This document shows, in pieces, positions 1 to 64,000 of a stretch of DNA of 64,000 nt. The notes beneath the pieces were generated by a model. It made no database searches, was not told the origin of the DNA, and worked only from the letters and a program-made list of their open reading frames with translations. Position 1 is the first letter of the stretch. Every line of letters starts with the position of its first letter. Made by a program: the position numbers and the translations under genes. The DNA lies in NCBI RefSeq assembly GCF_014736495.1, contig NZ_MDUX01000006.1, positions 1 through 64,000 of the forward strand, given 5' to 3'. This DNA is from Candidatus Dactylopiibacterium carminicum (GTDB lineage Bacteria; Pseudomonadota; Gammaproteobacteria; Burkholderiales; Rhodocyclaceae).

Positions 1-78
1 CTGTCCCATTCATGCTTTCAGTTTAGAACCTGCAACAGCTAACTCCGACAGCGCCTTTTTTAAGGGGAAGGCCAGGAC

Positions 79-363
79 TTACTGAACGGCGCCGAGGCGC
101 GCGGCAAACAGGGACCCAGAGTCCGCAGGGAACTGATAGCGGGCAAATGCGCCATTGATCTGATCCAGATCGCGCTCGCCAGTACGCTCCTGGAAGCTGA
201 TCCCGAGTGGCCTGCCATGCAGGGCCAGGGTCATGAAGGCAAAGCGCCAGCGCTGTGTTTCAGCCAGCCGCTCACGCAATGCAAGTTCGTTGGTGATTTC
301 GATGCCGGCGGCCTTGATCGATTCCAGGAACTCGGAATAGGTTTCGTCGCAGATCTTACCCAT
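79..363 (-). CDS. Hypothetical protein, 94 aa
   Basis: I do not recognise this protein. It is soluble-looking, with no signal peptide or membrane segment, and has an acidic helical N-terminal half (MGKICDETYSEFLES) with several Glu and Arg residues. The ATG at 361-363 is preceded at normal spacing by a purine-rich AGGATGAG ribosome-binding site, which supports a real gene. It stands alone: the PAP2 gene upstream ends about 90 bp away and the window edge lies downstream. Function is unknown. Confidence 0.55.
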   Translation of the reverse strand: MGKICDETYSEFLESIKAAGIEITNELALRERLAETQRWRFAFMTLALHGRPLGISFQERTGERDLDQINGAFARYQFPADSGSLFAARLGAVQ

Positions 364-456
364 GGTCTCATCCTTAGTTTAGTCGCCCCTTGATCGGGGT
401 CTCCGTGCAGCAATTAACGCGGCAATCCGCATCGGGTTGACAGCTTCTCCTGGCTT

Positions 457-1086
457 TCAGACGGCGCTCGGGGCCAGCCTGCGGCGCAGCAAGGAGAGCC
501 ATGCCCCAGCCCCTCCAAGCAATGCCCCGCCGTAAGCATCCAACGCCACATGCTGACGCGTGGCCAGCGTGGACCACACGATCAGCCCGCACCAGAGCAG
601 GTTTACCCAGACCAGATAGCGTGGTGCCCCACTTTCGCACAACAGTCGCTGCAGCCAGACGGCAGAAAAAACAGCCGTGGCCACATGCAGTGAAGGACAG
701 GCATTACCTGCAGCATCTACCCCCTTGAGGAACGCCACGCCGGGATAGCGCGCCCAGTCAATGTCGGCAGGCGGCACCGCAGTCGGCCAGAAATGGAAGA
801 TCAACAGCCCAAGCAGGCAAACCGCCCCAATTCTCAAACCATAGCTGATCAGTTCGCTTGCGTTGACCAAGAAGAGCGGCGGTAGGGAAACATAGGCCCA
901 TAACGACAAGTAGGGCACCAGCGCCAGGGGGCTGAACGGCACGACCCTGTCCAGCCAGGTCAGCGGCACCTCGGTCACGGGATAGGCAGGATTCTTCAGC
1001 AGGTAGATGTAGGCCACGAAGAACGCAGCGGTGAACCCCATGGTTCCCAGACTCTTGAGCCAGAACTGCTTGCAGAGCACGGACAT
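457..1086 (-). CDS. PAP2-superfamily membrane phosphatase/phosphotransferase
   Basis: Integral membrane protein of the PAP2 (type 2 phosphatidic acid phosphatase) superfamily, which hydrolyses or transfers lipid phosphates at the membrane. About five to six hydrophobic segments are visible. The catalytic motifs are CPSLHVATAVFSA (central Ser-Leu-His) and, near the C terminus, RQHVALDAYGG, in which the His-Asp pair replaces the usual SRxxxxxHxxxD. This variant resembles inositolphosphorylceramide-synthase-like PAP2 proteins. I chose the ATG at 1086. The frame stays open to 1203, but that extension is Arg-rich and unlike a membrane leader; a start slightly upstream is possible. The true substrate cannot be read from sequence. 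Confidence 0.75.
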   Translation of the reverse strand: MSVLCKQFWLKSLGTMGFTAAFFVAYIYLLKNPAYPVTEVPLTWLDRVVPFSPLALVPYLSLWAYVSLPPLFLVNASELISYGLRIGAVCLLGLLIFHFWPTAVPPADIDWARYPGVAFLKGVDAAGNACPSLHVATAVFSAVWLQRLLCESGAPRYLVWVNLLWCGLIVWSTLATRQHVALDAYGGALLGGAGAWLSLLRRRLAPSAV

Positions 1087-1372
1087 GAAACGCGACCACC
1101 ACTGGTCGCCAGAGCGGGGTTCGTTGCGCAAGCGTGACCTCCAGGACAGGATAATTCCGGAACGGGTACCCGGTGGCGAGCGACCACGGCAGGGCGCGCG
1201 CATTGTGCCAAGGCTTCACGCCGATCACCAGCATCCGCAGACGACCGATTCAAGCCTATTGCTGCCGCAGCCGTAGACGGTGATAGTCACGAGACGCGCA
1301 CAAGCGAGCAGCATGCGCGGGTGACCGCTGGATGCTGCCGCAAAAAACGCCACTCTGGAAGGAGACCCAGGT

Positions 1373-2368
1373 TTGGCACACCCCGGAAGCATCATGGTCG
1401 GCAGCATTGTGATCGCCATCGGCGCCGCGGCACTGGGCAGCTGGTTTGCGGACGCAGGCCTGTTGATCCCGCTGGCAGTCGCCGGTGCGGCCTTGCCACT
1501 GCCACTCCATGCCTGGTGGCGAGCCTACCATCACGGCAGGAATCAGCGGGCTACCAGTGAAGCCCTGATACAAACCTTGCTTGAGGTCATTCCGGAACCG
1601 GCCTATCTGAAGGACGCGCAAGGCCGCTATCTCATGGTAAACACGGCCTTTACGCGACAACGCCAGCAATCGCCCGAGCAGATCCTGGGACGCACGGCGT
1701 TCGAACTGGCGCCTGACGAAGACACCGCACGCTTCGTGCAGGCAGAGGACGAAGCCGTGCTGGCCGGCCAGATCGTCTACAACGAGGATCTCACCCGCAA
1801 CGCCTACAGCGGTGATGAATGTCTGCGGCTGATTTCCAAACGCAGCAGCCTGTGGCTGGACGGCCAGCGCGTGATCGTCGGCGCCAGCTTCGACATCAGT
1901 CAGGTCAGGCATACGGAGACACGCCTGCAGCAAGCGCTGGACCGGCAGACCGAGATCGCCATCAATACGGTCAATTTCGTCCAGCGCCTGCTGAACGTGA
2001 TCCCGGAGCCGGTCTACATCAAGGATGCACAGGGGCATTACGTCTTCATCAACGAAGCCTTCGCCCGCCAGCGCAATCAGACCGCCAGCGAGATCCTCGG
2101 CCGCACGGCCACCGAGCTGGCGCCCGATGGCGCGACCGCAGCACTGGTGGCCCACGAGGATGCCGAGGTGCTGTCTGGACACAGTATCCACAAGGAAGAC
2201 CAGAAGCCCCACCCCGTCACCGACGACATCATCCATCGCATCGTGACCAAGGGTGCATGCCTGGATGCCGAAGGTCGCCCCGTGATCATCGGCGCAAACT
2301 TCGACATCACCGATCTCCGCCGTGCGCAGGCGGACCTCCAGGAAGCCCTGGCACGCGAGCGCGAGTAG
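1373..2368 (+). CDS. N-terminal fragment of five-PAS diguanylate cyclase (ends at in-frame TAG)
   Basis: First part of a membrane-anchored PAS/GGDEF sensor. Two hydrophobic segments (about residues 8-48) are followed by two tandem PAS domains (about 65-175 and 205-310) that share the signatures VIPEPAYLKDAQGRY and VIPEPVYIKDAQGHY. The start is TTG at 1373, with AGGAG 8-9 nt upstream; ATG at 1394 is an alternative. Translation stops at TAG 2366-2368, inside the inter-PAS linker (LAREREstop). The same frame stays open afterwards and continues directly into the next entry with another PAS domain. The fragment has no output domain, so alone it could not make c-di-GMP. It is a nonsense-split gene, a readthrough case or a sequence error. 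Confidence 0.8.
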   Translation: MAHPGSIMVGSIVIAIGAAALGSWFADAGLLIPLAVAGAALPLPLHAWWRAYHHGRNQRATSEALIQTLLEVIPEPAYLKDAQGRYLMVNTAFTRQRQQSPEQILGRTAFELAPDEDTARFVQAEDEAVLAGQIVYNEDLTRNAYSGDECLRLISKRSSLWLDGQRVIVGASFDISQVRHTETRLQQALDRQTEIAINTVNFVQRLLNVIPEPVYIKDAQGHYVFINEAFARQRNQTASEILGRTATELAPDGATAALVAHEDAEVLSGHSIHKEDQKPHPVTDDIIHRIVTKGACLDAEGRPVIIGANFDITDLRRAQADLQEALARERE

Positions 2369-2398
2369 CACAGGCTGAGCCTGGAGTTTGTCCAGCGC

Positions 2399-4072
2399 GT
2401 GCTCGACCAGCTCCCCTACCCCGTCTACGTCAAGGATGCCCATAGCCGCTATCTAACGGTCAATCAGGCCATGGCCGACGAGCACGGCGCGAGTCGCGAA
2501 ACCTTGCTGCAACAGACAGGGATCAGCTCCCAGGAAGGCTCTGCCGGTCTGCGCGTCATGCTCGACGAGGACGCCCGGGTCATCGATGGCGAACGCATCC
2601 GGCGCGAGGAACATGGCCCGCATCCTCTCACCGGCCAGGAACGCTTCCGTATCGCGACCAAGAGCACTTGCCTGAACGCACTCGGCGAGCCGGTCATCGT
2701 AGGTACGATGGTTGATCTGACCGAACTGCGCCAGGCCGAGCGCGAGATCCGCGAGGCGCTGGCGCGCGAAGTGAAGCTGCGGGAGCGTACGGAAGAATTC
2801 ATCCAGCGCCTGATCGACGTGATTCCCGATCCGGTCTACGTCAAACGTGCCGACGGCCGATATCTGATCATCAACGACGCATTCGCCGAGTACCAGGCAC
2901 GCAGCCGGCAGGCACTGCTCGACGATCCGGCCTATTTTCCGCACCTCTCGGAAGAGTCCCAGCAGCTATCCAACGCCGAAGATCAGGCCGTACTCGGCGG
3001 CAGCGAAGTCTTCAAGGAAGAGCACACCATCCGCCGCGCCACGGGTGAAGAGATCTTCCGAATCGTCACCAAGCGGCGCAGTGCCTATGTGGATGGCGAA
3101 CCGGTAGTGATCGGCGTGGACCGCCATACCACCAAATGGCGTCTGGCCGAGCGCGAACTCAAGGCCGCGCTTGATCGCGAGGTCAACCTGCGCGAGCGCA
3201 CCCAGGCCTTCGTGCAACGACTGATCGACGTGATTCCCGACCCGGTGTACGTCAAGAAAGCGGACAACCACTATGTGATGGTCAATGAAGCCTTCCTCCA
3301 ATTCCATCGCAGAGCGCGTGGAGAGGTACTCAACAACCCGAGGATCATGCTCTGGGGGCGGGAAGAAGACCGCCTGAACGCCTTGAGTGAAGACAGGACG
3401 GTCCTGGACGGTGGAGAGGTCATCAAGGAAGAACACACCGTCCGCGTCGGCACCGATGAGGAAGTATTCCGCATCGTCACCAAACGGCTCAGCTCCTATT
3501 TCGACGGCGTGCCGGTGATCATCGGCATCGACCACCACATCACACGCTGGCGCGTGGCCGAACGCGAATTGTTGCGCCTGGCCCAGCAGGATACGCTCAC
3601 GGGCCTATCCAACCGCCGCCATTTCCGCGATCTGGCGGAATCCGCGATCGCACGCGCGACACGATACGAAGAAGCGCTGTCACTGCTGATGCTGGACATC
3701 GACCACTTCAAGACCATCAATGATCGCTGGGGACACGGCATTGGCGACGAAGTCCTGATCCAGACCGTGCACATCTGTCAGACAGTGCTGCGAGCGACGG
3801 ACCTCTTCGCACGCTGGGGTGGCGAGGAATTCATCGCTCTGCTCCCTCACACCCGGCTGGAAAACGCTCAGCAAGTCGCCAACCGGCTGGCACAGGAACT
3901 GGCTGGAACTCCCGTTCCGACCAGCCAGGGCATGCTGAAGGTCACCCTCAGTGGCGGCGTGACGCAGTGGCAACCGGGCGAAAATCTGGACCAATTGGTC
4001 TCGCGCACCGATGCTGCGCTCTATCGCGCCAAGGAGGCCGGCCGCAACCGGGTGCTGTCGGCCACCTGCTGA
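2399..4072 (+). CDS. C-terminal part of five-PAS diguanylate cyclase (PAS3-5 + GGDEF)
   Basis: In frame with the preceding fragment, separated from it only by one TAG codon and 10 sense codons. Three more PAS domains carry the signatures YPVYVKDAHSRY, DPVYVKRADGRY and DPVYVKKADNHY. The output is a GGDEF diguanylate cyclase domain (about residues 390-555). Its active-site GGEEF lies near residue 475 and is preceded five residues earlier by RATD, an inhibitory I-site (RxxD). The family makes c-di-GMP from two GTP. The start given is a GTG at 2399 with a poorly spaced GGAG, so expression would depend on reinitiation or readthrough. Without the upstream part, the protein lacks membrane anchors and two PAS domains. 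Confidence 0.85.
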   Translation: MLDQLPYPVYVKDAHSRYLTVNQAMADEHGASRETLLQQTGISSQEGSAGLRVMLDEDARVIDGERIRREEHGPHPLTGQERFRIATKSTCLNALGEPVIVGTMVDLTELRQAEREIREALAREVKLRERTEEFIQRLIDVIPDPVYVKRADGRYLIINDAFAEYQARSRQALLDDPAYFPHLSEESQQLSNAEDQAVLGGSEVFKEEHTIRRATGEEIFRIVTKRRSAYVDGEPVVIGVDRHTTKWRLAERELKAALDREVNLRERTQAFVQRLIDVIPDPVYVKKADNHYVMVNEAFLQFHRRARGEVLNNPRIMLWGREEDRLNALSEDRTVLDGGEVIKEEHTVRVGTDEEVFRIVTKRLSSYFDGVPVIIGIDHHITRWRVAERELLRLAQQDTLTGLSNRRHFRDLAESAIARATRYEEALSLLMLDIDHFKTINDRWGHGIGDEVLIQTVHICQTVLRATDLFARWGGEEFIALLPHTRLENAQQVANRLAQELAGTPVPTSQGMLKVTLSGGVTQWQPGENLDQLVSRTDAALYRAKEAGRNRVLSATC

Positions 4073-4077
4073 AGGCT

Positions 4078-4629
4078 TCAGGACAAAAGCATGGCTTGCG
4101 ACAACTCGCGTGCCTTGGGCGCCCCGACCAGCAGGGTCACCAGCTCCAGCGCGAACACCGCGCTGGTGCCGGGGCCGCGCGACGTGGTGACCAGGCCATC
4201 GGTCACCACGTTGTAGGCCGCGATTTCCGCGCCGCCCTCGCGCAGCGCATCTTCGCACCCTGGAAAACAGCAGGCCCGGCGCCCCTGCAGAACCCCCGCC
4301 GCAGCCAATGCAGTAGGCGCCGCACAGATTGCAGCCACACGCCCGCCAGCATCGATTTGCGCGCGCAAACGCTGAGACAATGGCTCGCTCTCACGCAAAC
4401 GGCGAGTACCGGGACCGCCCCCCGGCAGCACGATCATGTCCGGCTGGGCGCCAATATCCGCGAAACCAAGATCGGCCTCAAGCACGATGTCATGCGCACC
4501 GCGCACGCTCTTCTGCCCGTCCAGCGAGACCAGCCGGGTTTCCACTCCGGCGCGACGCAAGACGTCTGCCACCGTCACCAGTTCGGTTTCCTCGAAGCCT
4601 TCGGCCATGTAGATATCAACGCTCGGCAT
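4078..4629 (-). CDS. DJ-1/PfpI family protein (YajL-like)
   Basis: A 183-residue single-domain DJ-1/ThiJ protein. It has the conserved glutamate segment GFEETE near residue 12, IVLPGGGPGT, and the nucleophile elbow AAICAAPTALAAAG with the reactive Cys. The late RGPGTSAVFALELV segment matches E. coli YajL (SQGPGTAIDFGLKI). Family members are cytosolic and are linked to protection of proteins against oxidative or glycation damage; the exact reaction is debated. The start at ATG 4629 has GGAG upstream and gives the family's normal N terminus; the longer open frame overlaps hrpA and is not used. It lies 38 bp after hrpA on the same strand and is probably co-transcribed. Confidence 0.88.
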   Translation of the reverse strand: MPSVDIYMAEGFEETELVTVADVLRRAGVETRLVSLDGQKSVRGAHDIVLEADLGFADIGAQPDMIVLPGGGPGTRRLRESEPLSQRLRAQIDAGGRVAAICAAPTALAAAGVLQGRRACCFPGCEDALREGGAEIAAYNVVTDGLVTTSRGPGTSAVFALELVTLLVGAPKARELSQAMLLS

Positions 4630-4667
4630 GTCTGATCTCCGGATGAAAAGAAAAAGATAGCCCGTCT

Positions 4668-7600
4668 TCAGCGCGGGCGCGACTCCCAGATCTTCTGCAG
4701 GCGTTTCACGCTGACCGGCATCGGTGTTTTCAGCTCCTGGGCAAACAGGCCCACGCGCAATTCCTCCAGCAGCCAGCGAAAATCCTCCAATTGCGGATCG
4801 CTGACACCAGCCTTGAGCTTGGCCAGATGCTCGCGCTCCCAGGGGCCTGCCAGCGATTTCCACTCCGCCATCAGTTGTGCGTCGCGCGCTGGGTTGTTGC
4901 GCATTTTCTCAATGCGCACGTCGATGGCCTTCAGATAGCGCGGGAAAAGCGACAGCTTCTCGAACGGCCAGGCGACCAGGAAATTCTTCGGCAACAAGCG
5001 GCCCACCTGCGCCTGCACATCGGCAAGCAATTCGGGGAAACTCTTCAGACTGGCGAAACGCTTCTGCAACGAGGCATGCTCGGCCAGCAAAGTGCCTGCC
5101 AGCCGCATCAGTTCCTGGGCGATCAGGCTCACGCGGGTCTTGGCCTCCAGCGCACGCTGGTTGAAATCCGTCGGATTCACCGGCAACGGCTCCATCAGAC
5201 AGCAACGCACCAAGGTAGCCTCGACAAGCTGGGCTTTCAGCTCGGCTTCGGTACCGAAGGGCATGAACTGCAAGGCCAGCGGTCGCAGACCGGGCAAACG
5301 CTCCACCGCGCGCACCTGATCCTTGAGGTTCAGTGCGAACAGACGTACCAGCCCCTTGCGATGCACGCGTACAGCCTCTTCCTCCGTATCGAAGGGACGC
5401 AGGCTGACCGAATCGCCATCATCATGAAGCGCCGGAAAGCCGATCAGGTTACGGTTGCCGATCTTCACTTCCAGCAATTCCGGCAGCGGGCCAAAGCTCC
5501 AGGTGGTGATGCCGGAAAACTGCGTGTGCAAACCGTTCTCGTCGCGCATGTCACGGGTGGCCGCATGAATGCTGCCCTGCGAGGAAGCGATTTCTGCCTT
5601 GCCTGCTCCGTTTTCGTGGACTTCATCCACGCCCGTTGCCGTCTTGCCCTGCACATTGAGCGCGGCCAATTGGGCGCCCATCGAACCTTCGATCTGCGCG
5701 GCACGGAAAGCCGCCGCCGCTGAATCCTTGAGCGAGAGGCGCAATGCGGCGAGATCGCGCGACTGATCCAGTACGCGGCCATGCTGATCGATCACGCGGA
5801 AATTCATGAAACAGTGCGGGTTCAGGTTCTCATTACGGAAGCTGGCCATGTCCAGCTTGAGGCTGACGCGCACCTCCACGAAACGCTGCAACGCGCGGAT
5901 GATCGGCTCATCCTGCTTGAATTCGCCAGCCTCCACCGCCTCGATGAAGGCACGTGCGCTCTCGCCGATGGGCTGCAGGCGATGGCGATGCTTCTGCGGC
6001 ACGGTCTTCAGCAAGGCCGTGACCTTTTCCTCCAGCATGCCCGGCACCAGCCACTCGCAGCGGTTGGCAGGCACCTGATTGAGCATCGCCACCGGCACGG
6101 TCAGCGTCACTCCGTCGTCAGCCTCGCGCGGTTCATGCACATAGCTGAGCTTGAGCTTCTGGCCCATCACCTCGAAGCTCGCCGGAAACTTGTCGCTGGT
6201 GACACCCGCCGCCTCATGGCGCATCAACTGCTCGCGCTCCAGGTGCAGGCATTTCGGATCCTTGCGTTCAGCCTGTTTGCGCCAGGCCTCGAAAGCACGC
6301 AGATCGGTCACTTCTGCCGGGATCTGTGCCTCGTAGAAAGCTTCGATCAGGGCTTCGTCGACCAGCAGATCCGGGCGGCGCATCTTCTGCTCCAGCCGCT
6401 CGATCTCGGCCACGAGGCGCCGGTTGTGCAGGAAGAACGGCATGTTCCTCGCGGCGGCATCCTCGATCTCACCAACCACGAGACCATCCCGGATCAGCAG
6501 TTCGCGACACAAGGCCGGATCGACCTCGGCGTAGCCGCAGGGTCGCCGTGCGTAAAGCGTGATGCCATGCAGCACGCCACGCTCCCAGGCCCGCACCACG
6601 CCCTTCGTTTTTTCCCAATGCGGTTCAAACACACTTTTCCGGACCAGATGCGCACCGACTTCTTCCAGCCATTCCGGCTCGATCCGCGCGATGCAGCGGG
6701 CGAAGAGCTTTGACGTGTCGATCAGCTCAGCAGCCATCAACCATTTGCCGACGCGCTTGGCCATGAAGAAGCCTGGATGCGGCCAGAACTTGATGCCGCG
6801 CGCGCCCTGGAAAGCGCCCACCCAAGGTCCGCTGGCGTCCTCAAGTCGCAGGCCGATATGGCCCAGCAGTCCGGTCAGCAACGCCTTGTGGATGGCTTCG
6901 TAGCTGGCTGGTTTGACATCCTTGGCCGCAGCCTCATCCTTGCCTGGCTTGTGTATCCAGCCATGCTCGGCACACAGCTCGTGCAACTGAGTATGAATGT
7001 CTCGCCATTCGCGCATGCGCAACCAGTTGAGAAAGTTCGTCCTGCACCAAACCTTCTGCTTGCTGGAGGACTCCTTTCGCCAGACTTCGTCGGCTGCTCG
7101 CCAGAGATTCCAGTACCAGAGGAATTCGCTGCGCGGCTCGCCCTTCTCGTCGGGCGCCAGGCGAAAGCGCGCATGTGCCTGGTCCGCGGTACCGGGTGAC
7201 TCCGGCGGACGCTCGCGCGGATCCTGCACGGAGAGTGCTGCAGCGATCACCAGCACCTCGGCCAGCGCACCGCGATCACGCGCGGCCAGGATCATGCGAC
7301 CGATCTTCGGATCCAGCGGCAATTTCGCCAGCTCACGGCCCACTGGCGTCAGTTCGTTGTCGTCATCCACGGCGCCCAGCTCGTTGAGGAGCTGGTAGCC
7401 ATCGGCGATCATTTTCGGGCTCGGCGCATCGATGAAGGGGAAGGCCTCCACTGCGCCGAGCTTCAGCGACTTCATGCGCAAAATCACGCCGGCCAGTGAG
7501 CTTCTCAGCACTTCGGGGTCGGTATGCGCCGGGCGACGGTTGAAATCCTCCTCGTCGTAGAGGCGGATGCACACGCCATCCTGCACCCGCCCACAGCGCC

Positions 7601-8831
7601 CCGCCCGCTGCTTGGCAGCACTCTGCGCGATCTTCTCGATCTGCAGCAGCTCCACCTTGTTGCGGTGCGAGTAGCGGTTGATGCGTGCCAGGCCTGCATC
7701 CACCACATAACGGATGCCGGGTACGGTGAGCGAGGTTTCGGCAACGTTGGTGGAAAGCACCACACGGCGGCCGTTCGAGCGCGAGAACACGCGCGCCTGC
7801 TCCTGCGCCGACTGACGCGCATAGAGCGGCAGGATCTCGGTGCCCGGCAGATGATCGTGGCGCAGCGCGTCGGCGGCCTCACGGATCTCGCGCTCACCGG
7901 GCAGGAACACCAGCACGTCGCCGGGGTCTTCGCGCTGCAGCTCGCCGACGGCATCGACGATGGCTTCGTACAAATCCTTCTTGGGCTCGTGACTGCGTCT
8001 GTCGTCGCGGCGCTGCAGGCGGCGGTCGGTGGCCGAACGCTGCTGTACCGGTTCGTCTTCCTCGATCGGCCGGTAGCGGATCTCGATGGGGTATAGCCGG
8101 CCCGAAACCTCGATCACAGGTGCGGGCTTGCCATCGAGTGCAAAATGTTTCGCGAAGCGTTCGGCGTCCAACGTCGCGGAAGTAACGATCAGCTTGAGAT
8201 CGGGCCGGCGCGACAACAACTGGCGCAGGTAGCCGAGCAGGAAGTCGATGTTGACGCTGCGCTCGTGTGCTTCGTCGATGATCAGCGTGTCGTAGGCGGA
8301 AAGCGCCGGGTCACCCTGTGTCTCAGCGAGCAGGATGCCATCGGTCATCAGCTTGATATAGCTTTCGGGCTTCGTGTGGTCGGTAAAACGCACCTTGAAG
8401 CCCACTGCCGTGCCCAGCTCACTGCCGAGTTCCTCGGCAATCCGGGCTGCGGTGGCGCGCGCGGCCAGCCGGCGAGGCTGGGTATGACCAATCAGACCTG
8501 CCTCGCCACGGCCGAGTTCGAGACAAATCTTGGGAAGCTGTGTGGTCTTGCCGGAGCCTGTCTCGCCACAGACGATCACGACCTGATGCGTACGGATCGT
8601 CTCGGCAATCTCCTCACGGCGCTGATTGACCGGCAATTCACCCGGAAAAGTCGGCCGGGGACGCCTTTCGCGGCGCTGAGCACGCGTGGCAATGGATTGC
8701 TCGAAACGCTTTTGCAATGCCTCTGGCAATGCGGAAAGCTGGCGCGGACGTGGTTTAAGCTGGAACAACTGACGGCGCAAGGCCGGGCGGTCACGGGTCA
8801 GTACGAGGTCGAGCAGATCCGGTTCAGGCAT
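4668..8831 (-). CDS. hrpA: ATP-dependent RNA helicase HrpA (DEAH box)
   Basis: About 1,387 residues, the usual size of proteobacterial HrpA. Motif I GETGSGKTTQLPK lies near residue 90, motif II IIDEAHERS near 187 and motif VI QRAGRCGR further on. These are followed by the helicase-associated HA2 and OB-fold regions and a long C-terminal DUF3418-type domain. HrpA is a cytosolic 3'-5' RNA helicase that acts on mRNA and stalled ribosomes. The start could be TTG 8837 or ATG 8831; I prefer the ATG. A low-complexity Arg/Asp-rich insert (RRLQRRDDRRSHEPKKD) sits in the middle of the helicase core and is probably a flexible surface loop. Confidence 0.95.
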   Translation of the reverse strand: MPEPDLLDLVLTRDRPALRRQLFQLKPRPRQLSALPEALQKRFEQSIATRAQRRERRPRPTFPGELPVNQRREEIAETIRTHQVVIVCGETGSGKTTQLPKICLELGRGEAGLIGHTQPRRLAARATAARIAEELGSELGTAVGFKVRFTDHTKPESYIKLMTDGILLAETQGDPALSAYDTLIIDEAHERSVNIDFLLGYLRQLLSRRPDLKLIVTSATLDAERFAKHFALDGKPAPVIEVSGRLYPIEIRYRPIEEDEPVQQRSATDRRLQRRDDRRSHEPKKDLYEAIVDAVGELQREDPGDVLVFLPGEREIREAADALRHDHLPGTEILPLYARQSAQEQARVFSRSNGRRVVLSTNVAETSLTVPGIRYVVDAGLARINRYSHRNKVELLQIEKIAQSAAKQRAGRCGRVQDGVCIRLYDEEDFNRRPAHTDPEVLRSSLAGVILRMKSLKLGAVEAFPFIDAPSPKMIADGYQLLNELGAVDDDNELTPVGRELAKLPLDPKIGRMILAARDRGALAEVLVIAAALSVQDPRERPPESPGTADQAHARFRLAPDEKGEPRSEFLWYWNLWRAADEVWRKESSSKQKVWCRTNFLNWLRMREWRDIHTQLHELCAEHGWIHKPGKDEAAAKDVKPASYEAIHKALLTGLLGHIGLRLEDASGPWVGAFQGARGIKFWPHPGFFMAKRVGKWLMAAELIDTSKLFARCIARIEPEWLEEVGAHLVRKSVFEPHWEKTKGVVRAWERGVLHGITLYARRPCGYAEVDPALCRELLIRDGLVVGEIEDAAARNMPFFLHNRRLVAEIERLEQKMRRPDLLVDEALIEAFYEAQIPAEVTDLRAFEAWRKQAERKDPKCLHLEREQLMRHEAAGVTSDKFPASFEVMGQKLKLSYVHEPREADDGVTLTVPVAMLNQVPANRCEWLVPGMLEEKVTALLKTVPQKHRHRLQPIGESARAFIEAVEAGEFKQDEPIIRALQRFVEVRVSLKLDMASFRNENLNPHCFMNFRVIDQHGRVLDQSRDLAALRLSLKDSAAAAFRAAQIEGSMGAQLAALNVQGKTATGVDEVHENGAGKAEIASSQGSIHAATRDMRDENGLHTQFSGITTWSFGPLPELLEVKIGNRNLIGFPALHDDGDSVSLRPFDTEEEAVRVHRKGLVRLFALNLKDQVRAVERLPGLRPLALQFMPFGTEAELKAQLVEATLVRCCLMEPLPVNPTDFNQRALEAKTRVSLIAQELMRLAGTLLAEHASLQKRFASLKSFPELLADVQAQVGRLLPKNFLVAWPFEKLSLFPRYLKAIDVRIEKMRNNPARDAQLMAEWKSLAGPWEREHLAKLKAGVSDPQLEDFRWLLEELRVGLFAQELKTPMPVSVKRLQKIWESRPR

Positions 8832-8890
8832 CAACAAGGCTTTAGGCAGGCGGAGTGAAGCGCGCCATTCTACCTGCCAGCAAGAAACCT

Positions 8891-9151
8891 TCAGCGTCGA
8901 CGCTGGGTCGAGGCAGGGCCAGGGCCGCGCCCTTCGATATGGCGGAACGTGATACGGCCCTTGGTCAGATCATAGGGCGACAGCTCCAGCGACACTTTGT
9001 CGCCCGCCAGAATACGGATGTGATGCTTGCGCATCTTGCCGGAGGTATAGGCAATCAGCTGGTGACCATTTTCCAGGGTCACGCGATAACGGGAATCAGG
9101 CAACACTTCATCAACCGCACCATTCATCTCGATCAGTTCTTCTTTAGCCAT
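8891..9151 (-). CDS. infA: Translation initiation factor IF-1
   Basis: An 86-residue S1-like OB-fold protein, [19 protein letters not shown], with the conserved [20 protein letters not shown] and [18 protein letters not shown] blocks. IF-1 binds the 30S A site and helps IF-2 and IF-3 form the initiation complex. A near-perfect AAGGAG precedes ATG 9151. The protein is longer than the 72-residue E. coli form because of a Gly/Pro/Arg-rich tail ([13 protein letters not shown]), as in the longer betaproteobacterial IF-1 type. It lies downstream of the cold-shock gene's terminator, on the same strand. Confidence 0.95.
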
Positions 9152-9181
9152 GCGGGAATCTCCTTCTAGATCACAACAAAC

Positions 9182-9206
9182 GAAAAAGCCCGGCAAGGCC
9201 GGGCTC
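9182..9206 (-). terminator. Rho-independent terminator of the cold-shock gene
   Basis: Read on the minus strand this is AGCCCGGC, a 3-nt loop, GCCGGGCT and then TTTTTCG. It lies about 45 bp after the csp stop codon and before infA, so it probably ends the csp transcript. Confidence 0.85.
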
Positions 9207-9251
9207 TTCCGAGAACCGACGCGATGCAACAAGCGCATGCGTCTGTCAAAA

Positions 9252-9455
9252 TCACTCGGGACGGATGTTCGAAGCTTGCTCACCCTTCGGGCCAGTCACC
9301 ACATCGAAGCTCACGCGCTGGTTTTCCTGCAGGGTCTTGAAACCACCGCCTTGGATTGCGGAGAAGTGAGCGAACAGATCCTTGCCGCCACCGTCAGGGG
9401 TGATGAAACCGAAACCCTTGGAATCATTGAACCACTTCACGATACCAGTTGCCAT
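9252..9455 (-). CDS. Cold-shock domain protein (CspA family)
   Basis: 67 residues, [18 protein letters not shown], with RNP1 (KGFGFI) and RNP2-like (DLFAHF) motifs. This is the single OB-fold cold-shock domain that binds single-stranded RNA and DNA as a chaperone. ATG 9455 has GGAG about 10 nt upstream. The 234 bp between it and lrgB is largely unstructured by eye and rich in T runs on the coding strand. That fits the long structured 5' leader typical of cold-shock mRNAs, although I see no certain promoter hexamers there. A strong terminator follows the gene. Confidence 0.95.
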
Positions 9456-9689
9456 GTCTTGAAACTCCAGAAAAAAATAGAAAGGGAAGTCCCCCAGAAC
9501 TCGATCCAACGTGGACCAGAGATTCTGCGAAGCTCAAGAAGCGGGCGGTGAAGGGAGAAATTCCGGGAAAAACCTAGACTTACGCCGGACAACAGACAGC
9601 AGAACTTGAAAATCGCGCAGGCACTTTGCCCCATTCCAGGGCGCAACGCAAGAAAAATCGATCCATTTCTGCATAAATAGACCACATGT

Positions 9690-10373
9690 TCAAAAAAAGC
9701 CTGCCAGCCAGGGTGACGTAAGCAGCATCAAGATGCCTGCGATGATCATGGTCAGGCTGGAAATCACGCCCTCTTCCGGGTCACGACGATGCGCCGTGAC
9801 GGTGCCTACCGCATGCGCACCGGCGCCGAACATTGCTCCACGCGCCAGGGCCGAACGCACATTGAAGCGCAGCAGCAACAACTCGCCGATGATCATGCCG
9901 CCCAGGCCCGTGATCACCACGAAAATCGCGGCCAGGTCGGCCTGCCCCCCCAACTCCGGCGCAGCAGCCAGCGCGAAAGGCGTACTGATCGAGCGCACCG
10001 CCAGACTGCGCTCGATCAGTACCGGCAGCCCGAAAAGCCGGCTCAGGATCACCGTGCTCAGCACCGCGGTGATCATGCCAGCCAGCACGCCAGCGCTCAG
10101 GCTCAGCCAGTGCCGCCGGATCACGCCACGATATTCATAGATCGGCAATGCAAAAGCGATGGTGGCCGGGCCCAGCATGGCACTGAGCCAGTGGCTCAGC
10201 GAGTTGTACTCCTTGTATGAACTCCCCGTGACCAGCAACAACACGATCAGCAGCAATGGCGCCACGATCAGGGGCGACAACCAGGTACGCGGGTAGCGGC
10301 GATACAGCATGCGTGCCCCGGCATACAGGATCACTGTGAGCAACAGCCAGACAAGGGCAGAAAGGCTCAGCAT
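9690..10373 (-). CDS. lrgB: LrgB/CidB-type membrane protein
   Basis: 227-residue polytopic membrane protein with about six hydrophobic segments. It contains the family blocks SLSHWLSAMLGPATIAFALPIY, RSISTPFALA and GAGAHAVGTV. LrgB proteins pair with LrgA/CidA proteins in holin-like or metabolite-transport roles (in plants, plastidic glycolate export); which applies here is unknown. It overlaps the upstream lrgA-like gene by 7 bp, a coupled two-gene operon. Its last codons are followed by a T-rich stretch after a short CCTG/CAGG hairpin that may be a weak terminator. Confidence 0.9.
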   Translation of the reverse strand: MLSLSALVWLLLTVILYAGARMLYRRYPRTWLSPLIVAPLLLIVLLLVTGSSYKEYNSLSHWLSAMLGPATIAFALPIYEYRGVIRRHWLSLSAGVLAGMITAVLSTVILSRLFGLPVLIERSLAVRSISTPFALAAAPELGGQADLAAIFVVITGLGGMIIGELLLLRFNVRSALARGAMFGAGAHAVGTVTAHRRDPEEGVISSLTMIIAGILMLLTSPWLAGFF

Positions 10374-10774
10374 TCTTCGTCCCTCCGCCAGCGAGCCTCG
10401 AGTTTCCAGGTGAAATCGACTACCCAGGCTGTCACCAGCATCACGCAGAGAGTGCTCAACAGGATCACCGTCAGGACAGCTGGCAGATTGCTGCGCAGCA
10501 GATCGAGGTACTGCACCACGGCCACCACGACGGGGATGAAGAAAAGCAGCATTTCGCGCAGCAGGAAGCCGGCGCCAGCGGCAAGCCAGTCAGTAGGGAG
10601 AACGCGCAGCCCCAATAGTGCCAACAGCAAGGCAATGCCAAGCACCGTGGGGGGCAATTGAGGCAGGATGCTGGAAAGGCTGGAAACCAGCCACCAGACC
10701 AGGACCAGCAGCAGAATCTGCGCCAGGACTTTCAGCGCAGAGCGAAAACCCGCAGAACGAAAACCGTGTGACAC
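10367..10774 (-). CDS. lrgA: LrgA/CidA-type membrane protein
   Basis: 135 residues with four hydrophobic segments: LAQILLLVLVWWLV, TVLGIALLLALLGL, MLLFFIPVVVAVVQY and LTVILLSTLCVMLVTAWVV. This is the compact topology of the LrgA/CidA holin-like family. It is transcribed before and overlaps lrgB, with which it should form a complex. The role could be control of cell-wall hydrolase release or glycolate/pyruvate-type metabolite transport; sequence alone does not decide. Confidence 0.88.
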   Translation of the reverse strand: MSHGFRSAGFRSALKVLAQILLLVLVWWLVSSLSSILPQLPPTVLGIALLLALLGLRVLPTDWLAAGAGFLLREMLLFFIPVVVAVVQYLDLLRSNLPAVLTVILLSTLCVMLVTAWVVDFTWKLEARWRRDEEC

Positions 10775-10797
10775 GAACCACTCGATACAAAAAGCCG

Positions 10798-12078
10798 TCA
10801 GCCAGCTCGAACAGCACTCCCTGCAGCAATATCGCCCACCAAGCGGACTTCACGCTGCGGGAAGGGAATGTCGATACCTTCGGCACGGAAGGCGGCAAGG
10901 ATAGCGCGATTGAGGTTCGAGCGCAAGCCGAGACTGCCATTGAGCGGATCCCTGATCCACATCCCCAGCTCCAGCGTGATGCCGTTGTCGTCGAAGGAAA
11001 CCAGATAGGCCGCCGGCGCCGGATCCCTGAGGACACGCGCCTCCTGCAAGGCAAGCCCTTCCAGCAACTTCAGGGCGTGCTCCACGTCACTGTCGTAGCT
11101 GACCTGTACGCGCAGACCGATGCGGATATTGGGATCAGTGAAACTTTCATTGACCACCGTGGAGCCGATCAGGGTTTCGTTCGGAACCAGGCAATGCGCG
11201 CCGCCGGAGGCTTTGAGCACGGTGTAACGCGTGGTGATGCGCATCACTTCTCCGCGCTGGTCTCCCACCTGGATCAGGTTGCCGATACGGATCGAGCGAT
11301 CCAGCAGGATGATAAAGCCGGAAACATAATTGCTGGCGATCTTCTGCATGCCAAAGCCCAGCCCCACGCCCAACGCGCCTCCGAAGACCGAAAGCGTGGT
11401 GATGTCCAGCCCGACCATCTCCACGCCGACCAGGATGGCAATCAGCGTGAGCACCGCATTGGCCACGCGCGAGATCACCACCTGCACGCTCGAATCCAGC
11501 CCCGAAGCACGCGCCAGCCTGCTCTCGATCACGCCGCCCAACCACAAGGCCACCACCACCGCTGCAAAGACAGAGACGACGCCCTGCAGCAGATCCCACA
11601 GACTGACCTGCGATTTGCCCAATGGCAATTTCTGGCTGTCCAGCCAGGTGATCAGGTCTGGCAACAGTCCCAGCAGATCCAATGCAACGACGCACCAGAC
11701 GATGGCCGCGATGCTGCGCGAGAAACCCGCCAACCAAAGCGCGCGCGGAAAGGCCTGACTCGCCGCGACCACCACCATGCGAATGATCACCATCGCCCAC
11801 AGCAGGCGCGTGGCAATGACGGCGAAATGCAAGGTCCAGTCGAAATGCTGCGCCAGGAAAATCAGCGCGCTGAGCAACAGGACGCCCAGCAAAGGAAACA
11901 ACAGCGATGGCGTTCCCTTGACCGGCAGCCGCCCAGCCAGACGAGGCGCGACCATCCGCTGCTGCACGCTTCGTGCGAGCCGCCACGCCACCAGCAGCAG
12001 CAGGGCGATGACCGACAATTCCAGCCACGCCGTACCATGGGTCAACTGGGCGATCAGGCTGGAGAAGTTGTCACGCAT
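10798..12078 (-). CDS. MscS-family mechanosensitive ion channel
   Basis: 426 residues. Several N-terminal transmembrane helices precede the conserved pore helix and beta-domain: LGVGLGFGMQKIASNYVSG, then ILLDRSIRIGNLIQVGD and VPNETLIGSTVVNES. This is the hallmark MscS core, with a cytoplasmic alpha/beta vestibule at the C terminus. Such channels open on membrane tension to relieve osmotic downshock. The extra N-terminal helices make it larger than E. coli MscS (286 aa) and closer to the YbdG/YnaI type. It lies 23 bp upstream of lrgA and 26 bp after the rsmB-like gene, on the same strand. Confidence 0.92.
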   Translation of the reverse strand: MRDNFSSLIAQLTHGTAWLELSVIALLLLVAWRLARSVQQRMVAPRLAGRLPVKGTPSLLFPLLGVLLLSALIFLAQHFDWTLHFAVIATRLLWAMVIIRMVVVAASQAFPRALWLAGFSRSIAAIVWCVVALDLLGLLPDLITWLDSQKLPLGKSQVSLWDLLQGVVSVFAAVVVALWLGGVIESRLARASGLDSSVQVVISRVANAVLTLIAILVGVEMVGLDITTLSVFGGALGVGLGFGMQKIASNYVSGFIILLDRSIRIGNLIQVGDQRGEVMRITTRYTVLKASGGAHCLVPNETLIGSTVVNESFTDPNIRIGLRVQVSYDSDVEHALKLLEGLALQEARVLRDPAPAAYLVSFDDNGITLELGMWIRDPLNGSLGLRSNLNRAILAAFRAEGIDIPFPQREVRLVGDIAAGSAVRAG

Positions 12079-12104
12079 GACGGGCTCCGCAGGAAAAGAA
12101 AAGA

Positions 12105-13370
12105 TCAGGCCGTACGTTCGAAGGCTGCCGCGAAGAAACCGTCTGTGTTGTGCCGCAACGGATCCAGATGCAGACGTTCGCCAGTTTCCAGCGCGACGCC
12201 TGCCTGCTTGAGGATCTCCTCTGCCGCCACCGGCCGGAACTGCGGCTGTGCGGCGAGGAAGGCATCGACAATGCCGTCATTCTCCTCACGCAGCAGCGAA
12301 CAAGTGGCATACACCAGGCGCCCACCCGGCTTCACAAGGCGCGCGGCGGCGGCCAGGATACTGGCCTGCTTCTGCGTCAGCGCAGCCAGGGCAGCCTCGG
12401 TCTGGCGCCATTTCAGGTCCGGATTGCGTCGCAACGTGCCGAAGCCGCTGCAAGGTGCGTCGACCAGCACGCGATCCATCTTGCCGGCCAGGCGTTTGAT
12501 GCGAGCATCGTTCTCGTGATCGATGGTCACCGGATGCACATTCGATAGTCCCGCACGCGCCAGCCTCGGTTTGGCTTTCTGCAGCCGCTTTTCCGAAACA
12601 TCGAAAGCATAGAGGCGCCCGGTAGAGCGCATCAGCGCACCCAGCAGCAAGGTCTTGCCACCCGCGCCGGCACAGAAATCGGCCACCATCTCGCTGCGAC
12701 GGGGCGCCAGCAGCAGGCCGAGCAACTGGGAGCCTTCATCCTGTACCTCGATGCTGCCGTCGGTGAACAAAGGATGCCGCTGTAGCGCGGTGCGCGCATC
12801 CACACGGATGCCCAACGGCGAATACGGTGTGGGCTGGGCAGTGATGCCATTGGCCAACAGGCGCTCCAGTGCCGCATCACGCTCGATCTTGAGCGGATTT
12901 ACGCGCAGATCCAGCAGCGCGGGGCGATTGAGCGCACTGGCCAGAGCCATCACTCGCGTTTCATCCGACTGGGCCAGCAGACGCTCGGCCAGCCAATCCG
13001 GCAGGTTGGTGCGCTCGCCCAGGCTGACGGGCTGATAGCTGGAAGCCTTGAGTTCCCCCACCCACTCGGCTTCGCCGCGCGACAACAAGGGGGCCAACTG
13101 GCGCTGCGACAGGCCCTCGACACGCAGCAACCAGGCCAGCACGAGCTTGCGCGCACGCGTGGACTCCCCCACCACGGCACGCAGTTGGCGCAGATTGCGC
13201 AACACGCCATACACGGCTTCGGCGATGAAGGCGCGATCGCGTGCGCCAGCATTGCGGTTCTTGCGGAAGAAACCGGACACGACGCTGTCGGCCGGGAACT
13301 GGAAACGCAGCACCTCGTCGAGAAGGTCGGCGGCGGCGTCGAGCTGAGCGGAAGTGATATTGGTCGTCAT
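12105..13370 (-). CDS. rsmB: RsmB/NOP-family rRNA cytosine-C5 methyltransferase
   Basis: 421 residues with an N-terminal NusB-like helical region (about 1-140) and a SAM-dependent domain: FCAGAGGKTLLLG (SAM motif I), the catalytic DAPCSGFGTLRRNPD (motif IV Cys) and YATCSLLREEN (motif VI Cys). The two-cysteine arrangement is that of RNA m5C methyltransferases. RsmB methylates C967 of 16S rRNA. The exact target here is inferred from overall architecture, and the N terminus diverges from E. coli RsmB, so a paralogue such as RsmF-like activity is possible. Confidence 0.88.
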   Translation of the reverse strand: MTTNITSAQLDAAADLLDEVLRFQFPADSVVSGFFRKNRNAGARDRAFIAEAVYGVLRNLRQLRAVVGESTRARKLVLAWLLRVEGLSQRQLAPLLSRGEAEWVGELKASSYQPVSLGERTNLPDWLAERLLAQSDETRVMALASALNRPALLDLRVNPLKIERDAALERLLANGITAQPTPYSPLGIRVDARTALQRHPLFTDGSIEVQDEGSQLLGLLLAPRRSEMVADFCAGAGGKTLLLGALMRSTGRLYAFDVSEKRLQKAKPRLARAGLSNVHPVTIDHENDARIKRLAGKMDRVLVDAPCSGFGTLRRNPDLKWRQTEAALAALTQKQASILAAAARLVKPGGRLVYATCSLLREENDGIVDAFLAAQPQFRPVAAEEILKQAGVALETGERLHLDPLRHNTDGFFAAAFERTA

Positions 13371-13442
13371 GGCGTGGATTATCCCATCGGTGCCGCACGC
13401 CAGATAGCGCGCAGGCCCGAAATACAGTGGTTCAAGAGTTGA

Positions 13443-14258
13443 TCAACGAGGGCCCAGGGCTTCTAGCTGGGCCTGCGCAAAGCACAGGTCTTCCCATGCA
13501 CGCGCCTTGTCGAGCGGATTGCGCAGCAGATAGGCCGGGTGATAGGTCACCACCAGCGGCGTTTCGCCGAAATGGAAAACCTTGCCGCGCGCCGCACCGA
13601 TCTTGAGTTCGCGTGCCAGCAGCGCCTGCGCGGCAGGCCTGCCCATGGCCACGATCAGGCGCGGCCGCACCAGCTCGATCTGCCGCAACAGGTAAGGCTT
13701 GCAGGCATCAATCTCAGCAGCTTCCGGCGTACGGTTACCCGGCGGCCGGCACTTCACGGCATTGGCGATGTAGACGTTTTCACCACGCTGCATGCCCAGC
13801 GCCGCCAGCATGGCATCGAGCAACTTGCCCGCAGCCCCCACGAAGGGCTCGCCGCGTGCATCCTCCTCCGCGCCAGGCCCTTCCCCCACCAGCATCCAGT
13901 CGGCCTGATGATCGCCCACCCCCAGCACCGTCTGCTTGCGACGCTGACACAGGCCACAGCGCTGGCATGCCGCCACGGTAGCCGCCAGATCGTCCCAACC
14001 CATGTCCGCCAGCCCGGGCACCAGCGGCAAACCGGCATCCGCCACGGTCGGCGTACTGGCGGGCTGCCGTTCCGGCATCACCATGGCAGGACGTGGCGGA
14101 CGCTCAGGCTCGGCGATACGGTGGCCAGGAGGCTCCGGCTGAACAGCGGCCTCGGCCATCGCTGGCGCCTCCGGCGCAGCCGCTTCCTCATGAGCACGCA
14201 AGCGCCACAAAGGCTTGACACCCAATTCGGCCAGAACGGAGAGGGTTTGAGATGTCAT
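13443..14258 (-). CDS. Uracil-DNA glycosylase, family 4/5 (Fe-S type)
   Basis: 271 residues. A Pro/Ala-rich, poorly conserved N-terminal region (about 25-75) is followed by the glycosylase core. The core has a Cys pair (CQRCGLCQRRK), motif GEGPGAEEDARGEPFVG, YIANAVKCRPPGNR and the late VVTYHPAYLLRN. The four Cys are consistent with the [4Fe-4S] cluster of family 4. It removes uracil from deaminated DNA. ATG 14258 overlaps the rimI stop (ATGA); a GTG three codons upstream is possible. It is the third gene of a coupled tsaB-rimI-UDG run, a common betaproteobacterial order. Confidence 0.92.
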   Translation of the reverse strand: MTSQTLSVLAELGVKPLWRLRAHEEAAAPEAPAMAEAAVQPEPPGHRIAEPERPPRPAMVMPERQPASTPTVADAGLPLVPGLADMGWDDLAATVAACQRCGLCQRRKQTVLGVGDHQADWMLVGEGPGAEEDARGEPFVGAAGKLLDAMLAALGMQRGENVYIANAVKCRPPGNRTPEAAEIDACKPYLLRQIELVRPRLIVAMGRPAAQALLARELKIGAARGKVFHFGETPLVVTYHPAYLLRNPLDKARAWEDLCFAQAQLEALGPR

Positions 14259-14713
14259 GGCACGCACCTCAACACCAGGGCATCTTCACGCAGGCCACCA
14301 GGCGCCGGGTAATAGGACTTGCGCCGGCCGACCTCCTCAAAACCACAGGTGCGATACAGCGCAATGGCGGCTTCATTGGAGGCGCGGACCTCCAGGAAAA
14401 GCTGGGCCACGCCGACTTCGCGTGCATGCGAACGCAGATGCGCCAGCAACTGACGGGCGAAGCCACGCCTGCGCCATTCCAGCGCCACGCTGATGATCAG
14501 AAGATGCGCTTCATCCAGCACATTCATCACGACAGCCTGCCCCACCAGTTCACCATCCCGGCGCATGAGCCAGCAAGCGTAGCCGGCAGCAAGGGAATCT
14601 GCAAAATGCTGCCGTGACCATGCGAAAGCCGTGGCCCGCGCTTCGCAGGCCGCCACTTCGTCCAGATCTTCTTCTTGCATCGGCAGCACCACCGACATCG
14701 GCAACGCGATCAT
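14255..14713 (-). CDS. rimI: Ribosomal protein S18 alanine N-acetyltransferase
   Basis: 152-residue GNAT acetyltransferase. The acetyl-CoA loop is VALEWRRRGFARQLL, followed by LEVRASNEAAIALYRTCGFEEVGRRKSYY, the RimI signature with its C-terminal Tyr-rich segment. RimI acetylates the N-terminal Ala of S18. It overlaps tsaB by 4 bp and the downstream glycosylase by 4 bp, so it is translationally coupled on both sides. The tsaB-rimI pairing is conserved in many proteobacteria. Confidence 0.93.
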   Translation of the reverse strand: MIALPMSVVLPMQEEDLDEVAACEARATAFAWSRQHFADSLAAGYACWLMRRDGELVGQAVVMNVLDEAHLLIISVALEWRRRGFARQLLAHLRSHAREVGVAQLFLEVRASNEAAIALYRTCGFEEVGRRKSYYPAPGGLREDALVLRCVP

Positions 14714-15384
14714 GCGCGTCCTCCGGCGGCCAGACGCTCGGCCGTGGTGAGTGCAACACGGTCACGCACATACAAGGGCGCGAGCAAGGCTGCGTCCCGT
14801 GCTTCGACGTAGGCTGCCAGTTCCAGCAAGGCACGCGCATCGGGTACGGCCTGAGCGTCGATGCCGCTCAAGCGCTCTTGCAGACGGGCCGTCTGTTCGG
14901 CGTAAGCCTGAAAGGCCGTGCCAGCGCCGAACCAGCCGGCCTCGACCCCGGGCATAGCCTCGGGCGCCACGCAGCACGGTTCCAGTACGGTATCCCAGCC
15001 CTGGGCAGTTTTCCGATACTGAGCGGCATAGACCTCTCCCATCCGCGCATCCATCGCGACATACACTTGAGAAGCCGCTTGCGCTTGCGCCAGCACCAGC
15101 AGACTGCATACGCTGGCCACCGGCAGGTCCGCCCCCAATGCCAGCCCCTGCGCCACGCTGCAGGCCAGCCGAACGCCGGTGAACGCCCCCGGCCCGATAC
15201 CGCAGGCCAGACGATCGAGCGCCGACAGCGAAGCCCCCGCTTCGGCCAGCAGGGCATGCAACGCCGGCAACAAGGTGGCCGAATGTGCGGGCGGACTGGG
15301 CAGCCGCACGCTACGCACTTCGTCGCCCCAACGCAGGGCAAGAGATGCAACTTCGGTAGAGGATTCGATGGCTAGGATTTTCAT
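14710..15384 (-). CDS. tsaB: tRNA t6A biosynthesis protein TsaB
   Basis: 224-residue ASKHA-fold protein, MKILAIESSTEVASLAL, with GIGPGAFTGVRLACSVAQGLALG and AMDARMGEVYAAQY. TsaB pairs with TsaD and TsaE in making threonylcarbamoyladenosine at position 37 of ANN-decoding tRNAs. It lacks the TsaD metal-binding histidines, as expected. No clear Shine-Dalgarno precedes ATG 15384. A tiny ORF ends 12 bp upstream and may deliver ribosomes by coupling. Confidence 0.93.
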   Translation of the reverse strand: MKILAIESSTEVASLALRWGDEVRSVRLPSPPAHSATLLPALHALLAEAGASLSALDRLACGIGPGAFTGVRLACSVAQGLALGADLPVASVCSLLVLAQAQAASQVYVAMDARMGEVYAAQYRKTAQGWDTVLEPCCVAPEAMPGVEAGWFGAGTAFQAYAEQTARLQERLSGIDAQAVPDARALLELAAYVEARDAALLAPLYVRDRVALTTAERLAAGGRA

Positions 15385-15396
15385 GGCCGGCGGATT

Positions 15397-15498
15397 CTAC
15401 CGCAGCCGGCCACGCTCACGCGGCGCATCCTGCGCCAGCGCCGCATGCGACAGCAGGACACAACAAACAGGCAGCAGCAGGAAAGGGAAAGACTTCAT
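15397..15498 (-). CDS. Small ORF (33 aa) with signal-peptide-like sequence upstream of tsaB
   Basis: A 33-codon frame starting MKSFPFLLLPVCCVLLSHAA and continuing LAQDAPRERGRLR to a TAG at 15397-15399. It has Lys at position 2, a hydrophobic core with two Cys, and a plausible signal peptidase I site at ALA|QD. It would release an 11-residue, Arg-rich peptide. There is no strong ribosome-binding site. It ends 12 bp before tsaB and shares its strand, so it could be a secreted micropeptide or a leader that sets tsaB translation. It could also be chance. Confidence 0.35.
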   Translation of the reverse strand: MKSFPFLLLPVCCVLLSHAALAQDAPRERGRLR

Positions 15499-15691
15499 AG
15501 GAATCCATGCTCGGGGATTCACCCCTGAGCCGCATTATCGGCAAACGGCCCAGGCAAGGCCGCAGTCATCACAGGCAAGATGTAAGCACATGTTGCCAAA
15601 CCCCGGGACATAAACAAATTCTTACCACAGGCCCTCCGCTCGGACGGCACCAACGCTGGCGCGGCAATCCGCGCCGAATTAGGATGCCGCC

Positions 15692-16405
15692 ATGGAAGAA
15701 CGTTACCGCATTCTCGTCGTCGATGATGACGCCCGCCTGCGCAGCCTGCTCGATCGTTATCTCGGCGAGCAAGGGTTCCAGGTCAAGGCCGTGGCGGATG
15801 CCGCGCAGATGGATCGTGCGCTGGCACGCGAACACCACGACCTGATCGTGCTGGACCTGATGCTGCCTGGGGAAGATGGGCTCTCCATCTGCCGCCGGCT
15901 GCGCGCCTCGCGCAACGAAACCCCCATCGTGATGCTCACTGCGCGTAGCGAGGATGTGGATCGCATCATCGGGCTGGAGCTGGGGGCCGACGATTACCTG
16001 CCCAAACCCTTCAATCCCCGCGAACTGCTTGCACGCATCCATGCCGTGCTGCGTCGCCGGCCACGCGTGCAGCCAGGGGCGCCAGTCGAAGGCGGCGTTG
16101 TGCGCTTCGGCCAGATCGAAGTCAACCTGACCACGCGCGAACTCCGTCGCGATGGCCAGGCACTTTCGCTGACCACCGGGGAATTCGCGCTGCTGAAGGT
16201 GCTGCTGCAACACCCCAAGGAGCCGCTCTCCCGCGACAAGCTGATGGAGCTGGCGCGCGGGCGTGAATACGATGCCTTCGACCGTGCCATCGACGTACAG
16301 ATCTCCCGCCTGCGCAAACTCGTGGAACCGGACCCGGCCAAGCCGCGCTACCTGCAGACAGTCTGGGGGTTCGGCTACGTCTTCGTACCTGACGAAGCAG
16401 CCTGA
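15692..16405 (+). CDS. ompR: OmpR-family response regulator
   Basis: 237 residues. An N-terminal receiver domain has VVDDD, the phospho-acceptor in LIVLDLMLPGEDG (Asp near residue 55), the conserved Thr in MLTAR and KPFNPREL. A winged-helix DNA-binding domain follows, with LTTGEFALLKVLL, SRDKL and YLQTVWGFGYVF. It matches OmpR rather than PhoB in length and linker. The ATG is preceded by AGGA. It sits six bases upstream of the (broken) envZ kinase gene, the standard ompR-envZ order for osmotic and porin control. Confidence 0.92.
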   Translation: MEERYRILVVDDDARLRSLLDRYLGEQGFQVKAVADAAQMDRALAREHHDLIVLDLMLPGEDGLSICRRLRASRNETPIVMLTARSEDVDRIIGLELGADDYLPKPFNPRELLARIHAVLRRRPRVQPGAPVEGGVVRFGQIEVNLTTRELRRDGQALSLTTGEFALLKVLLQHPKEPLSRDKLMELARGREYDAFDRAIDVQISRLRKLVEPDPAKPRYLQTVWGFGYVFVPDEAA

Positions 16406-16411
16406 CGAACC

Positions 16412-17245
16412 ATGCATTTTCGTCCCTGGCCGCGTACCCTGCTGTGGCGCAGCTTCCTGCTGATCTCGTTGCTGCTGGGCGCTTCCCTCTTCGCCTGGAT
16501 GCAGATCTACCAGCAGTTCGCGCTCAAACCGCGCTCCGAACAGATTTCGCGCCTGGTGGTCAGCGTGGTGAATCTGACGCGCGCCGCGCTCATCGCGGCG
16601 GATGCCGGGCAGCGCCTAGCGCTGCTGCGCGATCTGCGCCACGAGGAAGGCATCCGGGTATTGCCGGCGGAAACTGACGATGAGACCACAGCGCTGCCGG
16701 ACAACGAGGCCATGCTGTTGCTGGAGCAGCGCGTGCGTGCCCGCCTGGGCGGCTACACGCGTTTTGCCGCCAGGCTCAACGATCAGCCGGGCTTCTTCGT
16801 CAGCTTCCGTGTCGATGAGCAGGACGAGCAGGACGAATACTGGCTGATGCTGCCTTCCGAGCGCGTCGAACGCGCCTCGGCGGCCCAATGGCTGGGCTGG
16901 GGGCTGGTTGCCGTGCTTGCCTCCCTGCTGGGCGCCTATCTGCTGGTGCTGGGCATCGCCCGCCCGCTCAAGGCCCTGGAACGAGGTGCGCGCGCCATTG
17001 GGCGTGGTGAACGCCCTGGCCCGCTGCCGGAGCAGGGAGCGCAGGAGATCGTCGCCGTGGCACAGGCCTTCGAACAGATGTCGGACGATCTTGCGCAGCT
17101 GGATTCAGACCGCGCCCTGATCCTGGCCGGCGTATCGCACGACCTGCGCACGCCGCTGGCGCGCTTGCGTCTGGGAATCGAAATGTCCGGCGCACCGCGC
17201 GCGGATATCCGGCGCACCGCGCGCGGATATCGAAGCGATGGGTGA
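16412..17245 (+). CDS. envZ: EnvZ-type sensor kinase, N-terminal part (frameshifted)
   Basis: Contains TM1 (LLWRSFLLISLLLGASLFAW), a periplasmic loop, TM2 (about residues 155-180), a HAMP segment (ARPLKALERGARAIGRGE) and the dimerisation/phospho-acceptor H-box VSHDLRTPLARLRLGIEMS. After GAPRADI the frame shifts because a 22-bp unit is duplicated, and translation ends after RRTARGYRSDG at TGA 17243-17245. Removing one copy of the unit gives a single 440-codon frame to 17756, reading GAPRADIEAMGEDIDEMD as in normal EnvZ. This fragment retains the phosphorylatable His but lacks the ATP-binding domain. Confidence 0.88.
   Translation: MHFRPWPRTLLWRSFLLISLLLGASLFAWMQIYQQFALKPRSEQISRLVVSVVNLTRAALIAADAGQRLALLRDLRHEEGIRVLPAETDDETTALPDNEAMLLLEQRVRARLGGYTRFAARLNDQPGFFVSFRVDEQDEQDEYWLMLPSERVERASAAQWLGWGLVAVLASLLGAYLLVLGIARPLKALERGARAIGRGERPGPLPEQGAQEIVAVAQAFEQMSDDLAQLDSDRALILAGVSHDLRTPLARLRLGIEMSGAPRADIRRTARGYRSDG
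17187..17230 (+). repeat. 22-bp perfect tandem duplication inside envZ
   Basis: Two identical, abutting copies (17187-17208 and 17209-17230) of a 22-bp unit that begins CCGGCGCACC and ends GCGGATAT. Twenty-two is one more than a multiple of three, so the second copy shifts the envZ frame. Deleting either copy restores a continuous kinase reading frame of 1,323 bases. Confidence 0.97.
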
Positions 17246-17756
17246 GGACATCGACGAGATGGATCGCATCATCCGTCAGTTCCTCGATTTCGCACGGGAT
17301 GCGCAGAATGAAAATTCAGCCACCACCGATCTTGCCGCCCTGCTGGATGAACTCGCTGGTGCCTATCGGCGACGCGGCGCCAGCATCCAACTCGAAACCA
17401 CACGACTGGATGCACGGGTGCGCCCCGAATCGCTACGCCGTGCCATCACCAATCTGATCGACAATGCCTTACGCTATGCCGGCGAGGACAAACCGCTGGA
17501 TCTTTCCCTGCGCCGTGCGGGCAGGAAGCTGGAAATCGAAGTGGCTGACCGCGGCCCCGGCATTCCGGCCAGCGAGGTCGAACGGATCAAGCGCCCCTTC
17601 ACCCGCCTGGAGGCCGCCCGCACCGATGCACGCGGCTCGGGGCTGGGTCTTGCGATCGTGGAGCGCATCGCGCGCCATCACGGTGGTAGCCTGGCGCTGT
17701 TGCCACGCCCTGGCGGCGGTTTGCGCGCTATCCTGCATCTGCCTCTATCGGATTGA
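17238..17756 (+). CDS. envZ: EnvZ-type sensor kinase, C-terminal catalytic part
   Basis: 172 residues carrying the end of the dimerisation helix (MDRIIRQFLDFARD) and the complete HATPase_c domain: N box NLIDNALRYA, G1 DRGPGIP, F-like KRPFTRLEAAR and G2 GSGLGLAIVERIARHHGG. A start at ATG 17238 overlaps the stop of the upstream fragment by 8 bases. Termination-reinitiation could therefore produce this ATP-binding half as a separate protein. It is in the frame that the parent envZ would use without the 22-bp duplication. Confidence 0.85.
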   Translation: MGEDIDEMDRIIRQFLDFARDAQNENSATTDLAALLDELAGAYRRRGASIQLETTRLDARVRPESLRRAITNLIDNALRYAGEDKPLDLSLRRAGRKLEIEVADRGPGIPASEVERIKRPFTRLEAARTDARGSGLGLAIVERIARHHGGSLALLPRPGGGLRAILHLPLSD

Positions 17757-17798
17757 ACTTCGCCGCCAGACGCGGCTTCCAAGGCAACGCCCCTCGTC

Positions 17799-17804
17799 TA
17801 TAAT
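17799..17804 (+). promoter_or_regulatory. Candidate -10 box for yciB
   Basis: Perfect TATAAT ending 10 bp before the yciB ATG at 17815. The -35 region is poor. The expected start of transcription would fall only a few bases before the ATG, and no Shine-Dalgarno is visible, which suggests a leaderless or very short-leader mRNA. Confidence 0.5.
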
Positions 17805-17814
17805 CGCCCGCCAC

Positions 17815-18456
17815 ATGAAGCTATTCTTCGATCTCTTCCCGGTAGCGCTCTTCTACGCCACCTTCCAGTACGCACGCGCAAATGCCGAACTTGCTGCCGC
17901 CAAGGCGACCGCCTGGTTCGGTTTCATAGTTTCGGGCGGCGTGGTAGGCCCCAAGGAAGCACCGACCATTCTCGCCACCGTGGTGGTGGTACTGGCCATT
18001 GCGGCGCAGATCGCCTGGCTGCTGGCCAGACGCAAACCCGTCAGCGCGATCCTGTGGGTCAGTCTGGCAGCGGCAGCCGTATTCGGCGAAGCCACCGTCT
18101 GGTTCCATGATCCGGCCTTCATCAAATGGAAGTTCAGCCTCGTCTATTGGCTGATGGGGATCTCGTTCTGGGTCAGTGCGCAATTCTTCGGCAAGAATCT
18201 GATCAAGGCCCTCATGGCCGAAAGTCTCGCCTTGCCCGATACAGGCTGGCGCAGCCTGAATCTGGCCTGGATCGCGTTCTTCCTGTTCATGGGTGCCCTC
18301 AATCTGCTCGTGGCCTACAACTTTTCAGAGAATGTCTGGTTCAACTTCAAGATGTTCGGCAGCATGGGCCTGATGTTGCTGTTCGTGCTCGGCCAGGGGC
18401 TCTATCTGAGCCGCTACCTGAAACAGGAAGCAACGGACAATCAAGGGCAGGCCTGA
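17815..18456 (+). CDS. yciB: Inner-membrane septation protein YciB/IspZ
   Basis: 213-residue polytopic protein, MKLFFDLFPVALFYATFQ, with FGEATVWFHDPAFIKWKFSLVYWLMG, LNLAWIAFFLFMGALNLLVAY and WFNFKMFGSMGL, the YciB (IspZ) signature. It is an inner-membrane protein linked to cell-envelope synthesis and septation. The frame is open far upstream into envZ, but the family N terminus fixes the start at ATG 17815. The gene is followed 7 bp later by bolA, the usual neighbour. Confidence 0.93.
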   Translation: MKLFFDLFPVALFYATFQYARANAELAAAKATAWFGFIVSGGVVGPKEAPTILATVVVVLAIAAQIAWLLARRKPVSAILWVSLAAAAVFGEATVWFHDPAFIKWKFSLVYWLMGISFWVSAQFFGKNLIKALMAESLALPDTGWRSLNLAWIAFFLFMGALNLLVAYNFSENVWFNFKMFGSMGLMLLFVLGQGLYLSRYLKQEATDNQGQA

Positions 18457-18463
18457 CCCCTCG

Positions 18464-18736
18464 ATGAGCACACTCGAAGAAATCCGTACCAGCCTGGCCA
18501 CGTTGCAACCCAGCGTGTGCGAGATCGAGGACGAAAGCCATCGCCATGCCGGTCATGCCGGCGCGCGTGGCGGCGGCGGTCATTTCCGCCTGCGTATCGT
18601 CTCCGCACATTTCAATGGTCTGCCGCTTCTGGCTCGGCACCGCCTGATCCATACGACATTGGGCGCCCTCATGCAGGGCCCCATTCATGCATTGAGCATT
18701 ACCGCTTCGACACCGGAAGAGGCGAGCAGCCACTGA
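18464..18736 (+). CDS. BolA-family protein
   Basis: 90 residues with the BolA class II-like core. The ESHRHAGHAGARGGGGHFRLRIVS segment holds the conserved His-rich loop, followed by HRLIHTTLGALMQGPIHALSI. BolA proteins pair with monothiol glutaredoxins in Fe-S and iron homeostasis or act in stress morphology. It sits between yciB and a periplasmic peptidyl-prolyl isomerase, a common betaproteobacterial cluster, and is probably co-transcribed with both. Confidence 0.88.
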   Translation: MSTLEEIRTSLATLQPSVCEIEDESHRHAGHAGARGGGGHFRLRIVSAHFNGLPLLARHRLIHTTLGALMQGPIHALSITASTPEEASSH

Positions 18737-18783
18737 CCGCCCTGCCCTTTCAATTTCCTCCCACCCACTCCGGGAAACCATCC

Positions 18784-19605
18784 ATGAAGACCAAGCTGAG
18801 TCACCTTGCCATTGCCCTCGTTCTCGCCGCAACCGGCGGCCATGCCGCTGCTCAGGCGACCAAGCCTGCTGCCACAGCCGCCGCCACTGCGCCTAAGGCT
18901 GTTGCCAAGGTGAATGGCACCACGATCACGGCCGACGTAGCCGAGCTGATGATCCAGGAACAACTGTCTCAGGGCGCGCCGAACAATGAAGAACTGCGTC
19001 AGGCCGTTCGCAACGAGCTCATCCAGCGTGAAGTGCTGGCCCAGGAAGCCCGTCGCCTCGGTTTCGAGAAGCGCAACAATGTTGCCGCACGCCTGACACT
19101 GACCCGCCAGGGCGTACTCGTCGGTGGCTACATCGATGACTGGATGCGCAAGAACCCCATCAGCGATGCCGCCCTGCAGGCTGAATACGGCCGTCTCTCT
19201 GCAGCCATGGCCCCGAACGAATATCAGGTGCGCCACATCCAGACGGAAAAGGAAGACGCAGCACGCACCATCATCCAGAAACTGCAATCGGGCAGCCGTT
19301 TCGAAGACTTGGCCAAGGAATCGATCGACGAGGGTTCGCGTGACAAGGGTGGCGAGATCGGCTGGATTTCTCCGCGTGGTGTTCCAGAAGCTTTCGCCAA
19401 GGCCATCGAGAGCCTGGAAAAGGGCAAGTTCACGCCCACGCCGGTACAAACTCCGTTCGGCTTTCACGTGATCAAGCTCGAAGACGTACGCAAGAGCACG
19501 CCACCGAAGTTCGAGGAAGTGCGTGAGGAAATCCGTTCGCGCCTGTCGCAGCAACAGCTCAACAAGCACATTCAGGAACTGGTCGCCAAGGCCAAGGTGG
19601 AGTAA
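18784..19605 (+). CDS. Periplasmic parvulin-type peptidyl-prolyl isomerase
   Basis: 273 residues with a cleavable signal peptide (MKTKLSHLAIALVLAATGGHAAAQ) and an Ala/Thr/Pro-rich linker. A SurA/PrsA-like N-terminal helical region (VNGTTITADVAELMIQEQ) precedes one parvulin domain: VRHIQTEKEDAARTIIQKL, GGEIGWISPRGVPEAFAKAI, TPFGFHVIKLEDVR. It would help outer-membrane or secreted proteins fold in the periplasm. The start is ATG 18784; the open frame upstream is a shadow of bolA. The stop codon overlaps the first base of an inverted-repeat element. Confidence 0.92.
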   Translation: MKTKLSHLAIALVLAATGGHAAAQATKPAATAAATAPKAVAKVNGTTITADVAELMIQEQLSQGAPNNEELRQAVRNELIQREVLAQEARRLGFEKRNNVAARLTLTRQGVLVGGYIDDWMRKNPISDAALQAEYGRLSAAMAPNEYQVRHIQTEKEDAARTIIQKLQSGSRFEDLAKESIDEGSRDKGGEIGWISPRGVPEAFAKAIESLEKGKFTPTPVQTPFGFHVIKLEDVRKSTPPKFEEVREEIRSRLSQQQLNKHIQELVAKAKVE

Positions 19606-19818
19606 GAACCTGTTCAAAGTCTGTAGCGAGAGGCCGTCAGCGGGGGCGTAGGCAGCAAACAGCAGAGCGCAGCTCTGCGCTGCCGCAGCCGGTTTGCTAT
19701 GCAAAGCAAACCGTGGAAAAGAGCAGCGCAGGAACCGGAGTGTAAGGGGATACATGAGGATTCCGAGCAGCGCATGAGCCCCGATCACGGACTCGCAGTA
19801 AGACTATGAACAGGTTCT
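19605..19818. repeat. Terminal-inverted-repeat element, copy A (214 bp)
   Basis: Perfect 12-bp terminal inverted repeats, AGAACCTGTTCA at 19605-19616 and TGAACAGGTTCT at 19807-19818. The interior holds two further hairpins: AGCGCAG/CTGCGCT and CGGTTTGC/GCAAACCG with an 8-nt loop. There is no coding capacity. It shares TCTGTAGCGAGAG and CCCCGATCAYGGACTC with copy B just downstream and end sequences with copy C at 62.9 kb. It fills about half of the 405-bp gap between the parvulin and fabI. Confidence 0.8.
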
Positions 19819-19826
19819 AAGAAACG

Positions 19827-19909
19827 GTTCAGGATCTGTAGCGAGAGACAGTCAGGGGGCCGAGTAGTGCATAAGCCCCCGATCATGGACTCACCGTAGG
19901 GTCATGAAC
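19827..19909. repeat. Shorter relative of the inverted-repeat element, copy B
   Basis: Begins GTTCA and ends TGAAC. It shares TCTGTAGCGAGAG with the left part and CCCCGATCATGGACTC with the right part of copy A, but lacks the middle hairpins. The inner GGGGGC/GCCCCC pair could fold. It looks like an internally deleted copy adjacent to A. Confidence 0.65.
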
Positions 19910-19969
19910 TTCTTCTGAAGACGCAGGGCGTGCCATTCAACCGGTCATGGGCTGGCTGAATGGCGCAGC

Positions 19970-19975
19970 TATAAT
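19970..19975 (+). promoter_or_regulatory. Candidate -10 box for fabI
   Basis: TATAAT about 35 bp before the fabI ATG. I find no good -35 hexamer at 16-18 bp. The remaining intergenic DNA upstream is repeat sequence. Confidence 0.45.
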
Positions 19976-20010
19976 CGCGCTCCTTCGAAAATAATACCTG
20001 GAGACGGAGA

Positions 20011-20805
20011 ATGGGTTTTCTAGCCGGCAAGCGGATCCTGATTTGTGGTCTGCTGAGCAATCGTTCGATTGCTTACGGGGTTGCCAAGGCCATGCATCGC
20101 GAAGGTGCCGAGCTCGCCTTCACCTATCAGCACGAACGCTTCAAGGATCGCGTCAGTGAAATGGCGCATGAATTCGGCAGCGAGCTAATCTACCCCTGTG
20201 ACGTTCAGGAGGATGAACAGATCGCTGCACTGATCACCGCATTGGAGCAGGACTGGAACGACGGCTTCGACAGCATCGTGCACTCGCTTGCCTTCGCCCC
20301 TGGAGAGGCCCTGCACGGCGATTTCCTTGAAGGTTTCTCGCGTGAAGCCTTCCGTACTGCACATGAAATCAGCAGTTACAGCTTCCCCGCGCTGGCCAAG
20401 GCGGCCCGGCCGTTGATGCGTGGTCGCAAAGCCAGCCTGCTGACGCTCTCCTATTTGGGCGCGGTGCGCACCTTGCCGAACTACAACGTGATGGGATTGG
20501 CCAAGGCCAGTCTAGAAGCTTCTGTCCGTTACATGGCCAACGCTCTCGGGCCGGAAGGCATCCGTGTGAATGCCATTTCCGCCGGGCCGATCCGTACACT
20601 GGCCGCTTCCGGTATTGGCAGTTTCGGCAAACTGCTGGCATTCAACGAGCGCAATGCGCCGCTACGCCGCAACGTGACCATCGAGGAGGTCGGCAATGCC
20701 GCAGCTTTCCTGTGTTCCGACCTGGCGTCCGGTACCACAGCCGAGATAATGTACGTTGACGGCGGCTTCAATTCGGTTGCCATCGGTACCGACGAACCAC
20801 TCTGA
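20011..20805 (+). CDS. fabI: Enoyl-[acyl-carrier-protein] reductase (NADH)
   Basis: 264-residue short-chain dehydrogenase fold enzyme that reduces trans-2-enoyl-ACP in the last step of each fatty-acid elongation cycle. Visible are the nucleotide-binding start [22 protein letters not shown], and the catalytic [10 protein letters not shown] (Tyr-x6-Lys), followed by [20 protein letters not shown] 20011 has GGAG upstream. The position corresponding to E. coli Gly93 (SIGFAP) is Ala here (SLAFAP); substitutions at that glycine affect triclosan binding in E. coli, so sensitivity may differ. Confidence 0.96.
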
Positions 20806-20825
20806 GACCTGCCACCGCCATAACG

Positions 20826-20853
20826 AAAGGGCTCGCCTGCGCGAGCCCTTTTT
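20826..20853. terminator. Terminator between convergent fabI and DUF1161 gene
   Basis: AAA GGGCTCGC, CTGC loop, GCGAGCCC TTTTT. The A run before and T run after allow it to work in both directions for the two convergent genes. Confidence 0.9.
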
Positions 20854-20872
20854 CATTGCCGTGAAGGAATAT

Positions 20873-21097
20873 TCAAAGGCGCTTGTAAGCGATCTCCTTG
20901 GTTCCGCCACCGCAACTGCCGACGACCTTGGTGTCCGCCGGGGCCTGCCCCTTGTCCACGATCTCGAGACTGAAACTGGGCACGCCATTGGCCTGGATCT
21001 TTGCTTCGATCTCGGCCTTGAGCTCATCGCAGGACTTGGCGGCCAGAGCCGGCGTTGCCAATACGCCCAGACCCAACGCGAACATCAGAATCTTCAT
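20873..21097 (-). CDS. DUF1161-type small periplasmic protein
   Basis: 74 residues with a signal peptide (MKILMFALGLGVLATPALAA) and a mature part of about 54 residues, KSCDELKAEIEAKIQANG...GSCGGGTKEIAYKR. The two cysteines could form a disulfide. It resembles the DUF1161 family, whose function is unknown. It is monocistronic, with a terminator on its 3' side. Confidence 0.8.
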   Translation of the reverse strand: MKILMFALGLGVLATPALAAKSCDELKAEIEAKIQANGVPSFSLEIVDKGQAPADTKVVGSCGGGTKEIAYKRL

Positions 21098-21201
21098 CTC
21101 TTTCTCCCTTCGAGCAAAGTTTCAGGACTACCCGCGGAGCGCTTTTCCGCAGACGCCAGGATCCAGTCTAGGTCAGCACTGTTGCGCCAGCGCGCAGACC
21201 A

Positions 21202-21966
21202 TCAGGCATGACAGGAGGCTTGCGCCCCGCAGACCGCACAGCTCGCATCACGCCCATAGCGGACTTCACGCCAGCGCATGCGCAGGCCATCGAGCAACAG
21301 CAGGCGCCCCTGCAGGCTCTGCCCGAATCCCGCGATCAGCTTGAGTGCTTCGGCAGCCTGGCTGGCGCCGATGATGCCGGTCAGCGGTGCGAAGACACCG
21401 GTGACGGCACAACGCAATTCCGCGACCTCTTCGCCATCGGGAAACAGGCAGTGATAGCAGGCCGAACCTTCATCACGCAGATCGAACACGGCCAATTGCC
21501 CGTCAAAACGGATCGCCGAGCCGGAAACCAGTGGCTTGCGCGCCTGCACGCAGGCGCGATTGACGGCATGGCGCGTCACAAAATTGTCGCAACAATCGAG
21601 TACCACATCCACCTCGGCGACATGCTCGATCAGCGTGTGGGCGTCCAGCCGCTGCGGCAGGGCATGGACACGCACCAACGGATTGATCCTTTCCAGCGCA
21701 CGTTTGCCGGACTTAGCCTTGTTCTCTCCCACGCTCGCCAGTTCGTGCAGGATCTGACGCTGCAGGTTGGAAAGATCCACCTCGTCGCCATCGCACAACA
21801 CGATCTGTCCGACACCCGCGGCAGCCAGATACAGCGCTGCCGGTGAGCCAAGCCCGCCAGCGCCAACGATCAGCACGCGTGCCGCGCGGATTGCCTCCTG
21901 CCCGGCCACGTCGATCTCGGGCAACAGGATATGGCGCGAATAGCGCAGCAGTTCCTGATCATCCAT
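21202..21966 (-). CDS. moeB: MoeB/ThiF-family sulfur-carrier adenylyltransferase
   Basis: 254 residues. LLRYSRHILLPEIDVAGQE and the ATP loop VLIVGAGGLGSPAALYLAAAGVG are followed by DEVDLSNLQRQ, DCCDNFVTRHAVNRAC and two zinc-binding CxxC pairs (CYHC and CAVC). There is no C-terminal rhodanese domain. MoeB activates the C-terminal glycine of MoaD by adenylation for molybdopterin synthesis; a ThiS-type partner is also possible because the two subfamilies look alike. It starts 6 bp after the response-regulator gene upstream. Confidence 0.9.
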   Translation of the reverse strand: MDDQELLRYSRHILLPEIDVAGQEAIRAARVLIVGAGGLGSPAALYLAAAGVGQIVLCDGDEVDLSNLQRQILHELASVGENKAKSGKRALERINPLVRVHALPQRLDAHTLIEHVAEVDVVLDCCDNFVTRHAVNRACVQARKPLVSGSAIRFDGQLAVFDLRDEGSACYHCLFPDGEEVAELRCAVTGVFAPLTGIIGASQAAEALKLIAGFGQSLQGRLLLLDGLRMRWREVRYGRDASCAVCGAQASCHA

Positions 21967-21972
21967 GAAACG

Positions 21973-22374
21973 TCAACTCGATGAACGCGAACGGGAAAGG
22001 GCGACCCCGATGGCAGCCATCACCCTGGCACTGTTGAACGGTTTGACCAGATAGCCATTTGCCCCACCATCGATGGCGGCCTTGACCGTATCCCGATCGG
22101 TGGAACCGCTGATCATCAACACTCGTATATCCGGCTGCTCAGTCTTGATCCGGGTGAGAACCTCGATGCCGCCAATACTGGGCATCATCACATCCAGGCA
22201 GACCAGTCCCGGCCGCTGCTTGCGCACCAGTTCGATGGCAGTGTCGCCATCTCGCGCTTCTCCGATCACATTGAGGCCCTCGGTACGCAGGATCGCGCGC
22301 AACATCGCACGCGTGGTGTCATTGTCATCGACGATGAGCACCGAAACCCTGCTGAACCGGTTCCCGTCGCTCAA
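21973..22374 (-). CDS. Stand-alone CheY-like response regulator
   Basis: 133-residue receiver domain only: VLIVDDNDTTRAML, the phospho-acceptor in LVCLDVMMPSIGG, MISGST and LVKPFNSARV. There is no output domain. It overlaps by 4 bp the end of the receiver-GGDEF gene upstream, so the two are translationally coupled and probably belong to one c-di-GMP signalling circuit. The sensor kinase is not in this window next to it. Confidence 0.88.
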   Translation of the reverse strand: MSDGNRFSRVSVLIVDDNDTTRAMLRAILRTEGLNVIGEARDGDTAIELVRKQRPGLVCLDVMMPSIGGIEVLTRIKTEQPDIRVLMISGSTDRDTVKAAIDGGANGYLVKPFNSARVMAAIGVALSRSRSSS

Positions 22375-23327
22375 TCCCGGCCCTCCCCGGGGACTGCCGC
22401 ATGAACGCGGTTACGCCCTGCCTGCTTGGCGCGGTACAGCGCAGCGTCGGCATCCGCCAGCAACCGGGCACTGGTATAGCCATCCCGGCGCGGCACCACG
22501 CTCGCTGCGCCGATACTCAAGGTGACCAGACCTGCAGGCGATGCGTCATGCGGAATCGCGCGTGCTTCGAGTGCACTGCGGATTTCCTCGGCCACGCTGA
22601 GTGCGCCGTCGAGTTCGGTATCCGGCAGAATGGCCACGAACTCCTCGCCGCCGTAGCGTGCAATCAAATCTGCAGGCCGGCGCACGCCTGACTCCAGCAC
22701 CTGAGAAACCTGGCGCAGGCATTCGTCGCCGCGCTGGTGTCCGTAACGGTCGTTGTACTGCTTGAAGCAATCCACATCGCACATCAGCAGGGACAGTGAC
22801 GCCGACGTACGGATACCACGCGCCCACTCCCGGCGCAGGCTTTCATCGAACTGGCGGCGGTTGGCAACACCGGTCAACCCGTCGACCAGTGACAGGCGCA
22901 GCAATTCACGATTCGCTTCGTCAAGCCGCCGGGTCAGTACCACCAGGGAATGACGCATCTGCGAGATGCGCTGCATGGCGCGCACCTTGGCGGTCAACAC
23001 CATCTCGGAAACAGGTTTGACGAGGAAATCATCACTGCCGACGGAAATGGCACGTTCCAGCTCTTCATCGCTGGCCCGGGATGCCAGGAAGATGATGGGA
23101 GTCCATTCGCCATCGCGTTCGAGCTGACGTAGCCGTCTGGCGGTCTCGAATCCATCCATGCCAGGCATCTGCACATCCAGCAGGATCAACTCGGGGCGCA
23201 GCTCCTTGAAGAGCTCGATTCCCGCAGGCCCATCGCTGGCCACCAGCGGCTCGATGCCCATGCAGCGCAACTGGTGGCTGATCACCGTGGCGCTTGTGAG
23301 CATGTCGTCAATGACCAGAGCTTTCAT
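22371..23327 (-). CDS. Response regulator diguanylate cyclase (REC-GGDEF, PleD-like)
   Basis: 318 residues: a receiver domain (MKALVIDDMLTSATV, LILLDVQMPGMDGFE, LVKPVSEMVL), a short coiled linker and a GGDEF domain with YGGEEFVAILP, preceded five residues earlier by RPAD (I-site). Phosphorylation should promote dimerisation and c-di-GMP synthesis. The ATG at 23327 gives the standard receiver N terminus; the open frame upstream is not used. About 210 bp separating it from the ThrE gene upstream shows nothing recognisable. Confidence 0.9.
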   Translation of the reverse strand: MKALVIDDMLTSATVISHQLRCMGIEPLVASDGPAGIELFKELRPELILLDVQMPGMDGFETARRLRQLERDGEWTPIIFLASRASDEELERAISVGSDDFLVKPVSEMVLTAKVRAMQRISQMRHSLVVLTRRLDEANRELLRLSLVDGLTGVANRRQFDESLRREWARGIRTSASLSLLMCDVDCFKQYNDRYGHQRGDECLRQVSQVLESGVRRPADLIARYGGEEFVAILPDTELDGALSVAEEIRSALEARAIPHDASPAGLVTLSIGAASVVPRRDGYTSARLLADADAALYRAKQAGRNRVHAAVPGEGRD

Positions 23328-23539
23328 CGTTTCGTCAACAAATAGTCCCTGGCCGCACAGTGCAACCCGGAAAAGGGCTACATCCCGCGATCTGGAGTGC
23401 GGGACGGAGAGTTGGCGAATGGTAACGCGCGGCACGCATGCCCGGGCGATACAGACCGTCAAAATATGCGGCGGACGTGCTGCTGTTGCCGCGCATCAAG
23501 CCGTATCGACCCGGCATCTCCTCCGGGCGAAGCGGATTG

Positions 23540-24847
23540 TCAGGCCAGCCCTGCCGGCCGATGACGCATGAGCAGATTGCCGATCCAGGCACCGACGAGC
23601 AGCCCCATACCCATGGAACCCACGATGAAGCCGGATTTGAAGAGATTCGCCAGCGTGGAAGCCACCAGACCGGCAGGTGCGCCGCCACCGGCCAGTGCGA
23701 TCTCCATCGCCCCTCCGATCGAGCGATACATCAGCACCCCCGGCATCATCGGTACTGCCCCGGCAAAGGCCACGGCCGCGAACGGGATGCGCATGCTCAC
23801 CACCCAGCGCGAAGCCATCAGACCGATGGGAACGCAGGCCAGCAGGGTCGAGATCTCCTGCGGCATGCCATTCACGTCCATGCAGATGTAACGGATGCCG
23901 TGCCCGACCATGCCGCACAGGATGGAAGTCCACAACACCCGCCAAGGAGCGTTGTAGAACGCACCGAAAGCGCAGGAAGCGACACCGGCGAGCAGCACGT
24001 CCAGCCACAGCGGCACAGTGCCGGCAACCGTTGCCCAGGGCGGCACCGTGGTCATGCCCAGCGTCAGCCAGCCGCCCAGGAAGATCCCCATCGCGGCAGC
24101 AATCAGAATACCGGTCGCCAGCCCTAGACGCGGAATCCCGGTCTGCATCTTGTTCTCGAGCATGTCGTAGAGACCATTGATGAGATGCGGCCCCGGTACC
24201 AGCATCAGGGCGGGAACGATCAGGCAGATGCCTGGGGTCTGCGTCCAGCCCATCAGGATCACGCCCCCTCCCATCAGTGAACCGATCAATGCAGCGACGA
24301 AGGGCAGCGCGAACAGCACAGGGTGAAAACGGTGCATTTCCTGGCGTGCCAGCATACCCAGGGCGGACGACAGGGAAATCACGGCCATCGCGCCCCAATC
24401 GGCAGACAACAGCCAGGCCAGCGCACCGGCCCCCAGACCGAACATCAGAGAGAGCGTCCAGCGGCCGTGCCGACCGGCGGTCTTCTCCACCTCATCAAGC
24501 AGCACGATGGCCTCGTGCAGCGGCAATCGGCCCAGACAGACACGATCGATGATGCGATTGACCTCCGCGCTGACAGCGATGTTGATGCGGAATTCCGGTG
24601 CCTGGGCATGTACATGTACGCCATCGGCGGTATACACCGTTACCGTGCGGTAGCCGATATGCACCTGCAGTGGCAGCCATAACGCATTGCCCACCTCCTG
24701 CAAGCGCTTGCGCAAGCTCTCGGTGCGCATGTTGTAATGCAGCAGCAGACGCGCCACGCGCTGGATGAACCGCAACTCGTCGGACTCGACGGGCAGGCAT
24801 GGCTTGTCTGCAGGCGGCGGAACGACATCAATCTCGGGCTGGCTCAT
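23540..24847 (-). CDS. ThrE-family threonine/serine exporter
   Basis: 435-residue membrane protein. A cytosolic N-terminal domain (about 1-130, with RFIQRVARLLLHYNMRTES) is followed by about ten hydrophobic segments, combining the two halves (DUF1212/ThrE and DUF3815/ThrE_2) in one chain. The conserved LVPGPHLINGLYDMLEN and PMMPGVLMYRSIGG are present. Such proteins export Thr or Ser by secondary transport. It is divergent from the flippase gene, with about 180 bp between them. Confidence 0.87.
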   Translation of the reverse strand: MSQPEIDVVPPPADKPCLPVESDELRFIQRVARLLLHYNMRTESLRKRLQEVGNALWLPLQVHIGYRTVTVYTADGVHVHAQAPEFRINIAVSAEVNRIIDRVCLGRLPLHEAIVLLDEVEKTAGRHGRWTLSLMFGLGAGALAWLLSADWGAMAVISLSSALGMLARQEMHRFHPVLFALPFVAALIGSLMGGGVILMGWTQTPGICLIVPALMLVPGPHLINGLYDMLENKMQTGIPRLGLATGILIAAAMGIFLGGWLTLGMTTVPPWATVAGTVPLWLDVLLAGVASCAFGAFYNAPWRVLWTSILCGMVGHGIRYICMDVNGMPQEISTLLACVPIGLMASRWVVSMRIPFAAVAFAGAVPMMPGVLMYRSIGGAMEIALAGGGAPAGLVASTLANLFKSGFIVGSMGMGLLVGAWIGNLLMRHRPAGLA

Positions 24848-25029
24848 GGCGGTTCGACTCGGAGGGCGGAAATTCGGCTCGGATGCTCAGACGACGTGCC
24901 GGGGCGCGAATGCTACACTGCCGGCCTTTCAAGAGCAGCCCTGCCGCACCATATATAAGCCATGCGTTTTCACCCCCACTGGATGCTACCTGCCTTTTCA
25001 CGCCAAAAGCACGGTTGGAGCGTAACCCG

Positions 25030-25956
25030 GTGAAAACATGGCTGAAAAGAGGGGCGGCCCTTCTCATCACACTGGCTCTGCTGGGATGGATCGCCTCGGG
25101 AGCGCACTGGCGCAGCGTGATCGACAAGCTGCTCGGGCTGGATGCACTGGCACTTCTGCTGGCGCTGGCAGCTTTCGCAGCCAGCTACCTGTTGCGTGCC
25201 GCACGCGTGCATGACGAATTCGCCGCGGAGACCGGTGCCGGCTTCGCCGCCTTCCTGCGCCTCACGCTGCTGCACAACGCCTCGATCAACGTACTGCCCT
25301 TCCGCAGTGGCGAGGCAACCTTTCCCCTGCTGCTCAACCGCTGGTTCGGCGTACCGACCACGCGTGCGGTGGTTGCCCTCCTCTGGCTGCGCATCCAGGA
25401 TGCTTTCGTGGTGCTGGCGCTGGCGGCATTCGTCTGGCCTGGCCTGCACTGGCTGCTGCGCCTGGGCTGGATCGGCATGGTTGCGATCGCAGCCTGGGCC
25501 ATTCCGGTCTGGGCCAGACGCCATCCGGAGCTTGAGATCCAGGCCGGCCGCTTTGCCGCCACGGTCCACCGGATCCGTGCCGCGCTGGCCGAATCCACCC
25601 GGCGCAATACCCGCAGCTGGATATGGACGATCGCCAACTGGTCAGTCAAACTCGCGGCCCAGGCTTGGCTGCTCGCGGCGCTGCTTGGCAGCCAGCTGGC
25701 CACCGGCCTGGCTGGCGCACTGGGTGTGGAACTTGCCGCCATCCTGCCGATCCAGGGTGTTGCGGGATTTGGCACCTACGAGGCTGGTGGTGCCGCGCTG
25801 CTGGCCCCACACGGGGTGCCCTTTGCCACCGGCCTGAACGCAGCGTTGGCGCTGCACCTTTTCGTGATTGCCGCCGCGCTCGTCGCTGGCGGCCTGGGCG
25901 CAGCCCTGCTGCCAGCCCCGAAACCCAGACAATCTTCCGACGGTTCATCATCATGA
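25030..25956 (+). CDS. Polytopic membrane protein of the lysylphosphatidylglycerol-flippase-like (AglD/UPF0104) type
   Basis: About 308 residues and eight hydrophobic segments with the family marks LRAARVHDEF, LTLLHNASINVLPFRSGEATFPLL and PIQGVAGFGTYEAGGA. This is the membrane part found in MprF flippases and stand-alone AglD-like proteins, often beside lipid-linked sugar synthesis. The start is GTG 25030 with GGAG upstream. It overlaps the glycosyltransferase gene by 4 bp, so the pair may make and flip a polyprenyl-linked sugar. Confidence 0.8.
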   Translation: MKTWLKRGAALLITLALLGWIASGAHWRSVIDKLLGLDALALLLALAAFAASYLLRAARVHDEFAAETGAGFAAFLRLTLLHNASINVLPFRSGEATFPLLLNRWFGVPTTRAVVALLWLRIQDAFVVLALAAFVWPGLHWLLRLGWIGMVAIAAWAIPVWARRHPELEIQAGRFAATVHRIRAALAESTRRNTRSWIWTIANWSVKLAAQAWLLAALLGSQLATGLAGALGVELAAILPIQGVAGFGTYEAGGAALLAPHGVPFATGLNAALALHLFVIAAALVAGGLGAALLPAPKPRQSSDGSSS

Positions 25957-26960
25957 GCGAAAACATCTCCATCCCCGCCCACAGTCTCTCCATCGTGATT
26001 CCGATGTACAACGAGGCCGAAAACGTCGAACCGATGATCACCCGCGTGCATGAAGGCTTGGCGGCTTATCCGCATCCCTGGGAACTGATCCTGGTTGACG
26101 ACGGCAGCGCAGATGCCACGCCTGCCGAACTCAGGCGTGTCGGCGCGAAGTTCGGCGCACACGTACGCGTGGTCGAGCTGGCGCGCAACTTCCGCCAGAC
26201 GGCCGCCATGCAGGCCGGCATCGATGCCGCGCGCGGCGACGTGATCGTGACCCTGGACGGCGATCTGCAGAATGACCCCAAGGACATCCCGCGCATGGTC
26301 GCACGCCTGCTGAACGAAGACCTGGACATGGTTGCCGGTTGGCGCAAGAACCGCCAGGATGGTCTGTTCCTGCGCAAGATCCCCTCGCGTATCGCCAACC
26401 GTCTGATCGCACGCATCACCGGCGTGAAACTCAACGATTACGGCTGCAGCCTCAAGGCCTTCCGCGCCAGCGTGCTGAAGAACGTACGTCTGTATGGCGA
26501 GATGCACCGCTTCATCCCGGCCTGGCTGGCCACCGTGACCACACCGCGCCGTATCGCCGAGGAAGTCGTCACTCACCATGCACGCCAGTTCGGTGAATCC
26601 AAGTACGGCATCTCGCGTACCTTCCGCGTGATCCTGGATCTGATCTCGGTGTACTTCTTCATGCGCTTCCGTGCCCGCCCCGGCCATTTCTTCGGCGGCG
26701 CTGGCCTGATCCTCGGTGCCATCGGCAGCGCGATCCTGGCCTACATGGGTTTCCTCAAGCTGGTGCTGGGGCAATCCATCGGAACCCGTCCGCTGTTGCT
26801 GGTGGGCTTCTTCTGCATCGTCATGGCCGTGCAGTTCATCCTCTCCGGCGTACTGGGCGAAACCCTGGCGCGGATCTATTTCGAATCCGGAGCCGGGCGC
26901 CTCTACACGGTGCGCAATCCGGACCAGCCCGGACCGGACGAAGCTTGGCATCAGGTCTGA
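25953..26960 (+). CDS. Family 2 glycosyltransferase (dolichol-P-mannose synthase/GtrB/ArnC type)
   Basis: 335 residues. A GT-A domain has LSIVIPMYNEAENVEPM, ILVDDGSADAT, the metal-binding DGDLQNDPKD, GWRKNRQDG and YGCSLKAFR. Two C-terminal transmembrane helices follow (GGAGLILGAIGSAILAY and LLLVGFFCIVMAVQFIL). This class transfers a sugar from a nucleotide sugar to undecaprenyl phosphate at the inner leaflet. The sugar is not predictable. It is coupled to the flippase-like gene by an ATGA overlap. Confidence 0.9.
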   Translation: MSENISIPAHSLSIVIPMYNEAENVEPMITRVHEGLAAYPHPWELILVDDGSADATPAELRRVGAKFGAHVRVVELARNFRQTAAMQAGIDAARGDVIVTLDGDLQNDPKDIPRMVARLLNEDLDMVAGWRKNRQDGLFLRKIPSRIANRLIARITGVKLNDYGCSLKAFRASVLKNVRLYGEMHRFIPAWLATVTTPRRIAEEVVTHHARQFGESKYGISRTFRVILDLISVYFFMRFRARPGHFFGGAGLILGAIGSAILAYMGFLKLVLGQSIGTRPLLLVGFFCIVMAVQFILSGVLGETLARIYFESGAGRLYTVRNPDQPGPDEAWHQV

Positions 26961-26979
26961 GCGGATACCGCCGCCGCCA

Positions 26980-28320
26980 TCATTCAGTTTTCTGCAGCAG
27001 CCGCGCGGCCAGGCCGTGATAGACCGGCTGCTGACGACAGAGACGTGCCGTCATCTGCCCGATGACGGCCGCTGCCATCAAAGGGATCAGCAGCGCATGG
27101 TTGTCCGTCATCTCCATCACCACGGTGAAGGCCGTGATCGGCGCATGCGTCATGCCCGAGAGATAGGCCACCATGCACAGCAACGCCAGCACGCTGGCGG
27201 ACACACCCGGAAATAGTCCGGCGGCCAGCGCGGATAGCCCGGCGCCGATGGACAACGAAGGCGCGAAGATCCCCGCGGGAATGCCGGACATGAAGGTCAG
27301 CAGCGTGGCCAGCAATTTTGCCGGCGCGTACCAAAGTGGTACCCCTGCTTCACCGCTGACGACGCCATGCGCCGCTTCATAGCCTGATCCAGCCACCAGA
27401 CCGGCACTGGCCCAGGCCAACAAGCCGGCGCCGAGCCCGCACAAAGCCGCGAAAATGAACGCACGCCGACTGGCGAAACCCAAGACACGCACGGGCAGGA
27501 GGCGCTGCCAGTTCAGCGCCAGCCAGGAGAACAGGCCCCCACCAGCGCCACCCAGCGTGCCGCAGACGATCACCACGGGCAATTGATGCAGGATATCCAG
27601 ACTGTCATGACTGCGGCCGAAGTACAGGTAGTTACCCATCAACGCCAGGGAACACAGCCCGGCCATGATCACAGCCGACAAGGTGGCTGCATTGGCGTGG
27701 AAGCGATGCTTCTCGCTGAGTTCTTCGATGGCAAACATGATGCCGCCCAGCGGCGTGTTGAAAGCTGCCGCGATCCCCACGGCGCCGCCCGCCACCAGCA
27801 ACTGGCGCTCCGAGGCGATGCGCCGGATCACCCGCCAGCGATGGCCCGCATGCATCAGCGCGGCACCAACGAAGACACTGGGCCCTTCACAGCCTGCGGA
27901 AGCCCCGAAAGCCAGCGACAGCGGCGTCAATAGCAGTTTGCCTACTGCCCGCCACCAACCGACGCGCCCCGCGTCCGTGGGTAGCCGGTGACCATCCCGG
28001 ATCTGTGCAATCACCTGCGGGATTCCGCTCCCTTCCACTCCCCCGAAGAACCTGGCGGTCAACCAGCGGTTGAAGGCAAAGCCGGCCGGCATCAGCAGCA
28101 CCGGCAACCAGAGCAGGTGGCTTGTCATGAAGCCATACAGGCTGGCTGCGGCATCGGCCAGCAAAGCCAGGGCAACCACAGCCAGGCTGGCAGTCAGAGC
28201 CAACAAAACGAACAGCATGCGCGCCCACCAGCTACCGGGCGAAACTGCGAGATAGAGACGGGAATCGAGGCTGGAGAACAGGCGTCGCAGAGCGGCGAGG
28301 AAGCGGACAGGGCGGGACAT
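26980..28320 (-). CDS. ClC-family chloride/proton transporter
   Basis: 446 residues with the ClC selectivity motifs GSGIPQ, GCEGPSV (with the gating glutamate) and GIPAGIFAPSLSIGAG. The IMFAIEELSEKHRF segment retains the internal proton glutamate, which favours an H+/Cl- exchanger over a channel. There are about ten hydrophobic helices and no CBS domains. It is convergent with the glycosyltransferase gene (19 bp apart) and stands alone on the minus strand. Confidence 0.93.
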   Translation of the reverse strand: MSRPVRFLAALRRLFSSLDSRLYLAVSPGSWWARMLFVLLALTASLAVVALALLADAAASLYGFMTSHLLWLPVLLMPAGFAFNRWLTARFFGGVEGSGIPQVIAQIRDGHRLPTDAGRVGWWRAVGKLLLTPLSLAFGASAGCEGPSVFVGAALMHAGHRWRVIRRIASERQLLVAGGAVGIAAAFNTPLGGIMFAIEELSEKHRFHANAATLSAVIMAGLCSLALMGNYLYFGRSHDSLDILHQLPVVIVCGTLGGAGGGLFSWLALNWQRLLPVRVLGFASRRAFIFAALCGLGAGLLAWASAGLVAGSGYEAAHGVVSGEAGVPLWYAPAKLLATLLTFMSGIPAGIFAPSLSIGAGLSALAAGLFPGVSASVLALLCMVAYLSGMTHAPITAFTVVMEMTDNHALLIPLMAAAVIGQMTARLCRQQPVYHGLAARLLQKTE

Positions 28321-28374
28321 GGGCGAAAAAATGCTGCGATTACCCGCCTATTGTGTTCCAGACGACCGGTAAGG

Positions 28375-31300
28375 TCACTGCGCCGGCTCAGACTTCGGCA
28401 AGGAATTCGTCAGATAACGCAGCACGAAATCCGCAGCGCTCAGAGGGGGGCTGAACAGATAACCCTGGCAGGCATCGCACCCCTGCTCTTTCAGGAATGC
28501 GAGCTGGGATTCGGTTTCTACGCCCTCGGCCAGCACCTTGATGTTCAGGCTGCGTGCCATGGCGATGATAGTCGCGGCCAGCTTGGCATCCGCGAGATTG
28601 GCGGGGATCTCGGTGATGAATCTGCGGTCGATCTTGAGCTTGTCGACAGGCATATGGCGCAGATAGGCCAGTGAGGAATAGCCGGTACCGAAATCGTCTA
28701 TGGACAGTCGTACTCCCATGGCCCGCAATTCCTCAAGGAACCCCCGGGAATGTGGCCCCTGCTCCATCAGGCCTGATTCCGTCAGTTCTATTTCCAGCAT
28801 CTCTGCCGGAAAACCTGTTTCCTTCAGCACCCGACGCAGTCGGCCTGCATACTCGCCCCTGCGGATTTCCAGCGGCGAGACATTGATCGCCAGACTTCCG
28901 AAGTTCATTCCCTCATCCAGCCAGCGGCGCCCTTGCTCGCAGGTCTTGCGCGTCACCCAGTCGCCGAGTTTCACGATCAACCCGGTTTCTTCCAGCAAGG
29001 GGATGAAAGTCGCCGGGCTGATGGGCTCCACGCCCGGCGGTTGCAGACGCACCAGTACTTCGGCACCGAGCAGGCTGTTGTCAGCCATGTTGATCAGGGG
29101 CTGGAAGTGCAGGCTGAACTCATCGTTGTCAAAGGCCTGGCGCAGACGTGCCTCCAGCTCCAGGCGATAGTTGGCAGCGGCGGTCAGCGCCTCGGTATAG
29201 AAACGATAGGTGCTGCGCCCGGCGCGCTTGGCCTGATACATCGCGGCATCGGTCTGACGGATCAGCTCGGCGGCGTCAGTGCCGTCATCGGGATAGACAC
29301 TGATGCCGATGCTGACGCGCACGTAGAGCATGTGCCCGGATTGCAGCACCACAGCCTCGTCCAGTGCCGAGAGCAGATCCACCGCGACCAGCGCGGCATC
29401 CTGCGGAACGTTCAGCGCTTCAAGGATCAGCAGGAATTCGTCGCCTCCCAGACGACCCAGAGAATCCTGCCGGCGCAATCTGGCTCCCAGGCGCCGTGCG
29501 ACGGCGATCAGCAACTCGTCACCCGCGGCATGTCCCAGGGCATCGTTGATGTGCTTGAAATTGTCCAGATCGATGAACAGCACGGCCAGATACTGGCCTT
29601 GCCGTTTGGCGAGTTCCAGGGCATGGGTCAGATGCGCGTTCAGGAACATGCGGTTGGGCAGATCGGTGAGCGGATCGAAATGGGCCAGGTGCTTGAGTTG
29701 CTCCTCGGTTTCCTTCAGATGGGTGATATCGGTGAACACCGCCACGAAGTGCTCGGTACTGCCAGCAAGATCCTGCACTGTGCTGATCGACATCCATTGC
29801 GCATAGAGACCGCCATCCTTGCGCCTGTTCCAGACCTCGCCTTGCCAGGCGCCTACGCGCTTGAGCTGATGCCACATCTCGGCATAGAAAGCCTTGCTGT
29901 GCCGTCCTGAATTCAGCAAGGCAGGGGTCTGTCCGACGGAATCCGCCTCTTCGTAACCGGTGATGCGCGTGAAGGCACGGTTGATGTAAAGGATCTGCGC
30001 ATCCAGATCCGTGATCATGACGCCATCCTGGCAACTCTCCAGCGCAGCGGCGAACAGGCGCATGCACCCTTCCACCTCCCGCTGCTGCGCCTCACGCGAG
30101 AACAACGTGACCGCGTAGGAGATGTCGATTCCCACCTCGCGCAGCAGCGCCAGCTCCTCTGCATCCTGAGGATCGATTTCCTCACCCAGCAGATTCAGTA
30201 CGCCAACCACCACGTTCTGGTCGCGCAACGGGATGCCGGCATAGGCAGGCAGCCCTCCGGCCAACGCCTGCGTACACCAGCTGGGCATGCCGGCCGGCTC
30301 CAGGCGATCGAGCAGCAGCACATCACCACCGAAGAACACCTGGCTGCCCGGCCCGCCACCCTCCAGCTTCAGTACCTCCCCTAGTGTTTCGTCAGCGATT
30401 TCTTCCCCGCCGGCACGGACCACCATGTCCAGTCCCGTGGCCCCCTTGTTGCGCCAGCTGACCCAGGCCAGACCGAAGCCGCCGATGGACACGGCTGTGC
30501 GGCAGATGGTGGAAAACAGCAGGTCGCGGTCTCGTGACCAGACGATGGCCTGATTGACGTTACTGAGGAACTCGTACAGGCGCTTGAGCACATGGACGCG
30601 TTGCTCGGCCTGCCAGCGCGCACTCACATCCCAGCTCACCCAGACCACATGCGAGCCATCGCCCAGCGGACAGATCCGCCCTTCGAAATGATGTTGCAGC
30701 CCTCCGTGCACAGGAAGCGAATACTCGATCTGGCGGGGCTCGTTGCTATCCAGCGCATCGACGATCAGACGCACGCTGCGTTCAGCCAGATGCAACGGCA
30801 ACACATCATGCAGACGCCGCCCCAGCAGGCTTTCCTTGGGCGCCCCGAACAGGGTGTCGTCACTGCCATAGACTCCGTCATAGCGACCGCTGCGATCGAG
30901 CAGGAAGCTCATGCCCGGCACCGCCTCGGCAAACGCCCGCAACTGCGCCTCACTGTGCACCAGAGAAACATAGGCAGCCTCGTTGCGCGCCTGGAAAAGC
31001 CCCAGCAAGGCGATACAGACGAGATACAACAAGCCCGCCCCCAGAATGTTCAGCCCATCGAGCATGCGCTGCTGCTGGCGCAATCCCGAGAGCTCTCGCA
31101 ACAGCAGCGCTTCGACAGCTTGCGCGGCGGCATCCACCTGCGCGTATTGCGGACGCAGATCGAGCGGCGACACGGTTTCCGGCACACGCAGCCGGCTCTG
31201 CACCTGGCGCCCTGCGTCCAGCAGGCTTTGCTCGTAGCGCTGCAGGGCAGCATCCAGTGCTGCGAACGGCTGACGCCCCTGCATGCCGGCCAGCGTGCCT

Positions 31301-31578
31301 TCGCCTGAGCGCATGCCTCGTACGAATACCAGCGCACGTGCCAGATCGCCGGCCAGCTGTTCCGGATTGGCCGTAGTCGGTGATGACACGGCCCGCTCCA
31401 AAAGCAGTTCCGCACTCGCTACGGCAGCGCGTGACTGGTTAAGGCTGTCCAACTGAACCAGACTGGTCTGGATGGCGCGATCCCAGCTCACATGCGACCA
31501 GGCCATCAAACCGATCACCAGGATGCCCACGACACCGATCACCAGCGCCAGGCCGCTGCGGGGCAATCCCGGCCTCAT
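28375..31578 (-). CDS. Membrane GGDEF-EAL protein with PAS and GAF domains
   Basis: 1,067 residues. In order: TM helix (about 9-26), periplasmic helical region, second TM (about 175-195), PAS (LRAFAEAVPGMSFLLDRSG), GAF-like region (about 340-490), PAS with PAC (ITDLDAQILYINRAFTRITGYEE), GGDEF (RLGGDEFLLILE, with I-site RRQD) and EAL. The EAL signature reads EVLVRL, with DDFGTGYSSLAYL and the late LAEGVETESQL present, so phosphodiesterase activity is plausible. It overlaps the upstream solute-binding gene by 4 bp, suggesting a sensor pair that tunes c-di-GMP. Confidence 0.92.
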   Translation of the reverse strand: MRPGLPRSGLALVIGVVGILVIGLMAWSHVSWDRAIQTSLVQLDSLNQSRAAVASAELLLERAVSSPTTANPEQLAGDLARALVFVRGMRSGEGTLAGMQGRQPFAALDAALQRYEQSLLDAGRQVQSRLRVPETVSPLDLRPQYAQVDAAAQAVEALLLRELSGLRQQQRMLDGLNILGAGLLYLVCIALLGLFQARNEAAYVSLVHSEAQLRAFAEAVPGMSFLLDRSGRYDGVYGSDDTLFGAPKESLLGRRLHDVLPLHLAERSVRLIVDALDSNEPRQIEYSLPVHGGLQHHFEGRICPLGDGSHVVWVSWDVSARWQAEQRVHVLKRLYEFLSNVNQAIVWSRDRDLLFSTICRTAVSIGGFGLAWVSWRNKGATGLDMVVRAGGEEIADETLGEVLKLEGGGPGSQVFFGGDVLLLDRLEPAGMPSWCTQALAGGLPAYAGIPLRDQNVVVGVLNLLGEEIDPQDAEELALLREVGIDISYAVTLFSREAQQREVEGCMRLFAAALESCQDGVMITDLDAQILYINRAFTRITGYEEADSVGQTPALLNSGRHSKAFYAEMWHQLKRVGAWQGEVWNRRKDGGLYAQWMSISTVQDLAGSTEHFVAVFTDITHLKETEEQLKHLAHFDPLTDLPNRMFLNAHLTHALELAKRQGQYLAVLFIDLDNFKHINDALGHAAGDELLIAVARRLGARLRRQDSLGRLGGDEFLLILEALNVPQDAALVAVDLLSALDEAVVLQSGHMLYVRVSIGISVYPDDGTDAAELIRQTDAAMYQAKRAGRSTYRFYTEALTAAANYRLELEARLRQAFDNDEFSLHFQPLINMADNSLLGAEVLVRLQPPGVEPISPATFIPLLEETGLIVKLGDWVTRKTCEQGRRWLDEGMNFGSLAINVSPLEIRRGEYAGRLRRVLKETGFPAEMLEIELTESGLMEQGPHSRGFLEELRAMGVRLSIDDFGTGYSSLAYLRHMPVDKLKIDRRFITEIPANLADAKLAATIIAMARSLNIKVLAEGVETESQLAFLKEQGCDACQGYLFSPPLSAADFVLRYLTNSLPKSEPAQ

Positions 31579-32438
31579 GGCGCTCTCTCCGGGATATCCG
31601 CTGCCGTGAAGCCAAACTCGGCAACCGCGGCAAGATGCTCGGCACTGCCCAGATACTCTGCCAACACGCCATCGACCGCATCGCGCAGGCGGCGGTCCGA
31701 TTTGCGAAAGACCAGGGCGGGACGACCAGGCGCAGCCTCGGGCATGGCTTCATCGACCAGGACGAAATGCCCTTCGGGATACATCCATTCCAGATAACGC
31801 AGGGACACCGAGGACAGCGCCATCGCCTCCACCCGGCCGTTCTGCAATGCCTGCAACGCACTGGCGGCATCCGGATAGGCCAGCACGCGCTCCGGGCTCA
31901 GGCCGGCCTCTCCTGCCAGAGTCAGCTCCACCGCGCCAGCCAGTACGCCCAGGCGGCGATCCGGATAGCTGCGCAGGTCTGCTAGGTTTTTGGCGGGCGG
32001 ATCCATGCCCTCCAGTTGCAGCATGCCCGTCCGCACATGCGCTGTCGGTCGCGAGAACAGCACGCGTACTTCGCGTGCCGGCGTGATGTACATGCCGGCG
32101 GCGATGATGTCGATGCGCCCGCTTTCCAGCTCATGGATCAGGCTACCGAAATCGGAACGCAGCCATTCGACGCGGTTGAACCCCAACCGCCCGAGTACCG
32201 CACGCAGCACCGTGGGCGCTTCACCGCCGACGCCGGCCTCGCGCAGCTCCGGATCGTTAGCGACGACCTGCGGTGACAGGATCACGAAGGGGGCTTCCAG
32301 CGCGTAACCCACGCGCAACGTCCTACCCTCCCGTGCCCGTACCAGCGCATCCTCACCCGTCGGCAAAAAAATCCAGCCCAGCACCGCCGTCATGGCCAGT
32401 GCCAGCGCAAGCGCCGCCATCCCGTAACTACGCCGCAT
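31575..32438 (-). CDS. Membrane-anchored periplasmic solute-binding protein (SBP_bac_3 type)
   Basis: About 287 residues. An N-terminal hydrophobic segment (MAALALALAMTAVLGWIFLP) is followed by a type 3 amino-acid-binding-protein fold: LRVGYALEAPFV, SGRIDIIAAGMYITPAR, LGVLAGAVELTL and ALQNGRVEAMALS. There are no ABC transporter genes nearby. It ends inside the GGDEF-EAL gene (ATGA overlap), so it probably serves as a ligand sensor for that protein. Other starts at 32504 or 32540 are open; I chose ATG 32438 because it gives a normal membrane leader. Confidence 0.75.
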   Translation of the reverse strand: MRRSYGMAALALALAMTAVLGWIFLPTGEDALVRAREGRTLRVGYALEAPFVILSPQVVANDPELREAGVGGEAPTVLRAVLGRLGFNRVEWLRSDFGSLIHELESGRIDIIAAGMYITPAREVRVLFSRPTAHVRTGMLQLEGMDPPAKNLADLRSYPDRRLGVLAGAVELTLAGEAGLSPERVLAYPDAASALQALQNGRVEAMALSSVSLRYLEWMYPEGHFVLVDEAMPEAAPGRPALVFRKSDRRLRDAVDGVLAEYLGSAEHLAAVAEFGFTAADIPERAP

Positions 32439-32607
32439 CCGCCGTACCCCGGAACACTCGTGTAAGTTCAGGAAATAGCTGAAATCCCACGGTCTGGCAA
32501 CCATGCCTGCGTCGTCTGCCCGTACAGTCGCGGCAGACACGGCACTTCACCCGGCATCATCCTTCGACAGGGTCAGCGGACGGTCGGCAAAAACCTGCCG
32601 GCAGGTG

Positions 32608-34884
32608 TCAGACTGGTTCCAGCTTTGCCAATCCCAGCAGCAGCCACTTCATGCCGGCGTCACCGAAGTTGATCTGCAGCTTGGCATCCTGTCCGCTGCC
32701 TTCGGCGGCCACGATCACGCCTTCACCGAACTTGGCGTGGCGCACCAGTTGACCGACGCGCAGCCCCGCCAGATCGCGGCTTTTCTGCACGGGCGCGTTC
32801 ACCGGGCTGCGTGGCACGGCATCCTGGCTACCGCCGTAATAGCGCGCGCCACCACCGAAGCCCGCCTGCACACGCGGAGTCAGCCACTTCATCAGTTCCT
32901 CGGGGATCTCGTCGAGGAAGCGGCTGCGGATGGCGTAGCGCGTCTGGCCGTGCAGCATGCGGCTTTGCGCCAGTGTGAGGTAGAGGCGTTGGCGCGCACG
33001 CGTGATCGCCACGTACATCAGGCGTCGTTCCTCTTCCAGACTGACCAGGTCGTTCATGCTCTGTTCGTGCGGGAAGAGGCCGTCTTCCACGCCGGTAATG
33101 AACACGGCATCGAACTCCAGCCCTTTGGCCGCATGCACCGTCATCAGCTGCACGGCGTCCTGTCCGGCCTCGGCCTGATGATCGCCGGCCTCGAGCGAGG
33201 CATGCGCCAGAAAACGCGAGAGCGGGTCGCCCGGCATCGGCTCTTCGCCTTCCGCCACCGGCTGATCCATGTCGTTCAGGAAGTAGCGCGCCGCACTCAC
33301 CAGTTCGTCCAGGTTCTCCAGGCGCTCCTGGCCTTCGCGCTCGGCCTGGTAATGCTTGCGCAAACCCGAAGCGTCCAGGATGTGATCGACCACCTCAGGC
33401 AGCGGCAGCTCGCGCGTGGTCTGGCGCGCCTCCTCGACCAGACGCACGAAGGCACCGATGGCCACGGCAGGTTTGCCGGAAAGATGCGGCACCGTGGCAT
33501 AGAGACTGGTGTTGAAGCTGCGGGCGGCGTCCTGCAACTGCTCTACCGAACGCGCACCGATGCCGCGTGTGGGGAAATTCACCACGCGCAGGAAGGCGGT
33601 GTCGTCATCGGGGTTGGCCAGCAGGCGCAAATAGGCCAATGCATGCTTGATCTCCTGCCGCTCGAAAAAACGCAGGCCGCCATATACCTTGTAAGGCACA
33701 CCGGCGGAGAAGAGCTGCTGTTCGAGCACGCGAGACTGCGCGTTGCTGCGATAGAGCAAGGCGATATCCGAGCGGCTCGCGCCGTCGCGGATCAGTTGCT
33801 GGATTTCCTCGACAATCCAGCGCGCCTCGTCGATATCGGTCGGCGCTTCATACACGCGGATCGGCTCGCCGCTGCCCTGATCGGTCCACAGATTCTTGCC
33901 CAGGCGCTTCGAGTTGTTGGCAATGATGGCATTCGCCGCATCGAGGATGTTGCCGTGCGAACGGTAGTTCTGCTCAAGACGGATCACCCGTGAAACACCG
34001 AACTCATGCTCGAAATCGCGCATGTTGCCGACTTCCGCGCCACGGAAGGCGTAGATGCTCTGGTCATCATCCCCCACGGCGAAGACGGCAGCCCAATTGC
34101 GGGCCGCGCCATCGGCGTGCTCAAGACTCTCCTCGTCCGTCAAGGGAGAGGGACTGTGGGAGCGAGCAGGCTCGCCATGCCCGGCGAGCAGCTTGAGCCA
34201 CAGGTATTGCAGGCGGTTGGTATCCTGGAACTCGTCGACCAGAATATGGCGGAAGCGCAGTTGATAATGGCGGCGCACTGGCTCGTTGCGTGACAGCAGT
34301 TCGTAGCAGCGCAGCAGCAGTTCGGGAAAATCAACCACCCCTTCGCGCTGGCACTGATCGTCATATTCCTTGTAGAGCTCCACGCGCATGCGCGTGTAGT
34401 CGTCCCAGGCCTCGACCTGCGCCGGCCGGTAGCCGGCTTCCTTGTTGCCATTGATGAAATGCTGCAGCTCGCGCGGCGGAAACTTCTCGTCGTCGATATT
34501 GAGCGTCTTCAGCAGGCGTTTGATCGCGGCCAGTTGATCCGTCGTATCGAGTATCTGGAAAGTCTGCGGCAGTGCGGCCTCGCGGTAGTGCGCACGCAGC
34601 AGCCGGTTGCACAGACCGTGGAAGGTGCCGATCCACATGCCGCGCGTGTTGATCGGCAGCATGGCGCCCAGACGCGTAAGCATTTCCTTGGCAGCCTTGT
34701 TGGTAAAGGTCACGCCCAGAATGTTCGCTGGCGTGGCCTGCCCGGTCTGCAGCAGCCAGGCGATGCGTGTGGTGAGCACACGGGTCTTGCCCGAGCCGGC
34801 ACCCGCCAGGATCAGCGCCGGCTGCGGCGGCAGGGTGACGGCGGCGAGTTGTTCGGGATTGAGGTTTTCAAGCAGCCTGGACAT
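32608..34884 (-). CDS. uvrD: UvrD/Rep superfamily 1 DNA helicase
   Basis: 758 residues: LNPEQLAAV (Q motif), Walker A AGAGSGKTRVL, motif Ia TFTNKAAKEM, motif II HILVDEFQDTN, motif III GDDDQSIYAFRGA, LEQNYRS, TVHAAKGLEFDAVFI and a C-terminal Tudor-like end (VRHAKFGEGVIV). This is the 3'-5' helicase of nucleotide-excision and mismatch repair. An unusual insertion of about 25 residues (ARSHSPSPLTDEESLEHADG) separates motifs II and III. The start is ATG 34884. A palindrome with a T run right after the stop (32589-32606) may be a weak terminator. Confidence 0.93.
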   Translation of the reverse strand: MSRLLENLNPEQLAAVTLPPQPALILAGAGSGKTRVLTTRIAWLLQTGQATPANILGVTFTNKAAKEMLTRLGAMLPINTRGMWIGTFHGLCNRLLRAHYREAALPQTFQILDTTDQLAAIKRLLKTLNIDDEKFPPRELQHFINGNKEAGYRPAQVEAWDDYTRMRVELYKEYDDQCQREGVVDFPELLLRCYELLSRNEPVRRHYQLRFRHILVDEFQDTNRLQYLWLKLLAGHGEPARSHSPSPLTDEESLEHADGAARNWAAVFAVGDDDQSIYAFRGAEVGNMRDFEHEFGVSRVIRLEQNYRSHGNILDAANAIIANNSKRLGKNLWTDQGSGEPIRVYEAPTDIDEARWIVEEIQQLIRDGASRSDIALLYRSNAQSRVLEQQLFSAGVPYKVYGGLRFFERQEIKHALAYLRLLANPDDDTAFLRVVNFPTRGIGARSVEQLQDAARSFNTSLYATVPHLSGKPAVAIGAFVRLVEEARQTTRELPLPEVVDHILDASGLRKHYQAEREGQERLENLDELVSAARYFLNDMDQPVAEGEEPMPGDPLSRFLAHASLEAGDHQAEAGQDAVQLMTVHAAKGLEFDAVFITGVEDGLFPHEQSMNDLVSLEEERRLMYVAITRARQRLYLTLAQSRMLHGQTRYAIRSRFLDEIPEELMKWLTPRVQAGFGGGARYYGGSQDAVPRSPVNAPVQKSRDLAGLRVGQLVRHAKFGEGVIVAAEGSGQDAKLQINFGDAGMKWLLLGLAKLEPV

Positions 34885-34955
34885 GGGAAGATGCTCTTGT
34901 GAAGAGCGCGCATTGTACCGGCTCAACCCCCTCCCACCCCGCTACGTCCCGCAGC

Positions 34956-36416
34956 CTATTCCCCGATCCCGCCAAAACAGAGGTACTTGAGCTCCACGTA
35001 TTCCTCGATGCCGTAATGCGAGCCTTCGCGGCCGATGCCGGATTGCTTGATGCCGCCAAAGGGGATCACCTCGCTGGTGATGAGCCCGGTGTTGATGCCT
35101 ACCATGCCGGTTTCCAGCGCTTCGGCCACACGCCAGCAACGCGCTACGTCACGGCTGTAGAAATAGGCTGCGAGCCCGTATTCGGTGGCGTTCGCCGCCT
35201 CGATCAGCTCGGCCTCGCGCTCGAAGCGGAACAGGGCAGCCACCGGACCGAAGGTTTCCTCGTGCGCCAGCCGCATGCCGGCGTGCGCATCGGCGATCAC
35301 CGTCGGCTGATAGAAACAATGACCGAGCGGATGCCGCGCCCCACCGGTGAGCAACTGGCCGCCTTGTGCCAGCGCATCGGCCACATGCGACTCCACCTTG
35401 CCCAGAGCCCGCGTATCGATCAAGGGCCCGATCTGCACGCCTTCCTGGCTGCCGATGCCGACCTTGAGCGCGGCAGCAGCCTCGGCAAGCCGCCGGGCGA
35501 ACGCATCGTAAATACCCGCCTGCACATAGATGCGGTTAGCGCAGACGCAGGTCTGACCGTTGTTGCGGAACTTGGAGGCAAGCGCGCCAGCCACAGCGGC
35601 ATCCACATCGGCATCGTTGAAGACGATGAAAGGTGCATTGCCGCCCAGTTCCAGCGACAGCTTCTTGATGGTAGGCGCACACTGCGCCATCAGCAGCCGA
35701 CCGGTGACCGTCGAACCGGTGAAGCTCAACTTGGCGACCGCAGGATTGGAAGTCAGCTCGCCACCGATGGCTACCGCGTCGCCGGTCACCACGTTCAGCA
35801 AGCCGGCAGGCAGGCCCGCCTGCTCGGCAAGATACGCCAGCGCCAAGGCCGAGAAAGGCGTCTGGGGCGCAGGCTTGAGAATCACCGCGCAACCGGCGGC
35901 CAGCGCGGGCGATGCCTTGCGCGTCACCATCGCACTGGGGAAATTCCAGGGCGTGATCGCCGCCACCACGCCGACGGGCTGTTTGATCACCACCACGCGC
36001 TGCTCACGCGAAGGCGACGGGATGGTGTCGCCATACACGCGTTTGGCTTCTTCGCTGAACCACTCGATGAAACTCGCGCCATACGCGATCTCGCCGCGAG
36101 CCTCGCCCAGCGGCCGCCCCTGCTCCGCACACATGATGCGCGCCAAATCCTCCTGATTCGCCATCACCAGTTCGAACCAGCGCCGCAACACCGCAGCACG
36201 CTCACGTGCCGGGCGGGTCTTCCAGGCACGCATCGCATGCTGCGCGGCCGCGATGGCACGCACGGTCTCAGCAGCCCCCATCAAAGGCACCCGACCGATC
36301 AGGAGTCCCGTGGCCGGATCGCGGATTTCGCTGTACCGGCCACTCTCAGCCTCGCACCAGGCTCCATCGATGAAGGCCTGCTGGCGAAACAGGAACGCAT
36401 TGCTGAGCTCAGGCAT
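34956..36416 (-). CDS. gabD: NAD(P)-dependent succinate-semialdehyde dehydrogenase
   Basis: 486-residue aldehyde dehydrogenase with [25 protein letters not shown], the catalytic Glu in [11 protein letters not shown] and the catalytic Cys in [11 protein letters not shown]. The last motif has the two-cysteine arrangement usual in GabD. It oxidises succinate semialdehyde to succinate (GABA and related catabolism, feeding the TCA cycle). GGAG precedes the ATG. A strong terminator of the trpD transcript ends only about 14 bp before its start codon, so it needs readthrough or a promoter embedded in that hairpin. Confidence 0.9.
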
Positions 36417-36429
36417 GATGGCACTCCCG

Positions 36430-36462
36430 AAAAAGACAGGGCGCCAGCTTAGCGCCCTGTCC
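36430..36462 (-). terminator. Strong terminator after trpD, immediately before gabD
   Basis: Minus strand: GACAGGGCGC, 7-nt loop, GCGCCCTGTC, TTTTTC. Perfect 10-bp stem with T run. A second perfect hairpin without a T run (GATACGGGC/GCCCGTATC, 36504-36524) overlaps the trpD stop codon. Confidence 0.9.
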
Positions 36463-36522
36463 TGAGGATGAGGAGAGGAATGCCCGGGGAGCGCATGCCC
36501 TCAGATACGGGCCTGGCCCGTA

Positions 36523-37548
36523 TCAGTTCGACAGACTGCGCGAATACTCCACGAACTCATCCAGCTTGCGACGGGCAGCACCACTGCCGATGGCATCGAG
36601 TGCCTTTTTCACGCCGTCGGCCAGACTGGCTGCCTGGCCAGAAACGTAGATGCTGGCACCGGCGTTGAAAGCCACGATATCGCGCGCGGCAGGTAGCCTG
36701 CCTTCCAGCGCGCCAAGCAGGATCTCGCGGGATTCATCCACCGAGCCTGCACGCAGCTTCGAGGCGGCATGCAACGGCAGGCCGACATCTTCGGGCGAAA
36801 TGCGGTACTCGTGCACTTCGCCATCGCGCAGTTCGCCGATCAGTGTGGGCGCCGAAATCGAGATTTCGTCCAGACCTTTCATGCCATAAACGATCATCGC
36901 GTTACGTGCTCCCAGGCGCTGCAACACGCGCACCTGGATGCCGACCAGATCCTGATGGAACACGCCCATCACCTGGTTCGCGGCCCCCGCCGGGTTGGTG
37001 AGCGGGCCGAGGATGTTGAACAGGGTACGCACGCCCAGCTCACGGCGTACAGGGGCTGCATGCTTCATGGCGGCGTGGTGGTTGGGTGCGAACATGAAGC
37101 CCAGGCCCAGGGTATCGATACACTGGCCGATCTGCTCGGGCGTGAGCGACAGGTTCACACCCAGCGCTTCCAGCGCATCAGCAGCGCCGGAGCGCGAAGA
37201 CACGGCACGCCCGCCATGCTTGGCCACGCGCGCACCAGCAGCGGCAGCCACGAACATCGAGGCTGTGGAGATGTTGAAGGTATTCGCGCCATCACCACCG
37301 GTACCCACGATATCGACCAGGCTCGCGCTGTCCTTCACCGGCACCTTGGTAGCCAGCTCGCGCATCACGGTGGCAGCGGCGGCGATCTCGCCGACGGTTT
37401 CCTTCTTCACGCGCAACCCGATGGTAATGGCGCTGATCAGCACCGGTGATACCTGCCCGGACATGATCTGACGCATCAGATCCACCATCTCGTCATGAAA
37501 GATCTCACAATGCTCGATCACGCGTTGCAAGGCTTCTTGCGGGGTCAT
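36523..37548 (-). CDS. trpD: Anthranilate phosphoribosyltransferase
   Basis: 341 residues. The PRPP-binding glycine loop is [17 protein letters not shown], followed by [46 protein letters not shown] and [12 protein letters not shown]. It transfers phosphoribose to anthranilate, the second tryptophan step. The usual downstream trpC is absent: a terminator and gabD follow. A proton antiporter gene lies between it and trpG, 40 bp upstream. Confidence 0.96.
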
Positions 37549-37588
37549 AACTCACTCTCCATGAAAAACGGAGTCGCAGGGCGGCTCA

Positions 37589-38806
37589 TCACTCTTTGGT
37601 AACGGAAGATGGTTGCGCGGAGGCTTCATCCGCAGCAAGCAGGCTGCGGCTCTGCAGACTGCCATAGGTCAGAAGCAGGGCTCCCATCAGGATTACCAAC
37701 ATCAGGCTGGCCACCGGGAACGCCTCCAGGCGCTGAGATTCGGGAATGCTCATGAACAACAGCACGGTGATCAGGCCACGCGGCGCAAACCACAACAGGG
37801 GCTGCGCCCGCTCGCGCGCAACGCCACGCAGCAAAGCCCATCGCGGCAGCAAGCTGCATCCCATCAACAGTACGGCCATAACCCAGGCTGGCGCAGACAG
37901 CAGCTCGCCGGCACTCACACCGAAACCCAGCAACACGAAGAAGAAGCTGCGCACCACGAAGGTGAACTCCACGGTGAGATGTTTGAAACTTTCCAGATCC
38001 TGTTCGAACTGCGCACGCTCGGCCAGACGCCCACGGGAGAATCGCGCGATCAGGTGGCTGTTGTTGAGCAGCAGCCCCACCAGAACCACCATCACCAGCG
38101 GCGCCAGATGCAGGATCTTGCCCAGCGAATACAGCAAGGTGATGCCGAAGATCATCGGCAACACGCGCACATGGTGTTCGATGCGTTGGATCAGCCAGAA
38201 AATCGAGAGGCCCATGACCAGCCCGACAAATACCGACAACAGCAGCTCGCCGCCCAGCGAAAAGACGAAATCCAGCGGCCCGGAATATTCACGCAGCAAT
38301 GCGTAGAAAAGCACCACGCCAACAATGTCCGAGATTGAACTCTCATAGATCACGAATTCGCGCAGACGCTCGGAAAGCGCTACGGCCGCCGGAATCACCA
38401 CGGCAGAACTGATCACCGCGAATGGCAACGCATGTACCACCGCAAGCTGCCAGCTGGCGCCCAGCCACAACACCAGCACGCCAGCAAACAATGCGCCGGT
38501 CAGCACGACGCCCAGGGTTGCGCAGCCTGCTGCACGCAGAATCATTGGTACGCGCTCGCGCGTGAGGCGCAGATCCAGTGTGCCTTCGAGCACGATCAGG
38601 ATCAGACCGAAGGTCCCCAGCACCGGTAACAGACCCGCAGGCAGCGCCAATTGCCAGCCGACTGCATCAGCCACCGCACGCAGAACCAGACCTGTGAAGA
38701 TCAGCGAGACCACGGCCGGAACCCGTGTGAAGCGGCCGAAGAAGTCGAACAGATAGGCCACGAGCACGATCAGGCTCAGCACCACCATCGTCCAGGCTTG
38801 ATCCAT
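37589..38806 (-). CDS. Monovalent cation/proton antiporter (CPA family)
   Basis: 405 residues and about twelve hydrophobic segments of the Na+/H+ exchanger fold. GTFGLILIVLEGTLDL, FAVISSAVVIPAAVALS and ESSISDIVGVVLFYALL carry the membrane Glu/Asp residues expected for ion exchange, and WFAPRGLITVLLFMS lies near the C terminus. There is no TrkA-N domain. It is inserted in the trp run between trpG and trpD on the same strand, with a good AGGAGG before its ATG. The ion (Na+, K+ or both) is not predictable. Confidence 0.87.
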   Translation of the reverse strand: MDQAWTMVVLSLIVLVAYLFDFFGRFTRVPAVVSLIFTGLVLRAVADAVGWQLALPAGLLPVLGTFGLILIVLEGTLDLRLTRERVPMILRAAGCATLGVVLTGALFAGVLVLWLGASWQLAVVHALPFAVISSAVVIPAAVALSERLREFVIYESSISDIVGVVLFYALLREYSGPLDFVFSLGGELLLSVFVGLVMGLSIFWLIQRIEHHVRVLPMIFGITLLYSLGKILHLAPLVMVVLVGLLLNNSHLIARFSRGRLAERAQFEQDLESFKHLTVEFTFVVRSFFFVLLGFGVSAGELLSAPAWVMAVLLMGCSLLPRWALLRGVARERAQPLLWFAPRGLITVLLFMSIPESQRLEAFPVASLMLVILMGALLLTYGSLQSRSLLAADEASAQPSSVTKE

Positions 38807-38827
38807 TCCGTCCTCCTGTCATGCAAA

Positions 38828-38845
38828 GGGCCGCTTGCGCGGCCC
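38828..38845 (-). other. GC-rich tetraloop hairpin between trpG and the antiporter gene
   Basis: Minus strand GGGCCGC, GCAA loop, GCGGCCC followed by TTTGC. The T run is too short for a strong terminator. It may give partial termination or protect the trpG mRNA end. Confidence 0.5.
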
Positions 38846-38852
38846 CGGCAAT

Positions 38853-39416
38853 TCAACGCTCAAGGAAATTCTGCAGCAGGCGATGACCATGCTCGGTACA
38901 GATCGATTCGGGGTGGAACTGCACTCCCTCGATCGGCAGCGTCTTGTGCTGCACCCCCATGATTTCACCGTCCTCGGTCCAGGCGGTGATTTCCAGACTG
39001 TCCGGACAACTTTCACGCTCGATGGCCAGCGAGTGGTAGCGCGTGGCGATGAAAGGATTCGGCAAGCCCTGAAACACCCCTTTGTCGGCATGCAGGATGG
39101 GAGAGGTCTTGCCGTGCATCAGTTGCCTGGCATGCACGATCTTGCCGCCGAAGGCCGCGCCAATGCTCTGGTGCCCGAGGCAGACGCCGAGGATGGGCAA
39201 TTTGCCGGCGAAATGGCGGATGGTTTGCACCGAGATGCCGGCCTCGGCTGGCGAGCAGGGTCCGGGGGAAATCACGATGCGCTCGGGCGCCAGCGCTTCG
39301 ATCTCGGAAACAGTGATGGCGTCGTTGCGATACACGCGCACGTCGGCGCCAAGCTCCCCGAAATACTGCACCAGGTTGTAGGTGAAACTGTCATAGTTGT
39401 CAATCATCAGCAGCAT
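38853..39416 (-). CDS. trpG: Anthranilate synthase glutamine amidotransferase subunit
   Basis: 187-residue class I glutamine amidotransferase: [30 protein letters not shown], the catalytic Cys in [10 protein letters not shown] and the His/Glu pair in [14 protein letters not shown]. It supplies ammonia to TrpE for anthranilate, or to PabB for folate. Its first codons are the integration site of the neighbouring element (core repeat 39403-39416). Upstream of the ATG is now element DNA. The old ribosome-binding site (GGAG, 6 nt before ATG) has been left at the far end, and only a weak, distant AAGAAG is present here. The protein itself is intact. Confidence 0.94.
39403..39416 (-). other. Attachment site attL (trpG codons 1-5)
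   Basis: ATCATCAGCAGCAT, identical to 46021-46034. On the minus strand it encodes MLLM plus the start of Ile of trpG. Imperfect similarity continues for about seven bases further into trpG. Confidence 0.88.
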
Positions 39417-39468
39417 AAGCGTCGTATCTTCTTGATTTGCAAGGCCTTCGTTCCTGCTTATTGGGCTT

Positions 39469-39497
39469 GATACCCGCTAGGATACCCGCAAATTTTT
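39469..39497. promoter_or_regulatory. Left-end integrase arm-type repeats
   Basis: Two direct copies of GATACCCGC (39469-39477 and 39481-39489), the second followed by AAATTTTT. The same repeats in the same orientation occur just inside the other end of the element next to the integrase gene. They lie in the 178-bp gap between the XRE gene and trpG, which otherwise shows no certain promoter. Confidence 0.65.
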
Positions 39498-39594
39498 TGA
39501 TGCCCTGCGCCGACGGTCGGGAACTGCCCGGACGAAAAGCCCATTTTCTCACGTATCGGCGTTCGTATAAACCGCTGAAAGCAGACCCGGCCAC

Positions 39595-39861
39595 CTACTT
39601 CTTCTTCTGCTTCGCCTGTTTTCGATACTCGGCTTCAACTTCCTGCACCAGTTCAGCAGCAGAAACGCCCAGCGCCAGACCAAGCCCGACGAGCGTTGTA
39701 ATTGTGGGTTGCCGGATGCCGCGCTCAATTCGCGATACGAACGTTCTATCTACGCCCGCCCGGAAGGCAAGTTCTTCCTGCGATACGTTCATATCGGTAC
39801 GATAACGTCGTAACACTTCGCCAAAAATAGGGCCAAGATTGGGTATTTGCGAATTTGCCAT
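39595..39861 (-). CDS. XRE-family transcriptional regulator
   Basis: 88 residues: a helix-turn-helix domain (LRRYRTDMNVSQEELAFRAGVDRTFVSRIERGIRQPTITTLVGLGLALG) with a Lys-rich tail. It is the size of a compact cI/Cro-like repressor. It is divergent from the zinc-ribbon gene, and two palindromes lie in and beside its start codon, so autoregulation is likely. It is now the first gene upstream of trpG on the same strand, with no obvious terminator between. Confidence 0.88.
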   Translation of the reverse strand: MANSQIPNLGPIFGEVLRRYRTDMNVSQEELAFRAGVDRTFVSRIERGIRQPTITTLVGLGLALGVSAAELVQEVEAEYRKQAKQKKK

Positions 39862-39907
39862 GCGGCAAATTTCGTCTTATTGTAGCCTATGGGCCACGGC
39901 CCATAGG
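39852..39907. promoter_or_regulatory. Two palindromic operator candidates between the XRE and zinc-ribbon genes
   Basis: AATTTGCC-ATGC-GGCAAATT (39852-39871) overlaps the XRE start codon. CCTATGGGCC-AC-GGCCCATAGG (39886-39907) is a perfect 10-bp-arm palindrome in the divergent gap. Both are well placed to bind a dimeric repressor and to control both directions. Confidence 0.7.
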
Positions 39908-39943
39908 CACACACCTACTTATTCGAACGACATGGAGGATTCG

Positions 39944-40522
39944 ATGGCGCTACTAAAATGCACTGAATGCGGCGGCAACGTCAGTTCTACAGCAAAAAAT
40001 TGCCCACACTGCGGCGCTGAACCGCCCAAAGCATCGGCGGTTTCGTCGGCGAAGCCTGCGACGCCACAAAAGAAGAAACGCCGTATCTGGCCTTGGATAC
40101 TCGGGTCTTTCATCGTGTTCGTAATCTTCGCCGGAAACCGCGACCTTACGCCCGCAGAACAGGCGGCAAAGGAACAACGCAAAGCCGAACGAGCCGCAGA
40201 AAAGGCAAAGGAAGACCAAGCAGACACAGCCAAGAAAGCGGCGCGCGACAACGAGGTTAAAGAAATGGTATGGGTCGAAAAAGGAAAGGACGCCGTAAAG
40301 GCAAGACTTAAAGACCCTGATTCGGCGCAGTTCAAGGACGTGTATTTCTTTCGCGGAAAAGACAACATCCCCATGACATGCGGCCAAGTTAATTCGAAGA
40401 ATTCCTTCGGTGGATTTAGCGGCTTTCAACACTTTGTTTCCGGCGGATCATCCGAACTGACGTTTCTTGAAACCGAAGTTAAAGATTTTTACAAGGCTTG
40501 GAATCGCTACTGCACGAAGTAA
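39944..40522 (+). CDS. Zinc-ribbon membrane protein, element cargo
   Basis: 192 residues. An N-terminal zinc ribbon (CTECGGNVSSTAKNCPHCG, two CxxC pairs) is followed by a basic stretch and one transmembrane helix (IWPWILGSFIVFVIFAG). Next come a charged Ala/Lys/Glu coiled-coil (about 75-120) and a C-terminal domain with VKARLKDPDSAQFKDVYF, CGQVNSKNSFGGFSGFQHFV and a final Cys. The C-terminal part resembles small domains often found in phage and island proteins, of unknown role. ATG 39944 has GGAGG at ideal spacing. It is the only plus-strand gene of the element and is divergent from the repressor, so it may be induced with excision. Confidence 0.75.
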   Translation: MALLKCTECGGNVSSTAKNCPHCGAEPPKASAVSSAKPATPQKKKRRIWPWILGSFIVFVIFAGNRDLTPAEQAAKEQRKAERAAEKAKEDQADTAKKAARDNEVKEMVWVEKGKDAVKARLKDPDSAQFKDVYFFRGKDNIPMTCGQVNSKNSFGGFSGFQHFVSGGSSELTFLETEVKDFYKAWNRYCTK

Positions 40523-40547
40523 AAAAAACCCGGCACGAAGGCCGGGC
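40521..40547 (-). terminator. Terminator of the element's minus-strand operon
   Basis: Minus strand: GCCCGGC, 6-nt loop, GCCGGGTTTTTTTT. It ends the int-to-40579 run and abuts the stop codon of the convergent zinc-ribbon gene. Confidence 0.85.
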
Positions 40548-40578
40548 AAAAGTCCCTACGATGGCACTCGTAGTTCGG

Positions 40579-41262
40579 TCAGACCTCGACGCGAAGCTTT
40601 GCCTTCGCCGCCAAAGCCGGGTTATAAAAGCTTGTCCGCACGCTGTTGATAGCCTTGTCGTACTTCGCCGGAAGATCACGAAGGGCTAGGCTATCAACTA
40701 CTTTCTTGTACGCATCAGGCAAGTGCTGTTCGAGAACTTCGACCTTCAACTTCTGATGGTTCGCCGGGTTTATGTCCAACAGGAACGAAGGCGAATGCCA
40801 TACGACGCCCGCAACGTTCTTATCCTTCATGGCTTCGCGAATCTTCATCATGCCTTCCGGCTTTCCGGCCTGTTCGCGAAGGTATTGCCGGATTTCGCCG
40901 TCAAGCGTTCCACGGTCAGACTTCGGCGCAAAAGTAAGTTCGGATTGTGTAACCGCGCTGTTCCAAAGTTCATTCGCGCGGCTTTCGATTGACGCTTTCG
41001 ACTTTTCCAGCGCCTGAACGGTGCGTTCGGCCAGAACTGCGGCGGCTTCGTGCTTTTGAACTTCGGTGCGGGTCGGGTCGTTCTTCAACGCAGCAACCTT
41101 CGCCACATTCTGACGAAGTGCGATGCCTGCGTTTGCAATATCCGGCCCTGCGCCCGACTCGAATTGTTCAGGGTCGCCCAAAAATGCGGCACTGCCGGTA
41201 TTCGTGGAAGCAAGTTCCATGAAGCTTTCAGCCTGCGGGCTTTCAACGAGACATGTATTCAT
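40579..41262 (-). CDS. Hypothetical element protein, 227 aa
   Basis: I do not recognise it. It is soluble, with a long helical, Ala/Glu-rich middle (IALRQNVAKVAALKNDP to RTVQALEKSKASIESRANELW, about residues 45-105) that should form a coiled coil. A C-terminal half follows with VVWHSPSFLLDINPANHQKLKVEVLEQHLPDAYKKV. There are no cysteine clusters, no Walker motifs and no signal peptide. It is the last gene of the minus-strand operon, just before the terminator. This is the position where phage satellites often carry accessory cargo. Confidence 0.7.
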   Translation of the reverse strand: MNTCLVESPQAESFMELASTNTGSAAFLGDPEQFESGAGPDIANAGIALRQNVAKVAALKNDPTRTEVQKHEAAAVLAERTVQALEKSKASIESRANELWNSAVTQSELTFAPKSDRGTLDGEIRQYLREQAGKPEGMMKIREAMKDKNVAGVVWHSPSFLLDINPANHQKLKVEVLEQHLPDAYKKVVDSLALRDLPAKYDKAINSVRTSFYNPALAAKAKLRVEV

Positions 41263-41276
41263 GTTATTTCCTTGGG

Positions 41277-41789
41277 TTAGCGTTTAAAAATCGCTTTCAG
41301 ACCGCCCGGCGTTTCGTTGGCTTCTTCGTCAAGAAACTTGCCTGTTTCACGGTTAAAAATACGTTTGTCATTAAGCTCTATAAATCGCCCCCTCTTGGTT
41401 CCGGCCAGTAACGGCGCGGCTTCATTGATTGCTTCGCGTTTGGTGCCCACACTTACCGGGGCCGCTTTAGCTGGCTCGTTGGTTCTGCTTCGTGCCAGTG
41501 CGACAAGTTCGTTTTGATGCTTCAAAAGAGCCGTTTCCCATGCCTCAAAGCTGCAATATCGCGGGCAAAGCATTACCCGCCTGTTAAGAATGCCCGCGTA
41601 ACGCGCCAGAAAGGCCGCAGGCGCGTTTTCTGCCCTTGGGGTAGGGGTAGATAGCCAAGCGGCAACTTCGGGGTCTATAGCCACGCCTGTCGCGTCAATC
41701 TCATATTCCAGCGCAAGGCGATTCACGCGGCGTTTGCTTTGCCGCTTTTCAAGTCGTTTCAACTTCGATTTCAAACCAACGCGGGCCAT
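41277..41789 (-). CDS. Hypothetical element protein, 170 aa
   Basis: Not recognised. It has a very basic N terminus (MARVGLKSKLKRLEKRQSKRR), a middle segment with LCPRYCSFEAWETALLKHQNEL and a C-terminal ELNDKRIFNRETGKFLDEE. It could bind nucleic acid. A TTG at 41810 would add seven residues and overlap the upstream gene. I prefer ATG 41789, which starts one base after that gene's stop. Confidence 0.65.
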   Translation of the reverse strand: MARVGLKSKLKRLEKRQSKRRVNRLALEYEIDATGVAIDPEVAAWLSTPTPRAENAPAAFLARYAGILNRRVMLCPRYCSFEAWETALLKHQNELVALARSRTNEPAKAAPVSVGTKREAINEAAPLLAGTKRGRFIELNDKRIFNRETGKFLDEEANETPGGLKAIFKR

Positions 41790-41790
41790 T

Positions 41791-42102
41791 TCAATAATTC
41801 CGTTCTTCAAGTGCGATCAAACGTTCTTCAATCTCGCTATCCATTCGAATTTTCGATAGCGTCGAAAGAACGTAGGTCAATTTCGTTCCGACATTCGGGT
41901 CAAGTTCGCCCGATTTCATGGCCCGATACACCCGCGCCAATTCCGCCGCAATATCGTTCGCACTGACAAGCTTTGCCCTTGCGTAACGCTTCTTCGGCAC
42001 TAGCTCGCCGCTTGTGGCACTGGCAACCCCCATACCCTCTTGGGATTCTTCAACGCTGGTGCCGGTTTGCTGCGACCAAGGTTGCAAAACTTGCTGGCTC
42101 AT
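41791..42102 (-). CDS. Hypothetical element protein, 103 aa
   Basis: A Gln/Ser/Thr-rich, probably disordered N terminus (about 1-35) is followed by a helical region: LVSANDIAAELARVYRAMKSGELD, TKLTYVLSTLSKIRMDSEIEERL. Proteins of this look occur in temperate phages and islands as small adaptors; no function is known to me. It sits between two other unknown ORFs of the same operon. Confidence 0.65.
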   Translation of the reverse strand: MSQQVLQPWSQQTGTSVEESQEGMGVASATSGELVPKKRYARAKLVSANDIAAELARVYRAMKSGELDPNVGTKLTYVLSTLSKIRMDSEIEERLIALEERNY

Positions 42103-42122
42103 GATGCTGTTTCCTTCAAAAA

Positions 42123-42392
42123 TTACTTGCGTTGCGCGGCAATGGCGGCGTCAATCTGGCAAACGATGCCGCGTTGCCGTTCGCGTATCTTGTATTCGCT
42201 TTTTACTTCGTCATAATTTGCGGCATGTACGAATAAAGTTGTAAGCGCCTGCATCAATGTTCCGTCAATTACGCCTTTTTGCTTTGTTACGCGCTCTGTT
42301 AGATTCATCGCTTCCATTGCCAGCAATTCAGCGACGCAACTTTGTTCTTTGATTAAGTTGTGTATGTCTTCGAAGTGTTCGTACATAGCCAT
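42123..42392 (-). CDS. Hypothetical element protein, 89 aa
   Basis: Small acidic, all-helical protein (MAMYEHFEDIHNLIKEQSC...QALTTLFVHAANYDEVKSEYKI). No recognisable domain. It follows the RepA-like gene after a 180-bp gap that holds iteron-like repeats. Confidence 0.6.
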   Translation of the reverse strand: MAMYEHFEDIHNLIKEQSCVAELLAMEAMNLTERVTKQKGVIDGTLMQALTTLFVHAANYDEVKSEYKIRERQRGIVCQIDAAIAAQRK

Positions 42393-42520
42393 TTCATTTC
42401 TTTAAAAAGTTCGTTATCTGTTGCCCACATAGGGCGGCTTGCCTGCCGCGTCCGGCTGTTTCAATCAACAAAAACAATTCGTCTTGAAACCGCAACACCC
42501 TGCTAAAGCAGGGGGTGTGT

Positions 42521-42577
42521 TTCGGTGTTTCAGGCGGTACTGTTCCGGTACTGTTCCGCCGCGATTTCGGTGTTTCA
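42521..42577. repeat. Nested direct repeats (iteron-like) behind the repA gene
   Basis: TTCGGTGTTTCA occurs at 42521-42532 and 42566-42577. Between them are two copies of TACTGTTCCG at 42538-42547 and 42549-42558, one base apart. An imperfect ACACCCTGC/GCAGGGGGTGT hairpin lies beside them (42494-42518). The symmetric A-B-B-A arrangement next to a replication-type ATPase suggests an origin or replication-initiator binding site. Confidence 0.6.
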
Positions 42578-43222
42578 AGACACAAGCTTTTTCACGTTGT
42601 CGGGCAGGTTCCGGCCTATTGCCTCAATGTTGATAACCGCGTGTTGTTTGCTGCCGCGCTTGACCTGCATACTGTCTCGATTAAATTTCAAGAAGCCTTC
42701 GCTATCCAGCGCCTTCAAATTCCGATTGAATATCGTTCTTAGCGTGTCCGGCGATGCGCTTTGGTTGATTCGGCTGTACTTTTCTTGAAACTTCTTCTTT
42801 AGATTCGTTTGATCGACGATGGCTATTCCGAAATGCTCTACGCTTCGGTTTTCGGCTGCGCATTCTTCGAAGGTCTGCATCATCAAAGCCTTGTTTTCTG
42901 AAAGTTCGACCGGCTTAAAGGCGCTGCGGGCGGCTGCGTTTGATGATTCTTCGGGCACTACGACGCAAGACGTAAGCGCCTTGCCGTCTTTGTCGATGCC
43001 GATTTCAACGACATTCAAACGGAAATAATGCGTATCGCCGTCGCGCCCATCTTTCGCCTTATCGACCTTCCAGCTACGCGCATCTCCTTTGCGGCTAACA
43101 AGGATTGCGGCGTCAAGCGCGGCGAACAGGCTTGAATGCCCGCGAAGCCCCTTTGCTGAATCTTTGCCAGTGTGGGCAACAAGAACGACTAACCCGCCAA
43201 TCAAGCGTTGAAGCGCCTTCAA
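42575..43222 (-). pseudogene. RepA-like ATPase, C-terminal part (frameshifted)
   Basis: 215 codons in a frame offset by one from the upstream half. They carry the rest of the RecA-like core (LQRLIGGLVVLVAHTGKDSAKGLRGHSSLFAALDAAI) and a C-terminal helix-turn-helix-like region (SASPDTLRTIFNRNLKALDSEGFLKF). In intact relatives these motifs follow Walker B within one protein. Only a TTG is available as a start for this piece. Confidence 0.85.
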
Positions 43223-43979
43223 TCATTGCGCCCATATCTTTCGATGAATTTTCGTCCATGCCCGGCGCTGCCCTGTTTAACGTATCGATGAATACGACGC
43301 TGCCGGACGGGCAAACGGCGGCAAGGTCGGTCACGTCCTGCGGGTCAGTAATTCGAAAGGGCTGCGGCAAGAAACGCACGTTATCGGGCATAGCGCGTCC
43401 GTGGTGACGCTGCCACGCAATCACGCGCCCCCGAATACCGCCTTCGCCTTCAAAAACGACATAACCGACAGGGGCAGGCTTGGTGTTGTGGCCGAAGAAT
43501 GGCAAGCCTTCGGCAATAGCTGCGGCCATGTCCAAGCCTAGAAACGACTTGCCAGATGCCGACGCACCATAGAGCGCGGCTAGACCTACGATTGGCAATA
43601 CGCCCTTGATTCGACTGTTCGGCGCGGTCATTGCTTCCAGCATTGCGGCGGAAAGCGGGCTAAAGCGCGGTCTTTGATTTTTTGCAGCGTTGTACTGTTC
43701 TAGCAGTTCTTCGAATGCGTCGGATTCGGCCTTTTCTTTGCTCCAAATCCATTTCGCCCGATGCGAACGAATACCGTACTTCTTTGCGAATTCAAGAAAA
43801 ACCGGCTCAAAATCAGCGCCGTTAGTTTTCAACGCTTGCGCAACAGCGCGTATGTCTTCGTCTTTTTGCTTCGGTCGTACAGGGATAAACGCCAGTATTT
43901 CGCGCCAATCATTTCGACGTTCTTCTAGCGATTTCGGGCCAAATCCGAAGTCTTTCGCTGGAATGCTGGCTTCTGCCAT
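43113..43979 (-). pseudogene. RepA-like (AAA_25) ATPase, N-terminal part (frameshifted)
   Basis: 288 codons. An N-terminal DNA-binding-like region (about 1-100) is followed by Walker A GASASGKSFLGLDMAAAIAEG, GYVVFEGEGGIRGR and Walker B VVFIDTLNRAAPGMDENSSKDMGAMIE. After that the frame runs into unrelated residues (GASTLDWRVSRSCCPHW). The break lies near 43210-43222, where a one-base deletion or two-base insertion would rejoin the halves. The family comprises plasmid RepA and phage-island helicases. Loss probably disables autonomous replication of the element. Confidence 0.85.
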
Positions 43980-43990
43980 TACTTCGCCCC

Positions 43991-44209
43991 TTATGCCGAT
44001 GCAATCAGGGAACGAATGTCTTCAACACGCCATGCGGTAACGCGCGGGCCGAGCTTGACAGGCTGCGGAAAGTGACCTTCCTTGACGCCTTGCCACCATG
44101 TTGATTTTTTGACCGGGATAATCGGCGGAATGCCCTTGTCAGGGCTGCCTATGATTTGCGACAGCCTAAGAAAGCCCGCTTCAGGAAGTTGATTCATTTT
44201 TGCGTCCAT
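43991..44209 (-). CDS. AlpA-family regulator/excisionase-like protein
   Basis: 72-residue MerR-like winged helix of the AlpA type: GFLRLSQIIGSPDKGIPPIIPVKKSTWWQGVKEGHFPQPVKLGPRVTAWRVEDI, with the typical WRVEDIR end. AlpA activates integrase or excision functions in P4-like elements. It lies 11 bp before the RepA-like gene on the same strand. Confidence 0.88.
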   Translation of the reverse strand: MDAKMNQLPEAGFLRLSQIIGSPDKGIPPIIPVKKSTWWQGVKEGHFPQPVKLGPRVTAWRVEDIRSLIASA

Positions 44210-44296
44210 CCTTATCCGTTAGGGAATGGGCGCATTTTTTACCGTCTGATTTATACGAATAAGGGTAAGTCGAAAAGTGAACTTAACCCTACTGAT

Positions 44297-44650
44297 TTAC
44301 TTGATATTTTCCAAATCTCGTTTCCAGTTCTTAAGGTACGTTTTCACTGTTTCGGGTTCCATTTTTAGCGTTTCCGAAACTTCGTTTATGGCGGCGTACT
44401 TCGACAGCCTGTTTTCCATATGTTCGAATACGCGATAGCAAATTGCAGCTTCCTGCCGTTGCTGCGAACGTTTCCGACGAACAGGCGGCAGGCTGTTGCC
44501 GCGCAAGTGTTCGGCAATCATCTTCCTAGCAAGGTCTGGTAACGGTTCGCCGCGTTCAATCATGTCGGCAAAGCGTCGCCAATCGCCGCTTTCGGCCTCC
44601 AGATAGGGTTCATGTACTTGTTCCAGTGGTTCGCGTTTTAGTCTTGGCAT
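44297..44650 (-). CDS. Helix-turn-helix-like hypothetical element protein, 117 aa
   Basis: A basic protein with an acidic N-terminal third (EPYLEAESGDWRRFADMIERGEPLPDLARKMIAEHLRG). Its C-terminal helix-turn-helix-like segment is YAAINEVSETLKMEPETVKTYLKNWKRDLE. ATG 44650 overlaps the integrase stop by 13 bases, so it is coupled to int. It could be a DNA-binding accessory factor; the family is unknown to me. Confidence 0.68.
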   Translation of the reverse strand: MPRLKREPLEQVHEPYLEAESGDWRRFADMIERGEPLPDLARKMIAEHLRGNSLPPVRRKRSQQRQEAAICYRVFEHMENRLSKYAAINEVSETLKMEPETVKTYLKNWKRDLENIK

Positions 44651-45855
44651 TGCTCGCCTCCTTCTTTCGGCTTCATCATGTTTTCGACCATATCCGCCCA
44701 TTCTTGCATCATGGTTCGGCGGTCTTTCATGTATTCGGCTTGGTTGTAGCTGGTGCGAACCTTGTTGCGTTCGGCGTGCGCTAACTGGCGTTCGATTACG
44801 TCGGACTGATACCCCATTTCGTTAAGGATGGTCGAAGCGGTCGCCCGGAAGCCATGCGCCGAAAAGCCGATGCTGTCTTTGCCGTTGAAGCCCATGCGTT
44901 CAAGCGCCCGGTTAAGGGTTGTCGCCGTCATACACTCTTTAGGGTTGCGATAGTTCGGGAACAGCAAGCCGCGCCCGCCAGTGTGGGTATGCAGTTCGCG
45001 CAGCAATTCGACGGCCTGCCGGGATAGCGGGACTATGTGCGGTTCGCGCATCTTCATTCGTTCTGCGGGTATCCGCCATTCGGCCCGGTCTAGGTCAAAT
45101 TCCGACCATTCAGCCTTACGAAGTTCGACGGTTCGAACGAAGGTAAGCAACATCAGGCGCAGCGCAATAACGGTTGTTCGATACCCGCCGTATTCGTCAA
45201 GCGCGGTCGCAAATTCGGCGATTTGTTCGCGGGATAGCGGCTTGCGGTGTTCGACCTTCGGGCGATGAATCGCGCCTTTCAGGGCTGCGGCGGGGTCGCT
45301 ATCAGCGCGAAGCGTTGCGACGGCATAGCGAAAAATGGCCGAAGACCATTGCCGCACCAACAGGGCGACCGTTTCAGCGCCCCGGCCTTCTATGCGACGG
45401 ATGATTTCCAGCAAGTGCGCAGCCGTTACGCTGCGAATCGGAAGCTTGCCCACATAGGGGAACACGTCGCCCGACAGGAAGTTTTCAACTTGGCGCAGAT
45501 AGTACGGCGTCCATCCTGCCGACTTCTTCGCCATCCATTCGCGGGCTACGGCTTCGAAGGTGTTTGCGTTCGCGGCGTTGTTCGCCAGCCGTTCGGCCTG
45601 CCGATTGTGCGAAGGGTGAATGCCTTGTTCGACCAAGCCCCGCGCCTTGCGGTGCAGTTCGCGTGCGTCTGAAAGTCCGATGTTCGGATAGTCGCCGATG
45701 GCAAATACGTTCTCTTTGCCTGCAATGCGGTAGCGATAGCGCCAAAGCTTCGCGCCGGTCGGTCGAACCTCAAGGTACAGCCCGCCGCCGTCTGCAAGCT
45801 TCTGCGGCTTGTCTGCGGGCTTCGTGGTGCGGATTTTGGCGTCAGTTAGTGGCAT
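44638..45855 (-). CDS. int: Tyrosine integrase (P4-like, DUF4102 N terminus)
   Basis: 405 residues. The N-terminal arm-binding domain begins MPLTDAKIRTTKPADKPQKL with DGGGLYLEVRPTGAKLWRYRY, followed by a core-binding region and the catalytic domain. The tetrad is visible: Arg in LLTFVRTVELRKAEW, His-x-x-Arg in SAHGFRATASTILNE, the second His in QLAHAERNKVRTSY and the nucleophile Tyr in YNQAEY. It should catalyse integration at the trpG start. It lies next to attR, with arm-type repeats directly upstream of its ATG. Confidence 0.95.
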   Translation of the reverse strand: MPLTDAKIRTTKPADKPQKLADGGGLYLEVRPTGAKLWRYRYRIAGKENVFAIGDYPNIGLSDARELHRKARGLVEQGIHPSHNRQAERLANNAANANTFEAVAREWMAKKSAGWTPYYLRQVENFLSGDVFPYVGKLPIRSVTAAHLLEIIRRIEGRGAETVALLVRQWSSAIFRYAVATLRADSDPAAALKGAIHRPKVEHRKPLSREQIAEFATALDEYGGYRTTVIALRLMLLTFVRTVELRKAEWSEFDLDRAEWRIPAERMKMREPHIVPLSRQAVELLRELHTHTGGRGLLFPNYRNPKECMTATTLNRALERMGFNGKDSIGFSAHGFRATASTILNEMGYQSDVIERQLAHAERNKVRTSYNQAEYMKDRRTMMQEWADMVENMMKPKEGGEQCQD

Positions 45856-45859
45856 GGCT

Positions 45860-45900
45860 GCGGGTATCGCGGAATTGATACCCGCAAAAATACCCGCAAT
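45860..45900. promoter_or_regulatory. Right-end integrase arm-type repeats
   Basis: GATACCCGC at 45877-45885, ATACCCGCAA at 45890-45899, and one inverted copy GCGGGTATC at 45860-45868. They match the repeats at 39469-39497. The position between int and attR fits integrase arm sites that also allow int autoregulation. Confidence 0.65.
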
Positions 45901-46020
45901 TTTGCCGGATTACAATAGACAATGCCGGTTGTTGATGACCTTCAAACCCTTGCCTTTGCTAGCTTTTTGCTTGGGTATCGGACTTAATTGGATTTTGCTG
46001 GATGCTAATGATGATTATCG

Positions 46021-46034
46021 ATCATCAGCAGCAT
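46021..46034 (-). other. Attachment site attR
   Basis: ATCATCAGCAGCAT, the second copy of the core. On the minus strand the native trpG ribosome-binding site (GGAGAACAGC then ATG) precedes it exactly. The hybrid frame reads MLLMIDNHH and stops at 46005-46007. Confidence 0.88.
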
Positions 46035-46198
46035 GCTGTTCTCCATTGCACGTGGGCCGCGCCACGCTGGCTTTCATGTTCTGACCGGCCAAGATTCATC
46101 CGCAGCCCCGCTTGCGCCGCCTGGTTCGGAAATGGTCCGGAATTTCCCCGCTAGGATGGTGCGCGCCGGGGATACGCGCGCAAAGGATGGCTTGGCGG
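46035..46198 (-). promoter_or_regulatory. Displaced trpG leader region with hairpins and ribosome-binding site
   Basis: Transcribed after the leader ORF. Hairpins on the minus strand are GGTGGC/GCCGCC overlapping the tandem Trp codons, TGCGCGC/GCGCGCA, GGAAAT/ATTTCC and CGTGG/CCACG. It ends with GGAG six bases before the att-core ATG. I see no hairpin followed by a T run, so a classical terminator-type attenuator is not demonstrated. Confidence 0.5.
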
Positions 46199-46255
46199 CT
46201 AGCGCCACCAGCGGAACAGCGAGGATCTGCGAAGGAGGAGGAATTTGCGTCGCAT
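46199..46255 (-). CDS. trpL: Candidate trp leader peptide (18 aa, tandem Trp)
   Basis: ATG at 46253-46255, reading MRRKFLLLRRSSLFRWWR then TAG. The two adjacent TGG codons next to the stop, and a stem that begins at those codons, are the layout of a ribosome-stalling tryptophan leader. It lies between a -10 box and the original trpG ribosome-binding site. There is no Shine-Dalgarno, and the predicted RNA start is only a few bases before the ATG, so it may be leaderless. It now stands 6.6 kb from trpG because of the inserted element. Confidence 0.6.
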   Translation of the reverse strand: MRRKFLLLRRSSLFRWWR

Positions 46256-46265
46256 GACGGGGCAC

Positions 46266-46296
46266 ATTCTAGCCCGGATTGCGGGCGGGCAGACAA
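46266..46296 (-). promoter_or_regulatory. Candidate original trpG promoter
   Basis: Minus strand TAGAAT (46266-46271) with TTGTCT (46291-46296) 19 bp upstream. The spacing is long, but the -10 is good and sits directly before the Trp-codon leader ORF. It fires toward the element's integrase gene in the present arrangement. Confidence 0.45.
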
Positions 46297-46300
46297 CTGC

Positions 46301-46627
46301 TCAACGGCGCCAGCCGCGCTTTTCCAGCGCGTCCTGGCAGCGAGAGCAGCCTTCCCAGGGCAGACAATCGCATTCTAGGGGAAGATACGCCGCGCCGGTG
46401 ACGCTCAGGCCAGCGGAGCGATCCTGCCGGGGGGCCTTGCCAGAACCGCTGCGGGAGCCCGCAGGCTGAACAGCCCCCGGGGCGTCGTCGTCAGACAGCC
46501 AACGGCGGAAGATCGCCAGATTCGCCGGATTGGTGACATACCAGAGCCGCTTTGCAGGGTCCCAGCGGGCGCCCAGGCGCTTCGCCTCATCCTTCTCCGC
46601 GAACGGAACCTGAAGATCGACTCTCAT
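46301..46627 (-). CDS. DUF5710-domain protein with C-terminal Cys cluster
   Basis: 108 residues. The N-terminal DUF5710 segment is MRVDLQVPFAEKDEAKRLGARWDPAKRLWYV. A Ser/Gly/Arg-rich linker follows, then CDCLPWEGCSRCQDAL, where four cysteines could bind zinc. DUF5710 occurs in DNA-processing proteins such as TraC- and DnaG-associated ones; its role here is unknown. It precedes the displaced trp promoter on the same strand. Confidence 0.75.
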   Translation of the reverse strand: MRVDLQVPFAEKDEAKRLGARWDPAKRLWYVTNPANLAIFRRWLSDDDAPGAVQPAGSRSGSGKAPRQDRSAGLSVTGAAYLPLECDCLPWEGCSRCQDALEKRGWRR

Positions 46628-46745
46628 GCTTTACCTGCCTGCGTATCGGATGCCACGGGGCCGGCAGGATGCACTCATACGGTTCTGCATTCAAGCGTGG
46701 AACGAGCCAAACCAACGGTTTTATACGTCTGAAGGCAGAACAGCA

Positions 46746-47840
46746 TCAAGACACGCGATGCGCCAGCCCAAGATAGGCAGCCCCTCGCATTTCGATCAGG
46801 CGCGATACGGTGCGCGGAAACTCCTGTGCGTTCGGCCCCTCTCGATACAGGTCAGCGGCCTCGGCCTGCGCGCTGATGAGCAGCTTCACACGGGCTTTGT
46901 AGCAGACATCCACCAGCCAGGTGAAGCGGCGCGCCTCGTTGCCTTGCTCCCGCTTCATCACAGGTACATCCGAAAGGATCAGGGTGTGGTACTCGCGGGC
47001 GATCTCCAGATAATCGGCCTGGGCACGCGGCCCGCCGCACAGGGTGGCGAAATCGAACCATACAACACCGGGTGCCACACGCCGCACCGGCAACTGACGC
47101 CCCTGTACCACGATCTCGCCGGGCTTGCCGGCATTCGCCGCCATGCGGCCGAAATGGGCAGCCAGCTCCGCATCGGCGGCAGCATCCGCAGGCACGATGA
47201 AGATATCCATCTGCACCAGCGAGCGCAGGCGATAGTCGGTGCCGTCCTCCACTTCCAGCACGTCGAACTGCTGCTTGATCAACGCAATCGTGGGCAGAAA
47301 GTTCTGTCGTTGCAGGCCGTTCGGATACAGGCCGTCGGGCGGGTAATTGGAGGTCATCACGAAGACGACTCCACGCTCGAACAAGGCCTGCAGCAAGCGC
47401 CCGAGGATCATCGCATCCGCAATGTCGGCCACGTGGAATTCATCGAAGCACAACAGCCGCGTGGCTTTCGCGATGTCATCCGCCACGCGTGCAAGCGGAT
47501 CCTCCTGCGTCTGATGCACACGCAATGAGGCGTGGATCTCCTGCATGAAGGCATGGAAATGCACCCGACGCTTGCGCTGATAGGGCACCGCGTCGAAGAA
47601 GCAATCCATCAGAAAACTCTTGCCGCGCCCAACCCCGCCCCACAGATAGACACTGCGCGGCAGATCGGGGTGGATGAGCAGCTTGCGCAACCTGTTGCGT
47701 CGCCTTGCCTTGAACTCCAGTAGTTCGGCATACAGGCGCTGCAATCGTTCGATGGCCTGCCGTTGCGCCGCATCGGCCCGATAACCACGGATCCCCAGCG
47801 CGGCGGCGTAGGCATCACGCACGCCGAATTCACGATTCAC
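46746..47840 (-). CDS. zapE: Cell-division ATPase ZapE (AFG1 family)
   Basis: 364-residue AFG1-like AAA+ protein: VYLWGGVGRGKSFLMDCFFDAVP (Walker A), RLLCFDEFHVADIADAMILGRLL (Walker B), FVMTSNYPPDGLYPNGLQRQNFLP and a late RFTWLVDVCYKARVKLLISA. ZapE associates with the Z ring and destabilises FtsZ polymers. It lies 5 bp downstream of sucB and is probably at the end of that transcript. Confidence 0.93.
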   Translation of the reverse strand: MNREFGVRDAYAAALGIRGYRADAAQRQAIERLQRLYAELLEFKARRRNRLRKLLIHPDLPRSVYLWGGVGRGKSFLMDCFFDAVPYQRKRRVHFHAFMQEIHASLRVHQTQEDPLARVADDIAKATRLLCFDEFHVADIADAMILGRLLQALFERGVVFVMTSNYPPDGLYPNGLQRQNFLPTIALIKQQFDVLEVEDGTDYRLRSLVQMDIFIVPADAAADAELAAHFGRMAANAGKPGEIVVQGRQLPVRRVAPGVVWFDFATLCGGPRAQADYLEIAREYHTLILSDVPVMKREQGNEARRFTWLVDVCYKARVKLLISAQAEAADLYREGPNAQEFPRTVSRLIEMRGAAYLGLAHRVS

Positions 47841-47845
47841 CGAAC

Positions 47846-49105
47846 TCAGATTTCCAGCAGCAGGCGCGAGGGATCTTCCAGCGCCTCCTTCATCGTCACC
47901 AGCCCGAGTACGGCTTCACGGCCATCGATGATGCGGTGGTCGTACGACATGGCGAGATAGTTGATCGGGCGGATCACGATCTGGCCGTTCTCGACCACCG
48001 GGCGGTCCTTGGTGGCATGGATACCGAGGATCGCCGATTGCGGCGGGTTGATGATGGGCGTGGAAAGCATGGAGCCAAACACGCCACCATTGGAGATCGA
48101 GAAGGTGCCCCCGGTCAGCTCTTCCAGCGAGAGCTTGCCGTCCTTGGCCTTGGCACCGAATTCGGCGATCTTCTTCTCGATCTGGGCGATGCTCATCTGG
48201 TCTGCATTGCGCAGGATGGGCACCACCAGACCGCGCGGACTGCCCACCGCGATACCGATGTCGAAGTAGCCGTGATAGACGATGTCGTTGCCATCGACCG
48301 AGGCGTTCAGCACCGGGTACTTCTTCAACGCGGCCACGGCAGCCTTGACGAAGAAGGACATGAAGCCGAGCTTGATACCGTGTTCCTTCTCGAACTTATC
48401 CTGGTACTTCTTGCGCAGCTCCATCACCGGCGCCATGTTCACCTCGTTGAAGGTGGTGAGGATGGCGTTGGTCGCCTGGGACTGCAGCAGGCGCTCGGCC
48501 ACGCGGGCACGCAGGCGGCTCATCGGCACGCGCTGCTCGGGGCGATCGGCCAGCGCATTCTCGACCTCGGGCGGTACGGGCGGTTGCGGCAAGGCATTGG
48601 CCTGCTGCGCCGGCGCAGCAGCCACGGGTGCGACGGTAGCGGAGCTTGCGGCAGGCGCCGGGCGTGCCAGCCCCAGGGCATCTGCCTTGGTGATACGTCC
48701 GCCGGGGCCGGTGCCCTGTACGCTTGCCGGATCCACCCCCTGTTCGGCCAGCAGCTTGCGTGCAGCCGGGCCAGTGCCCGCAGGTGCTGCAGCGACGGCA
48801 GCCGGTGCGGGCACGGCGGCCTTGCCAGCGGTTGCGGCGGAGGCAGGGGCGCTTGCGCCAGCCTTGGCCTCGGTATCGATCTGGGCAATCAGCTCACCGC
48901 TGGCGACCGAGCTGCCGTTGGCCTTGATGATCTTGACCAGTACGCCATCGGCGGGCGCCGGGGTTTCCAGCACGACCTTGTCGGTTTCGATGTCGATGAG
49001 ATTCTGGTCGCGCTTGACGGCCTGCCCCTCCTGCGCATGCCAGCTGACCAGCGTGGCCTCGGATACGGATTCCGAGAGCTGCGGCACTTTGACTTCGATG
49101 ATCAT
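47846..49105 (-). CDS. sucB: 2-oxoglutarate dehydrogenase E2 (dihydrolipoyl succinyltransferase)
   Basis: 419 residues: one lipoyl domain ([19 protein letters not shown], with the lipoylated Lys in [10 protein letters not shown]), an Ala/Pro-rich linker, and a peripheral-subunit-binding domain ([28 protein letters not shown]). A second Ala/Pro linker precedes the catalytic domain ending [17 protein letters not shown]. It transfers the succinyl group to CoA. It follows sucA by 35 bp. No lpd gene follows within the window; zapE does. Confidence 0.96.
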
Positions 49106-49140
49106 GTTCTGTTTCTCCTGGTTTTCTTGTCAGGCCGGGC

Positions 49141-51990
49141 TCAGAAGCGCGGCGCCTGGTCTTGTCCGAGAGGGCCGAAAGCACCTTCGATGACTTCACG
49201 CTGCTGGGCGCTATGCACGGCGTAGTAACCGACGGCGGGCGAAGCTGAGGCCGGACGGCTCACCAGGTGCAGCGTGTGCTTGGCGCCCATGGAACGCGCC
49301 AGATGCTGACGCGAGGCGATCCAGTACCAGGCGCCCTGATTGCGCGGTTCCTCCTGGCACCAGACGACGTCCTTGGCGTTCGGATACTTCGCCAGCTCGG
49401 TCGCGAAGGCGTCGTTGGGGAAGGGGTATAGCTGCTCCAGGCGGAGGACCACGGTGTCCTTGAGCTCCCGCGCACGACGCTCGGCCAGCAACTCGTAGTA
49501 GAGCTTGCCGGAGCACACCACGATGCGCTTGACCTTCTTGGCGTCGAACTTGTCGACCTCGCCGATCACCGTACGGAACTGCCCGGTCGCCAGTTCATCC
49601 AGCGACGACACGGCGTCCTTGTGGCGCAGCAACGACTTGGGCGTCATGACGACCAGCGGCTTCCTGAGCGGGCGCACCATCTGGCGACGCAGCAGATGGA
49701 AGATCTGAGCCGGCGTGGAGGGTACGCAGACCTGCCAGTTGTTCTCGGCGGAGAGCTGCATATACCGCTCCAGACGACCTGAAGAGTGCTCCGGCCCCTG
49801 CCCTTCATAGCCATGCGGCAACAGCAGCGTGATGCCGGCCTGACGGCCCCATTTGGCTTCGCCAGAGGAGATGAACTGGTCGATCACCACTTGAGCGCAG
49901 TTGCCGAAGTCACCGAACTGCGCCTCCCAGACCACCAGATGATGAGGCTCGGCCGTGGCATAGCCGTATTCGAAACCGAGGATGCCGGATTCGGACAGCA
50001 CGGAATCGATCACCTGGAAAGGGGCCTGCTCGGGCTGGATGTTGGCCAACGGCACATGGATGCCGGCATCCCATTTCTCGCGGTTCTGGTCGTGCAGCAC
50101 GGCATGGCGGTGGAAGAAGGTTCCCCGGCCGGAGTCCTGCCCCGAAATGCGCACGCCGTAGCCCTGCGCCACCAGCGAGGCGTAGGCAAGATTCTCGCCC
50201 ATGCCCCAGTCCAGCGGCAGTTCGCCCGCGCCCATGGCCTTACGATCCTCGATGATCTTGGCCACACGCGGATGCAGCACGAAGCCTTCGGGTGCTTCGG
50301 TCAGGCGGGTCGCCAGACGCTGCAGCTCGGAGAGCGGTACACCGGTGGCACACTCGTCGGTGTATTCCTTGCTGACGAAGGGGCTCCAGTCCTGCGCGAA
50401 CTTGCGGCTGTGGCCGGAAAGCACCGGGTTGTAGAGCAATTCACCACGATCCAGGTGGTCGCGGTACTGGGCGATCATCGCGTCAGCTTCGTCCGCCGCG
50501 ATCACGCCAAGTCCGGCAAGCTTGTCTGCATAAACCTTGCGGGTGCCAGGGTGCTGACCGATCTTCTTGTACATCAGCGGCTGGGTGACCATCGGCTCGT
50601 CCTGCTCGTTGTGGCCGAGCTTGCGGTAGCAGACGAGATCGACCACCACATCCTTGCGGAAGGTCTGGCGGAATTCGATGGCGAGCTGGCAGGCCAGCGC
50701 CACGGCTTCGGGATCGTCCGCGTTGACATGGAAGATCGGCGCCTCGGCCATCTTGAAGATGTCCGTGCAGTACAGCGAGCTGCGCGCATCGCGCGGGTCG
50801 GAAGTGGTGAAACCAATCTGATTGTTGATCACCAGATGTACCGAGCCGCCGGTGCCGTAGCCCCGGGTCTGCGAGAAGTTGAGCAGCTCCTGATTGATGC
50901 CTTGCCCGGGCACGGCGGCGTCGCCATGGATCAGCAACGGCAGCACCTGGTTTTGCGCACCTTCGCCACGGCGACGCTGGCGGGCGTACACGGAGCCTTG
51001 CACCACGGGATTGACGATCTCCAGATGCGAGGGGTTGAAGGCCAGCGACAGATGTACCGGACCTCCCGGGGTATTCACGTCGGACGAGAAACCCATGTGG
51101 TATTTCACATCTCCGGCAGAGAGATCGGCGACGTGCTTACCCTCGAATTCCTCGAACAGCATCTTGGGCGATTTGCCCAGCGTGTTGACCAGCACGTTCA
51201 GCCGCCCGCGGTGGGCCATGCCGACCAGTATTTCCTGCACGCCCAGACTGCCGGCGGTGTTCACGAAGGTATCCATGGCCACGATGGCGGACTCACCGCC
51301 TTCGAGCGAGAAACGCTTCTGTCCGACGTAACGGGTATGCAGGTACTTTTCCAGGGTTTCGGCAGCGGTCAGACGCTCGAGGATGCGCTTGCGCGTCTCC
51401 ACCTCGAAGCTCGGCGTGGAGCGGATCGGCTCCAGGCGGCTCTGGATCCAGCGCTTCTGCTGCACGTCGGCCATGTACATGTACTCGACCGTGAGCGTGC
51501 CGCAGTAGGTTTGCCGCGCGGCTTCCAGAATCTCGCGCAGCGAGGCCTGGCTACCTTCCTGGAACTGGAAGGAGCCCATGTTGAAACGTGCAGAGAGGTC
51601 CGCTTCGGTAAAGCCATAAAATGAGGGCTCCAGCTCCGCGATGGGCGGGCGCTCCTGACGCTTGAGCGGATCGATCTGCGCCCAGTGGTTCCCGAGGAAA
51701 CGGTAGGCGTTGATCATCTGCAGCACGCCGATCTGGCGCTTGTCCGCCATGCCCGGCGAGGCCACCGCACTGGAAAGCGGTTTTCCCTGCTTGGCGATCT
51801 GTGCGAAGGAGGCGATCACTGGCGCATGCGCCACGTCGCGCCCGGCACCGGGCAGGTTCTGCAGGGAGTCGAAGTAATCACGCCACTGGTCCGACACGCT
51901 GGCCGGATTCTCGAGGTAGGTCTCGTAGAGTTCCTCGATGAAAGGCGCATTGGCTCCGAACAGGTAGGAGTTGAGCTGGAACTGTCTCAT
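49141..51990 (-). CDS. sucA: 2-oxoglutarate dehydrogenase E1
   Basis: 949-residue thiamine-diphosphate enzyme. It starts MRQFQLNSYLFGANAPFIEEL and contains GMAHRGRLNVLVNTLGK, HLSLAFNPSHLEIVNPVVQG, HGDAAVPGQGINQE (the TPP/Mg region) and GHNEQDEPMVTQP. The C-terminal transketolase-like part has LLPHGYEGQGPEHSSGRLER. It decarboxylates 2-oxoglutarate and succinylates the lipoyl group of SucB. It lies 65 bp after gltA in the TCA run. Confidence 0.96.
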   Translation of the reverse strand: MRQFQLNSYLFGANAPFIEELYETYLENPASVSDQWRDYFDSLQNLPGAGRDVAHAPVIASFAQIAKQGKPLSSAVASPGMADKRQIGVLQMINAYRFLGNHWAQIDPLKRQERPPIAELEPSFYGFTEADLSARFNMGSFQFQEGSQASLREILEAARQTYCGTLTVEYMYMADVQQKRWIQSRLEPIRSTPSFEVETRKRILERLTAAETLEKYLHTRYVGQKRFSLEGGESAIVAMDTFVNTAGSLGVQEILVGMAHRGRLNVLVNTLGKSPKMLFEEFEGKHVADLSAGDVKYHMGFSSDVNTPGGPVHLSLAFNPSHLEIVNPVVQGSVYARQRRRGEGAQNQVLPLLIHGDAAVPGQGINQELLNFSQTRGYGTGGSVHLVINNQIGFTTSDPRDARSSLYCTDIFKMAEAPIFHVNADDPEAVALACQLAIEFRQTFRKDVVVDLVCYRKLGHNEQDEPMVTQPLMYKKIGQHPGTRKVYADKLAGLGVIAADEADAMIAQYRDHLDRGELLYNPVLSGHSRKFAQDWSPFVSKEYTDECATGVPLSELQRLATRLTEAPEGFVLHPRVAKIIEDRKAMGAGELPLDWGMGENLAYASLVAQGYGVRISGQDSGRGTFFHRHAVLHDQNREKWDAGIHVPLANIQPEQAPFQVIDSVLSESGILGFEYGYATAEPHHLVVWEAQFGDFGNCAQVVIDQFISSGEAKWGRQAGITLLLPHGYEGQGPEHSSGRLERYMQLSAENNWQVCVPSTPAQIFHLLRRQMVRPLRKPLVVMTPKSLLRHKDAVSSLDELATGQFRTVIGEVDKFDAKKVKRIVVCSGKLYYELLAERRARELKDTVVLRLEQLYPFPNDAFATELAKYPNAKDVVWCQEEPRNQGAWYWIASRQHLARSMGAKHTLHLVSRPASASPAVGYYAVHSAQQREVIEGAFGPLGQDQAPRF

Positions 51991-52055
51991 CTGGTTGGGC
52001 CTCTCTGGTTACGGACGCGGTACATCCCGCGCCCGACAGCATGCTTCTCTTTGTT

Positions 52056-53357
52056 TCAGCGCTCCGTCATGGGCTTCACATCGCGGCGCGGCTCGCCGGT
52101 GTAGAGCTGACGGGGACGACCGATCTTCTGCTCAGGATCTCCGGTCATCTCGTGCCATTGGGCGATCCAGCCGATGGTACGGGCCATGGCGAAGATGCCG
52201 GTGAAGAGCGACACGGGGATTCCCATCGCCTTCTGCACGATGCCCGAGTAGAAATCGACGTTCGGATACAGCTTGCGGGAAACGAAGTATTCGTCTTCCA
52301 GCGCGATCTTTTCGAGCTCCATGGCGAGCTTGAACATCGGGTCGTTCTGCAGGCCCAGTTCGCCCAGCACCTCGTGGCAGGTTTCGCGCATGAGCTTGGC
52401 GCGCGGGTCGTAGTTCTTGTAGACGCGGTGCCCGAAGCCCATCAGCTTGACGTTGGAGTTCTTATCCTTCACTTCCTTGATGAACTCGCCGATCTTGGCC
52501 ACGCCGCCACGCTTCATGATGTCGTCCAGCATTACCAGGCATGCCTCGTTGGCGCCACCGTGCGCCGGGCCCCACAGGCAGGCGATGCCAGCGGCGATAC
52601 AGGCGAAGGGGTTGGCGCCAGATGAGCCGGACAGCCGCACCGTGGAGGTGGAAGCGTTCTGCTCGTGGTCGGCATGCAGGATCAGGATGCGGTCCAGCGC
52701 GCGGGCCAGCACCGGGTTCGGCTCGTACTTCTCGCACGGCGTGGCGAACATCATGTGCAGGAAGTTCGACGCGTAATCCAGATCATTGCGCGGGAACATG
52801 AAAGGCTGACCGACCGTGTACTTGTAGGCCATCGCAGTGATCGTCGGCATCTTGGCGATCAGGCGGGTCGCCGCGATGAAGCGGTGATCCGGATTGTTGA
52901 TGTCCAGCGAATCCTGGTAATAGGCCGCCAGCGCGCCGACCACGCCGACGAGGATGGACATCGGGTGCGCGTCACGACGGAAGCCCTGGTACAGGCGCGT
53001 GAGCTGCTCATGCACCATGGTGTGGCTGCGTACGACCTTTTCGAATTCCAGATACTCGCTCTTGCTGGGCAGCTCGCCGTTCTTCAGCAGATAACAGGTT
53101 TCGAGATAGTTGCAATGCACCGCAAGCTGCTCTATGGGGTAACCGCGATACAGCAGTTCGCCCTTGTCGCCATCGATGTAGGTGATGGACGACTTGCAGG
53201 CCGCTGTAGACATGAAACCGGGATCGAAGGTGAAAGCGCCGGTCTTGCCGTACAGCGTACGGATGTCGACGACATCGGGGCCGATACTGCCGGAAATCAC
53301 CGGGAACTCGTAGGACTGGTCGTTGAATGACAGTTTGGCGGTTTTCTGCGTCGTCAT
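52056..53357 (-). CDS. gltA: Citrate synthase (type II)
   Basis: 433 residues with the catalytic residues in [31 protein letters not shown] and [14 protein letters not shown]. It condenses acetyl-CoA and oxaloacetate. The length and the NADH-site-like N-terminal domain fit the hexameric Gram-negative type. AAGGA precedes ATG 53357, and its first codon overlaps the sdhE stop (ATGA); the open frame upstream is the antisense/other-frame shadow of sdhE. Confidence 0.96.
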
Positions 53358-53656
53358 ACTTGCTTTTCCTTCTCTAGAAGAACAGTTTCCTGTGATGTGT
53401 CCGGAGCGCTCCGTCGCAGCAGCGCGATAAGCGGCTGCCAGCGCTCGACACTGCATTGTGCCTTGCCATTGAGCATTGCCCACAACTCGTGATCGTCGCT
53501 TTCGAGCAATTCGAGCAGAGTCTGCAGGCTTTCCTCGTCCAGTCGTGCAAGCCCCTGGTCGATGAAGCGCTGGAAGAAAAGATCCAGCTCCAGCAGCCCT
53601 CGCCGGGCACGCCAGCGAACCTTCGCCTGCAAGGCGGCCAGTGTCTCCATATTCAT
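53354..53656 (-). CDS. sdhE: Succinate dehydrogenase assembly factor SdhE
   Basis: 100 residues of the small helical SdhE/YgfY family with the diagnostic RGxxE motif ([10 protein letters not shown]) and [22 protein letters not shown]. It promotes covalent FAD attachment to SdhA. It starts within the sdhB stop (ATGA, 53653-53656) and ends within the gltA start, so three genes are translationally chained. Confidence 0.92.
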
Positions 53657-54363
53657 ACCGCCCGCGAAAGCATCAGTTCCTTGATCTTGCCGATCGCCTT
53701 GGTCGGATTCAGATGCTTGGGGCAGACATCCACGCAATTCATGATGGTGTGGCAGCGGAACAGGCGGTACGGATCCTCGAGGTTGTCCAGACGCTCGTTG
53801 GTGATCTCGTCACGCGTGTCGGCGATGAACCGGTAGGCGGCCAGAAGACCAGCTGGACCGACAAACTTGTCGGGGTTCCACCAGAAGCTCGGACAGCTCG
53901 TGGAGCAGCAGGCGCACAAGATGCACTCATAGAGACCATTGAGTTCTTCACGCTGTTCGGGCGACTGCAGGCGCTCCTTTTCAGGGGCCGGTGTGTTGTT
54001 GACCACGTAGGGCTTGATCGAGTGGTACTGCTTGAAGAACTGCGTCATGTCCACGATCAGATCGCGGATTACCGGCAGCCCCGGCAACGGGCGCAACACC
54101 ACCGGCTGGGCCAGGCTATCAATATCGGTCAGACAGGCCAGCCCATTCTTGCCGTTGATGTTCATCGCATCCGAGCCGCAGACGCCCTCACGGCAGGAAC
54201 GGCGGAAGGCCAGCGAATCATCCTGCGCCTTGAGCTTGACCAGCGCGTCGAGCAGCTTGCGGTCGGTGGGGTCCAGCTCGATCGACAGCTCCTGCATATA
54301 GGGCTTGGCGTCGCGGTCAGGATCGTAACGATAGATCTTGAAGCTGATGGTGCGGTTTGCCAT
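53653..54363 (-). CDS. sdhB: Succinate dehydrogenase iron-sulfur subunit
   Basis: 236 residues with the ligands of all three clusters: [2Fe-2S] in [22 protein letters not shown], then [16 protein letters not shown] and [17 protein letters not shown] for the [4Fe-4S] and [3Fe-4S] centres. It passes electrons from SdhA to quinone at the membrane. It lies between sdhA and sdhE in the same run. Confidence 0.96.
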
Positions 54364-54384
54364 GTCTCTTCGACTCCTCGGCGA

Positions 54385-56160
54385 TCAGTAGGCGCGCTTC
54401 TTGAGCGGAACGCTGTCGACGCTAAGCGGCTTGAGCGTGACCGGCTTGTATTCGAGGCGATTGCCATCGCGGTACCACAGCGTGTGCTTAAGCCAGCTGG
54501 CGTCATCCCGCCCGTCCGGATGCTCGGGCGTGTCCGGCGCGTCATCGCGCACGTGCGCACCGCGCGATTCGGTACGTGCGTTGGCCGACACCATGGTCGC
54601 CTTGGCGACCTCGATGAGGTTCTCCAGTTCCAGCGCTTCCATGCGTGCGGTGTTCCACACCTTGGATTTGTCTCGGATCTGGATCTGTGCCACATCTTCG
54701 GCAATCGCCAGGATCTTGCCCACGCCCTGCGCCAGCATCTCCTTGAAGCGGAACACGCCGGCATGGTTCTGCATGGTGCGCTGCATCGCCAGACGGGTTT
54801 CGTGTACATCCGCGCCCTCTTTCTGACCATCCAGCCGCGCCAGCCGGGCCAGCGTACGGTCGATTTCGGCCTGCGGGATCTCCGGCTGCGCAGCCGGCAG
54901 CCGGCGGATGTACTCGATCATCGATTGGCTGGCACTCTTGCCGAATACCAGCAGATCCAGCAGCGAATTGGTTCCCAGCCGGTTTGCACCGTGAACCGAG
55001 GCACAGGCGCATTCTCCTGCCGCATAGAAGCCTGGTACGGCTTCGCCATGCACCACCACCTCGGCGTTGTAATTGGTGGGGATGCCTCCCATCTGGTAGT
55101 GGCAGGTCGGCACAACAGGAATCGGCGCCTTGATCGGATCCGTACCGGCAAACTGGATCGAGATCTCACGGATGCCGGGCAGCCGCGTCATGATGATATT
55201 CGGATCCAAATGGGTGATGTCCAGCAGCACGTGGTCCCTGTTCGGCCCGCAGCCACGCCCTTCGTTGATCTCGGTGACCATGGCGCGCGAAACCACGTCG
55301 CGCGAGGCGAGATCCTTGGCGTTGGGTGCATAGCGCTCCATGAAGCGCTCACCCGAGGCATTGCGCAGGATGCCTCCTTCGCCTCGCACGCCCTCTGTGA
55401 TCAGCACACCCGCACCAGCCACGCCCGTCGGGTGGAACTGCCAGAACTCCATGTCTTCCAGCGGAATGCCGGCACGCGCTGCCATACCCAGGCCATCGCC
55501 GGTATTGATGAATGCGTTGGTCGAGGAGTGATAGATGCGCCCCGCCCCGCCCGTAGCGAACAGCGTGGCCTTGGCCTGGAAGAGGGTCAGCTCGCCGGAC
55601 TCCAGCTCCATGGCGATCACGCCCAGCACGCGGCCATCTGCGGCGCGCAGCAGGTCCAGCGCCAGCCACTCGACGAAGAACTGGGTGTTGGCACGCACGT
55701 TGCGCTGATACAGCGCATGCAGCATGGCGTGGCCGGTCCGGTCGGCGGCCGCACAGGCACGACGCACCGGCTTGCCTTCGCCGAAGTTCGAGATATGACC
55801 ACCGAACGGACGCTGATAGATCTTGCCGTCATCGGTACGGTCAAAAGGCATGCCGTAATGCTCGAGCTCGATCACGACTTCCGGCGCCTGTTTGCACATG
55901 AATTCGATCGCGTCCTGATCGCCGAGCCAGTCGGAACCCTTGACTGTGTCGTACATGTGCCAGCGCCAGTCGTCCGGCTCGGAATTGCCCAGCGAGGCCG
56001 AAACCCCGCCCTGGGCAGCCACGGTGTGCGAACGCGTGGGAAACACCTTGGAGATCACCGCCGTCTTCAGGCCGGACTCCGCCAGACCAACGGCGGCACG
56101 CATGCCGGCACCGCCGGCCCCCACGATCACTGCATCGAAATTACGCTTGGCGATGTTCAC
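54385..56160 (-). CDS. sdhA: Succinate dehydrogenase flavoprotein subunit
   Basis: 591 residues: the FAD-binding start FDAVIVGAGGAGMRAAVGLAESG, the covalent-FAD His in PTRSHTVAAQGGVSA, FATGGAGRIYHSSTNAF, MEFWQFHPTGVAGAGVL and the active-site Arg region GEGGILRNASGERF. It oxidises succinate to fumarate. It abuts sdhD with no gap. A very long open frame on the opposite strand here is a codon-bias shadow. Confidence 0.97.
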   Translation of the reverse strand: MNIAKRNFDAVIVGAGGAGMRAAVGLAESGLKTAVISKVFPTRSHTVAAQGGVSASLGNSEPDDWRWHMYDTVKGSDWLGDQDAIEFMCKQAPEVVIELEHYGMPFDRTDDGKIYQRPFGGHISNFGEGKPVRRACAAADRTGHAMLHALYQRNVRANTQFFVEWLALDLLRAADGRVLGVIAMELESGELTLFQAKATLFATGGAGRIYHSSTNAFINTGDGLGMAARAGIPLEDMEFWQFHPTGVAGAGVLITEGVRGEGGILRNASGERFMERYAPNAKDLASRDVVSRAMVTEINEGRGCGPNRDHVLLDITHLDPNIIMTRLPGIREISIQFAGTDPIKAPIPVVPTCHYQMGGIPTNYNAEVVVHGEAVPGFYAAGECACASVHGANRLGTNSLLDLLVFGKSASQSMIEYIRRLPAAQPEIPQAEIDRTLARLARLDGQKEGADVHETRLAMQRTMQNHAGVFRFKEMLAQGVGKILAIAEDVAQIQIRDKSKVWNTARMEALELENLIEVAKATMVSANARTESRGAHVRDDAPDTPEHPDGRDDASWLKHTLWYRDGNRLEYKPVTLKPLSVDSVPLKKRAY

Positions 56161-56508
56161 TCAGAGCCTCCACAGAATCTGTGCGACCCAGCCAGCGTAG
56201 CCGACCAGGGCCAGAAGGGTCAGTACGTGCAGGGTCAGACGCAGGCTGATCTGCTGTACATAATCCATCCAGATATCCCGGATGCCGACCCACGCGTGAT
56301 AGAACAAGGCCAGGGCAAACAGGAAAGTCACGAATTTCGTGAAACCGCCTGCCATCAGGGTTCGCCAGGCCTCATTGTCATGCGCCGGAAGCAGCGCAAT
56401 GCGCACGAGCATGTAGACGGTGTAGACCGCCATCACCACGGCAGTGACACGCTGCGCCAGCCAATCCCGGAAGCCGTAGTGGGCTCCGACCACCAGTCGT
56501 TTCACCAT
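56161..56508 (-). CDS. sdhD: Succinate dehydrogenase membrane anchor SdhD
   Basis: 115 residues and three transmembrane helices: ALFYHAWVGIRDIWMDYV in the second carries the likely haem-ligand His and the quinone-site Asp-Tyr. It begins MVKRLVVGAHYGFRDWLAQRVTA, like other SdhD proteins. It overlaps the sdhC end by 7 bp and is directly followed by sdhA. Confidence 0.93.
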   Translation of the reverse strand: MVKRLVVGAHYGFRDWLAQRVTAVVMAVYTVYMLVRIALLPAHDNEAWRTLMAGGFTKFVTFLFALALFYHAWVGIRDIWMDYVQQISLRLTLHVLTLLALVGYAGWVAQILWRL

Positions 56509-56912
56509 GTCAGCCCCCCCAGCACGACCGTCAGCGTGAGGCTCACGGCGAACACCGCCCAGGCGCTGGCACGGGCTGGCGCACGATCAACGCCGATATG
56601 CATATCCAGCAACAGAAAGCGAATACCCGCGCAGAAGTGATGCAGGTAAGCCCAGAGCAACCCCAACAGCAGCAGCTTGACCAAGGGCAGGCCCAACAAG
56701 GAGAACTCCATGGCCGACCGGTAGGCGGAAAACTGCTCGGGAGTCCCCAGGCTTGCGCCGAACAGCCAGATCAACAAGGGCATACAGAGAAACAGGCCCG
56801 CGCCGCTGACACGATGAAAGATCGACACGAACCCCGGCACCGGCAACATGATCCCGAGCAGGAACACGTTGAGATATTTGGGTCTGGCCTTGACGGCCGC
56901 AGCTTGCGCCAT
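56502..56912 (-). CDS. sdhC: Succinate dehydrogenase cytochrome b556 subunit SdhC
   Basis: 136 residues and three transmembrane helices, with SIFHRVSGAGLFLCMP (the quinone-site Ser/Arg region) and AYLHHFCAGIRFLLLD (the haem-ligand His). ATG 56912 has a strong GGAGGGAG. An alternative ATG at 56960 directly follows the gntR stop and would add 16 residues; I consider it less likely. Confidence 0.92.
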   Translation of the reverse strand: MAQAAAVKARPKYLNVFLLGIMLPVPGFVSIFHRVSGAGLFLCMPLLIWLFGASLGTPEQFSAYRSAMEFSLLGLPLVKLLLLGLLWAYLHHFCAGIRFLLLDMHIGVDRAPARASAWAVFAVSLTLTVVLGGLTW

Positions 56913-56960
56913 GCTTGCTCCCTCCATCCATGCGGGCCCGTGGGCCGCGCGGTTTGTCAT

Positions 56961-57689
56961 TCAGCTCAGTTCGTTGACGTAATAGTGCTCCGCAGTGGAA
57001 TACAGGCCACGGCGCCACTCAACCGGCTTGTCTCCATAGGTATACGCCACCCGCTCGACCGAAAGCAGTGGCGTGCCTTCCCGTACGTCCAGCATTTCCG
57101 CCACGGTCTTCTCGGCTGCCACGGCACGCAGCTTTTCGGTAGCACGCACCATGCGCACCCCGAATCGGGATTCGAAGAGGCTGTACAAGGACCCATGCCA
57201 GTCGCGCAGCATTTCCAGGGAAAGGCCGGGAAACACCTCGGCAGCCAGGTACATCTCGTCGATCACCACCGGCTTTCCATCAAGACGCAGCACGCGTCGC
57301 ACGATGACGATAGGGCTGCCCGGCCCCACACCGAGATTACGCGCGGCCTCCTGGCCGGCCTTGGCACGCATGCATTCCAAAGGTTGGCTCTTGGGCAGCA
57401 CCGGCCCGCCGCTGATGGCCTTCAGACGCAGAAAGCGAAATACGGCCCGCGGATCCTGATGAGAAGAGACGAAAGTACCCTTGCCCTGGCGGCGTATCAG
57501 GATGTTCTCGGCAGCCAGTTCATCTACCGCCTTGCGCACGGTGCCCTGGCTCACGCCAAAGCGCGCGGCCAGTACCTGCTCACTCGGAATCGCCTGCCCG
57601 GGAAGCCATTCCCCGGCATCGAGAGCGCGCACGATCAGATCCTTGATCTGTCGGTACAAAGGGCTGAAAGTCGGCGAGTTGTGTGCCAT
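56961..57689 (-). CDS. GntR/HutC-family regulator heading the sdh operon
   Basis: 242 residues. The N-terminal winged helix is LYRQIKDLIVRALDAGEWLPGQAIPSEQVLAARFGVSQGTVRKAVDEL. A UTRA ligand-binding domain follows (about 95-240: VVIDEMYLAAEVFPGL, YGDKPVEWRRGLYSTAEHYY). It is the first gene of the sdhCDAB-sdhE-gltA-sucAB run and divergent from mdh. A palindrome in the divergent gap is a good candidate for its operator. The ligand is unknown; a TCA-linked metabolite is plausible. Confidence 0.9.
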   Translation of the reverse strand: MAHNSPTFSPLYRQIKDLIVRALDAGEWLPGQAIPSEQVLAARFGVSQGTVRKAVDELAAENILIRRQGKGTFVSSHQDPRAVFRFLRLKAISGGPVLPKSQPLECMRAKAGQEAARNLGVGPGSPIVIVRRVLRLDGKPVVIDEMYLAAEVFPGLSLEMLRDWHGSLYSLFESRFGVRMVRATEKLRAVAAEKTVAEMLDVREGTPLLSVERVAYTYGDKPVEWRRGLYSTAEHYYVNELS

Positions 57690-57735
57690 AACGGCGATTC
57701 AAGCACAAACATTTCAGTTCGTCCATATCCTATTC

Positions 57736-57755
57736 TATGTCTTATAAAAGACATA
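57736..57755. promoter_or_regulatory. Candidate GntR operator between gntR and mdh
   Basis: TATGTCTT-ATAA-AAGACATA, a perfect 8-bp-arm palindrome. The form matches the GT...AC half-sites of HutC-type regulators. It lies 9 bp upstream of the mdh -35 hexamer and within the likely gntR promoter region. Confidence 0.65.
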
Positions 57756-57764
57756 AGATAGCTT

Positions 57765-57793
57765 TTGACACACAATATCGAGGGGTGTATAAA
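57765..57793 (+). promoter_or_regulatory. Consensus-like sigma70 promoter for mdh
   Basis: TTGACA (57765-57770), 17-bp spacer, TATAAA (57788-57793). It is about 90 bp before the mdh ATG. This is the best promoter match in the window. Confidence 0.8.
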
Positions 57794-57885
57794 TCGCGGC
57801 ACAACACGGCAACACCCGCAACCCCGACCAGCGCCTACCCAGCGCAACCCAAAATCCGGCAACACGCGTTCGACAGGAGATCCGC

Positions 57886-58878
57886 ATGTCCAAATCCCCA
57901 ATCCGTGTCACCGTCACCGGCGCAGCCGGCCAGATCGGTTACAGCTTGCTGTTCCGCATCGCCTCGGGCGAAATGCTCGGCAAGGATCAGCCGGTCATCC
58001 TGCAACTGCTCGACCTGCCCCAGGCCCAGAAGGCTCTGGCTGGCGTGATCATGGAACTGGAAGACTGTGCCTTCCCGTTGCTGGCTGGCGTGATCGCCAC
58101 GGATGACCCTGCGGTCGCCTTCAAGGACACCCAGGCAGCCCTGCTCGTCGGCGCCCGCCCACGCGGCCCCGGCATGGAGCGCAAGGATCTGCTGGCCGAG
58201 AACGCCAAGATTTTCACGGTGCAGGGTGCGGCCATCGGCCAGTATGCCCATCTCGACTGCCGCGTGCTGGTGGTGGGCAACCCTTGCAATACCAATGCCT
58301 ATATCGCCAAGGAAAGCGCGAAGAAATTCGGTCGCGTGCCAAAGAAGAATTTCACCGCGATGCTGCGCCTGGATCACAACCGCGCGCTGTCTCAGCTCTC
58401 GGCCAAGACGGGGCGCCCGGTCTCCAGCCTGAAGGGCCTGGTCGTCTGGGGCAACCACAGCCCGACCATGTATGCCGACTACCGTTTCGTCACCAGCAAC
58501 GGCGACAGCGTCAAGACACTGATCAACGACGACACCTGGAATCGTGACGTTTTCCTGCCCACCGTCGGCAAGCGCGGCGCAGCCATCATCGAGGCGCGTG
58601 GCCTGTCTTCTGCGGCCTCCGCCGCCAATGCCGCCATCGACCATATGCACGACTGGTTCCTCGGCACCAACGGTGAGTGGGTCACCATGGGTATCCCCTC
58701 GGATGGCTCCTATGGCATCCCCGCCGGCATCATCTATGGCGTGCCGGTGATCACCTCGGCAGGGGAGTACAAACGTGTGGAAGGGCTGGAGATTGACGCC
58801 TTCTCGCGCGAGCGCATGGACTTCACGCTCAAGGAACTGGAAGAGGAGCGTTCTGCCATCGCGGATCTGCTCAAGTAA
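57886..58878 (+). CDS. mdh: Malate dehydrogenase
   Basis: 330-residue enzyme of the long (cytosolic-type) malate dehydrogenase group: [21 protein letters not shown] (NAD loop), [14 protein letters not shown] (substrate-binding Arg loop), [25 protein letters not shown] and the catalytic His in [11 protein letters not shown]. It oxidises malate to oxaloacetate. AGGAG precedes the ATG. It is the first gene of the plus-strand mdh-lyase-acnB run. Confidence 0.96.
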
Positions 58879-58914
58879 TTCAAGCAAGCCCCCTCCCCCG
58901 ACAGAGAGACCACA

Positions 58915-59901
58915 ATGACCGGCGCCCACCCCGACAAGGTGCTCTACGCAGAATCCCGCGTATTGCCCGAACTCGCGGCCGTGGAACATTACGCCGGCAA
59001 CGAGAAGACCATGCGCAAGGCGCTCGGCCTGCAGGCCGAGCGCGGCGCGCTTTTCGACGTCACCCTTGATTGCGAGGATGGCGCTGCGGCTGGCGCCGAG
59101 CGTGACCACGCGGAACTCATCGGCGCACTGATCATGAGTGCCGACAACCGTTTCGACCGTGTCGGCGCACGTATCCACGACCTCACACATCCCCACTGGC
59201 GCACGGATCTTGAACAGATCATCGGCCTTGCGGGCTCCCGGCTGGCCTACGTGGTTTTGCCCAAGGCCCGTGGCGCGGCCGACGTCTCCCGTGCTTTAGC
59301 CTGCATGCGCGAACTGGAGAGCCGCCGCGATCTGCCGCAGATCCCGCTGCATGTGATCCTGGAAACCCACGGCGCCCTGCACGAAGCCTGGGATATCGCC
59401 AATCTGCCCGGCGTCGAATCGCTCGATTTCGGCCTGATGGATTTCGTCAGCGCGCATCACGGCGCGCTACCGGCCGCCTGCATGCACAGCCCGCTGCAGT
59501 TCGAGCATCCGCTGCTGGTCGCCGCCAAGACGCGCACCGTCAGCGCAGCCCTGGCCCATGGCATCGTTCCCACCCATAACGTGTGTACCGAACTGACGGA
59601 TTCAGTTCAGGTCGAAAAGGATGCCCGACGCGCACGCGAGGAATTCGGCTTCCTGCGCATGTGGAGCATTCACCCGCAGCAGATCGATCCCATCCTGCAC
59701 GGCATGCAACCCGCACCCACAGAAGTCGAAACCGCTGGCGAGATCGTCCTGGCAGCCCAGGCGGCGGATTGGGCTCCGATCCGCCACCACGACCGCTTGC
59801 ATGACAGAGCCTCGTTCCGCTATTACTGGGATCTGCTGCGCCGTGCCCACGCCACTGGTGTGCCATTGCCCGAGGACATCCAACAACGCTTTTTTGTTTG
59901 A
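58915..59901 (+). CDS. HpcH/HpaI-family CoA ester lyase (CitE-like)
   Basis: 328 residues of the CitE/malyl-CoA lyase fold: [13 protein letters not shown] (metal-binding Glu), [45 protein letters not shown] and [11 protein letters not shown]. The family cleaves or forms CoA esters such as (S)-citramalyl-CoA or malyl-CoA. There are no citrate lyase alpha or gamma subunits nearby, so it is not classical citrate lyase. The position between mdh and acnB suggests a C4/C5 acid side reaction or proofreading of CoA esters linked to the TCA cycle. Confidence 0.88.
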
Positions 59902-59957
59902 CGCTTACCGCAGAAGCCACCTCCCCGTCGCTTCTGCCCAGACCTGGAGAACAGACC

Positions 59958-62573
59958 GTGCTCGTAGCCTATCGCCAACACGTCACTGAGCGCGCCGCGC
60001 TCGGCATCCCCCCTCTTGCGCTGGACGCCCAGCAGACCGCCGAGCTGATCGAGTTGCTGAAGAATCCGCCCGCCGGCGAAGAGGATTTCCTCGTCGAACT
60101 GATCACGCATCGCGTCCCTCCGGGTGTTGACGATGCTGCCAAGGTCAAGGCCTCGTTCCTTGCCGCCGTTGCCCACGGCGAAGCCGCCAGTCCGCTGATC
60201 GACAAGGCCAAGGCCACCGAGCTGCTGGGCACCATGGTAGGGGGCTACAACGTCAAGCCGCTGATCGAGCTGCTCGATGACGTCTCGCTGGCTCCGATTG
60301 CCGCTGCCGGCCTGAAGAAGACCTTGCTGATGTTCGATTTCTTCCATGACGTGGCAGAGAAGGCCAAGGCAGGCAACGCGCAGGCCAAGGCAGTAGTGCA
60401 GAGCTGGGCCGACGCCGAATGGTTCACCTCTCGCCCCGAAGTGCCTGCCAGCATGAAGCTGACCGTTTTCAAGGTGCCCGGCGAGACCAACACCGACGAC
60501 CTCTCGCCCGCCCCCGATGCTTGGAGCCGTCCGGATATCCCGCTGCACTCGCTGGCGATGCTCAAGAACACCCGGGCAGACGCAGCCTTCAAACCCGAGG
60601 AAGACGGCAAGCGTGGTCCGATCCAGCTGATCCGCGATCTTGCCGCCAAAGGCAATCTCGTCGCTTATGTGGCCGATGTGGTCGGCACTGGCTCTTCGCG
60701 CAAATCCGCCACGAATTCCGTGCTGTGGTGGACCGGCGAAGACATCCCCTTCGTGCCGAACAAGAAATTCGGCGGCGTCTGTCTGGGCGGCAAGATCGCG
60801 CCGATCTTCTTCAACACGCAGGAAGACGCTGGCGCACTGCCTATCGAAATCGACGTTTCGAAAATGGATCTGGGCGACGAGATCGAGCTGAAGGTAGACC
60901 ACGCGACAGGCAAGGTCACCACCGTCAAGAATGGCGCCACGATTTCCGAATCGCACCTCAAGACACTGGTACTGCTGGATGAAGTGCGCGCTGGCGGCCG
61001 CATCAACCTGATCATCGGCCGCAGCCTGACTGCCAAGGCTCGCGAATTCCTCGGCCTGCCCGCCTCCACCCTCTTCCGCCTGCCCCAGGATCCGATCGAC
61101 TCCGGCAAGGGCTTCACGCTGGCGCAGAAGATGGTGGGTCGCGCCGTCGGCCTGCCGGAAGCAAATGGACAACAACAGGGTGTGCGCCCGGGAACCTACT
61201 GCGAACCAAAGATGACCTCGGTCGGCTCGCAGGACACCACCGGCCCGATGACCCGCGATGAACTCAAGGATCTCGCTTGTCTGGGCTTCTCCGCCGATCT
61301 GGTGATGCAGTCCTTCTGCCATACCGCGGCTTATCCGAAGCCGGTGGACGTGAAGACGCATCGCGAACTGCCCAAATTCATCTCCAACCGTGGCGGTATC
61401 TCGCTGCGGCCTGGCGACGGCATCATCCACTCATGGCTCAACCGCATGCTGCTGCCTGACACCGTCGGCACCGGCGGCGACAGCCACACCCGCTTCCCCA
61501 TCGGCATCAGCTTCCCAGCCGGCTCCGGCTTGGTCGCTTTCGCGGCGGCCACGGGCGTGATGCCGCTGGATATGCCGGAATCGATTCTGGTGCGCTTCAA
61601 GGGCGAAATGCAGCCCGGCATCACCCTGCGCGACCTGGTTCATGCCATTCCGCTGTACGCCATCAAGCAAGGCTTGTTGACGGTGGCCAAGGCCGGCAAG
61701 AAGAACGCCTTTTCCGGCCGTATCCTTGAAATCGAAGGCTTGCCGAAGCTCAAGGTCGAGCAGGCCTTCGAGCTCTCCGATGCCTCCGCCGAGCGCTCTG
61801 CCGCTGGCTGCACGATCAAGCTCGACAAGGAGCCCATCATCGAGTACCTGAACTCGAACATCGTGCTGCTGAAGAACATGATTGCCGACGGCTATCAGGA
61901 CAAGCGCTCGCTGGAGCGCCGAATCCAGAAGATGGAGGACTGGCTGGCTGCGCCGCAATTGCTGGAAGCCGATGCCGATGCCGAATACGCCGAGATCATC
62001 GAGATCGACCTGGCCGAAATCAAGGAACCCGTGGTGTGCTGCCCGAACGACCCGGACGACGCCAAGTTCCTCTCCGAAGTCTCCAACACGCCGATCGACG
62101 AGGTATTCATCGGTTCCTGCATGACCAACATCGGCCATTTCCGCGCGGCATCCAAGCTGCTCGACGGCAAGCGCGACATCCCGGTGAAGCTGTGGATCGC
62201 TCCGCCGACCAAGATGGATGCCGCCGAACTGACCCGGGAGGGCCACTACGGCGTGTTCGGCACGGCTGGCGCGCGCACCGAGATGCCGGGTTGCTCGCTG
62301 TGCATGGGTAATCAGGCGCAGGTCCGTGAAGGTGCGACGGTGATGTCTACCTCCACCCGTAATTTCCCGAACCGCCTGGGTAAGAACACCAACGTCTTCC
62401 TCGGCTCGGCCGAACTCGCCGCAATCTGTTCCAAGCTCGGCCGCATCCCGACCGTCGCGGAGTATCACGCGGACATGGGCGTGATCAATGCCGATGGCAC
62501 CAAGATCTACCGCTACATGAATTTCGACCAGATTTCCGAATACAAGGAAATCGCAGATGACGTGAAGGTCTGA
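59958..62573 (+). CDS. acnB: Aconitate hydratase B
   Basis: 871 residues: a HEAT-like N-terminal domain ([34 protein letters not shown]), then [39 protein letters not shown] and [13 protein letters not shown]. Cluster cysteines lie in [12 protein letters not shown] and [11 protein letters not shown]. This domain order is that of AcnB, not AcnA. It isomerises citrate and isocitrate. I chose GTG 59958 with GGAG upstream, which matches the family N terminus; the open frame extends to a TTG at 59898, overlapping the lyase gene. Confidence 0.95.
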
Positions 62574-62596
62574 ACCTCCACGACGCCCTCCCAAAG

Positions 62597-62628
62597 GCTC
62601 GTCCGGTATCTCCGGATGGGCTTTTTTG
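62597..62628 (+). terminator. Terminator after acnB
   Basis: GCTCGTCCGG, 5-nt loop, CCGGATGGGC then TTTTTT. The stem has two G-T pairs. It ends the mdh-lyase-acnB transcript. The next 220 bp before the repeat show only a CGGGGC/GCCCCG hairpin (62652-62667) and no gene. Confidence 0.85.
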
Positions 62629-62853
62629 TCGCCGGACCAGGTATTCGCTCGGGGCAGCAGCCCCGCGTGACACGAAAGTCCAGAAGGTTTTTGCGTGCCT
62701 GCGCACGAAAGAACGCTCGAAATCGCACCAAAGCAGGACATATTCCGCAACTTCTGCGCGACAGCAAAGGCTCCCGTTCCGTCGCAACGCACAATCAGCT
62801 ATCGTTGTAGCCTTGAGGCCCTCCGGCGCCTGAGGTCATCCTTCCGTCAGCAC

Positions 62854-62915
62854 CTGTTCAAAACCTATAGCGAACGCCTCTTGAGCGGCGCCTCGCAACA
62901 AGAGCATGAACAGGT
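62854..62915. repeat. Terminal-inverted-repeat element, copy C (62 bp)
   Basis: ACCTGTTCA (62854-62862) and TGAACAGGT (62907-62915) are perfect 9-bp ends identical to those of copy A at 19.6 kb. CCTATAGCGAACG resembles the CTGTAGCGAGAG of copies A and B. The interior CTCTTG/CAAGAG adds a second nested stem. It lies in the 390-bp gap after acnB. Confidence 0.7.
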
Positions 62916-62963
62916 CTCGGACAAAAACCGGAAATCTGCCTGCTCCAGCCTGAAAGCACAGCC

Positions 62964-63326
62964 ATGCTGATCACATTCAAATCCGACGCTGACGGTGATG
63001 TCATCATGCTCGGCGACGTAGGCCAGCAAATGCTCGCCATCCTCGGCAAAGATGCAGCGGACAGCCGGGGCATCGTCACGGTCGATCAACTCCCCACTGC
63101 CATTGCAAGCCTTGAAAATGCCATGCAGGCCGATCGGCAGGCCGCCCTAGAAGAAGCACGGCACGGTAACAAAAAGGACAGCGCCCACACGCCAGCCGAT
63201 GAGCACGACGACAGCTATCAGGCTGCGGGAGCAACCATCCGTCTTGCGCAGCGCGCCTTTCCGCTGCTTGCCATGCTGCGGGCTTCGCTGAAAGAAACCA
63301 AGCCAGTGATCTGGGAGGCCCGGTGA
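62964..63326 (+). CDS. DUF1840-family protein
   Basis: 120 residues: MLITFKSDADGDVIMLGDVGQQMLAILGKD at the start, an acidic Lys/His-rich middle (residues 60-90) and AGATIRLAQRAFPLLAMLRASLKETKPVIWE at the end. This is the layout of DUF1840, a small cytosolic protein of unknown function common in betaproteobacteria. Its stop shares a base with the next gene's start (TGATG), so the two are coupled. Confidence 0.85.
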   Translation: MLITFKSDADGDVIMLGDVGQQMLAILGKDAADSRGIVTVDQLPTAIASLENAMQADRQAALEEARHGNKKDSAHTPADEHDDSYQAAGATIRLAQRAFPLLAMLRASLKETKPVIWEAR

Positions 63327-64000
63327 TGGATCCTCGCCCTGCCTCGCGTCGAATTTGCATTCTGGGTAGCGGCCCCGCCGGGCTGTCCTGTGCACTCTGG
63401 GCGCACAACCTGGGGCTCGACCCTAAGCTGATAGAGCTCAACGCCCAGAGTGGCGGCGCCATGCAGGTCAATTTCCTGACCAATGAATGGGTGCTCGGGC
63501 ATCGTGGCATGACCGGCCAACAACTGGCTGCCAATTTCGTCGCGCATGTCGAGGCCCTTGGCATTCCCATTCTTTATGACAGCCGCCCGACCAACATGGA
63601 ACGCCTGTCAGATGGCAACCTGCAGATCACACTGGACACGCCACACGGGATATCCGGCTTCGATGCTGGTGCCGTCGTCATCGCCACCGGTACACGCTTC
63701 CGTGCGCGTGAAACGCTGCTCTCGGTTCCTGGCTTTGCGCAATGCGATCAAGGGCGCATGCGTTTTGGCCCGCACTGCTTCACTCATATAGAAACCCTGG
63801 CTGGCCAGCGTCTCCTGATCATCGGTGGTGGTGACAATGCCTTCGAGAACGCCACGCTGGCCCATGCCGCTGGCGCGCACGTAACCGTGGTGGCGCGTTC
63901 GGTATTCCATGCCCAGGAACGTTTCATGACTGGCATGCGTACGGCGGGAGCCAAACTCCATGAACACGCCCGACTAGCAAATCTACGGCCAGCGCCTAGC
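63326..64000 (+). CDS. FAD/NAD(P)-dependent oxidoreductase, thioredoxin-reductase-like (partial, runs off the window)
   Basis: 225 codons to the window edge with no stop. The FAD-binding start is RRICILGSGPAGLSCALWAHNLG, followed by GGAMQVNFLTNEW, VVIATGTRFRARE and a second Rossmann loop LLIIGGGDNAFENATLAHAAG for NAD(P)H. No CxxC redox pair is seen in the visible part where TrxB has one later on. It could be a ferredoxin-NADP reductase or TrxB-like enzyme. It is coupled to the DUF1840 gene. Confidence 0.85.
   Translation, partial: MDPRPASRRICILGSGPAGLSCALWAHNLGLDPKLIELNAQSGGAMQVNFLTNEWVLGHRGMTGQQLAANFVAHVEALGIPILYDSRPTNMERLSDGNLQITLDTPHGISGFDAGAVVIATGTRFRARETLLSVPGFAQCDQGRMRFGPHCFTHIETLAGQRLLIIGGGDNAFENATLAHAAGAHVTVVARSVFHAQERFMTGMRTAGAKLHEHARLANLRPAPS

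Follow-up and report, generated by a model that had tools for sequence, protein, structure and literature searches.

An integrative element at the start of trpG separates the gene from its native, probably tryptophan-sensing leader and represents a widespread family of trpG-targeting elements

Integrative elements inserted at the 5' end of dusA bring a new promoter and a new 5' end to the gene, as described in passages of PMC4482086 and PMC8409611, and a passage of the latter states that the SXT/R391 ICEs in prfC likewise provide a new promoter and N-terminus. Expression of the SXT int gene needs SetCD, according to a section of PMC4344509, and a switch of the integrase promoter by integration state is described for ICEKp1, ICEclc and ICEEc1 in parts of PMC13023037. 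For trpG, a location within a predicted prophage region is reported in a passage of PMC12456005, and the gene is merely listed in the relevant part of PMC2864759; the pyocin cluster between trpE and trpG of P. aeruginosa, as presented in portions of PMC7344871 and PMC11577772, is a different matter. No prior description of trpG-targeting elements was found in the open-licence PMC papers searched.

Here, such an element was analysed in a 64,000-nt stretch of the Candidatus Dactylopiibacterium carminicum genome (the window). The target gene trpG (38853..39416, minus strand, as are all genes and sites below unless stated otherwise) encodes 187 aa and matches TIGR00566 trpG_papA with 283 bits (cut-off 121). 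Downstream lie an antiporter-like gene (37589-38806; antiporter model below cut-off only) and trpD (36523-37548; TIGR01245, 411 bits, cut-off 199), together spanning 36523..38806. An earlier note had taken the first codons of trpG to be a 14-bp att core, and both copies were located. The sequence ATGCTGCTGATGAT forms the start of trpG at 39416-39403 (attR), and the identical 14 bases at 46034-46021 (attL) are the stranded native trpG start, reading on as MLLMIDNHH*. Past the core, the two ends are still alike at the codon level (ATCGATAAT versus ATTGACAAC, each I-D-N). The integrated element (39403..46034), counted from one core position to its counterpart, measures 6,618 bp and has a GC content of 52.7%, against 62.3% in the remainder of the window.

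This picture is refined when attL codons are set against attR codons in 20 relatives. Codons 2-3 are unlike at the two ends in 9 of the 20 pairs, and ATGATCGA is the same at both ends in 19, with a one-base difference in L068 (ATGATTGA); the element therefore appears to bring its own first trpG codons, the ATG and codons 2-3 of the integrated gene deriving from the element side. As judged from these alignments, the exchange point is inside codons 4-6 (ATGATYGA) rather than the whole 14 bp, and the TrpG protein is unchanged by integration.

The element encodes a tyrosine integrase of 405 aa (44638..45855), in which an N-terminal Arm-DNA-bind_3 domain, a central Phage_int_M domain and a catalytic Phage_integrase domain all score over cut-off, the three-domain set of P4-type integrases. 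It reads in the same direction as trpG, with its ATG 179 nt after the attL ATG. An AlpA-like regulator (43991..44209; PF05930, 27.4 bits, cut-off 21) is a candidate excision factor. A RepA/primase-like AAA gene (42575..43979; PF13481) is frameshifted into two overlapping frames, PHROG 2850 matching over both halves, and the tblastn coordinates put the corresponding matches of L040 and L067 in a single frame. A Cro/CI-type HTH regulator (39595..39861; HTH_3) yielded the only matches when defence genes were sought among the 10 element proteins. No matching record in the phage and plasmid collections reached 60% identity, even at its best place.

Searches with the integrase indicate, at the level of sequence, that the element is one member of a large, widespread and newly recognized family using the trpG site. 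All 32 testable integrases with at least 63% identity (L042 and L066 were not testable and were excluded from the attL test) have a trpG start 171-198 bp ahead of their own, and the window integrase likewise has trpG start codons 170-200 bp before its own start. Among 83 integrases of lower identity, only that of G088 has a trpG start at this distance, and upstream sequence of 190 bp or more is available for 61 of the other 82. In two genome-sample searches, the integrase follows a trpG start by 171-198 bp at 16 of 27 loci, many of them more divergent, and the remaining 11 lack the core, counting L223, which was not testable; loci at 48-60% identity, absent from the tree, also target trpG. In the class sample, 3 of 369 genomes, including that of the window, matched at E <= 1e-120, and no trpG core was found at the class-sample matches L221 and L222. 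In a tree of 107 of the 117 integrases (at least 350 aa), a clade with SH-aLRT 98 that includes the window unites 27 trpG rows with one untestable row, and L064 and G088 fall outside it in an unresolved fork. In all 20 single-contig pairs from the 33 records searched, integrase and trpG are co-oriented, with attL-trpG distances of 2.6 to 110 kb. On the far side of the element, a Trp-codon leader occurs in the window genome and G088, and trpE lies within 1.5 kb at 8 of 31 other loci. The earlier note had called the integration strategy unusual, a judgement that is not supported, as dusA and prfC elements replace promoters too and trpG itself is a recurrent target.

Beyond attL, the -10 box, the 18-codon ORF ending in Trp-Trp-Arg and the GGAG 6 nt before the core ATG were all found where the earlier note had placed them. 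The region comprises a -10-like TAGAAT (46266..46271) of the native trpG promoter, invariant in all four genus leaders; the leader ORF MRRKFLLLRRSSLFRWWR (46199..46255), which ends in RWWR; a hairpin holding both Trp codons and the stop (46190..46212), predicted in five of five leaders including that of G088 and in the alignment fold; and GGAG (46041..46044), the native trpG ribosome-binding site, exactly 6 nt before the stranded ATG at 46034. A leader peptide with tandem Trp codons within a hairpin is a feature of ribosome-dependent tryptophan attenuators, and the native control region is probably tryptophan-sensing. The terminator and antiterminator of such attenuators were not recognized: no terminator-like site occurs in 45850-46400, and a by-eye search of the leaders found no consistent classical antiterminator pairing. 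The leader may represent a Rho-dependent or translational variant of attenuation. A strict sigma-70 promoter scan of the native leader gave no match.

A scan of 297 family genomes was run with a covariance model built from the four genus leaders. Nine genomes matched at E <= 0.01, the four genus leaders with E < 1e-29. The match in G088, from another genus (E = 1.6e-4), proved on reading to be a real leader, ending in ...CWLVPFRWRR* with the hairpin at the same place; no trpG, trpD or trpE was found in G088 by tblastn, and the trpG start behind its leader is an attL. The other four matches (G139, G162, G188 and G244; E 0.005-0.01) were rejected as chance, with no trpG, trpD or trpE by tblastn. 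We consider it unlikely that the leader is not a tryptophan sensor, its two Trp codons having arisen by chance or the leader serving another role. Such a reading would fit the missing U-tract terminator, the near absence of covariation (both sides changed in 1 of 26 pairs) and an Rfam search in which the only two matches up to E = 10 were both due to chance and no Trp leader family, RF00513 included, appeared, but it sits poorly with the retention of RWWR* and of the hairpin over the Trp codons in 4 of 8 genus genomes (the window's included), with the counterpart in G088, and with the position of all five leaders before a trpG start.

Element-free relatives preserve the ancestral order. In three of the seven other genus genomes (G003, G004 and G005), trpG is preceded directly by the same -10, the 18-codon RWWR* ORF, the Trp-codon hairpin and a GGAG or GAG box, a recurrence beyond chance. 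The 830-base joined flanks gave an alignment with G005 that passes over the junction, covering bases 30-824 at 74% identity. On the as-found side, the alignments begin, for six of the seven relatives, at the ATG or 4 bases further in and, for G002, 17 bases before it, and no relative aligns upstream beyond the trpG start region. The earlier claim that the element parts trpG, with the antiporter-like gene and trpD, from its native promoter and Trp-codon leader while preserving the protein is borne out by this order; element-free relatives with nothing like the leader upstream of trpG would have spoken against it, and three of seven carry the leader there.

In its place, trpG is now preceded by the end of the element. 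Arm-type sites of the GCGGGTATC type flank the core on both sides, as in P4-type systems: GGGCATC, GCGGGTATC and GCGGGTATC on the trpG side (39469..39505), conserved in an alignment of 27 arms, and GCGGGTATT, GCGGGTATC and the inverted GATACCCGC on the integrase side (45860..45897). The latter include an inverted repeat that stops 3 nt ahead of the integrase ATG, and 32 of 33 loci have an inverted repeat of at least 7 bp where the integrase begins. The 27 arms, from beta- and gammaproteobacterial hosts, represent 30 loci minus five (L155, L156, L159, L161 and L174; contig edge, no arm seen or second trpG copy) plus the window and L053. The arm sites, promoter-like hexamers, a ribosome-site-like stretch, the ATG and codons 2-3 are all conserved among them. 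The candidate element promoter for trpG (39543..39571; TTTATA, 17 nt, TGA/GAAAAT), 132 nt before the ATG, has conserved hexamers but is a weak match, scoring 9 of a possible 13, a value reached by 5% of shuffles. In 23 of 27 arms, the top-scoring sigma-70-like site is 124-135 nt ahead of the trpG ATG, a position at which the other 4 lack one; most arms, taken singly, do not beat their own shuffles, and a strict promoter scan found no promoter at the trpG-facing end in the window. Conservation of this end might be due to the arm sites alone, and arms that are related do not count as independent. Closer to the gene, a purine-rich, ribosome-site-like stretch (AATCAAGAAGATAC; 39424..39437) is conserved as AATCAA..GATA, with AAGAAGAT in the window and AAGAGGAT in L165.

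That transcripts from the native leader still run across all 6.6 kb of the element into trpG, leaving nothing rewired, appears very unlikely. Most of the larger element ORFs taken as genes do run in the trpG direction, and no terminator-like site follows the leader within 45850-46400; however, the gene at 39944-40522 runs in the opposite direction, one terminator-like hairpin lies at 39685-39667 (0.4 expected by chance), and the attL-trpG gap reaches 110 kb in other hosts.

The arrangement points to a reciprocal promoter swap, which we regard as the probable outcome of recombination by the P4-type integrase in codons 4-6: trpG would receive a promoter from the element, and the integrase would fall behind that of the host. 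In the integrated state, the element end with its arm sites, purine-rich site, ATG and two codons precedes trpG, and the native Trp-codon leader and original trpG start lie upstream of the integrase gene in the same orientation. With the site empty, trpG would be under the host leader, and circularization of the excised element would place this end of it before the integrase. Insertion would put trpG under the element end, probably without tryptophan control, and the integrase would stand behind the host trp leader, or behind trpE in some other hosts, with a hairpin at its start codon damping it. Excision would exactly restore the original wiring. A further step, in which tryptophan starvation would increase transcription through the captured leader into the integrase and favour excision, rejoining trpG to its leader as a metabolic self-release switch, is distinctly unlikely; if it were true, the trp operon promoter would play the equivalent part where trpE rather than a leader lies upstream of attL.

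The consequences for this host depend on its pathway genes. The host trpE carries a frameshift, an in-frame stop and an altered GRND motif and looks decayed, and the host may therefore no longer make tryptophan; trpC and trpA are free of internal stops and trpD is full length, which shows that some of the pathway is retained. At E <= 1e-60, trpG is the sole TrpG/PabA-type match of the genome, where seven further GATase-domain matches exist, and an open pabB-type gene is present. trpG is probably shared with folate synthesis, which may be its main surviving role given the state of trpE, and folate control is likelier than tryptophan control to be affected by the displacement. The rewiring of tryptophan synthesis put forward in the earlier note goes no further than inference, the leader having no intrinsic terminator and trpE being lesioned. 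It is quite possible that the conserved trpG start was simply targeted as a safe site, with the new end merely maintaining expression and the loss of the leader having no regulatory meaning, all the more if trpG serves mainly folate. The trpE lesions, the pabB-type gene beside a sole trpG, the similar core codons across the hosts read and the known use of the same strategy by dusA elements agree with this, but the state of trpC, trpA and trpD and the leader still well kept next to attL do not.

Beta- and gammaproteobacterial elements use the first codons of trpG as a landing site. Mobile DNA therefore appears to decouple the anthranilate synthase amidotransferase repeatedly from its old control without a residue changed, providing a natural experiment in which one gene stands under a host or an element promoter, reversibly in principle via excision. 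For comparative work on trp regulation, a displaced leader may sit beyond such elements, and the far side needs to be checked.

Compared with known systems, the native leader resembles the ribosome-dependent trp attenuators, namely the enterobacterial trpL (RF00513) and rhizobial trpL, in its short ORF with tandem Trp codons near the end, its hairpin and its position before a trp gene. Unlike them, it has no Rfam match and no U-tract terminator, and its ORF starts only a few bases past the transcript start that the -10 box predicts. The integrase of phage P4, which integrates at a tRNA gene, belongs to the same domain family and shares 41.5% identity with the element integrase over 97% of the query. 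The dusA elements, as far as portions of Farrugia 2015 (PMC4482086) and of PMC8409611 (IMEVchUSA3) describe them, are similarly integrase-bearing and very varied in size, and sit in a housekeeping gene at its 5' end. Here, in contrast, the core lies in trpG and not in dusA, the first codons are replaced with the protein unchanged, the Trp-codon leader is displaced in this host, and an AlpA-like candidate takes the place of the PrtN/RdfN-like recombination factor named in those portions. The SXT/R391 ICEs also have a conserved gene as target and enter it at the 5' end, but the gene is a different one, prfC. In ICEKp1, ICEclc and ICEEc1, parts of PMC13023037 place the integrase on the strand of the target gene, some 200 bp away, with stem-loops before int and the opposite element end facing attP, features shared with the trpG element, and the geometry of the trpG element would fit an integrase promoter switch of this type. 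In those systems, insertion is into a tRNA gene at its 3' end, which leaves the host gene with its own promoter, whereas at trpG the promoter of the host gene would be exchanged as well.

The core of 14 bp at the start of trpG, ATGCTGCTGATGAT, begins at position 39416 on the minus strand, and a second copy is found at 46034-46021 on the same strand, on the far side of a 6,618-bp stretch. This stretch carries genes for a P4-type tyrosine integrase, an AlpA-like regulator and an HTH regulator, small genes of unknown function, and a frameshifted RepA/primase-like AAA gene. At 52.7%, the GC content of the stretch is below the 62.3% of the remainder of the window. The AAA gene (42575-43979) lies in two frames, and its matches in the fetched loci L040 and L067 each lie in one frame, so the element may be replication-defective. 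The far core copy is preceded by TAGAAT, an 18-codon ORF ending Trp-Trp-Arg-stop whose Trp codons are covered by a predicted hairpin, and a GGAG placed exactly 6 nt ahead of the ATG; re-reading confirmed the coordinates of the earlier note.

To assess the earlier proposal that an element separates trpG from this leader, the sequence before trpG was read in seven other genomes of the genus. In three of them (G003, G004 and G005), trpG is immediately preceded by an ORF ending RWWR-stop, with the same -10 box and a GGAG or GAG box. In G002 and G006 trpE directly precedes trpG, and in G001 and G007 the preceding gene resembles an alcohol dehydrogenase gene. The four leaders, including that of the window, can be aligned, with the -10 box, Trp codons, stop, hairpin stems and ribosome site all conserved. 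When the element was removed in silico, the joined flanks aligned with G005 over bases 30-824 of 830, spanning the junction, and with G004 in two pieces, leader and gene. With the other five genomes, G003 included, only the gene part or 1-16 further bases aligned; the G003 leader is nonetheless clear in the leader alignment and in a covariance-model search (E = 6.4e-30). The sequence now upstream of trpG, by contrast, aligns only from the trpG ATG or 4 bases inside it in six of the seven relatives, and from 17 bases before the ATG in G002. These comparisons confirm that leader and trpG have been separated in the window. An antiporter-like gene lies between trpG and trpD (36523-39416), as in locus L010, an order shared by G001 alone among the seven genomes; trpE of this genome is found on a different contig, and the genes on the far side of the leader resemble zapE, sucB and sucA.

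The site of strand exchange was approached with 20 elements having both ends on one contig. Integrase and trpG have the same orientation in all 20 pairs, and attL (the stranded native trpG start) is 2.6-110 kb from trpG; in the shortest pair, L113, the integrase is truncated, and long distances may span two or more elements. In 9/20 pairs the two ends disagree in codons 2-3, and ATGATCGA is identical at both ends in 19/20, the ends of L068 differing C/T at one base, the same kind of difference as in the window. This variability beside a near-invariant stretch places the exchange within codons 4-6 of trpG, so that the ATG and the next two codons are element-borne. The window protein is unchanged because the element's codons 2-3 happen to equal the native ones; in this sense, trpG has had its first three codons replaced along with its promoter region, leader and ribosome site.

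Integrase relatives were collected from 78 loci of named genomes (of 118 confirmed stretches, the 80 best were kept) and 37 from IMG/VR, giving 117 with the window and G088, a genome of another genus. Every testable locus at >=63% identity (32 of 32) has the trpG start codons upstream of the integrase, 171-198 bp from its start; L042 and L066 are left out owing to cut upstream DNA. Among the remaining 83, only the G088 integrase (51% identity) has a trpG start upstream; 61 of the other 82 hold >=190 bp of upstream sequence. Hosts by record title include Acidithiobacillus, Thiobacillus, Rhodanobacter, Pseudoxanthomonas, Pseudomonas, Oceanimonas, Zobellella, Tepidiphilus and Dechloromonas. In the integrase tree (n = 107), one clade of 28 (SH-aLRT 98) comprises 27 integrases at trpG and one untestable; 28 tRNA-adjacent integrases fall outside it, and for 50 of the 107 no target was assigned. 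Across 297 genomes of the family to which the window belongs, 26 have an integrase at E <= 1e-110. The trpG core was found in 16 of 27 loci then examined (25 from this search, window excluded, and two from a class search) at 48-80% identity, indicating that trpG targeting extends past that clade. The upstream sequences of L224/L052, L227/L056 and L237/L070 are identical, apparently from the same genomes, so the family-search and named-locus counts overlap. On these sequence comparisons, the window element belongs to a family of trpG-targeting elements and is no isolated curiosity.

At loci with the core, the integrase lies downstream of the stranded trpG start in the same direction. The stranded start opens a short frame (MLLMIDNHH-stop in the window; 7-55 codons across 32 frames). 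In 32/33, the integrase ATG is preceded at a distance of 1-8 nt by a perfect inverted repeat of >=7 bp, which may bind the integrase, form an RNA hairpin that damps read-through, or do both. In L058 (Dechloromonas sp. CZR5, 9803-10000), inspection by eye shows a strong hairpin with a T-run after it between attL and integrase; this would shield the integrase from transcription starting at the host promoter. A trpE match lies <=1.5 kb upstream of attL in 8/31 loci, L053 being searched over 147 nt only. In G088, the leader MQPFISPCWLVPFRWRR followed by a stop stands before the attL of another element; with the window, a Trp-codon leader thus appears to have been displaced by a trpG element at least twice. 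No trpG start was found in the 38.6 kb beyond this attL (L218/L219), a stretch that by inspection holds apparent conjugation genes and a DNA methyltransferase/nuclease/helicase cluster. Upstream of attL, L045, L049, L050, L057 and L063 show one or two arm-like sites plus an element-like ribosome-site motif, which suggests tandem trpG elements; L047, L060, L061 and L068 (and, by eye, L070 and L120) show the motif alone, and L044 a single arm-like site alone.

The 27 aligned trpG-facing ends share GGGTATC-type arm sites and a purine-rich site before the ATG, and most have an AT-rich hexamer about 133 nt upstream. The best sigma-70-like site starts 124-135 nt before the ATG in 23/27. Most individual scores do not reach significance against shuffled sequence, and the aligned ends are related to one another; the argument therefore rests on position, not strength. 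Since, in addition, a strict scan of the window's copy returned no promoter, the site is termed a candidate promoter for trpG.

The earlier note also envisaged rewired tryptophan synthesis. Displacement of the leader stands, but no intrinsic terminator and no Rfam match for a Trp leader were found in it and covariation is slight (1/26 pairs), so Trp sensing is plausible yet unproved. Moreover, trpE of this genome (contig C116, 40110-41608; L192) has a frameshift, an in-frame TAG and GCND where a relative has GRND, reflecting either decay or assembly error. The genome's other trpE-like genes are one of PabB type (TIGR00553, barely above cut-off) and one for an isochorismate synthase (TIGR00543, above cut-off); trpC and trpA matches lack internal stops, and the trpD gene is of full length. 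Should trpE really be dead, leader loss may matter little for tryptophan, with trpG retained for folate.

The geometry equals that of a reciprocal promoter swap, which we infer to be the most likely mode of working: in the excised circle the element end would stand before the integrase, and upon integration it would pass to trpG while the host promoter passed to the integrase. No prior description of a trpG-targeting element was found in open-licence PMC literature, as represented largely by titles, abstracts and passages. The view of this as an unusual integration strategy is not supported, as 5'-end targeting with promoter replacement is of a known kind: a new element-supplied promoter is shown for dusA (PMC8409611; cf. 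PMC4482086) and stated alongside it for prfC (PMC8409611). In tRNA-targeting ICEs, measurements have shown the integrase promoter to switch in this way (PMC13023037). The present variant is set apart by trpG as target, the unchanged protein and a Trp-codon leader placed before the integrase, and would unite, at a biosynthetic gene, the integrase promoter switch of tRNA-targeting ICEs with the target promoter replacement of dusA and prfC elements.
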